A stretch of 30,034 nucleotides of DNA from a virus, in the IMG/VR virus record IMGVR_UViG_3300035688_000053, positions 1 to 30,034 of that record; one strand, 5' to 3'. Of the stretch, positions 1 through 30,034 are shown piece by piece. Position 1 is the stretch's first letter. Every line of letters begins with the position of its first letter. The position numbers were made by a program, and so were the translations under genes. The notes under the pieces are model-generated. The model was given only the letters and a program-made list of their open reading frames with translations. It ran no database searches and was not told where the DNA came from.

Positions 1-1371
1 GCCATTGTCGGGGAGGGTGCAACAGGTGGCCAAGCGCTTAAAGTGCAAAGCCTGGAAAATACTCTAAAACTTCTCACGTACAGGGCATCTGACCTTGCAC
101 TTTGGCAGAGGATGGCGAAGAAAACCGCCTTCTCGACTGTCGAGGAGTACAGCCGATTGGACAAGCTGGCGATCGAGATGCCAGCGTTCGTCGGTGAGAA
201 CCCGGACCAGGCCGTAGCCGCCGAGCAGTGGGTCGAGCAGGACCAGAGCTACAGCCGACAGGTCGCGACCGTGCGGTTCATGGCCATCAAGAAGGCCGTC
301 ACCCTGGCCGCGACGTTCGTGCGGAACATCGTCCAGGACATCGAGGCGCACCAGACACAGATAGGAACCCTGGAGCTCTTGGGACGCGTCGAGGCCGGCA
401 TGTTCTACTCGGACAACCGGACAAACTTGCTCGCCTGGGATGGCTACCCTGCGTTGATGGAGAAGTTCACAGGCGTTGTGCCGTACACGGGCACGTACAA
501 CACCGTAGCGTACACCGGTGCGGCGTGGCCCAGCGGCGACTTCAAGGACATCATCATCGACTGCGAGGGCAACCCGCTTTCGGAGGAGTACCTGGAGCTC
601 GGTCAGCAGATCACGAGGACGCACTTCGGAAAGCTGGACGTGCTCTACATGAGCCCGAGGGCGAAGTCCGATCTCGCCAAGCAGTTGTTTCCTGCCCAGC
701 GCCAGAACATGCCGCCGACCCCGGACGGCCGCTGGGGGATCAACTTCAACTTCTACATGGGGTCCAATGGAGAGAGCGAACTGCTTTCGGACGTGTTCAT
801 TGGACTGCGCAGACCGAAGGCTGCCGGCGACACCGGTGCTCCGAGCGCTCCGGCGAACGGCAGCAACATCACGATCGCAGCAGCCTCGCAGCCGAGCTCC
901 AAGATGGAGATCGACACGTACTACTACTACCTGTCGAGCATCGACAGGCAGGGCCGGGAGTCGGCCACCACAATGAAATTCGTTGCGGTGACAGCAACCG
1001 GCTATAAGGTGACCTTGAGCATCCTGACTGGATCTTGGCAGACCGGGGCCATTCAGGCCCGGGTTTACAGGAGCAAGGGCGTTGACGATATAACCAAGGC
1101 GTCGCTGATCGCCACCCTGCCCAAGCCTGACGCCAGCGGCACGATCGCCTACGTGGACGAGAACCAATCGAGAGAGAATTGCTCGATCGCGATGGGGTTC
1201 ACGTGGGACTCCGATCAGGTAGTCGCGTTCAAGCAACTCGCACCACTGATGAAGCTCCCCTTGGCGATCGTCAGCACGGCCAAGCCCTTCTTGATATTAC
1301 TGTACGGCACACCAGTCCTGTACGCGCCGAGCAAATGTATCAGCTTCCGAAATGTCGGAATGCTGACATAG
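1..1371 (+). CDS. Major capsid protein (HK97-type fold), 5' end outside window
   Basis: The frame is open from base 1, so the GTG at 43 is not the likely start and the N-terminus lies to the left. The opening residues (GGQALKVQSLENTLKLLTY) resemble the start of the capsid core in phage major capsid proteins, and the C-terminus (APLMKLPLAIVSTAKPF, then LYGTPVLYAPSK) resembles the closing part of the same family. Between them, at about residues 270-390 of the visible protein, is a segment of beta-strand-rich sequence with DTYYYYLSSIDRQGRES and RVYRSKG that looks like an inserted Ig/fibronectin-like domain. That arrangement is known for surface-exposed capsid insertions. The protein would assemble the icosahedral shell. 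The position before small head genes and connectors agrees with this. The family assignment is by recalled motif similarity, not by a search. Confidence 0.78.
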   Translation, partial: AIVGEGATGGQALKVQSLENTLKLLTYRASDLALWQRMAKKTAFSTVEEYSRLDKLAIEMPAFVGENPDQAVAAEQWVEQDQSYSRQVATVRFMAIKKAVTLAATFVRNIVQDIEAHQTQIGTLELLGRVEAGMFYSDNRTNLLAWDGYPALMEKFTGVVPYTGTYNTVAYTGAAWPSGDFKDIIIDCEGNPLSEEYLELGQQITRTHFGKLDVLYMSPRAKSDLAKQLFPAQRQNMPPTPDGRWGINFNFYMGSNGESELLSDVFIGLRRPKAAGDTGAPSAPANGSNITIAAASQPSSKMEIDTYYYYLSSIDRQGRESATTMKFVAVTATGYKVTLSILTGSWQTGAIQARVYRSKGVDDITKASLIATLPKPDASGTIAYVDENQSRENCSIAMGFTWDSDQVVAFKQLAPLMKLPLAIVSTAKPFLILLYGTPVLYAPSKCISFRNVGMLT

Positions 1372-1411
1372 CGTTACGGGGCTGACATAGCCCGCAGTGC
1401 ATAAGAGGCTC

Positions 1412-1449
1412 ATGCCTGGGCAGGCGAGCAGGGCTCCCTGCCCAGGCAT
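1412..1449 (+). promoter_or_regulatory. Perfect 13-bp inverted repeat between capsid gene and next gene
   Basis: ATGCCTGGGCAGG at 1412-1424 is repeated as its exact reverse complement at 1437-1449, with a 12-base loop. No T-run follows, so it is not a classical intrinsic terminator. It lies 19 bases before the ATG at 1469, just upstream of the ribosome binding site GAGAGG (1455-1460). It could stabilise the capsid mRNA 3' end, mark a processing site or reduce read-through. The role is inferred. Confidence 0.7.
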
Positions 1450-1468
1450 CTGGAGAGAGGAATAAGCA

Positions 1469-2119
1469 ATGAGCGTACGCGCGACGATCGACAGATATGT
1501 GTTCGGGATGCGCGAGAGGAAGGTGCCGATTGAGGCCCTCAAGGGCGTCTATCCGATCCACAAGCAGTCCTGGGCAGCGCCCTTGGCGGCCGACGACGAT
1601 TACTTCGTCACAACGACTGCCTTGCCAGCTTCTGCCGCCGACTGGGTGCTTGGAACGCCCGCCGGCTTCGTAAAGGACGCGCCGGACTTTCCACGCAACG
1701 TCGTGGCGGTCTGCAGCGGTAGCCAGTCGGGGAACCTCGTCGCTTACGGCTGGGACATCAAGGGCCGCTACGTGTCGGAGACGATAGCCCTCAACGGGGC
1801 CACGCCGGTCGCCGGCAAGGTCGCCTTTGCATCCTACCAGAAGTTCCGTGTGCCGGCCAAGGCAGATTCCGAGACAATCAAGATCGGCACTGGCATAGTC
1901 ATGGGTCTGGACCGGCCACTAGGCGCAGACACGATCCTGTTCGGCACCGCCGACGGAGTTCAGATGACTAACGCCACCCGGGGTACGGTTGTGCTTGCCA
2001 GCCAGGCCGCAAATGCCGACAGGAACGGCACCTGGGCGCCACACACCAATTACGCGGCGGACGGGTCAAAGATCCTGGTCGTCTACTACATCCCGAGCGA
2101 CATGGTGGTGGTGGAGTAG
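1469..2119 (+). CDS. Probable head structural protein, 216 aa
   Basis: I do not recognise the family. The ATG at 1469 is preceded at 8 bases by GAGAGG. The protein is rich in alternating hydrophobic residues and in Gly, Ala, Thr and Val (for example GNLVAYGWDIKGRYVSETIALNG and GTADGVQMTNATRGTVVLAS), which suggests beta-sheet structure. It has no signal peptide or membrane segment. Its place directly after the major capsid gene is where phages often encode capsid decoration or head-completion proteins, and the composition fits. That role is an inference from position and composition only. Confidence 0.72.
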   Translation: MSVRATIDRYVFGMRERKVPIEALKGVYPIHKQSWAAPLAADDDYFVTTTALPASAADWVLGTPAGFVKDAPDFPRNVVAVCSGSQSGNLVAYGWDIKGRYVSETIALNGATPVAGKVAFASYQKFRVPAKADSETIKIGTGIVMGLDRPLGADTILFGTADGVQMTNATRGTVVLASQAANADRNGTWAPHTNYAADGSKILVVYYIPSDMVVVE

Positions 2120-2168
2120 GCTGCATCAACGCAGCGTCTCGCCTACCGACCGCTAAGGAGTGAGGATT

Positions 2169-2741
2169 ATGCGCTACCAGATACACGTCGATGGGTTATC
2201 CGGCGAGGTCGACACCTCGTATGGCGCTGTCCTGTTCGACGAGAACGGGGACGGGATCTGCACGCTGGAGCAGACCTGGGCCTTCGCCGGCGATCGGGGT
2301 TTCTGTGTTCAACTGCTGCCGGGGCAACCCCCGACAGTCGGGGCTGCGGTCGAGGATGTTGGCGGCGCTGACCTCGTAGTCGAGACCATTCCAGTGGAGA
2401 CAGAGGCCATAGCGATCCCAGACCCGACTGCAGAAGAGCCGATTGCTGCCACTGGGCCTACAGGGGCAGAGGACATATCGGGGGTCGAAGAGGGCAACGT
2501 ATCTGTGACGATGGCGGCGACCATCCCCCTTGAGAGTAACTCGACGGTTCTGCCAGAGCCGACAGAGGCACCCGAACCCGGCAACGAGCCGGACGCTGAG
2601 GCCGAGGGCACAACCCCGGGCGTTGTGGGGAGCACGTATGCCGACCTACGAGCAATGGCGAAGGCACGCGGGATCAAGTACGTCGGGGTGACGAAGGCCG
2701 ATCTGATCGCGGCGCTCCAGCCCGCTGAAACACCGGTGTAG
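2169..2741 (+). CDS. Head-region protein with C-terminal SAP/Rho-N-like helix-extended-helix domain
   Basis: ATG 2169 is chosen because AAGGAG (2155-2160) lies 8 bases upstream. A GTG at 2160 falls inside that ribosome site. The 190-residue protein has three parts: a folded N-terminus (about 1-65, RYQIHVDGLSGEVDTSYGAV), a long acidic Pro/Thr/Glu-rich linker (about 66-150), and a C-terminal domain of about 35 residues (STYADLRAMAKARGIKYVG, then TKADLIAALQ). The last part matches the pattern of HeH/SAP or Rho N-terminal domains, which bind nucleic acid or act as small docking domains and are frequent at the C-termini of small phage head and tail proteins. The terminator just downstream suggests it closes the capsid transcript. 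Confidence 0.75.
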   Translation: MRYQIHVDGLSGEVDTSYGAVLFDENGDGICTLEQTWAFAGDRGFCVQLLPGQPPTVGAAVEDVGGADLVVETIPVETEAIAIPDPTAEEPIAATGPTGAEDISGVEEGNVSVTMAATIPLESNSTVLPEPTEAPEPGNEPDAEAEGTTPGVVGSTYADLRAMAKARGIKYVGVTKADLIAALQPAETPV

Positions 2742-2774
2742 CACCGGCAGGGGCCGCGCAAAACGGAAACTAGC

Positions 2775-2817
2775 AGGCCGACGGCGGAGTCTCCGTACTC
2801 GGCCATCGGCCTTCTTT
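2775..2817 (+). terminator. Hairpin terminator after head genes
   Basis: A 16-base arm beginning AGGCCGA (2775 onward) pairs with the arm ending TCGGCCT, with two mismatches and a six-base loop, followed by TCTTTGT. It lies between the head-gene stop at 2741 and the 3' end of the leftward HNH gene. The T-run is imperfect, so termination strength is uncertain. Confidence 0.62.
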
Positions 2818-2878
2818 GTGACCGGTACAGGGACATGCCAAATATACGAGCACAGCGGGGGTTGGTCTAATGCCGACC

Positions 2879-3376
2879 TTATTGAGGAGAGTGGTGCCGT
2901 GCGTACTGCACGATTGCCCGACAACTCTTGCAGCGGGATTCATTCCGGTCCCTGCCCGGCAGGTGGCCTCGACCGAACTCCGACCGAGGTTTGATGGAAT
3001 GGCAACGCGAGCACTCTTTGTGTGTCTCGGAGCGAAACCCTCCGATGTGATTGCGGAGGTGGGCATGGATGCCCGGGTAAAGTGCGAGATTCCCGATGTC
3101 ATTGTTGAGTCTGTCGCCGTCAATATGATGGACAATCTCAAACCGGCCCAGCCGTCGCCCAAGGTGCTCCTCCATCACGAGTCGGTGTACAAGAACTTGA
3201 CCGCGACCAAAGACAGTGATGCGCCGGTATCCCCGGACATCAATGCCGCCGCCCTTGTATGTTCGACTGGCCCGGCCCCTTCTAACTCGACCGCAACACT
3301 GGCGAGAGCAGAAGATAGTCTTGCGTTCCCGAGTTTGAAACGTTTTCTGGCAGCTAGGGCACTCCTTCGTTATCAT
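2879..3376 (-). CDS. HNH homing-type endonuclease with flanking zinc fingers
   Basis: The 165-residue leftward protein has an N-terminal zinc-finger pattern (C6-x2-C9, C23-x3-C27). A central HNH nuclease motif follows: VHRLVMEEHLGR at 63-74, then VHHIDGDRLNNDIGNL at 82-97 and H104. A second C-terminal zinc pattern is C122-x2-C125 and C149-x2-C152. HNH enzymes of this type cut one or both strands of phage DNA and act as free-standing homing endonucleases. It is antisense to every neighbouring structural gene, sits in an intergenic gap after a terminator, and has its own promoter (3407-3435) and a GGAGG-rich ribosome site next to the ATG at 3376. All of this fits a mobile intruder. The plus-strand frame across the same bases is taken as a shadow. 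Confidence 0.93.
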   Translation of the reverse strand: MITKECPSCQKTFQTRERKTIFCSRQCCGRVRRGRASRTYKGGGIDVRGYRRITVFGRGQVLVHRLVMEEHLGRRLGRFEIVHHIDGDRLNNDIGNLALYPGIHAHLRNHIGGFRSETHKECSRCHSIKPRSEFGRGHLPGRDRNESRCKSCRAIVQYARHHSPQ

Positions 3377-3406
3377 AGCGGCCCCCCCTCCGTAAGGGAT
3401 AGATGC

Positions 3407-3435
3407 AGTGTACCATCAAACACGGTCTATGTCAA
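3407..3435 (-). promoter_or_regulatory. Sigma70-type promoter driving the HNH endonuclease
   Basis: Read on the minus strand there is TTGACA (3435-3430), exactly 17 bases, then TACACT (3412-3407), with TG one base before the -10 box (extended -10). The HNH start codon lies about 31 bases downstream. A consensus -35 and correct spacing make this a strong candidate for host RNA polymerase. Confidence 0.82.
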
Positions 3436-3471
3436 TACCCATCTTGCTGCCGCACACTGGGGTCTGCGCCC

Positions 3472-5040
3472 ATGACGTACTACCTCTCAGACACTGATAT
3501 GGTGGCCCTCACCCTGGAGCAGTTGGCGACCTCCGACCCCGGCGGTGCGCCGGAGGCGGCGCAGGGTTGGACGGTTGATAAGAAGGTTTCCCTGGCCTCA
3601 CCCTACAAGCCGGACACGACTCAGGCCGCTACGACCTTCGTTACCGAACCGAGCGCGTTCAGTGCACTTGGCTATCGGACAGTGGGGGCACTCTCCGGCA
3701 ATTTCGCCGCTGGCAACTGGGTATTGTCGGTAAAAGTCAAATCCGATGCCGTCTCGTACGCCTACAGAGGGTACGTCAAGTTCCGACTCTGGCGCAGCAC
3801 GGCTGCAAATGGGTCAGGTGCTACCCAGATAACTCCGGGCTGGCAGGCATCTACAGAAGTGGTCTTTACGGCTATTAACCAGTACCAGACAAAGACTATC
3901 ACATGGGCCGGTGGAGCCTTCACTCTCTCGAACGAGTACCTGTTCCTTGAGATCGAGTGGTACTGCACGGTAGCCGGTGCATCTACCACTAATAAGGTTT
4001 ACTGGGTACACAACGAGGGAGCGGCGGAGCAACTTGTTACTCCGGCCCTGGGACAGAGTTACAGCCGCTCGGCCTCGGCGGGGATAGGGGTAGTTGCTGT
4101 TGCCACACGGCAGGTGGCTTATGGACGTGCGGCAAGCGCTTCAGTCAGCTCCGCGGCTTCGTCGGGCAGAGGTGCCGTTCTGGCAAGATCGGGGGGCGCA
4201 TCGCTCTCAGTCGGTGCTGCAGCGAACAGGGTTCTTGGCAAAGTGAGATCAGCGGCGGCGGGCATTGGTGTAGTAGCAACGGCGGTGAGGGCAGTTGCTT
4301 TCGGGAGAAGTGGATCGGCGGGGATAGGGGTCTCACCTTCGGTAGCCAGGGCTTTTAGCGGCTTTCGGTCGGCATCAGCAAGTGTAAGTGTGGCCGGAAC
4401 TGCATCAAGAAGGTTCTCAGGAATTAGGCTGGCTACGGCCTCGATATCCGTAGCGGCGTCAGCGGCCAGAATCTACGGCGCAGTCAGAGAAGCCGCAGCG
4501 TCCATTTCCGTTGACGCGATTGCGGAGGCTATCAAGAGCGGCGGGCAGGCATTCTTCAGGACAGCAGAGGCCGCCATATCGGTGATTGCAACCGCCACAA
4601 GGCAGGTCAGTCTGAATAGGTCGGCGGCGGCCTTGGTCTCAGTCGGTGCGGGGGCAGATAGGATTATCGGCAGGATCAGATGGGCGGCGGCCAACATTAG
4701 TGTGGCAGGGTCGGCAACGAAGGTGGTCAGGTTCGGGAGGAGCGCTTCCGCGGGCATAGGCGTCTCGGCGTTAGGGACAAGAGCCGTCGGCGCAGTTCGT
4801 TCGGCGTCGGCGAGTCTGAATGTGGGTGGAATCGCAGTACGAGTATTTGCCGGCAGGAGGCCCGCAGCAGCCAGTGTTGCTGTGTCGGCGTCGGCATCAC
4901 GAGCGTTCTCGGCATTCAGGGGGGCCGCAGCAACAATCCTTGTGGGTGCTGTGGCCTTGGCCTACAAGGGCGGAACCGGAGTCGCCGTACAGCTCCACAT
5001 GGGCCTAGACAAACTACGGAACCTATTTGGAGGGATATGA
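3472..5040 (+). CDS. Virion protein with N-terminal beta domain and fifteen 20-residue tandem repeats
   Basis: ATG 3472 is preferred to the ATG at 3403, because 3403 sits inside the promoter of the antisense HNH gene and adds a Cys-rich 23-residue piece unlike the rest. No strong ribosome site is visible. Residues 1-198 look like a beta-sandwich (GNWVLSVKVKSD, GYVKFRLWRSTAANGSG, EYLFLEIEWYC), similar in style to carbohydrate-binding or fibre-head domains. Residues 199 to about 502 are 20-residue repeats of the form R-[SA]-A-[SA]-A-x-[IVL]-x-V, then Ala-rich, then R about six before the next unit. The C-terminus (LHMGLDKLRNLFGGI) is an amphipathic helix. The regular Arg/Ala/Ser/Val pattern suggests a fibrous or solenoid rod, perhaps a capsid or neck fibre. 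The following gene overlaps its stop as ATGA, so the two are translationally coupled. Function is not known. Confidence 0.8.
   Translation: MTYYLSDTDMVALTLEQLATSDPGGAPEAAQGWTVDKKVSLASPYKPDTTQAATTFVTEPSAFSALGYRTVGALSGNFAAGNWVLSVKVKSDAVSYAYRGYVKFRLWRSTAANGSGATQITPGWQASTEVVFTAINQYQTKTITWAGGAFTLSNEYLFLEIEWYCTVAGASTTNKVYWVHNEGAAEQLVTPALGQSYSRSASAGIGVVAVATRQVAYGRAASASVSSAASSGRGAVLARSGGASLSVGAAANRVLGKVRSAAAGIGVVATAVRAVAFGRSGSAGIGVSPSVARAFSGFRSASASVSVAGTASRRFSGIRLATASISVAASAARIYGAVREAAASISVDAIAEAIKSGGQAFFRTAEAAISVIATATRQVSLNRSAAALVSVGAGADRIIGRIRWAAANISVAGSATKVVRFGRSASAGIGVSALGTRAVGAVRSASASLNVGGIAVRVFAGRRPAAASVAVSASASRAFSAFRGAAATILVGAVALAYKGGTGVAVQLHMGLDKLRNLFGGI
4066..4977 (+). repeat. Array of about fifteen degenerate 60-bp coding repeats
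   Basis: Units begin at an Arg codon at 4066 and recur every 60 bases up to 4918. The exception is the eighth unit, which is 72 bases (24 residues, ending KSGGQAFF). Conserved positions are Arg 1, Ala 3, Ala 5, Val 9, Ala 11, Ala 13 and Arg or Lys 15. DNA identity between units is mostly low, but a 16-base stretch ending in GGGATAGGGG is identical at 4075-4090 and 4315-4330, four units apart. This indicates old duplication with selection on the protein pattern. Confidence 0.88.
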
Positions 5041-5531
5041 TGATTAAGACTAGCAGAGAAGCTGAGGCACGAATATGTGTTCGTGGCTCTGTCCTGGTCG
5101 AGCACAGGAACAAAGAGGGCAAACTGCTCTTTCGTAAGCGGTTTGAGAACATGGTCATGCTCCAGGGCCTGACCTGGATGCGGGCGCGCGCAGGCAATGG
5201 CACCGTAGACCCAGCAAACTACATCGGCCTGTCCTCAAACGCGAGCGCGCCTGCCAACACAGCGACCGATCTACTCGCAACGGTCTTTACTGATGATGGG
5301 CTTGCGCGGGCGTTGGGAACTTATGGCGTAAGTGGAGACTACGCTTTCACGATCTATAAACTCTTCACGAAGGGCGCGGCGGCAGACAAGACGGTTGGGA
5401 GCCTTGGACTCTACTACGCCGCCAGCACGCCAAACAACCTGTTTGCCGGCGTCGTTTGCACGCCGTCCGCCATTCTGACAAACGGAGATACCCTGGGGAT
5501 TACATGGACCGTGACGATGGCGGCTACATAG
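5037..5531 (+). CDS. Small virion protein, 164 aa, unknown family
   Basis: The ATG at 5037 overlaps the previous stop (ATGA), and a second ATG at 5040 is in frame. The N-terminus is charged (EARICVRGSVLVEHRNKEGK). The remainder is strand-rich with Gly/Ala/Thr: NYIGLSSNASAPANTATDLL, then DYAFTIYKLFTKGAAADKTV and GSLGLYYAAST. The pattern of a charged strand, a short Leu-rich helix (ENMVMLQGLTWMRAR), YIGLS and a closing GITWTV resembles small phage structural proteins that go with fibres, but I cannot name the family. It is probably made with the repeat protein and may be its partner or cap. Confidence 0.72.
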   Translation: MMIKTSREAEARICVRGSVLVEHRNKEGKLLFRKRFENMVMLQGLTWMRARAGNGTVDPANYIGLSSNASAPANTATDLLATVFTDDGLARALGTYGVSGDYAFTIYKLFTKGAAADKTVGSLGLYYAASTPNNLFAGVVCTPSAILTNGDTLGITWTVTMAAT

Positions 5532-5540
5532 AGGACTGAG

Positions 5541-6071
5541 ATGCCCGAAGCCTATCTGAATCAGGCAAGATGGCTCTCAATCCTCGTCACGGACAAGGAT
5601 GACGTGGGCATAACCGGGCTCGCGTACACCGATGTGGCGCTGTATTACCAGAAGAGCGATGGGAGCGTTACTGAACTTGCGCTCAGCGTTCAGACTTGGC
5701 GGGAGGCTGGCCGCGGCCTTTACGATGCGTACTTCCCCGCTGGCGCGTTCGACACGCTTGGCGGGTTCGTCTGGTGGTGCGTTGCCGCTGGCGCGATCGA
5801 CTACAGGGCAACTGTTGACGTGATGGTGCCAATTGCAGGGGCCGGATCGGCACAGAGGAGCATCGCGCTTCGTTGCGGTGGCAATCCGGTCGTTGGTGCG
5901 GAAGTGTGGCTCACAACCGACCCTGGAGGTGGCAACGTGATTGCAGGCACAGAGACGACCAACGACGCAGGCGAGGTCGTCTTCCTAGTCGATGTTGGGC
6001 TGACCTATTACGTTTGGTGCAAGAGCGCAGAGGCTCGATTTTCAAACCCAACACCGTGGCAGGTGACGTAG
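5541..6071 (+). CDS. Virion protein with two Ig-like or carboxypeptidase-regulatory-like domains
   Basis: The 176-residue protein has an N-terminal beta domain (ARWLSILVTDKDDVGITGL; TDVALYYQKSDGSV; RGLYDAYFPAGAF). Its C-terminal half, from about residue 100, has the GGNPVVGAEVWLTTD ... TNDAGEVVFLVDVG layout typical of carboxypeptidase-regulatory/Ig-like domains, which decorate phage capsids, necks and tails and often bind sugars weakly. It lies nine bases after the preceding gene in the same operon. A decoration or adhesion role is inferred from the fold. Confidence 0.74.
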   Translation: MPEAYLNQARWLSILVTDKDDVGITGLAYTDVALYYQKSDGSVTELALSVQTWREAGRGLYDAYFPAGAFDTLGGFVWWCVAAGAIDYRATVDVMVPIAGAGSAQRSIALRCGGNPVVGAEVWLTTDPGGGNVIAGTETTNDAGEVVFLVDVGLTYYVWCKSAEARFSNPTPWQVT

Positions 6072-6072
6072 T

Positions 6073-6945
6073 ATGGCCGATCTGACGATACAGGGCACGC
6101 CGATCAGCGGGGCAGTTCCGCCGATAGCGCCAGAACTGGTCGCGATAGACGACGTCAAAGCCGAGCTCGTTATGAACACGACGAACGAACTCACGCCCTT
6201 CATGGCGGCGATCGGCAACCAGACGCAGCAGGAGGAGGCGATTCAGAACGCCATCAACTGGAGCGTTTCCAGGGCTGAGCGCGAACTCAAAAGCGACCTC
6301 CGGAAGAAGGTCATCAGGTGCTATCCTGCGGCGAATCTGGTGAAGGGCGTGGATTACGACGTCGAGGAGGATCCGTACGACTTCTTCCATACCGATTATC
6401 AGAGCTTCGGGTACATGGTGCTCCGCCACCGCCCAGTCCAGAGCATCCAGAAGGTTGACCTTCGGTATGGACCGGCCTTTGAGATACTGACCTACCCGAT
6501 GGATTGGATCAGGTGCAACCGGAAGTTTGGGCGGCTCTCCGTCCTGCCGACAGCGAGTGCCTTTGGTGCGATCGGGCCTATAGTTTTGGCCTCCGGCTAT
6601 TTCTTCCTCCCGATGATGCTTGGGTGGGTCCGAGACATTGTGCCACAGATGATCTGCGTTGACTACACGAGCGGCGTAGACGCTTCTGATCCGGAGTTCG
6701 CCGAACTGAGACACCAGATTGCGAAGCTCGCCGCCGCCGAGATGTTGAGGATCGTGGGGAGGGCCTACAAGCCCGGCGTCGGGAGTTACTCCGTTGGAGA
6801 GGACGGGGCGAGCGAGTCCGTATCTCTGACCCGCGGGGCAGGAGTTCTTTTCCAATCAGAGATAGCGATGATCGAGCAGGACTGGCAGCGGTTCATGGCG
6901 CGCTGGTTCGAGAGCCAGATGCCGATTCAGTTCCAGGTAATCTAA
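6073..6945 (+). CDS. Head-tail connector (adaptor) protein, 290 aa
   Basis: This is a mixed helical and strand protein. Helical segments include VAIDDVKAELVMN, QQEEAIQNAINWSVSRAERE and FAELRHQIAKLAAAEMLRIVG. The central strand block is MVLRHRPVQSIQKVDLRYG, then PMDWIRCNRKFGRLSVLP and VCVDYT-like ICVDYTSGVD. This helix, beta-insert, helix order with an RPV-x-S-[IV]-xx-V-xLRYG motif is typical of phage head-tail adaptors that sit under the portal. It is located between head and tail-completion genes and overlaps the next gene by one base. The exact subfamily is not determined. Confidence 0.7.
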   Translation: MADLTIQGTPISGAVPPIAPELVAIDDVKAELVMNTTNELTPFMAAIGNQTQQEEAIQNAINWSVSRAERELKSDLRKKVIRCYPAANLVKGVDYDVEEDPYDFFHTDYQSFGYMVLRHRPVQSIQKVDLRYGPAFEILTYPMDWIRCNRKFGRLSVLPTASAFGAIGPIVLASGYFFLPMMLGWVRDIVPQMICVDYTSGVDASDPEFAELRHQIAKLAAAEMLRIVGRAYKPGVGSYSVGEDGASESVSLTRGAGVLFQSEIAMIEQDWQRFMARWFESQMPIQFQVI

Positions 6946-7646
6946 TGGCGGCAACGATTGATTTCAGCACAACCCGACATCGTGATTTCATCAGCCGGCG
7001 AGGAGAGAGTGTCGCCTGGCAGAAGGCGTTGCCCTGCTCCTGCCGTAACCCCATCTCGGGCGAGTACGACCGGACGCACAGCACCTGCGGCGGCACAGGT
7101 TATCTCTACACGACGCAGAGCGTCTCAGACTACCGCGCGCTACTGAGGGACGTGTCGCATAACCAGGTCCTTGCATCATTCGGGGCGTTGATGCTCGGGG
7201 ACCTGATCTGCACAACGATGCCGGACGAGATACCGGTCGCCGTGGGGGATCTCCTGGTAATCCCAGGGCGAACCTTCCGGACGGCGCACAACGTAGTTCG
7301 GGCCCGCGGTAACCCGCCGGTCGACACGAAACTCGATGCTTTGAGATGCACTCCGGTCAGCTCCATCACGAGGGTTTGGGACGCTGGGCACGGGGAGTAC
7401 ACCCAGAACGGTGTCGGCGTCGTGGGTCCGGAGTACGAGCTTTCGGGGGACAGCGTGAAGTGGCTCACGCCAGGGGGCGAGGTCCATAACCCCGCCCGTG
7501 ACTCCGTTTACAGTGCCGAATACAGATATTCGCCAACGTATATTGCGATCCCGGAGAGGTTGTCCATCCGGAGACCGATCGACGGTGTGTTTATGCCCCA
7601 AAGAGCCGTCCTCCGGCTGAAGAACCCGGAGGACTTCAGAACCTAA
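6945..7646 (+). CDS. Neck/connector-region protein with Cys motif, 233 aa
   Basis: ATG 6945 shares its first base with the TAA of the preceding gene, which shows translational coupling. Near the N-terminus C31-x-C33 and C48-GGTG form an incomplete zinc-ribbon-like pattern resembling the CxC...CxxCxGTG knuckles of some phage connector proteins, here with one expected Cys replaced by Thr. A strand-rich region follows (GDLICTTMPDEIPVAVGDLL, then GRTFRTAHNVVRARG). The C-terminus is Arg/Pro-rich. Position after the adaptor suggests a head-closure or stopper function. This is inferred from order only. Confidence 0.68.
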   Translation: MAATIDFSTTRHRDFISRRGESVAWQKALPCSCRNPISGEYDRTHSTCGGTGYLYTTQSVSDYRALLRDVSHNQVLASFGALMLGDLICTTMPDEIPVAVGDLLVIPGRTFRTAHNVVRARGNPPVDTKLDALRCTPVSSITRVWDAGHGEYTQNGVGVVGPEYELSGDSVKWLTPGGEVHNPARDSVYSAEYRYSPTYIAIPERLSIRRPIDGVFMPQRAVLRLKNPEDFRT

Positions 7647-7658
7647 ACAGCAGCAAAG

Positions 7659-7680
7659 CCGTGGCGTTGCCAGGAGGACC
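7659..7680 (+). promoter_or_regulatory. Leader element shared with the tail tube gene (copy 1)
   Basis: CCGTGGCGTTGCC (7659-7671) followed by AGGAGGACC (7672-7680) precedes the ATG at 7684. The same 13-mer followed by GAGGAGGAC occurs in front of the ATG at 10115. GCC and GGC within it can pair, giving a small hairpin next to a strong ribosome site. A shared translation-control or RNA-stability element is inferred. Confidence 0.6.
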
Positions 7681-7683
7681 AGA

Positions 7684-8502
7684 ATGGCTACACTTCTGAG
7701 CAACGCGAACGTTAAGACGCTTACCGACAACATGGCCAAGGTCTACGCCGAGCTCGGCGCCATCCTCGAGTCCGGCGTCGGCGAGGCGAACCTGCACGCC
7801 GTAGCCGCGTATGCGGTAGTTCTTGGCCTCGGCACGACGCTTGACGACTACTACCCGACCAAGGACCTGCTCGACGCGATGAAGGCGATGGCGGATAACG
7901 TCGAGACGGGCGCGGCGACGGCCTCGATGATGCAGGCCGCGCTCGCGGCCCTGGACCAGCACCTGAGCCTGCGGGGTAACACCGTGGACTCTTCCATCGT
8001 TGACATCGCGACGTACGCAACTTACTACAACAAGTCGCCGGCCGACCCCACGACGATGCTTTACATCCCGGAGTTCGGCGACCTCTACAACGCCATCAAG
8101 GCCCGATATATGGACGTCAAGAACGTCTCCGGGGATGACCAGGCGGACATGGGGCACTGGGCAGTGGCCGGAGGGTTCGTGAATGGAACCGCGCTTGACG
8201 AGACCAAGTATGGCCTCGTAAAGCCGAAGCTCGTGGTTACCGGGGGCGGCTTCACGTCGAGCGACCACGTTGCTGTCGTCGTGACGGGCAAAAACCACCT
8301 GGGAGCCACGGGGGTCCTCTGGCACTACACCAGTCCGGGTACGGACCTCGGTGACGGCACCTACTACTTCACCGAAGCACCCGAGAACGGCACGCAGGTT
8401 CACTGGATACGCGATGTGACCGGGATCGCCATTACTGGAGGGAGCCTCGCGGGCAGCGGCACGGCGAAGGTAACAGGATCGCGTGTCAGGGCCCTGCCGT
8501 AG
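7684..8502 (+). CDS. Abundant structural protein candidate, 272 aa, unknown family
   Basis: The ATG is preceded by a strong AGGAGGACC site. The N-terminal half is Ala/Met-rich helix (NMAKVYAELGAILESGVGEA; LLDAMKAMADNVETG; ASMMQAALAALDQHLSL). The C-terminal half is Gly/Thr-rich strand (KPKLVVTGGGFTSSDHVAVV, then GTYYFTEAPENGTQVHWIRD). I do not recognise it. Codon use is strongly biased to G/C-ending codons and the leader is shared with the tail tube gene, which suggests high expression and a virion component. Its location between connectors and tail-completion genes leaves head decoration, neck or tail roles all possible. Confidence 0.75.
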   Translation: MATLLSNANVKTLTDNMAKVYAELGAILESGVGEANLHAVAAYAVVLGLGTTLDDYYPTKDLLDAMKAMADNVETGAATASMMQAALAALDQHLSLRGNTVDSSIVDIATYATYYNKSPADPTTMLYIPEFGDLYNAIKARYMDVKNVSGDDQADMGHWAVAGGFVNGTALDETKYGLVKPKLVVTGGGFTSSDHVAVVVTGKNHLGATGVLWHYTSPGTDLGDGTYYFTEAPENGTQVHWIRDVTGIAITGGSLAGSGTAKVTGSRVRALP

Positions 8503-8532
8503 AAGGGACACCTTACAAGGGACACACCCATC

Positions 8533-9195
8533 ATGACTGCAATCCTCGACATGGAGGGACTCGGCGAGTTCAGGCAGATGCTTGAGCGCATAAGCAGGCG
8601 TGTGTCCGACCTGCGGCCTTATCTGAATCGAGTTGCGATCGAGCTGCGTAAGGGTTTTGCCGAGATGTTCAACACCGAGGGGGCGGCAGGCGGCGAAAGG
8701 TGGAAACCGCTTGCACCCTCGACCATCGCGGCCAAGCAGCAGATGTTCGAGGCCGGGGAGATACGGGGTCGCATCCGCGGCGTGCGGGCGCGCCTGCGTG
8801 CTGGCCAGTTGCAGGCCGGAGAGATCCCCGGGATCCTGATTCGCACGGGCACGCTCAAGGACAGCGTCGTAAGGCGCGGGTTCAGGGGGAACATCCACAG
8901 GATCGGGGGCGATGGCCGCTCCGTGGAGCTCGGCACCTCGGTGCCGTATGCGGCCGTTCACGAATACGGTGGCGCTGGTCCCTACACAATCGCGCCGGTG
9001 AACAAACCGTTCCTTGCGTGGTTTGGGATTCGCGGCGACGGGAAACCCGGGTGGGTCTATGCGCGAATGGTCAGACATCCGGCGCTCGCCCGCCGGTCCT
9101 TCCTGGTAGTCACGGAAGACGCTTGGAACGAGATTATGAGGCTGAGCGAAGAGCTCCTCTCCGGGGCCGAGGCGCCCGTGTCGGCGGAGGATTAG
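8533..9195 (+). CDS. Tail completion protein, Mu gpG / P2 gpS (virion morphogenesis) type
   Basis: The 220-residue protein starts with a helical region (LGEFRQMLERISRRVSDLRP, then NRVAIELRKGFAEMF). The middle motif GGERWKPLAPSTIAAK matches the W-x-PL-x-xST-x-xxK pattern of phage virion morphogenesis proteins, and VPYAAVHEYGG is the usual closing motif of that family. Such proteins complete the tail or join head to tail. The C-terminus (RRSFLVVTEDAWNEIMRLSE) also fits, as family members end with an R-x-FL-x-x helix. It is followed after four bases by the next gene. Confidence 0.84.
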   Translation: MTAILDMEGLGEFRQMLERISRRVSDLRPYLNRVAIELRKGFAEMFNTEGAAGGERWKPLAPSTIAAKQQMFEAGEIRGRIRGVRARLRAGQLQAGEIPGILIRTGTLKDSVVRRGFRGNIHRIGGDGRSVELGTSVPYAAVHEYGGAGPYTIAPVNKPFLAWFGIRGDGKPGWVYARMVRHPALARRSFLVVTEDAWNEIMRLSEELLSGAEAPVSAED

Positions 9196-9199
9196 CCCA

Positions 9200-10021
9200 A
9201 TGGCGAGGATCCACATCATATCGGTGACCAACGTCAGAGACTCGGTTAGCGCGGACGTCCAAAGCGACCGGGCGCCGACAGGCGCCATCAGCTTTTTTGC
9301 CCGAAGGACGCCGCCGGATCCCGCCTCCGGCAAGTACGGTGATGCCTGCGCTAAGAGCGACCTCTCGCCTACCAAATGGCGTGTGACACTGCCAGCGGAG
9401 GTCTACGTTGGTGCGGGTCGGCCAGCGCGCCTCTTTTACATCACTGTCAAGGACGCCGGCGAGCAACCCGCAGATCAATACTCTGCTTATCTCACGCCCG
9501 CGGGCGAGCTTGAAGGCGCGGGGGCCGTCTGGGTCGGCATCTCAGACGTCGAGGACATTGACGAGATTGCCCTGATCCTCGTAAAGACGCTCAAGGACAA
9601 CCGCAAGGGCATCGAGTCCCGGATGCAGCAGATCGAGCCAGGCACGACCGTCAAGCAGATCGTTTACGGCTTGCCCGAGAGAATCGAGAGCTATCCGGCG
9701 ATCTGTGTGGCGCAGGCCAACTTCCAGGAGCAGTACGCTGGCCCAGACTATATGCGCATGGCGAACGTGGGCGCGGAGGTCTACGGCTACATCGCACACG
9801 ACAGTCCGACGACCCAGGAGCGATTGGTCGCGGTCTTTGGCCGCGCGGTGCAGCGGATACTGAACCAGATCGCCTATGAGACGATCGGGCTGTCCACAGG
9901 CGTCACGATCACTTATTGCGAAGCGCCAAGCCTCCAGTTCGGCGACCAGTGGAACGGCCAGAGGTTCCTTGCGACCTGGGTCTGCGGCTGGCAGGCTCGG
10001 CTCGCGCTGACCGAGTCCTAG
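9200..10021 (+). CDS. Tail protein, possibly with a tail-terminator-like domain, 273 aa
   Basis: A GGAGG site overlaps the preceding stop region. The N-terminal 110 residues (MARIHIISVTNVRDSVSADV ... KWRVTLPAEVYVGAG) look like a separate strand-rich domain. The C-terminal part begins with a helix (EIALILVKTLKDNRKGIESR), then strands (PAICVAQANFQEQY; ANVGAEVYGYIAHDSPT) and a helix (ERLVAVFGRAVQRILNQ). That order, together with a place just before the tail tube gene, resembles tail terminator proteins that cap the tube. The fused N-terminal domain would be unusual. The assignment is inferred. Confidence 0.66.
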   Translation: MARIHIISVTNVRDSVSADVQSDRAPTGAISFFARRTPPDPASGKYGDACAKSDLSPTKWRVTLPAEVYVGAGRPARLFYITVKDAGEQPADQYSAYLTPAGELEGAGAVWVGISDVEDIDEIALILVKTLKDNRKGIESRMQQIEPGTTVKQIVYGLPERIESYPAICVAQANFQEQYAGPDYMRMANVGAEVYGYIAHDSPTTQERLVAVFGRAVQRILNQIAYETIGLSTGVTITYCEAPSLQFGDQWNGQRFLATWVCGWQARLALTES

Positions 10022-10085
10022 ACGTGCGGCACTTTAGCAGTGTAGAGAGTGACGCAACCATAACCTGATCAAGAGTGCAGAGACG

Positions 10086-10110
10086 CCGTGGCGTTGCCGT
10101 CGAGGAGGAC
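10086..10110 (+). promoter_or_regulatory. Leader element shared with the 7684 gene (copy 2)
   Basis: CCGTGGCGTTGCC (10086-10098) and the ribosome site GAGGAGGAC (10102-10110) precede ATG 10115. The same 13-mer and ribosome site stand before the 7684 gene, and no other gene start in the window has them. The GTG at 10088 lies inside this element and is rejected as the start. Confidence 0.6.
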
Positions 10111-10114
10111 CCAG

Positions 10115-11086
10115 ATGGCAACAAAATTCTACACTCCCGGGTATCGCAATGCTATGGCCATGAAGAAGCCCGGCGGTTCGGCGTGGGTCAACCTGCCGAT
10201 CTTGCCTGGGACTGGCTTTGCCATGCCCTACAACTACCAGATTCCGGCCGTGATTTCCGGCTTCAACGTGTACCAGTTCAACGCCGTGGAGGGCCTGCAG
10301 TTCGCGACCATCAACCTGCAGACCCTGATCATGAAGAGCTGGTGGTCGGGGGCCAAAGCCGATTTGTGGGAGAAGTGGTTCCCTGAGAGGGCGACGAACG
10401 ATGATACCGACGATCTGGGAAACGGCAGCGATCCGTGCCTCAAGTTCTGGTTCGGTTCCGCAGAGGGTCCAACCTCGCCAGAGGGCCGCGGGTTCGAGTT
10501 TACCCGCGGGAAGGTCAACTGGGCAAGGCTCGGTGCGAGCCAGGGGGACCTCATTAGGCTCTCCATGCAGATCCTCGCAACGGGGTTTACGCCAATCAGC
10601 GCGATGCCCGGCGAAATGAAGATCATAACCGATCCGCCAGCCGCCAGCCAGCACGTCGAGCTGGGGGGCGCGCTTACGCACTCGCCGGGCCCCAATGGCA
10701 CTCCGGTGGTCTCCTGGGAGCTTGCGCTGATGAACAACCTGATGCCGTCTCCGCTGTTGAACTCCGAGGTGTACCCCTACGAGTTCAACGCGGGCCAGTT
10801 CACGGGATCAATGAGGCTCGTAATGCCGGTGGCGGTGGACCTGCCACTGGAGGTTGCACCCGGACTGTTGCCAGAGTCGTGCAACTTCATAATCAAGTGC
10901 CCGACAGATCGGCGGGAGCCGGGCGAGGGAGACGCCATGACATTCAAGGTCAAGAACTATCTGGCACTCGACCCGCGCGAGAGGACTGTAATGCTGCCGC
11001 GGCAACTCAAAGAGGTCAACTACGCGTGCCTGGGCGAATGGAAGACTGGCGATCCGGCCATGTCCAGGCCAATCGAATTCGCATAG
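10115..11086 (+). CDS. Major tail tube protein
   Basis: ATG 10115 is chosen because GAGGAGG lies five to ten bases upstream. The 323-residue protein starts ATKFYTPGYRNAM and has alternating strands (YQIPAVISGFNVYQFNAVEG; MRLVMPVAVDLPLEVAPG; MTFKVKNYLALD), with no membrane segment. Strong initiation signals, high-G/C codon bias and, above all, its place immediately before the tail chaperone pair and tape measure gene identify it as the tube protein of a long non-contractile tail. No sheath gene is found. The size is larger than a minimal tube protein, so an extra surface domain is likely, perhaps around residues 95-150. Confidence 0.75.
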   Translation: MATKFYTPGYRNAMAMKKPGGSAWVNLPILPGTGFAMPYNYQIPAVISGFNVYQFNAVEGLQFATINLQTLIMKSWWSGAKADLWEKWFPERATNDDTDDLGNGSDPCLKFWFGSAEGPTSPEGRGFEFTRGKVNWARLGASQGDLIRLSMQILATGFTPISAMPGEMKIITDPPAASQHVELGGALTHSPGPNGTPVVSWELALMNNLMPSPLLNSEVYPYEFNAGQFTGSMRLVMPVAVDLPLEVAPGLLPESCNFIIKCPTDRREPGEGDAMTFKVKNYLALDPRERTVMLPRQLKEVNYACLGEWKTGDPAMSRPIEFA

Positions 11087-11097
11087 GAGGCAAGACA

Positions 11098-11694
11098 ATG
11101 CAGCACGTGACGTTCGAGTGTGTGGTCAGGTTCGTCTCCAGCGAGGGCGATATTTACGTCCTTGCCGATGCTGACGACCTGATGGCCGTGGAGGGAAGCA
11201 TCGCGCGCGGCGAAGAGTTTGCGGCGGGGTTCTCCGGAGAGCGACCCCGAAAGGGAAAGGCCGAGCCAAAGGAGCCGAAGATAGACCCGGCACAGCTCGC
11301 AGTCGTCCAGATGCAGCTCGCGGCCGACAGGGCCTTCCTGGAGCAACAGAGGCGATTGGTAGTCGCATACGGCCAGGCGGCGGAGAGCATGACCGCGGTG
11401 ATGCACAGGTGGACCTACCGCGAGTACTATTCAGCGCTCGAGGAGGCCCGTCGCTACGCGGTAGACCTCTCCGCACCGACTGTTGACCAGGCCGCGTTCC
11501 GGACGGCGATACTGGCCAAGTGCATCGAGTCCTGGACCCTAGACGAGCCTGTCAGTCGAGACGGTATTGAGAGTCTGCCGCGGCAGATCGTGGAGACGCT
11601 GTTTGCCAGATTGCAGAGGAGGAGCGAGCCGACGAGCGATCGGCTCGATTTTCTTCGCGCTCTTGGCAAGCGACCTGGCGAACGACCGGCTTAG
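11098..11694 (+). CDS. Tail assembly chaperone, upstream part (lambda gpG-like), 198 aa
   Basis: ATG 11098 follows AGGAGG (11085-11090). The protein begins with a small strand domain (MQHVTFECVVRFVSSEGDIY), then a charged linker (about 45-60), then long helices (IDPAQLAVVQMQLAADRAFL; MHRWTYREYYSALEEARRYA). It lies exactly between the tail tube and tape measure genes and overlaps a second frame that ends inside the tape measure start, the arrangement known for gpG/gpGT pairs. These chaperones coat the tape measure protein during tail assembly. After about residue 185 the zero frame turns Arg/Pro-rich (GKRPGERPA), as expected beyond a shift site. Confidence 0.8.
   Translation: MQHVTFECVVRFVSSEGDIYVLADADDLMAVEGSIARGEEFAAGFSGERPRKGKAEPKEPKIDPAQLAVVQMQLAADRAFLEQQRRLVVAYGQAAESMTAVMHRWTYREYYSALEEARRYAVDLSAPTVDQAAFRTAILAKCIESWTLDEPVSRDGIESLPRQIVETLFARLQRRSEPTSDRLDFLRALGKRPGERPA
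11650..11656 (+). other. Candidate programmed +1 (alternatively -2) frameshift site
   Basis: In the zero frame the codons are GAT TTT CTT. A tRNA-Phe on TTT (11650-11652) can move forward one base to TTC (11651-11653), because the same tRNA reads both codons. Continuing from 11654 gives FALLASDLANDRL in the downstream frame. That frame is open from 11543 to 11908, so the shift must lie in 11543-11691. The upstream part of the frame is Arg/Cys-rich and implausible, which favours a site near 11640-11660. The exact codon is a proposal. Confidence 0.5.
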
Positions 11695-11911
11695 CAATCT
11701 CGATCGGATTACGCTGCCAGTCCACCTGTGGAGGTTCTGGCAGAGGTTCGGCCTCTTGCCCGAAGGCATTATGGACTACCCGCGCTACGTAGTCGAGGAT
11801 TTCATCGAGTTCGACGGGATGATGCGCGACGCCCTGACTCCACGCACGCAAGATCAGGACACGGGAGGTTTACCAGGTGCCGGAGGGGACAGAGCGGGAG
11901 GCCAAACTTAG
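11654..11911 (+). CDS. Tail assembly chaperone, downstream frame (T part of gpGT-like fusion)
   Basis: This frame encodes FALLASDLANDRLSNLDRI, then LPVHLWRFWQRFGLLPEGIM and DYPRYVVEDFIEFDGMMRDA, which is sensible protein with the Trp-rich helical character of chaperone T parts. There is no ATG with a ribosome site near its beginning; the first in-frame ATG is 11771. Production as a fusion of about 270 residues with the upstream gene is therefore the best explanation. It overlaps the tape measure start by 35 bases. In phages where this was studied, both the short G and the fused GT forms are required, with GT made as a minority product. Confidence 0.72.
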   Translation, partial: FALLASDLANDRLSNLDRITLPVHLWRFWQRFGLLPEGIMDYPRYVVEDFIEFDGMMRDALTPRTQDQDTGGLPGAGGDRAGGQT

Positions 11912-14900
11912 ATTTCAAACCGAGGGCGCGGACCAGCTTATCGGGTCGCTCGACCGACTGATCGAGCGCCTTGAGCGCGTCCAGTCGGCGGTGGGAGGTG
12001 GAGCCGCCGCACAGCCCTCAACCGGTTATGGGTCCGCAGCCGCCACCCAGCCCGCCGCCGTGCCAGCCGGCGGCGGGCTGTCCCTCTTTCAGTCCCAATC
12101 CGCAATACCTCTTCAGACCGGCGGACTCCCAAGCCCGCAGCAGCAGGCGCTTCAAGCCCAGGGGCAGATCACAACTGCCACTCCGACCTCCTGGCGGATG
12201 ACCCCAGGCGGCGTCTACGCGCCGCCCGGGTACGCGCCTACCCCGCCGATGGTTCCCGTCCAGGGTGCGCTTGTCCCAATGGCGGGGGGCCCGCCAGCGG
12301 TTCCGCAAGTACCTCAAGCTCCGGGGGCTGAGCAGGCGGCTCTCTCGCCGGGCTTGGCTGCCATTGCGTATCTTGCCTACCGGCAAACCGGCATCCTTCC
12401 GGCTGGCTTGGGCTACCAGTATCTCCACCAGGCCGCGATCGGGGCAGCGGCCGGTTACACGATCAACCAGATGCTGGCCCCGCAGTGGCAGATCGAGCAA
12501 GCGTACGCGACAGGTCAGTACGTCACGCCGGAGGCGATCGGGCGCGCTCGGTGGGGGTACGCACAACCGGCTGGGATGCTAGCGGGTGGGGCGCTCATGG
12601 CAGGGGCGGCTGCCCTTATTGCTACGGGAGTCGGTGCGCCCGTCGGTGCCGCGATGGCGGTTGGGGCTGGACTGGGGACGGTGGCGGGCGGGGGCATGGC
12701 CGGGCAGTACGCCGGTGTGCAGCAGGCAGACTTGAGCCGCCAAGAGCAGATCAGGGTCCTGACCGAACAGATGGCGCGGCAGGCCGGGTACGGCCCGTCC
12801 GAAGCGGGCAGACTCAGGGGGCTGATCTACCAGGCGGCGGCACAAACTGGCGGCCTTCGTGACGATACCGCTCTGCAGGCGGCAACGGCGGACCTGACTC
12901 AGGGCCTAACAACCCTGACCGCTGCGGCGCCGCAGTTGGCCACAAGCCCCGCGATGGTCCAATGGGCTGCGCAACTTCAGGCTGGGGGGCCGGAGACCTT
13001 CACTCGGTTCGCTGGGGAATTCGGGGCGCTCCTCGGGCGTGGCGAAAGCGCGGCAACTGTCCAGAGGATGATCGAGCGCAGCGGTCCAGCGGCGGTGCCC
13101 GAACTTCTGACCCGGTTGCAGGCGTACGCCGCTAGGGGCGATGTCACGAGCGCCAAACTCATCCTTGATGCGATCGTGCGGCTCAATAACGCTACGAGGA
13201 CGGAGGGCACTATAGTGCCCCCCGCTGATGTTTACACCAACTATCAGATTGCCTCTGGCCTTGGCCTTCCGGCACCCGCACTTGCTCGCGCGGTTGGATT
13301 CGCACCGGGACAACTCCGGTACGAGGGTGCCGTAACGGCGGGACGGCAGGGCCTCGACTTGGGAACCTTGGCACGGGCCGAGCTGGAGACGCATATCCCC
13401 CTGTTGGGTGCATGGGCTGCGTACTGGGGGGCGGAGGCAGAGGCGCGCCGGTACGAGGGCGCGGGGTTTGAGGGGCCTGCCGGACGCGGCTATGCGCTGG
13501 AGAAGCAGCAGGCGGACGTTGTAGCCTACGTACAGAAACTCGACGCTCTGATAGCTCAAAACGAGGGTCGGACTGACGTGTTGGGCCTGCAGGACCTGGC
13601 GCGCTGGAAGCGCGAGAGGGCGACCCTGGCGCCCACAGCAGGCGGGTATGCCATAGCCAGAGCTGGGGTCGGGTATTACGGGGCGATGGCGCAGGCCGGT
13701 ATCGCGGGCGCGGGCGCAGCCGTAGCGGCCCGAAGGACGCTGGGATTGCCGTGGGCTGGAGCGCTTGAGGAGCGGCGCGGTGCAGAACTTGCCCTTGCTG
13801 GCACCTATGAGTGGTTTGCAACTCAGCCGGGTGTCCCCGTTGAAGAGGCCGCGCAGTACCGCGCAATGGCGGCAGGTCAACGGGCCCAGGCAATTGCGAC
13901 CACCTTTGGGGCAGCCGAGGCTCGCCGGTTGGCGGTAGAAATCCCGGCCAGGGCTGAGTATGGCGTTGCGGGAACCCGGATGGGCGCCGCAATGGCCCGC
14001 GGCGAGATCTGGGGTCCGCTTTTCGAGACGCTCTTCAGCGAGATGACCGCCGCGATCGAGAAACAGATCCAGGCCAAGAAGCGCGAGATCGCGGAGAAGG
14101 TGGGCGCCGGCGCAGGGGAACTTGTCACTGCGCCGCTCAGAGCGGAACTCAGGGGCCTTGAGGCGCAGTTGCCGGGGATCGCACGGCAAGAGTTCGAGAT
14201 GCGGTACGCGCGTCTCGGGATCCCGGTTGCCGCTGGGAGGCAGATAGCGGGTGCGGCCGTCCAGGGACTCTTCGGAATGGGGCGAGCCTACGGCCCCGCC
14301 CTCGAAACAGGGCTGGGCTATCAGGAACAAGCGCTCGGGGCGCAGGTTGGTCTCGCCTGGCAGCAGTGGCAGGACGCAGTGGGGCAATTCGGCGCCGGTT
14401 CCGAGATGGCGGTCCGGGCACAGGCGCAGTACGCCGCAGTCGCCGCCGAGTGGCAGGGCTGGCCCGCGCAGAGGATTAGAACCTGGCAGGCCGGCGAGCA
14501 GATGATACCGGGCTACCAGATGGGCGCTGGTGGCGCGGAGGCGGCCAGAGCCAGGATGGCCTACGGTATGCTCGGGGCGCTTCCTGCGGCGCGGGAGCAG
14601 ATCGCCGGAGCCTACCAGGTCGCAGATGTAGCCAAGCAAGCGCTAGAGCGAGCACGGGGCACGCCGGGCGTCGGTCCGCAAGCCCTGGCCGAATTCCAGG
14701 CTGGCTGGCAGCAGGCGCAGACGCAGGCGGCGATGACGACCCTTCAGGCCCTGGCGCCCGGTCTGCCAGCCGCTACTGAGGAAGCGATGGCTCAGGCCGA
14801 CTTTCAGCGAGCTGTCCTCGGCATGACCTGGACTAGCCGGGGGAGCCTCCGACAAACCGTTCGGCAGCAAATGGGCGCCAGCTACCAGGCGGTGCAGGAT

Positions 14901-15476
14901 CTGGTTGGTCAAAGGGACGCCGCCATGCGGGAGGCCCGAACGCCGGAGGAGCGCATACGCCTGGCCCGTACCTATAACGACTCCATCCGGCAAGCCTGGA
15001 TGGGGGTCGTCTCCGCCGAACAGCAGCTCGAGCAGGGGTGGCAGGAACGCATCGTAAGCGCCTTCTGGGGGATGCCCGCCAATGCGAATCTTGCACTCGA
15101 GGAGTTCAACTACGCAGGCGCGGTCACGCGAGGCGGCGCGTTCGGCCGGCACCTCGGCGGAACCTCAGCCCAGACAGAATACTACAGGCGACAGCCACTT
15201 TACGGCACCAGTTATGCAGGCGCGGGTCTGTTCAATGTGCCACTGACCTTCATGTCAAGCGGCCTGGCGGGAATCACCCAGGGAATGCCGTGGGGCGCAG
15301 GCACACCCGATCTTGGCGCGCTCGCGAACGCGAGCCTGGTCGGGGGTGCGATAGAAGCCCATATACACGTCCACGTCCATTACCCGGATGGCTCTGAGAC
15401 CTACCACAAGGTTCACCAGTCCGTTGATGTGAGTAATATCTTCGCGAGGAGGGTGCCGGTCCAGAATGGAAGCTAA
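11877..15476 (+). CDS. Tail tape measure protein, 1199 aa
   Basis: The GTG start at 11877 has GGAGG (11864-11868) in front and overlaps the chaperone frame. It is the longest gene in the window. The protein shows features of tape measure proteins: an N-terminal amphipathic helix (DQLIGSLDRLIERLERVQSA), an Ala/Gly/Pro-rich linker (about 40-150), a strongly hydrophobic Gly/Ala segment (about 222-275), then long Ala/Gln/Arg/Glu helices to about 1100. It sets tail length and is threaded into the host envelope during DNA ejection. The C-terminus (AHIHVHVHYPDG ... HKVHQSVDV) is His-rich and may bind metal or the tail tip. By the usual rule of about 0.15 nm per residue, a tail of very roughly 170-180 nm is expected. 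Confidence 0.88.
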   Translation: MPEGTEREAKLRFQTEGADQLIGSLDRLIERLERVQSAVGGGAAAQPSTGYGSAAATQPAAVPAGGGLSLFQSQSAIPLQTGGLPSPQQQALQAQGQITTATPTSWRMTPGGVYAPPGYAPTPPMVPVQGALVPMAGGPPAVPQVPQAPGAEQAALSPGLAAIAYLAYRQTGILPAGLGYQYLHQAAIGAAAGYTINQMLAPQWQIEQAYATGQYVTPEAIGRARWGYAQPAGMLAGGALMAGAAALIATGVGAPVGAAMAVGAGLGTVAGGGMAGQYAGVQQADLSRQEQIRVLTEQMARQAGYGPSEAGRLRGLIYQAAAQTGGLRDDTALQAATADLTQGLTTLTAAAPQLATSPAMVQWAAQLQAGGPETFTRFAGEFGALLGRGESAATVQRMIERSGPAAVPELLTRLQAYAARGDVTSAKLILDAIVRLNNATRTEGTIVPPADVYTNYQIASGLGLPAPALARAVGFAPGQLRYEGAVTAGRQGLDLGTLARAELETHIPLLGAWAAYWGAEAEARRYEGAGFEGPAGRGYALEKQQADVVAYVQKLDALIAQNEGRTDVLGLQDLARWKRERATLAPTAGGYAIARAGVGYYGAMAQAGIAGAGAAVAARRTLGLPWAGALEERRGAELALAGTYEWFATQPGVPVEEAAQYRAMAAGQRAQAIATTFGAAEARRLAVEIPARAEYGVAGTRMGAAMARGEIWGPLFETLFSEMTAAIEKQIQAKKREIAEKVGAGAGELVTAPLRAELRGLEAQLPGIARQEFEMRYARLGIPVAAGRQIAGAAVQGLFGMGRAYGPALETGLGYQEQALGAQVGLAWQQWQDAVGQFGAGSEMAVRAQAQYAAVAAEWQGWPAQRIRTWQAGEQMIPGYQMGAGGAEAARARMAYGMLGALPAAREQIAGAYQVADVAKQALERARGTPGVGPQALAEFQAGWQQAQTQAAMTTLQALAPGLPAATEEAMAQADFQRAVLGMTWTSRGSLRQTVRQQMGASYQAVQDLVGQRDAAMREARTPEERIRLARTYNDSIRQAWMGVVSAEQQLEQGWQERIVSAFWGMPANANLALEEFNYAGAVTRGGAFGRHLGGTSAQTEYYRRQPLYGTSYAGAGLFNVPLTFMSSGLAGITQGMPWGAGTPDLGALANASLVGGAIEAHIHVHVHYPDGSETYHKVHQSVDVSNIFARRVPVQNGS

Positions 15477-15777
15477 AGGGCTACGTCGGCAATTTACCGC
15501 AAAGAGTCCCCACGGGCTGGGTCACTGCGTGAAACGCGCGGCGACGCGGCTGCCTCCTGGCGAGGTAGCTACAATCACAGTCCGTGGGTGCTCGATTGAT
15601 ACCCTGGTCTCGGCGCTGAACAGCGCGGGCGGCTGGAGTTATCTGTCCACAGCGGAGGATGCGGCCGGGTCGTCTGTCTGTGTGCGCAAAGTGGATTTGA
15701 AGCAGACGTCGCCGCCAAGCCCGGTGAGGATCCACACTCTGCCCCGCAAGACGATCCTGATAGACCACGGGAGGTAG
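15466..15777 (+). CDS. Small basic protein between tape measure and tail-tip genes, 103 aa
   Basis: ATG 15466 overlaps the end of the tape measure gene. The sequence is basic at the start (MEAKGLRRQFTAKSPHGLGH), followed by a compact mixed fold (GEVATITVRGCSIDTLVSAL; GGWSYLSTAEDAAGSSVCVR) and ends KTILIDHGR. I do not recognise it. The position is that of small distal-tail or tape-measure-associated proteins. The overlap and the four-base gap to the next start support it as a real gene in the tail operon. Confidence 0.65.
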   Translation: MEAKGLRRQFTAKSPHGLGHCVKRAATRLPPGEVATITVRGCSIDTLVSALNSAGGWSYLSTAEDAAGSSVCVRKVDLKQTSPPSPVRIHTLPRKTILIDHGR

Positions 15778-15781
15778 GCGG

Positions 15782-18139
15782 ATGCCGCTCGCCGGAAAGC
15801 GATGGCTCCCAAAGACAAGCGTCGGCGTAACAGATCTGCATGCCGCGTTCGGGTTCGCTGAGCAGGCCGGCTACGCTAGAACTGATAAGGTCGCAGACTT
15901 GGGACTGATGAACGTGTACGAGTCTGAGGCGATGTCGTACAACAACGTCCTGGACTGCATCCATGCAAATCCCGCGCTCCCGATACTTCCCCACCACAAC
16001 CTGATAGAATGCGACACCCTCGAGGAGCGCTGGGGCGCGGCTGAGGCGGCGAACCTTCCGGTTTACCCCTGCCTTCCGCTTCATGTCATACTGCAGTCCG
16101 AAACGACAGAACTGACCAACCCGCAATTCGACCGCCTCGAGTACCACGGGATCCACGCGATGCTTGCCCACGCGGCCCGCAACGATCCGGCGGGCCTGAA
16201 ATTGGTGCTCGGAACCACCCACGAGCTCGACACTGAGGGGTTCACGGTGCTGAAGCGCCATGTAGTGGGAGACATGCTCACGCAAACATCCCGGTTTGTG
16301 ATCCAGCTCGACTGCAACGGTGGCGACGAGCAGCAGGTCGAGGTGCGCTTCACGATGGCAAAGGGCATCGAGGTCTATCGGATTGACCTGCCAGGCAACA
16401 AAGAGTACCTGGCCGGCCGTCTCCGGTCAACAGACAGCCAGGAGCGCACGGTCGCCTTTGAGGCCCAGAGAGAAGAAGACGAGGGCTGGGACTGGGCTAT
16501 CCTCAAGTCTGTCGACCAGACAGCGATATCACTCATGCTACTGAATGGCGTGCTGCTTGTGTGGATGCACGGCGACCAAACGCCGCTCGCCGTGTCGCTG
16601 GTCCAAGCGGCAACAGGGCTTGCCACGGTCACAAAGTTCTCGGCAATTAGGCTCTACGCCGACGGCGGTAGGTATTTGTATGCGAGCATTCACCCGATCA
16701 AGTTTGCCACCACTGCCTACATGGTGGGGCCAGAACACAATACGGGGTTTGTCCGGGATCAGAACACACCCGTCCAGTACATCGCGCACGTCCATCTTAA
16801 CGGCGGAGAGGTCACGATCGAGGATGCGCTTGAGATTGGGACGACTTTTCGCTATAAGGTCACCATTACGAACCCCGAAGAAGGCCGCATCACCCTGAAA
16901 GATGAGGATGGTAATGAGGTAGAGACCCCCTACGCCTCGAAAACAGCAACCTGCGAGTCCGTCACACCCACGATCTCCCCGATCTTCTTGCGGCCTGGCG
17001 CGCCAGCTTATCCTTACGTGCCGCGGACCGTCCGGCTCACGATGCAGTTCGACTGGAACAACCTGACGATCTACACGCAAGGGAACCTGACGTTTCCGAA
17101 CCGACACGGCGAGTGGCTGGAGGGCTGGCCATCGGATCATGGCTACGGTCATCGCGCGATGGCAATTGACCTTGGCTGGCTGGAGACCACAACCGGGCAG
17201 TGGGGCCTCCAACGTCAGTTTACCGGCATTGCCGGCGGGGAAATGAGTTGGGACCGACAGGCGGCGCCGGAATCGCTGGTCAGCGTGTCGGTTGAGGACC
17301 TCTCGAAGATCCCTCGCGAATACGAGCTGATGAACGTTCCGTGGATGGACGGCTGGTGCCATTACTACGCAATACGGTTCCTTGCTCGGCTCGCGGGTCT
17401 CACCGATGAGGCGATGGATTTCCCGTACTGCGAGTCCCCGGACTGCTCGAACCCCGACCATTACCACCTCCCGATGGGCGAGGGCGGCAAGCCGCTGATG
17501 TACTTCCCGCCCGGCACGCCAGCCTGGGGTGCGATGCTGAGAATCCGAAAGCTCGTCGGGTACGTGATGTACTTCAATGCTCTGGGCAGACTTCGGTATT
17601 ACCCGTGGGTGCGCACGTCGCCGGGTCCGTTCAAGCGCGTGTACCATGAAGTCTACTCGCCCGTCGAGGGCAACACCGGCGAGCTAACACACTTCGCGTA
17701 CCGCCGTTCGACGGCGACCATCCGAAACACGTTCACAATTCTGGGCGTGGACGCCTACGGCCCCCTCTGGCGGCCCGTCATCGCCCATCGGGGAGACTGG
17801 CACAGCATCTACGACCCCAGCGCACCGAACTATGTGGGTTTCCGGAAACCTGCCGCTTGGTCCGACACACAATTCACGAACCCGGAATATGCGGACGACG
17901 CCGCCCAGCGCATCTTTGACCTGCTCAGGCTTCCCAGCGAAGAGGTGAGCTTTGGACTCGCACTTGGCGATCCGGAGATATTCCCACTCGACGTGATCGG
18001 CGTCGTCGAATACAAATCCCCCGTACTCGCGGGCGGGATTCCCAAGGCGTTCTTTGTAACAGCCGTGCAACACGAAATGGAGATGGGGATGCAGCACTCG
18101 CGTTACACGAGCGTCATCAACGGCAGATGGATTGTATAG
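15782..18139 (+). CDS. Tail-tip protein 1, large distal-tail/hub-like, 785 aa
   Basis: The N-terminal part (about 1-75) is mixed. A lectin-like beta region follows (about 75-310; GFTVLKRHVVGDM, RFVIQLDCNGGDEQQVEV, GIEVYRIDLPGNKEYLAG). The C-terminal third (about 440-785) contains EYELMNVPWMDGWCHYYAIR (about 512-531), a possible metal site C-x4-C-x4-H-x-H near residue 550 (YCESPDCSNPDHYH), and strand-rich hub-like sequence to the end. A related stretch occurs in the protein encoded at 19379. Position after the tape measure gene marks a tail-tip component at the adsorption end. The last codons (IV, stop at 18137-18139) lie at the probable edge of the TnpB element and overlap the 3' end of tnpB on the other strand, so the native C-terminus may have been altered. 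Confidence 0.75.
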   Translation: MPLAGKRWLPKTSVGVTDLHAAFGFAEQAGYARTDKVADLGLMNVYESEAMSYNNVLDCIHANPALPILPHHNLIECDTLEERWGAAEAANLPVYPCLPLHVILQSETTELTNPQFDRLEYHGIHAMLAHAARNDPAGLKLVLGTTHELDTEGFTVLKRHVVGDMLTQTSRFVIQLDCNGGDEQQVEVRFTMAKGIEVYRIDLPGNKEYLAGRLRSTDSQERTVAFEAQREEDEGWDWAILKSVDQTAISLMLLNGVLLVWMHGDQTPLAVSLVQAATGLATVTKFSAIRLYADGGRYLYASIHPIKFATTAYMVGPEHNTGFVRDQNTPVQYIAHVHLNGGEVTIEDALEIGTTFRYKVTITNPEEGRITLKDEDGNEVETPYASKTATCESVTPTISPIFLRPGAPAYPYVPRTVRLTMQFDWNNLTIYTQGNLTFPNRHGEWLEGWPSDHGYGHRAMAIDLGWLETTTGQWGLQRQFTGIAGGEMSWDRQAAPESLVSVSVEDLSKIPREYELMNVPWMDGWCHYYAIRFLARLAGLTDEAMDFPYCESPDCSNPDHYHLPMGEGGKPLMYFPPGTPAWGAMLRIRKLVGYVMYFNALGRLRYYPWVRTSPGPFKRVYHEVYSPVEGNTGELTHFAYRRSTATIRNTFTILGVDAYGPLWRPVIAHRGDWHSIYDPSAPNYVGFRKPAAWSDTQFTNPEYADDAAQRIFDLLRLPSEEVSFGLALGDPEIFPLDVIGVVEYKSPVLAGGIPKAFFVTAVQHEMEMGMQHSRYTSVINGRWIV

Positions 18140-19304
18140 ACCGAGGAGGCTTGGGGTCACCTCCCGTTGATAGTCTGCCCTGGCTGGCTGCCACATGGCT
18201 TGTCTCTGCCCGCTTCGGGGCGGATGCTCCGAAGTCCGAGACGTTTGGCCGGACTATTAGGGCGGCCCGGCGGATATTCTCCGCCGCGATGACATCTGCG
18301 GCCCCAGCGAGGCCGCAAGACGTGCAAAGGAAAAGACCTTGAGCCTTACGATTTCTTCTATCGATATGCCCACAAAGAGGGCACGTGATGCTGGTGTTCC
18401 CACGGTCCACGATGACCACGGGGACTCCGACCAAGCGCGCCTTGTAGTCGATAAAGGTTTTGAGTTGGAAGAAACTCCAGGAAGAGAAGATGTCCCGCTG
18501 GGGGCGCCTAACCGTCATCTGAGAGCCAGGCCCATTCAGATTTTCGAGAGCAATGGCTCTTTTCGTGTCTTCGGCCTTGGACACTATCTTCTTGGAGATC
18601 TCGTGGTTGATATGCCGGGCAAAGCGACTCTCTTTCCTCCGCCGACTTCTCAGAAGTCTTGTTGCGGAGAGGGTTCCCTTGTTCTGGAGTTTGGTCCTGA
18701 GTCTGCGGTGCCGTTTTCTCAGCCCGTTGACGAGCGCGCCCGAGAACATCTCGCCGTCGGAGTCCGCGGCGATCTGCTTGATGCCGAGGTCCACGCCGAG
18801 AACATCGACCGGCTCGATCGGATCGGGTTCGGGTACGTCGCAGGCGGCCAGAAGGTAGAAACAACCGTCGATCAGCGCGAGGTCGGACTCCCCGTGTCGG
18901 TGCTTCAGAAGCTCGCGGTCGCGCGACCCGCAGACGAAGGGGATGACAACACGACCATTGAGGCTGGATATGGAGACCAGTCGCTTATCCGGGAACCACC
19001 GAAGGATTCGATCGTCATAGGGGACGCATCCATGCGGCCTGAAGGTGCGCCTGCTCTTTCTGTCGACCTTGTAGGTGTCGGCGACCTTCGCTATGCAACG
19101 GACGGTGATCGCGGCGTGCAGGTCGAATCGCTCGCGCACTTTGCGATAGGCGATCTTGTGCAGGTCGAACTGGCGGAAGGTTTGGCTATGCCAGGGGGCT
19201 TCGCTTATAAAGTTGCAGGCGTCGTTGGCCCCTTCAAGCGTAGCTCTCAGCAGCTCGGCCTGGCCGGGGTCCGCGACCAGTTTCACCTTCGCAGTGAGGT
19301 TCAT
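18117..19304 (-). CDS. tnpB: TnpB RNA-guided nuclease of an IS200/IS605- or IS607-type element
   Basis: ATG 19304 gives 395 residues, normal for TnpB. An upstream extension of the frame runs through the ribosome site of the next tail gene and is rejected. The RuvC-like active site is intact: D172 in VLGVDLGIKQ, E254 in AIALENLNG and D337 in GAADVIAAENI. The zinc finger is C308-x2-C311 and C327-x2-C330 (ITCPLCGHID, FLCTSCG). TnpB cuts DNA guided by an RNA made from the right end of its element, which helps the element stay in its site. No tnpA or serine resolvase is in the window, so this is a TnpB-only copy that would need transposase in trans. It is antisense to the tail operon. The last codons run into the preceding tail gene. 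Confidence 0.95.
   Translation of the reverse strand: MNLTAKVKLVADPGQAELLRATLEGANDACNFISEAPWHSQTFRQFDLHKIAYRKVRERFDLHAAITVRCIAKVADTYKVDRKSRRTFRPHGCVPYDDRILRWFPDKRLVSISSLNGRVVIPFVCGSRDRELLKHRHGESDLALIDGCFYLLAACDVPEPDPIEPVDVLGVDLGIKQIAADSDGEMFSGALVNGLRKRHRRLRTKLQNKGTLSATRLLRSRRRKESRFARHINHEISKKIVSKAEDTKRAIALENLNGPGSQMTVRRPQRDIFSSWSFFQLKTFIDYKARLVGVPVVIVDRGNTSITCPLCGHIDRRNRKAQGLFLCTSCGLAGAADVIAAENIRRAALIVRPNVSDFGASAPKRAETSHVAASQGRLSTGGDPKPPRSIQSICR
18125..18270 (-). ncRNA. Candidate omega/right-end RNA of the TnpB element
   Basis: In TnpB elements the guide RNA scaffold overlaps the 3' end of tnpB and stops at the element's right end, with guide bases taken from the flanking DNA. Here that region is the minus strand from about 18270 to 18125. 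It contains a hairpin formed by GGGAGG (18165-18160) and CCTCC (18149-18145). The guide would then read into the 3' end of the tail gene. Position and extent are inferred from family knowledge. Confidence 0.35.
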
Positions 19305-19362
19305 TCCGGAACCATTGTAGGCTTTGGCGCGGTAGAAGGCAAGCGTTTTCTTCCCGTTGCGG
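18125..19362 (-). mobile_element. TnpB-only insertion element between two tail genes
   Basis: The gap between the tail genes ending at 18139 and starting at 19379 is filled by tnpB, and the next gene keeps its own ribosome site (TAGGAGG, 19364-19370). The element must therefore lie between about 18125 and 19362. The octamer TCCCGTTG occurs near both edges (18162-18169 and 19352-19359) and may belong to terminal sequences. Elements of this class make no target duplication, so the ends cannot be fixed from sequence alone. The limits are approximate. Confidence 0.72.
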
Positions 19363-19378
19363 TTAGGAGGCAGTGACA

Positions 19379-21592
19379 ATGCCTGAGACAGCCGTTGTAC
19401 ACCTGTTCGTGGCCCATTCGGTCGCCGAGAAGCCCGAGGTCGACTGGGTGCCGGACATAGGCGAGGAACGGGACCGCGCCGTACTCCTCGACAAGGTCTG
19501 GATTGAGCCACTGACCGGCACCCTGATGCTCGCCCCGAAGCAGATAAGCCAATATTCGACCGTGACCGGCGATATGGCGCGGCTCAGGAAGACGGCGGGC
19601 TACACCGTGCCGACCGCTGCGGCGTGGGAAGATGCCGAAGTCGGGTTCGCCGGGAACTGGTTCCTGCTCTCGAAGGACAACCCTACTGAGGAAGTGGAAA
19701 CTTCGGAGACGTACGCGGCAGACCAGGCGTTTTTCGTGGCTCTCTTCCTGTTCGGCAGCGGTGGAGGCAAGGTCCGGCAGGTCGCCTCGCTCAAGTTCGG
19801 TCAGTACGAACTCAAGGTGCGCTCCGACGGCTACACCGCGCTTTACGAGGGTTCGACGTTTAAGGGCGCCGGCTACCTTGTGGGCGAGCGCAACAAGACC
19901 TCTCCTGCCGAGGGCTATCTGCCGTGGGCCTATGGCGACCAGGCACTCTATGGCAACTGGCTGCGACTGTTGATCCTGCCCTTCAACCGTTATCAGATCG
20001 CCTTTATTCCTCTCGACAATCTGGGCGGCGGTTGGGTCTACTCGGACACGAGCCGGGACAACAAGAGTGCCTGGGGCATCACTACCAGCGCGCCCTTCAA
20101 GTTCAGTTTCCCGGATACCCAGGAGGCGCAGAAGGGCCTGATCCAGGTGATGCCGGTCGTTTATGAGGCGAGCGGTAGTTTCATCACCGCAACAAAGGTC
20201 CTGCCACACAAGCCAAGCATCGCGCCGGATAAGACCTCCGCGTACGACGCCCCGGCGGGGACTGGCGGCACTGTCACCGTTGTAGACGAGAGCAACAACG
20301 AGATAACGACTTGGAACGGGACCAAGGATCGCGTGCGGGCAAAGGTCGCCCTCACGGGTGCGCCTGCCAACACGCGCCTCACGATCTTCTACTATCGAAC
20401 CCAGATCCGCTGGGCGGTAGAGCGGACCGCGGTTGTGCCTTCGGAGATAGTGCTGAACCCGCCGAATGACTATGACAACCTCACGTTCAACGCGGGCGAG
20501 AGTGACCTGGCCGCACAAGCGGGAAACACCATCGCGTTCGTCCCAAGGAAGACTGACGTGATGAAGTCGCTCTCGGGCAAGTCCTACCGCGGGGTCACGG
20601 TGGCAGACCCAACAGAAGGCGAGCTCTTTGCTGGCTTCATCGATCCGGCGGTGGACCTCGGTCGGCCGGGATCCCAAGAGGTGGTGGACATGCAGGCACA
20701 GTCCGTCGCGGCGCGAGATTTCTGGGCGCTTCTTGAGAAGACCGTCATCCCGGACGATTGGATCATGGACGGCCTCTACCACTACGACGTGGTCAAGCGA
20801 CTGTTCGCGCTCTCAGGCATACCCGACCTGCGGATGGACGTGGACACCGCCGGGGTAGGCGATTGGAACGGTCAGTTCGACTGCGACTGGCGCTACAAGA
20901 GACTCTGCTTTCTCGTTAAGGGTGGAACCACGGCAGGAGAGGCCGCGCGGTCCATCCGAGACAACTTCTCCAACTGGATATTGGACTGCGCCCCAGTCGG
21001 CGGTGTATACAAAGCACGCTACAAATCTAGGGGGGTTCCTGCGCCGCCGCCCGCTCCCGTGAGGACGCTGTACCGCAGCATGGTGGACCACGGTTGGCAG
21101 AACAGCTTCTGGGGGGACTTCAGAGAGTGGCGCGATCCGGTGCAGGCCAACCATATCCAGGTGATCGGCGCCACCATCCACGGGGTCACGATCGAGTCGG
21201 TGTTCGAGGACGCGGATAGCCAGAGCCCCGAGACGCCAGAGGCGAATCGCAACGAGTTCTGGGTGGGCAAGAAGCTCAGCCTCATCAAGCGCAACGAGAA
21301 TCTGACAACCCAGGAGATCTGCGACGCCGTCAAGGAATGCCTCAAGGCCAGACTTTACAACCCGCGAAAGATGGCGCGGTGGACGGCGATGTGGGATGCT
21401 CTTGTTCAGGTCGGCAGTTATCTCCGCCTGGAGGGAAAGGGTCTGTACCGAATCCTCTCGGCAGTCCCTGTGGCCGGGAAGGACGACAAGATCGGCGAGC
21501 CAGCGACCCGGGACACGAAAACTGATCCCAAGGTGGGGCAGCACACATACCGGAGGGTGATGACCTATGTCGGCGAACGCATCGGCGATTGA
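19379..21592 (+). CDS. Tail-tip protein 2, large hub-like, 737 aa
   Basis: ATG 19379 stands 8 bases after TAGGAGG. The GTG at 19373 is too close to that site. N-terminal residues 1-290 are strand-rich (VVHLFVAHSV; GNWLRLLILPFNRYQIAF). About 310-360 looks like an Ig-like spacer (TVTVVDESNNEITTWNG). From about 400 a hub-like part follows with DWIMDGLYHYDVVKRLFALS (about 461-480), which resembles MDGWCHYYAIRFLARLAGL in the 15782 protein. The end is a helix (TQEICDAVKECLKARLY) and a strand region. With the 15782 product it probably forms the tail tip or adhesin base. The two genes were presumably adjacent before the TnpB element arrived. Confidence 0.75.
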   Translation: MPETAVVHLFVAHSVAEKPEVDWVPDIGEERDRAVLLDKVWIEPLTGTLMLAPKQISQYSTVTGDMARLRKTAGYTVPTAAAWEDAEVGFAGNWFLLSKDNPTEEVETSETYAADQAFFVALFLFGSGGGKVRQVASLKFGQYELKVRSDGYTALYEGSTFKGAGYLVGERNKTSPAEGYLPWAYGDQALYGNWLRLLILPFNRYQIAFIPLDNLGGGWVYSDTSRDNKSAWGITTSAPFKFSFPDTQEAQKGLIQVMPVVYEASGSFITATKVLPHKPSIAPDKTSAYDAPAGTGGTVTVVDESNNEITTWNGTKDRVRAKVALTGAPANTRLTIFYYRTQIRWAVERTAVVPSEIVLNPPNDYDNLTFNAGESDLAAQAGNTIAFVPRKTDVMKSLSGKSYRGVTVADPTEGELFAGFIDPAVDLGRPGSQEVVDMQAQSVAARDFWALLEKTVIPDDWIMDGLYHYDVVKRLFALSGIPDLRMDVDTAGVGDWNGQFDCDWRYKRLCFLVKGGTTAGEAARSIRDNFSNWILDCAPVGGVYKARYKSRGVPAPPPAPVRTLYRSMVDHGWQNSFWGDFREWRDPVQANHIQVIGATIHGVTIESVFEDADSQSPETPEANRNEFWVGKKLSLIKRNENLTTQEICDAVKECLKARLYNPRKMARWTAMWDALVQVGSYLRLEGKGLYRILSAVPVAGKDDKIGEPATRDTKTDPKVGQHTYRRVMTYVGERIGD

Positions 21593-21872
21593 ACCGATTG
21601 GGGCCTGTTTTGAAGTCTATCACTGCGAGGCCGGTAAACATCATGAACTGCCCGGGATCGGCCCGAAGGTCTGCCCGCGACCAAGTTGCCCCGGGTACGG
21701 ACAGGCACTCAGATTTCAGGGACTTGACATGCCCTACGGGTACTTTCTGTACCGCGCCTTCTGCCCAAATTGCGCCACGCGGGAACTCGTAGTCACGAGC
21801 CCGGGCGAGACGCACCAGTGCAAGGACTGCGGTTGGGCGAAGATGGAAACGTGCCGCAGCGGGAGGGCGTAA
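21567..21872 (+). CDS. Small zinc-ribbon protein, 101 aa
   Basis: The start overlaps the preceding stop by 26 bases. Two metal-binding patterns are visible: C20 with H25/H26 and C36-x4-C41, and a classic zinc ribbon C66-x2-C69 ... C85-x2-C88 (FCPNC and HQCKDCGW). The sequence is otherwise polar. It ends two bases before the receptor-binding gene start. Zinc ribbons in this position could be structural tail-tip parts or assembly factors for the next protein, which also has Cys clusters near its N-terminus. The function is not known. Confidence 0.72.
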   Translation: MSANASAIEPIGACFEVYHCEAGKHHELPGIGPKVCPRPSCPGYGQALRFQGLDMPYGYFLYRAFCPNCATRELVVTSPGETHQCKDCGWAKMETCRSGRA

Positions 21873-21873
21873 C

Positions 21874-24800
21874 ATGCCGGCGGTTCTGGTCAAGGAGAAC
21901 TGGCGCAAGAAGACGTTCACCGTAACGGGTACGATGCACTTCCGCACGGCCTTTATCGGCGAGGACTACCTCTCAGGCAGCGGCTGCCAGGTCGGCAACA
22001 AGCTGGAGATAACGTTCCCCTGGCCGCTCAACGTGAACTTCATCATCGAGCAAGGCGCAGGAACACTGTGGGAAGCGGACCACTACTCCGGCTGTAACAA
22101 CCCGGAGTGCAGCGGATGCCACGGCGAGACGACCCACACAGTACATGACCCCCTTGGCCCGCCGTGCTTCTGCTGCCCGCCGGATCCCAATTATCAGGCG
22201 AACGTCCATCCGGTTCACCTTCACGTCGGCTGGGGCGCCATTGCGGGAGAATGGACTGGACAGTGCGATGTGGACTTTGACTGGGACTACAACCTCGATC
22301 AGAGACCGTATGGCCCACACTGCGTGCCAGAGGCCGCAACCCAGTACTGCGAAGTGAACGATTACGATGTCTCCTACAGTGTGACGGTCGAGTGCTGGAC
22401 TGATTTGTTCATGGAGGTTGTGCCCTACTACGACCAGTTTGGGTCAAGATGCGAGGCCCTTCCCGGCGGTGTCTTCGAGGAAACCTACTGCGAGCACCAG
22501 GGCGACCGCAACGGATCCTATCTACCGGACATCCGGATGAGGTTCGGCGAGCAGATTCACGACAAGGGTGGAGGGGTCGGCGACGTGACCGTTCACGCAC
22601 AGATCACCGTGGGTGGCGTGACCCACACATACGAGGAGACGGTCGAAAGGCTATCTGTCGACTGGACGGACAACACGATCGAGTTCTGGGGCGAAATCTC
22701 GTGTAGCGCGTACGGCTGCGCCAGTCGCCCGGTCGAGGACTATATCGTCGCGACCTGGCTCCGAACCTTCACCCAGGCGCCGACGGGCAATGACCCGGGC
22801 ATCTTTCATTACGATCACCAGCACGCCGTCTACGACGCAACGCTCCGGGTCTACCTGGACAACAACAGGTTTGCCTTTGGCTGCCGCTGGGCGCATAGAT
22901 CGCTTCCAGGGATTCCAGACCCCACGGGGTGGTTTTTGACCGAGTATTGGAACCATGCCGGCAAGATCACAACCCCGTACCACGGCACGATCGCGGAAAG
23001 CGACGGCACTCCGGTAACAGGTGTCCAGATGAAGTTGAGACATGGCACGAGACCCATCTACGAGATAGTGCATTACCCGGGGGGGGACGAAGGGCTGTGG
23101 ACCTGGGGCTTGCCTGCCGGCGAGGTGGCTTTCGTTGACGGCGCAGATGTCCCCTGGAATGGTTGGTGGAAGCTCATCTCTGATGCTGTCGGAAGCATAG
23201 CGGATCCGGGCGGCCCATACATCATCTTCGACACGGTCGCGGAGTACTTCGACGTCCCAGAGCAGCCGCCACAGGACAATTACATCAACCAGGGCCTGGT
23301 CAACATCACCAATGCCGATGCCCTGTTTGACCCGTTCTACCCGCAATTCCATGACCCGCCGGAGAGCATAGAGTTTGACCTGAACGACGATGCCATCCCG
23401 GACTACACCGACTCCAGGGTGCTCCTGAAGCCGAGTCTCGCCTCTGACGTCCTCCACTGGCAGGCCGTGAGGGTGGACATTGGCGTCGACTATGGGGAGG
23501 AATCCGCTCCAATCCTGACCTTCGACGGCGACGGCTGGACGAAAAACAGGGAAGACCTCCAGGTCACGACGGACAATGGCGTCAAAGTCACCGGTGCCCA
23601 GATCGGCGACTGGATAGAGCAATCGTTCCTTACGACGAAGAAGCGGTTGACCGGGGCCAGATTTGCGCACCTGCATTGGCATTCCGACGCGGCCGGTGAG
23701 ATCAAATTCTCGGTGAACGGCAGATGGTGGGTGCTCACAGCCGACGCCGCTGGCGAGCACGAGTCCGTCATCGATCTTTGCAGACCAAACTATACGGAGA
23801 GTGCAGATCAAGTCCAGTCAATCATCCCCGTCGAGCTGCCCAAAAACCTTAATCTGCCACCGCTTTCACCCGGCGGAACGCACGGCACCGACCTCGGAAC
23901 GGGCTTTGGCGTCGGCAGGATAGACGAGGTGAAGTTTGAGTTCAACGTGGCGGGGACGTACATAATCAGGACGATCACCCTCTACCGGAAGACCCAAGCC
24001 GAAGGAGGCTTCATTCGGATAGACCTCAATCCGCAGTCTGCATTTTACAACGCCGGGCTAGGCAACCCGAATCGTATCCCTGCTCCGATCGACGGGATCC
24101 CGGGCGGAGAGCAGGGGGGCGGCGACTGCGGGGTGTACTACGCAGGCCAACAGGATGATGGCACCCACACTTGGGAGTGCTATCTCTACCGCGCCGGAAT
24201 CGTAATCGTTGACGGCGCGGTGGTCGGCGAAATCGTGATCGGCGGGCCCCAGCTTACGAGCGGATTTACCTACGACGGTTGGACGTTCGCGATGGAGCGG
24301 ATGGCCTCCGGGATATTCTGGTGCATCCCATTCGACGACTATTGTACCCCAACCGAGTCTCCTGCTGCGAACGGAGTAGTGTCGCTCGTCCGGCTTGACC
24401 CCCCGAAGATCGGGGGCAACCTGGCCGTTCCTGAGACCTACGTGGGCTACCTCGACAGGGTTGCCGGCGAGCTTGCGGACCAACAAACGCTCAGCGCGAC
24501 TGTCAGGTTCGATGTCGCGTGCTACGCCGTCGGCTTCGGGAACGTTATCGGTTCGCTCGAGAAGTACACCAAGGGTGATATCCACGGAATAGCGTACAAG
24601 GACAGCGACCCGGGCTTCGCCCCCGGTGCCAAGGTAACTATAGTCGCCGATGGCGTGAGCCAAAATGTCCAGACCAACAGCCTCGGCTACTTTCGATCTC
24701 ATCCGGTCAGGGCACGGGCCCTGGACGCATCTGCCACTGTGACAGGAAAGGCCGGAACAACAGTTACGGTCTATCCGAGGAACCGGCACTATGGCCGCGC

Positions 24801-25392
24801 AATCCCCGTCGGGGAGGCAGGCGGGGCGGCCCGACTTGATCTCGCCATCGCACCCTTCGGGCGAATCTATCGGGTGTACACTGTGGCCTCGGACGTCTAC
24901 GTCGGACACTCTGATAACGGCGGCAAGAGTTGGACAGAGCACCAGGTCACAACGAGTGGCGATGCCGACTCTCCCTCGATTGAATGCGATGCAACCGGGC
25001 AGGTCTGGCTCGTGTACGGGCGATCGGGCCAGGTGCTCATGCGGCACTCTAACAGTGAGGGAGATATTTGGAGCGCTGAGGTGAACGTCGGAGCTGGCAC
25101 CCACCCGGAGATATATTTTGATCCGCGAAGCGAGATCATTACGGTTTATTGGGTGGACGCGGACGCCGGGAAGATATATGCCCGTCGGCGCACGGCGTTT
25201 GCCTGGATGGACGACTCGGCGTTTATCCTGTCAACGGGCCAAGCAGACCTGGCCGCATCGGACGACGTCCTCAGCGCGACCCCGGTCCTGAACGCGAGCG
25301 GGCACGTTGGCCTGCTCTACCGGAAACCCGATGGCACGCTCGACTTCCGCGTGAGCGCCGCGAACGGGGCAAATCCCTACGTGGAGCCGTGA
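21874..25392 (+). CDS. Receptor-binding/tail fibre protein with Asp-box (sialidase-like) repeats, 1172 aa
   Basis: The N-terminal 110 residues carry a Cys-rich patch (SGCNNPECSGCHGE, then PPCFCCPP), likely disulphide or metal bound. Beta-rich modules follow to about residue 960, including an Ig/carboxypeptidase-regulatory-like unit near 905-950 (IHGIAYKDSDPGFAPGAKVT). The C-terminal 190 residues have two Asp-box motifs, SDNGGKSW (about 1013-1020) and SNSEGDIW (about 1058-1065), with strands such as GQVWLVYGRSGQVLMRHSN and EIITVYWVDADAGKIYARR. These belong to BNR/sialidase-type beta-propellers, which bind or cleave surface glycans. As the last and largest tail-tip gene, before lysis genes, it is the best candidate for host recognition. 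Catalysis is not supported, since no full set of sialidase residues is visible. Confidence 0.8.
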   Translation: MPAVLVKENWRKKTFTVTGTMHFRTAFIGEDYLSGSGCQVGNKLEITFPWPLNVNFIIEQGAGTLWEADHYSGCNNPECSGCHGETTHTVHDPLGPPCFCCPPDPNYQANVHPVHLHVGWGAIAGEWTGQCDVDFDWDYNLDQRPYGPHCVPEAATQYCEVNDYDVSYSVTVECWTDLFMEVVPYYDQFGSRCEALPGGVFEETYCEHQGDRNGSYLPDIRMRFGEQIHDKGGGVGDVTVHAQITVGGVTHTYEETVERLSVDWTDNTIEFWGEISCSAYGCASRPVEDYIVATWLRTFTQAPTGNDPGIFHYDHQHAVYDATLRVYLDNNRFAFGCRWAHRSLPGIPDPTGWFLTEYWNHAGKITTPYHGTIAESDGTPVTGVQMKLRHGTRPIYEIVHYPGGDEGLWTWGLPAGEVAFVDGADVPWNGWWKLISDAVGSIADPGGPYIIFDTVAEYFDVPEQPPQDNYINQGLVNITNADALFDPFYPQFHDPPESIEFDLNDDAIPDYTDSRVLLKPSLASDVLHWQAVRVDIGVDYGEESAPILTFDGDGWTKNREDLQVTTDNGVKVTGAQIGDWIEQSFLTTKKRLTGARFAHLHWHSDAAGEIKFSVNGRWWVLTADAAGEHESVIDLCRPNYTESADQVQSIIPVELPKNLNLPPLSPGGTHGTDLGTGFGVGRIDEVKFEFNVAGTYIIRTITLYRKTQAEGGFIRIDLNPQSAFYNAGLGNPNRIPAPIDGIPGGEQGGGDCGVYYAGQQDDGTHTWECYLYRAGIVIVDGAVVGEIVIGGPQLTSGFTYDGWTFAMERMASGIFWCIPFDDYCTPTESPAANGVVSLVRLDPPKIGGNLAVPETYVGYLDRVAGELADQQTLSATVRFDVACYAVGFGNVIGSLEKYTKGDIHGIAYKDSDPGFAPGAKVTIVADGVSQNVQTNSLGYFRSHPVRARALDASATVTGKAGTTVTVYPRNRHYGRAIPVGEAGGAARLDLAIAPFGRIYRVYTVASDVYVGHSDNGGKSWTEHQVTTSGDADSPSIECDATGQVWLVYGRSGQVLMRHSNSEGDIWSAEVNVGAGTHPEIYFDPRSEIITVYWVDADAGKIYARRRTAFAWMDDSAFILSTGQADLAASDDVLSATPVLNASGHVGLLYRKPDGTLDFRVSAANGANPYVEP

Positions 25393-25407
25393 GATTGGAG
25401 CAATGAG

Positions 25408-25848
25408 ATGGGAACTGCACAAGCCGCAAACGTTCTCGGGAACATGGGAAACACCTTTCCGACGTTCTTCCTCTACGCGCTCATTGCTGGCATCGCCGCC
25501 CTTGCGGTCTTCTGCGCGACGCTGATCTGGGGCATCAGGCGCATTGTCTGGTGGGCGCTGAAACACTCGGAGGCGATGTTCAAGGAGGCGCTCGAGACAC
25601 AGGAGTCCGCCACGCGATCGATCGAGGAGTGCGGCAAGGCCATGCGCGATGTGTGCGACAACCTAAAGGACGTAAGGCGGTCAGTGGATGACCAGGGCAA
25701 GGTCCTGGTGGCCCTGATTGAGCGGACCACAAGTGAACACACGGAGCAAGCAAAGATTTTGCGGGCCTGCCTCGGCGCCTTGCAGCAGATTTTCTCGCGC
25801 AACGGCGGCCACAACGGTAAGGTCGGCAAGAAGCGTCGAGTGGCCTGA
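25408..25848 (+). CDS. Membrane protein with one transmembrane segment and coiled coil, 146 aa
   Basis: After a short polar start there is one strong transmembrane segment (FFLYALIAGIAALAVFCATL, about residues 19-38) followed by an Arg/Trp anchor (IWGIRRIVWW). The rest is a long charged helix with heptad-like spacing (EAMFKEALETQESATRSIEE; VCDNLKDVRRSVDDQGKVLV) and a basic tail ending GKVGKKRRVA. It opens the lysis block. A holin accessory, spanin-like or superinfection role is possible. Homology is not recognised. Confidence 0.7.
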   Translation: MGTAQAANVLGNMGNTFPTFFLYALIAGIAALAVFCATLIWGIRRIVWWALKHSEAMFKEALETQESATRSIEECGKAMRDVCDNLKDVRRSVDDQGKVLVALIERTTSEHTEQAKILRACLGALQQIFSRNGGHNGKVGKKRRVA

Positions 25849-25866
25849 AAGGGGGCAACTAACATC

Positions 25867-26079
25867 ATGATCCTTTGGAACGCAATCAAGTCAGCGGCTC
25901 GGCAGTGGTACGTCACGGCCGTCGGCTTCCTGCTGCTTTCAGCATGGGAGGCCCTTACGCACCTGAATGTGCCCGTGACGTGGAAGTACTACGTCATCTT
26001 CGCTGCCGCCTTATCTCTCGCGAAACTCTGCGACAAGGCGGTCCGCGAGTGGATCATCCGGCATTGGCCTTCCCGGTAA
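25867..26079 (+). CDS. Putative holin, two transmembrane segments, 70 aa
   Basis: ATG 25867 starts a 70-residue protein with two hydrophobic segments, WYVTAVGFLLLSAWEAL (about 14-30) and YYVIFAAALSLAKL (about 41-54), separated by a short loop (THLNVPVTWK), and a basic C-terminus (REWIIRHWPSR). Size, topology and location two genes before sigma and three before the amidase fit a small holin that forms membrane holes to release the amidase, which has no signal peptide. This is inferred from architecture. Confidence 0.7.
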   Translation: MILWNAIKSAARQWYVTAVGFLLLSAWEALTHLNVPVTWKYYVIFAAALSLAKLCDKAVREWIIRHWPSR

Positions 26080-26140
26080 CGACCTAACGACCTGTGAGAA
26101 AAGGCTTCACAGCGGGAGAATCTGCTTCACGGAGAGCAAA

Positions 26141-26368
26141 ATGGCTAGTTTATTCTGGAGGACCATAGGCAAGAATCTTGTCCAGAGTCTGTTCGACCAA
26201 GCGACCCAGGATCCGGTTATCGCAGGCCGCGTCTACTGGCTGTCCCGCCTGCGTGCCGACCTCACCGAGGCGGTTGCGTGGGCGCAGTCCAAACTGACGC
26301 CGGAAGACGCCGCGGTGTTCAAGGCCCGCATCGGCCAAATCCAGGAGGACTTCAGTCACCTCCTGTAG
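26141..26368 (+). CDS. Small helical protein, 75 aa, unknown function
   Basis: The protein is short and fully helical in appearance (IGKNLVQSLFDQATQDPVIA; LRADLTEAVAWAQSKL; EDAAVFKARIGQIQEDFSHL). No membrane segment is seen. It sits between the putative holin and the sigma factor, with eleven bases to the sigma start. Being in the middle of the lysis/control block, it may be a holin partner or a regulator. The upstream 60 bases hold a small inverted repeat (TGTGA / TCACA, 26092-26110). Confidence 0.62.
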   Translation: MASLFWRTIGKNLVQSLFDQATQDPVIAGRVYWLSRLRADLTEAVAWAQSKLTPEDAAVFKARIGQIQEDFSHLL

Positions 26369-26379
26369 CAAGGCCAGTG

Positions 26380-26982
26380 ATGGACAGAGCGGCAGCGGTC
26401 GAGCTTTTCGAGGCGAATCGGGGACTGGCGTACAGCCGGGCGCGAACTATGTTCGTAAACGCAGAGACCCGCCAAGACCTCGAACAGGAGGCGCTGATCG
26501 CGCTCTGGAAGGCGGCGTTGGGTTTCGACCCCGCCCGCGGTTGCCAGTTTTCGACGTATGCGGTGCCGAAGATCCGCGGAGCGGTGCAGGAATGCCTGCG
26601 GCAGACAGGGCAACGCCTTCATGTGGCGAAGTGGGCGTATGACCGTGGGGTTCGCGCCCCTGCTATTCTTGAAACCGACCTGGGGTGCTCGCTCGAACAC
26701 CTACTGCACGGCGACGCAGGCATCGGTGGCTCGATCACTTCCGTGTTCGACACGGTCGCTGCGAGCGACTTGCGGAACCGCCTGTCCGAGATCATCGAGG
26801 AGACGAGCGGGACGGAGTTACACAAACAAGTGCTTCGGCTGGTCTTGCTCTCCGGACTGAACCGACAGGAGGCGGCCAAGAGGACAGGTTGCTGTTGGAT
26901 GACCGCCGACAAGGCGCTGCGCCGCCACCTGCCGAGGATTCGCGCCAAACTCGTAGACTGGAAACCGGAGGAGAAGCAATGA
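26380..26982 (+). CDS. Phage-encoded sigma70-family RNA polymerase sigma factor, 200 aa
   Basis: Region 2 is clear: residues 8-30 (ELFEANRGLAYSRARTM), then RQDLEQEALIALWKAALGFD (31-50), then GCQFSTYAVPKIRGAVQECL (54-73). This is the core-binding and -10-recognition part, with the usual D-L-x-Q-E motif. Region 4 is a helix-turn-helix at about 145-190 (ELHKQVLRLVLLSGLNRQEA, then TADKALRRHLPRIRAKL). No region 1.1 is present. ATG 26380 follows AAGG about 6 bases upstream. The stop overlaps the amidase start (ATGA), coupling translation. It probably redirects host polymerase to phage late promoters. The promoters it reads are not identified. Confidence 0.9.
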   Translation: MDRAAAVELFEANRGLAYSRARTMFVNAETRQDLEQEALIALWKAALGFDPARGCQFSTYAVPKIRGAVQECLRQTGQRLHVAKWAYDRGVRAPAILETDLGCSLEHLLHGDAGIGGSITSVFDTVAASDLRNRLSEIIEETSGTELHKQVLRLVLLSGLNRQEAAKRTGCCWMTADKALRRHLPRIRAKLVDWKPEEKQ

Positions 26983-27569
26983 ACTGTGTCATCGATCCGG
27001 GTCACGGATATAAGTTCTTCGGCAGGTTGCCGTCGGGTGCCCGCGGCAGTGGGTTGGTGGAAGACGACGTCGTATTTGATGCCCGAGATCCCTCCAACGG
27101 CTTCGCCCAGAGACTCGGCCATATCCTGCGCGAGCGCGGGCACGAGGCGATCCTGACGCGGGGCAAGAAGTACGTGACCCTGGAGCGCCGGGCCCAGATT
27201 GCACTAAATCAAGGCGCGGACGCGCTGATCTCGCTCCACTGCAACTGGGCCATGACCCCGCTCGCTCGCGGGGTCGAACTCTACGCAGTCCAGGGCGACC
27301 TCAAGGGCCTAAACTTCGCGAAGGGAATACTCGGATCCCTGCACACGAAACTCGGCCGCAGAATGGCCTACCGAAACCCATCGGTGAAGTGGGACACACA
27401 AACACACGTGCGTAGTCTGTACATCCTGCGGCACACCTACCAGAAGATGCGCGCTGTCCTGATCGAGATCGCCTTTCTGACGAACACGCGGGACGCCACG
27501 CTCTTGACCGACCGCCAATTCCGGCAAGATTTCTGTGAGGCGGTTGCAGATGCGGTCACCAAGCTGTGA
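26979..27569 (+). CDS. N-acetylmuramoyl-L-alanine amidase (Amidase_3 type endolysin)
   Basis: The 196-residue enzyme has the Amidase_3 zinc site complete: H9 in VIDPGHG, E28 in GLVEDDVV and H87 in ALISLHCN, with catalytic E163 in VLIEIAFLTN. It would cut the amide bond between N-acetylmuramic acid and L-alanine in peptidoglycan and release progeny. There is no signal peptide or cell-wall-binding domain, so export through a holin is expected. Start codon ATGA overlaps the sigma stop, and its end overlaps the likely start of the ATPase gene by 20 bases, so the three genes are probably made in a coupled way. Confidence 0.93.
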   Translation: MNCVIDPGHGYKFFGRLPSGARGSGLVEDDVVFDARDPSNGFAQRLGHILRERGHEAILTRGKKYVTLERRAQIALNQGADALISLHCNWAMTPLARGVELYAVQGDLKGLNFAKGILGSLHTKLGRRMAYRNPSVKWDTQTHVRSLYILRHTYQKMRAVLIEIAFLTNTRDATLLTDRQFRQDFCEAVADAVTKL

Positions 27570-27957
27570 GCTGCGGATATTCAGCACCCAGATGTCGGCA
27601 CGCCAGGTTCGGTACTGGTTGCGCGAGAAGTTCGACGCCTGCGGGGCGGCGGGTACTCACTGGACAGGGGATCTCATCGCAGCAGCAGGAGAGGCTGTCG
27701 CCAATGCCTGGCAACACGGCGGGGGCGCCGGTTGTGCGCCGATCCACGTGTCCTTCTTCTTCGAGCTTGCACCGGTGCGCGCCGTCGTAGAGGTCGGTGA
27801 TATGGGTCGCGGGTTCGACCCGAAACCGCCTACTATTGATCTGCAGGAGACGGGTCATCGGGGGCGACTGATCATGGAGGGGTTTTGTGAAGTGAGGTAC
27901 GAGCGGCGACCGCCCTGGTTTGTGGTCGTGCTCAAAAAGAGAATTGGGGAAGCCTAG
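27550..27957 (+). CDS. RsbW-like HATPase, putative anti-sigma factor kinase
   Basis: ATG 27550 follows GAGG at a suitable distance and keeps the first strand (CELRIFST). ATG 27592 would remove it. The 135-residue protein has the GHKL ATPase signatures in order: N box E48-A-V-A-N52-A-W-Q-H56-G, G1 box D84-M-G-R-G88-F-D90, and a G2-like stretch (GHRGRLIMEG, 102-111) before closing strands (CEVRYERR; WFVVVLKK). This layout is the small HATPase_c_2 type seen in RsbW/SpoIIAB anti-sigma kinases, which bind sigma factors and phosphorylate an antagonist. No antagonist (STAS) gene is in the window. Its closeness to the sigma gene makes an anti-sigma role likely, but this is inference. Confidence 0.75.
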   Translation: MRSPSCELRIFSTQMSARQVRYWLREKFDACGAAGTHWTGDLIAAAGEAVANAWQHGGGAGCAPIHVSFFFELAPVRAVVEVGDMGRGFDPKPPTIDLQETGHRGRLIMEGFCEVRYERRPPWFVVVLKKRIGEA

Positions 27958-27969
27958 GACCCAATGCCA

Positions 27970-27989
27970 GCCCACGCCAGTGGGCCTTT
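27970..27989 (+). terminator. First of tandem terminators after late genes
   Basis: GCCCAC (27970-27975), a four-base loop, GTGGGC (27980-27985) and CTTT follow the ATPase stop (27957) by 13 bases. The stem is short, so it may act together with the stronger hairpin just downstream. Confidence 0.55.
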
Positions 27990-28003
27990 CACCTCCATTC
28001 GTT

Positions 28004-28043
28004 GGGGGCCGGTCAGGCCAAGACCTGGCTGGCCCCCCTTTTT
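28004..28043 (+). terminator. Strong intrinsic terminator of the late operon
   Basis: The arm starting GGGGGCC at 28004 pairs with the arm ending GGCCCCC at 28037 (14 bp with one mismatch), with a 6-base loop, and is followed by TTTTT at 28039-28043. It ends the rightward late transcript before the attachment site. Confidence 0.88.
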
Positions 28044-28054
28044 CGCACACAGAA

Positions 28055-28068
28055 TTGCTAACGAAGCG
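28055..28068. repeat. Direct repeat flanking the attachment core, left copy
   Basis: TTGCTAACGAAGCG matches the right copy (28240-28253, TTGCTAACAAAGTG) at 12 of 14 positions. Placement on both sides of the core, in the same orientation, resembles arm-type integrase or excisionase binding sites. Binding is not demonstrated. Confidence 0.5.
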
Positions 28069-28179
28069 TGCCGGAAGGGGCGGAATCCAGCAAACGGTTC
28101 GGACTGCGGCGAGTGGTATTGATCTCAGAAATCCCCGGATTGCCTCCCTGAGTCGGGCCTGTCCACCCCACACCTGAAA

Positions 28180-28236
<57 letters not shown>

Positions 28237-28239
28237 GTT

Positions 28240-28253
28240 TTGCTAACAAAGTG
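28240..28253. repeat. Direct repeat flanking the attachment core, right copy
   Basis: TTGCTAACAAAGTG is the partner of 28055-28068. It overlaps the stop codon of the excisionase-like gene and starts five bases after the tRNA fragment. Confidence 0.5.
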
Positions 28254-28491
28254 GCAACATCAGGGCCGAGTGGTCGTCGGGCCTGATCCTGGCCTTGATC
28301 TCCTCGGCCTCAACCCGAGTCCACACTCGCTTCCAGGCCGCCCGGCCTGTTCGCGTCGGCAACCGGCGTGGTTCGGGTATTCGCGCCCACCTGAGCCAAC
28401 TCAGAATCGTGTCACGCGGCACGCCGAGATACGCTGCCAGGTCAAACGTGCTCAGCTCGTTGCGGTCGCACAACCTTGAGCGTGGTGTCAT
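28243..28491 (-). CDS. Excisionase-like MerR-type DNA-binding protein, 82 aa
   Basis: The ATG at 28491 is preceded on the minus strand by a strong AGGAGG site. Residues 12-45 (ELSTFDLAAYLGVPRDTILS, WLRWARIPEPRRLP) form the winged helix-turn-helix of the excisionase/MerR family, where the AAYLGV-x-R-x-TI-xxWLR pattern is typical. A basic wing (KRVWTRVEAEEIKARIR) follows. It ends eight bases from the tRNA-Ser fragment and is part of the leftward int-side unit. The likely role is direction control of integration, that is excision. A small repressor is the alternative. Confidence 0.82.
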   Translation of the reverse strand: MTPRSRLCDRNELSTFDLAAYLGVPRDTILSWLRWARIPEPRRLPTRTGRAAWKRVWTRVEAEEIKARIRPDDHSALMLPLC

Positions 28492-28528
28492 CCTCCTACC
28501 TCCTCTCTTATTCGGCCTAACGGCCTAT

Positions 28529-28555
28529 CCCTGCCCCCGTACCCCAGAGGCAGGG
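28529..28555. repeat. Inverted repeat upstream of excisionase-like gene
   Basis: CCCTGCC (28529-28535) and GGCAGGG (28549-28555) form a 7-bp stem with a 13-base loop. It lies between the 28563 stop and the excisionase gene. There is no T-run in the leftward direction. It may be a weak attenuator or RNA stability element. Next to it GGCCTAAC/GGCCTAT-type short tandem repeats occur at 28514-28527. Confidence 0.4.
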
Positions 28556-28562
28556 GAGGGCG

Positions 28563-28898
28563 TCAGATGTCGGGCACAAACTCGACGGCCCCGCATTTAT
28601 GGCAACCTCTCTCCTCGTGCGAGATCGGCCGCCATTTGTGCTCACAACTACCCTCTCGCGCCGCGATGGCAGCCCCCGCCTCGTCCTGCGTAGCATAGAT
28701 GGTGGGCCACCGTCCCGATTCAGCGGCGCGGCGGCAGAACACTCCGCCGACCGGCCCCTGCCCGTCCCCGCCAGTGGCATCAACGAGGTTGCCTGCCCGC
28801 GAGACCCTAGCGGCTAGCGGGCAGCCCCGGTGCAACACGTACCCCATTGTCTGTTCGTCCTCTCTTGTATTCCCGGCCCGACCTGTTACTGTTCCCAT
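28563..28898 (-). CDS. Small protein with C-terminal zinc knuckle, 111 aa, duplicated start region
   Basis: Two ATG starts, 17 codons apart (28898 and 28847), are each preceded by nearly the same leader. The outer one has a better AGGAGG and is taken here; the inner one has AGAGGACG. The C-terminus has C-x2-H ... C-x2-C (GSCEHKWRPISHEERGCHKC), a likely zinc knuckle. The middle (GVFCRRAAESGRWPTIYATQ, then DEAGAAIAAR) looks like a small accessory phage protein. I do not know its function. It is in the leftward unit with the excisionase-like gene. Confidence 0.62.
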   Translation of the reverse strand: MGTVTGRAGNTREDEQTMGYVLHRGCPLAARVSRAGNLVDATGGDGQGPVGGVFCRRAAESGRWPTIYATQDEAGAAIAAREGSCEHKWRPISHEERGCHKCGAVEFVPDI

Positions 28899-28929
28899 TG
28901 TCTGTTCCTCCTCTCTTGTATCCCGGCCC
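28843..28929 (-). repeat. Tandem duplication (51-bp period) of a ribosome site and start codon
   Basis: CCCATTGTCTGTTC at 28843 recurs at 28894, and the match continues through CTCTCTTGTAT to CGGCCC (one G/C difference and one single-base indel). On the minus strand each copy holds a purine-rich ribosome site followed by ACAGACAATGGG. The repeat keeps the reading frame (17 codons), so both starts feed the same protein. Confidence 0.85.
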
Positions 28930-28932
28930 AAC

Positions 28933-28979
28933 CGCCGGAGGAGAGGGCCTCACTCTCGCAAGGCCCCTGCCTCCGACGG
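28933..28979. repeat. Large imperfect inverted repeat between two small leftward genes
   Basis: The arms starting CGCCGGAGG (28933 onward) and ending CCTCCGACG (to about 28978) pair over 18 bases with about four mismatches, around a loop of about ten bases. It lies directly between the 28980 stop and the next ribosome site. It could uncouple or partly terminate the leftward transcript, but there is no clear T-run. Confidence 0.5.
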
Positions 28980-29285
28980 TCAGGCGTCAACTACCTTGAC
29001 GCCGGGGAACGCTGCCTCAAAGGGCAGACGCTTCTCGCGCAACTGCTCGTAGAGCCGGATCGCTTCATCCTGCGTGTGCGCCGTGAGGGCGCCATCATCA
29101 GCACCCTGCCACTGCGACCGGTGCTGGCTGAAGTAGCTGCCGTTGCGGCTGCGGAACAGGAAGCAATTTGTATTGCGCCGCTCGTAGTTGTGCCCATCCC
29201 AGTAGTCGTCTCCCGCGATGAGCGTGGCGGTCTCGGTGTTGTACCGCTTGCCGCCAATGATCTGCTCGACCTCTAGTGTGTGCAT
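28980..29285 (-). CDS. Small accessory protein, 101 aa, unknown function
   Basis: The ATG at 29285 follows AAAGGAGG on the minus strand at good spacing. The protein starts HTLEVEQIIGGKRYNTETAT and continues LIAGDDYWDGHNYERRNTNC, with FLFRSRNGSYFSQHRSQW and a C-terminal helix (DEAIRLYEQLREKRLPF). The repeated Tyr/Trp/His residues in strands suggest a compact mixed fold. Similar small proteins are common in phage early regions, and I do not recognise a function. It is the first gene after the strong promoter at 29358-29386. Confidence 0.75.
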   Translation of the reverse strand: MHTLEVEQIIGGKRYNTETATLIAGDDYWDGHNYERRNTNCFLFRSRNGSYFSQHRSQWQGADDGALTAHTQDEAIRLYEQLREKRLPFEAAFPGVKVVDA

Positions 29286-29298
29286 CTCTGCCTCCTTT

Positions 29299-29336
29299 GC
29301 GCGGTATCCGCGCGTGGTAGGTGCGGCCTCTGCCGC
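29299..29336 (-). promoter_or_regulatory. Two perfect hairpins in the leader of the leftward unit
   Basis: GCGCGG-TAT-CCGCGC (29299-29313) and GCGGC-CTCT-GCCGC (29323-29336) are perfect stems, both inside the roughly 65-base leader between the -10 box and the start at 29285. The first ends next to the ribosome site. They could be operator sites, an attenuator or translation control. No regulator is identified. Confidence 0.55.
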
Positions 29337-29357
29337 TTTCCACTTCTATCTTACCCT

Positions 29358-29386
29358 ATTCTAGCACGTTTCAAACACCTTGTCAA
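29358..29386 (-). promoter_or_regulatory. Strong sigma70-type promoter for the leftward accessory/excision unit
   Basis: On the minus strand, TTGACA (29386-29381), exactly 17 bases, then TAGAAT (29363-29358), with TG one base before the -10 box. Transcription would start near 29351 and read the 29285, 28898 and 28491 genes towards attP. It is downstream of the integrase stop, so it does not drive int. Confidence 0.9.
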
Positions 29387-29425
29387 TACCTTTTGTGTAA
29401 CAGTTTCCGCCTCATCTAAAGCGGA

Positions 29426-30034
29426 TCAATTCACCCGGCGAAGGATCGGACCGAGCAACTCCTCCATACGGTCCGCCGCCCCGTCTTGCATGGGGGCCGT
29501 GACGTGCCCGTAGAGGTCCTGCGTTATCGAGATCGTGGAGTGGCCGAGGAGTTCGGACAGAACCTTCGGGTGAGTGCCGGCCAGGAGTTGCAGCATCGCG
29601 TAGGTGTGGCGGAGGTCGTGGAAGGTTATGTGACTGACGCCTGCGCGGTCACGAATCTTCCGCCAATCCCCGCTGAAGCTGTCTGGGTGCAGCGGTTGGC
29701 CATCTTCCCGGCAGCAGACGAGCCCCCGGATTCGGCCTTGTTCTGACCGATAAGAGCGAAGCTCGGCGGCGATGCTCGGTGAGATCCTGATGGTGCGTGG
29801 ACGGCCTGATTTTGGAGCCTTGAATCTAAGGCCGTCTCCTGTCTGTTCTACGGACCGCCGGACTCTCAGCAGGCGCGCCGATAGGTCAACGTCCTCCCAG
29901 TCGAGCCCGAATATCTCCCCCCGGCGTAGCCCACAGCCTACTGCGAGCAGGATTGGGATGTAATACCTGGTTCCCCGAGCCAGAGCAAGAAGCCGACCGA
30001 CCTCCTCCAGATTCAAGGTTGGCCGCTCGCGGCG
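29426..30034 (-). CDS. int: Tyrosine integrase, catalytic domain, 5' end outside window
   Basis: The leftward frame is open to the right edge (the codons before the TTG at 30016 read RRERPT), so the N-terminal arm- and core-binding domains lie outside. The visible 202 residues form the tyrosine recombinase catalytic domain: Arg in GCGLRRGE, Lys in APKSGRPR, H-x-x-R in HDLRHTY, His in LGHSTISIT and the nucleophile Tyr in QDLYGH. It ends with a short tail (DRMEELLGPILRRVN). With the excisionase-like gene and the tRNA-Ser fragment it forms the integration module. Confidence 0.96.
   Translation of the reverse strand, partial: RRERPTLNLEEVGRLLALARGTRYYIPILLAVGCGLRRGEIFGLDWEDVDLSARLLRVRRSVEQTGDGLRFKAPKSGRPRTIRISPSIAAELRSYRSEQGRIRGLVCCREDGQPLHPDSFSGDWRKIRDRAGVSHITFHDLRHTYAMLQLLAGTHPKVLSELLGHSTISITQDLYGHVTAPMQDGAADRMEELLGPILRRVN

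Follow-up and report, generated by a model that had tools for sequence, protein, structure and literature searches.

An RsbW-type ATPase of a temperate phage as a possible late-expressed modulator of host partner switching

A temperate-phage fragment, listed in IMG/VR as a record of 30,034 bases and analysed here over its entire length (the window), encodes a sigma-70 family factor, an endolysin and an RsbW/SpoIIAB-related ATPase, which together are an unusual combination. We tentatively regard the ATPase as a late-expressed modulator of partner switching in the host, and we favour this over a role as the dedicated anti-sigma factor of the adjacent sigma factor, which we hold to be rather doubtful. 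The three genes are best explained as the last part of a late operon, in a temperate phage that infects Armatimonadota.

The window opens within the gene of an SPO1-like major capsid protein (PHROG 752, 2.4e-52; 28-32% identity to Herelleviridae-type phages by tblastn) and closes within a tyrosine integrase gene. From the capsid gene to the ATPase gene all genes lie on the + strand and are closely packed. A -1 frameshift at 10088-11694 was rejected because the second gene starts at an ATG of its own, behind a separate ribosome-binding site. The initial annotation had described the sigma factor, the amidase and the ATPase (26380-27957) as one coupled block; the genes proved to be real and tightly coupled, at 26380-26982, 26979-27569 and 27550-27957. 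The sigma gene extends from ATG 26380 to TGA 26982. The amidase gene, from ATG 26979 to TGA 27569, overlaps it by ATGA and has GGAGGAG upstream. The ATPase gene ends at TAG 27957 and starts more likely at ATG 27550 (135 aa), a codon inside the amidase gene with GAGGCGG upstream, than at GTG 27535 (140 aa). The ribosome-binding sites of the amidase and ATPase genes are good, and third-position GC for all three genes is 0.69-0.77, similar to that of the structural genes. A strong intrinsic terminator on the + strand (28004-28037; 14 pairs, then CTTTTT) marks the end of the unit, and no sigma-70-type promoter was found within the block; the three genes are presumably co-transcribed. The product of the middle gene (+ strand) is an N-acetylmuramoyl-L-alanine amidase of the endolysin type (Amidase_3 5.6e-31; PHROG 435 endolysin 1.6e-25). 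Ahead of the block, also on the + strand, the small product of 25408-25848 contains a single strong hydrophobic segment (19-residue hydropathy maximum 2.45) and is possibly a holin or spanin-like partner; that of 25867-26079, 70 aa long, contains two segments of moderate hydrophobicity (maxima 1.27 and 1.26) and might be a holin. Neither product had a family match in profile searches.

The most likely host, judged from a sequence match, is an armatimonadote, because two Armatimonadota genomes have the sequence of the attP core (28180-28235, + strand, 56 bp) in the 3′ part of their tRNA-Ser(CGA). The match, with 56 of 56 bases identical, runs from the anticodon loop through to the terminal CCA, and an exact 52-base pattern was found only in the same two genomes when 84,980 species were searched with one genome apiece. 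The window carries the 3′ part of the tRNA only, with phage genes on either side, as an attP predicts; a tandem of two integrated elements would be a less simple explanation. This tRNA fragment lies near the integrase gene (29426-30034, - strand; Phage_integrase 4.5e-25, PHROG 1 1.8e-49), the 5′ part of which is lost at the contig end, an arrangement that points to integration into a tRNA gene. A small HTH protein (28243-28491, - strand) is excisionase-like by two weak matches (HTH_17 3.7e-4; PHROG 66 excisionase 0.016). Between its gene and that of the integrase, a 101-aa gene (28980-29285, - strand) has as its sole match PHROG 38278 (6e-5), a family of unknown function. Once the phage is integrated, the ATPase gene would be the final phage gene ahead of the host chromosome.

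The ATPase (+ strand) matched HATPase_c_2 (PF13581) at 1.4e-8 in the profile check, with 35.3 bits against a cut-off of 27.4, which bears out the family proposed initially. A match to NF041045 (RsbA-type; 1.4e-5) is below the cut-off. PHROG 12354 (146 aa, "transcriptional regulator") matched at E 0.019 and may hold distant phage cousins of the protein. The initial annotation had also recognized N, G1 and G2-like boxes. The N box (EAVANAWQH) and the G1 box (DMGRG) are indeed intact, but the third is degenerate: HRGRL stands in place of GxGL, outside the pattern GxG[L/F/M], and the C-terminal GT is missing (PWFV). Of 58 sequences scanned with the motif patterns, 48 contain the G2 box and 46 the GT. 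An invariant arginine is kept at the position aligned with Arg20 of SpoIIAB; on the alignment, we take it to be the equivalent residue. With its ATP lid degenerate, the ATPase may no longer act as a kinase, and this possible loss of activity counts against an action on host partner switching, as does the retained Arg20-equivalent. Structure prediction without an alignment gave a mean pLDDT of 40.9, too low to be of use.

The relationships of the ATPase speak for a host-directed role. Its best match in 291 Armatimonadota genomes (34% identity, E 1e-13) is a lone chromosomal ATPase without a neighbouring sigma gene; a STAS-RsbW-sigma operon lies ~7 kb off on the same contig. In both proteins the G2 and GT motifs have been lost in the same way. 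In a maximum-likelihood tree of 58 domains they pair with each other (SH-aLRT 98), both on long branches, and all sigma-adjacent RsbW/SpoIIAB proteins fall in a separate group (support 98) with the phage ATPase outside it. Against this, a placement of the phage ATPase, together with one further protein, among the sigma-adjacent RsbW/SpoIIAB proteins was not rejected by the AU test (p 0.205). Both genomes in which the att tRNA was found are rich in possible targets, with 6 and 8 HATPase_c_2 and 6 and 7 STAS proteins above cut-off. No STAS gene had been noted initially, and none is present in the window or in two related contigs (all three records are possibly incomplete). Several Armatimonadota sigma-adjacent RsbW proteins have degenerate N (EACTTS) and G1 (DQAGD) boxes (loci L027, L028 and L077:10812-11246) and may be pseudokinases; two genomes with such proteins carry the att tRNA.

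The same data bear on a different account, in which the ATPase is an acquired and drifted accessory gene at the attP-proximal end, with poor ATP binding and either no role in transcription or one unrelated to sigma factors. The degenerate G2 and GT motifs, the long branch of the phage protein (1.64) and the location beside attP, a frequent site of cargo gain, would all fit. Against it, the reading frame is unbroken and its codon use resembles that of late genes, the N and G1 boxes show no deviation, and a host chromosomal homologue shows the same motif loss, which argues for a functional subfamily. We consider such drift improbable.

The two related contigs match the window across the structural genes, one of 80 kb at mostly 70-95% amino-acid identity and one of 66 kb at about 27-56%. 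Both encode a similar sigma factor: in the 80-kb relative it lies at 52078-52707, just ahead of the genes for head protease, scaffold and capsid, and in the 66-kb relative at 29480-30121. Neither contains a HATPase_c_2 protein or a match to the amidase of the window; the 80-kb contig ends within the homologue of window gene 21874-25392 and hence before the block locus, and the 66-kb contig continues beyond that homologue into different, minus-strand genes. Of the sigma-ATPase pair, whose recurrence in related phages the initial annotation had proposed as a check, a single case was thus seen, in the window, with the 80-kb contig stopping short of the locus. That both relatives have such a sigma factor without the ATPase favours a target of the ATPase in the host. 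As side observations, a small cysteine-rich (zinc-ribbon-like) frame at 21567-21872 of the window, between genes of 739 and 1172 aa, is kept in the 80-kb relative, and a 345-aa gene with 62% identity (window 18339-19376; 80-kb relative 67154-68164) has moved, following a 785-aa gene in the window and preceding a 1199-aa gene in the relative.

Wider searches found no further instance. IMG/VR scans with the ATPase, the sigma factor and the amidase, and with two-row alignments of the ATPase and of the sigma factor, added no relative of the block to the 80-kb and 66-kb contigs. Searched with tblastn against 50,697 phage records, the phage ATPase matched nothing, and two bacterial homologues matched five records. 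Three of these, filed as phage (MT837088, MT837115 and OR845010), were inspected and rejected; they contain whole spoIIA or rsb-sigB operons, flanked in the gut-derived ones by folC-like and further chromosomal genes, and we therefore read them as bacterial contamination. The 50,697 records, with three of the five matched ones inspected, thus yielded no verified phage relative of the ATPase. Armatimonadota prophage-like loci found via the 785-aa tail protein have no ATPase of this kind, and the open-access literature yielded nothing pertinent on phage RsbW-type proteins.

The sigma factor (200 aa, + strand) had been assigned regions 2 and 4. Region 2 stands (Sigma70_r2 2.5e-13); for region 4 the Pfam match is weak (HTH_23 0.0011), yet the match to TIGR02937 (2.9e-18, residues 5-191, above cut-off) covers it. 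The protein is of a phage type (PHROG 351 sigma factor, 1.8e-22, residues 4-198), and it is probably a phage transcription factor, because similar sigma factors are present in all three phages. In region 2 it comes closest to SigB/F/G proteins (TIGR02980 8.9e-14, residues 4-88), although the score of 51.7 bits against a family cut-off of 234 places the protein outside SigB/SigF/SigG proper. Its best PDB match is 1l0o_C, the SigF chain of the SpoIIAB-SigF complex. A profile search of Armatimonadota with the phage sigma factor returned mainly long housekeeping-type sigma frames. Region 3 (Sigma70_r3) had no match in the phage protein in Pfam, compared with 9.1e-12 for an Armatimonadota SigB-type control, and in the alignment the stretch between regions 2 and 4 is much shorter in the phage sigma factor and in those of the relatives than in the host SigB-type. 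In SigF, region 3 contains Asp148 and is the main docking surface for SpoIIAB. SpoIIAA and SigF compete at this residue in SpoIIAB-SigF (PMC7340262). Because region 3 is undetected and the stretch between regions 2 and 4 is shortened, the canonical SpoIIAB docking surface appears to be reduced or lost in the phage sigma factor, which makes an interaction between sigma factor and ATPase less likely.

The initial annotation had proposed exactly such an interaction, with the ATPase as a dedicated anti-sigma factor that is made slightly later from the same transcript, so that activation is followed by shut-off around lysis. The shared run, in which start and stop codons of neighbouring genes overlap, the nearest relation of region 2 to SigB/F/G, the PDB match to SigF in complex with SpoIIAB, and the retention of the N box, the G1 box and the Arg20-equivalent are all consistent with it; indeed, the presence of the ATPase and a SigB/F/G-like sigma factor in one run would have to be a coincidence if the two are unrelated, a point against a host-directed role. 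The undetected region 3, the relatives that have the sigma factor without the ATPase, the order sigma-amidase-ATPase with a lysis gene in between (unlike rsbVW-sigB or spoIIA operons) and the pairing with a lone paralogue in the best tree argue against inhibition of the adjacent sigma factor, none of them decisively, and a shut-off at lysis has no obvious benefit. A self-contained switch in the lysis cassette, in which an RsbW-type anti-sigma factor holds a region-3-less sigma factor in a mode other than that of SpoIIAB-SigF, seems to us unlikely. The initial fallback, that the ATPase hijacks a host sigma factor, fares no worse: a host-aimed factor fits at least as well as one aimed at the phage sigma factor.

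Phage anti-sigma factors such as T4 AsiA have an unrelated fold and are not GHKL ATPases; the likeness is that of a phage protein possibly binding a sigma factor. The ATPase resembles SpoIIAB and RsbW, with their partners SigF and SigB, in its HATPase_c_2 fold family, the N and G1 boxes, the Arg20-equivalent and a SigB/F/G-like sigma factor nearby. It differs in following the sigma gene with a lysis gene between, in having no STAS gene in the window and in its degenerate G2 and GT motifs, and the phage sigma factor differs in its undetected region 3. Bacillus phages encode SigF/SigG-like sigma factors that reprogramme host transcription (PMC9429907, PMC2716549). The present case is alike in the relation to the SigF/G group, the temperate lifestyle and the redirection of host transcription, and unlike in that no RsbW-like partner is known from those accounts, the host phylum is another, and the present sigma factor is region-3-less and inside a lysis cassette. 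The RbaV/RbaW partner switch acts on the gene transfer agent RcGTA, its cognate sigma factor not having been found (PMC3999984); there too an RsbW-type protein is tied to a phage-like particle, although RbaW is host-encoded with a STAS partner and the present ATPase is phage-encoded.

A precedent for action on host partner switching is Mycobacterium smegmatis, in which RsbW1 alone binds SigF; of the other two, RsbW2 acts on a STAS antagonist by phosphorylation and RsbW3 on RsbW1 by sequestration (PMC10950880). RsbW2 and RsbW3 are RsbW-like proteins outside the sigma operon, a relation similar to that of the closest Armatimonadota homologue; the present ATPase is unlike them in being phage-borne. 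RsbW3 is also the model for a narrower alternative, in which the ATPase captures a host RsbW in a heterodimer, freeing a host SigB/F-type sigma factor and protecting the phage sigma factor or host polymerase. The degenerate kinase motifs and the sigma-RsbW-STAS operons present in near-host and other Armatimonadota genomes agree with such a capture, but the structure prediction, unusable at the mean pLDDT given above, supplies no dimer interface for it, and we deem this alternative very improbable.

Under the favoured reading, modulation of host partner switching, the phage sigma factor would most likely steer host RNA polymerase to phage promoters. The ATPase would most likely act at a late stage of infection and, since its gene adjoins the attachment site, perhaps also in lysogens, by binding host partner-switching proteins, whether STAS antagonists, an RsbW or a host SigB/F-type sigma factor. 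The host stress response would be altered and the phage's own sigma factor would not be switched off. We infer the targets of both proteins, the timing and the direction of the effect.

Phage sigma factors are already known, as is an influence of host partner switching on phage-like particles. For a phage carrying an RsbW-type ATPase, no verified earlier case was found in open-access text or among the 50,697 phage records. The attP core in addition points to a likely host for an otherwise unassigned phage group. If the phage sigma factor is the target, the ATPase would represent a novel type of timer for gene expression in phages; if host partner switching is the target, it would give a virus a handle on a stress pathway that is very abundant in a little-studied phylum.
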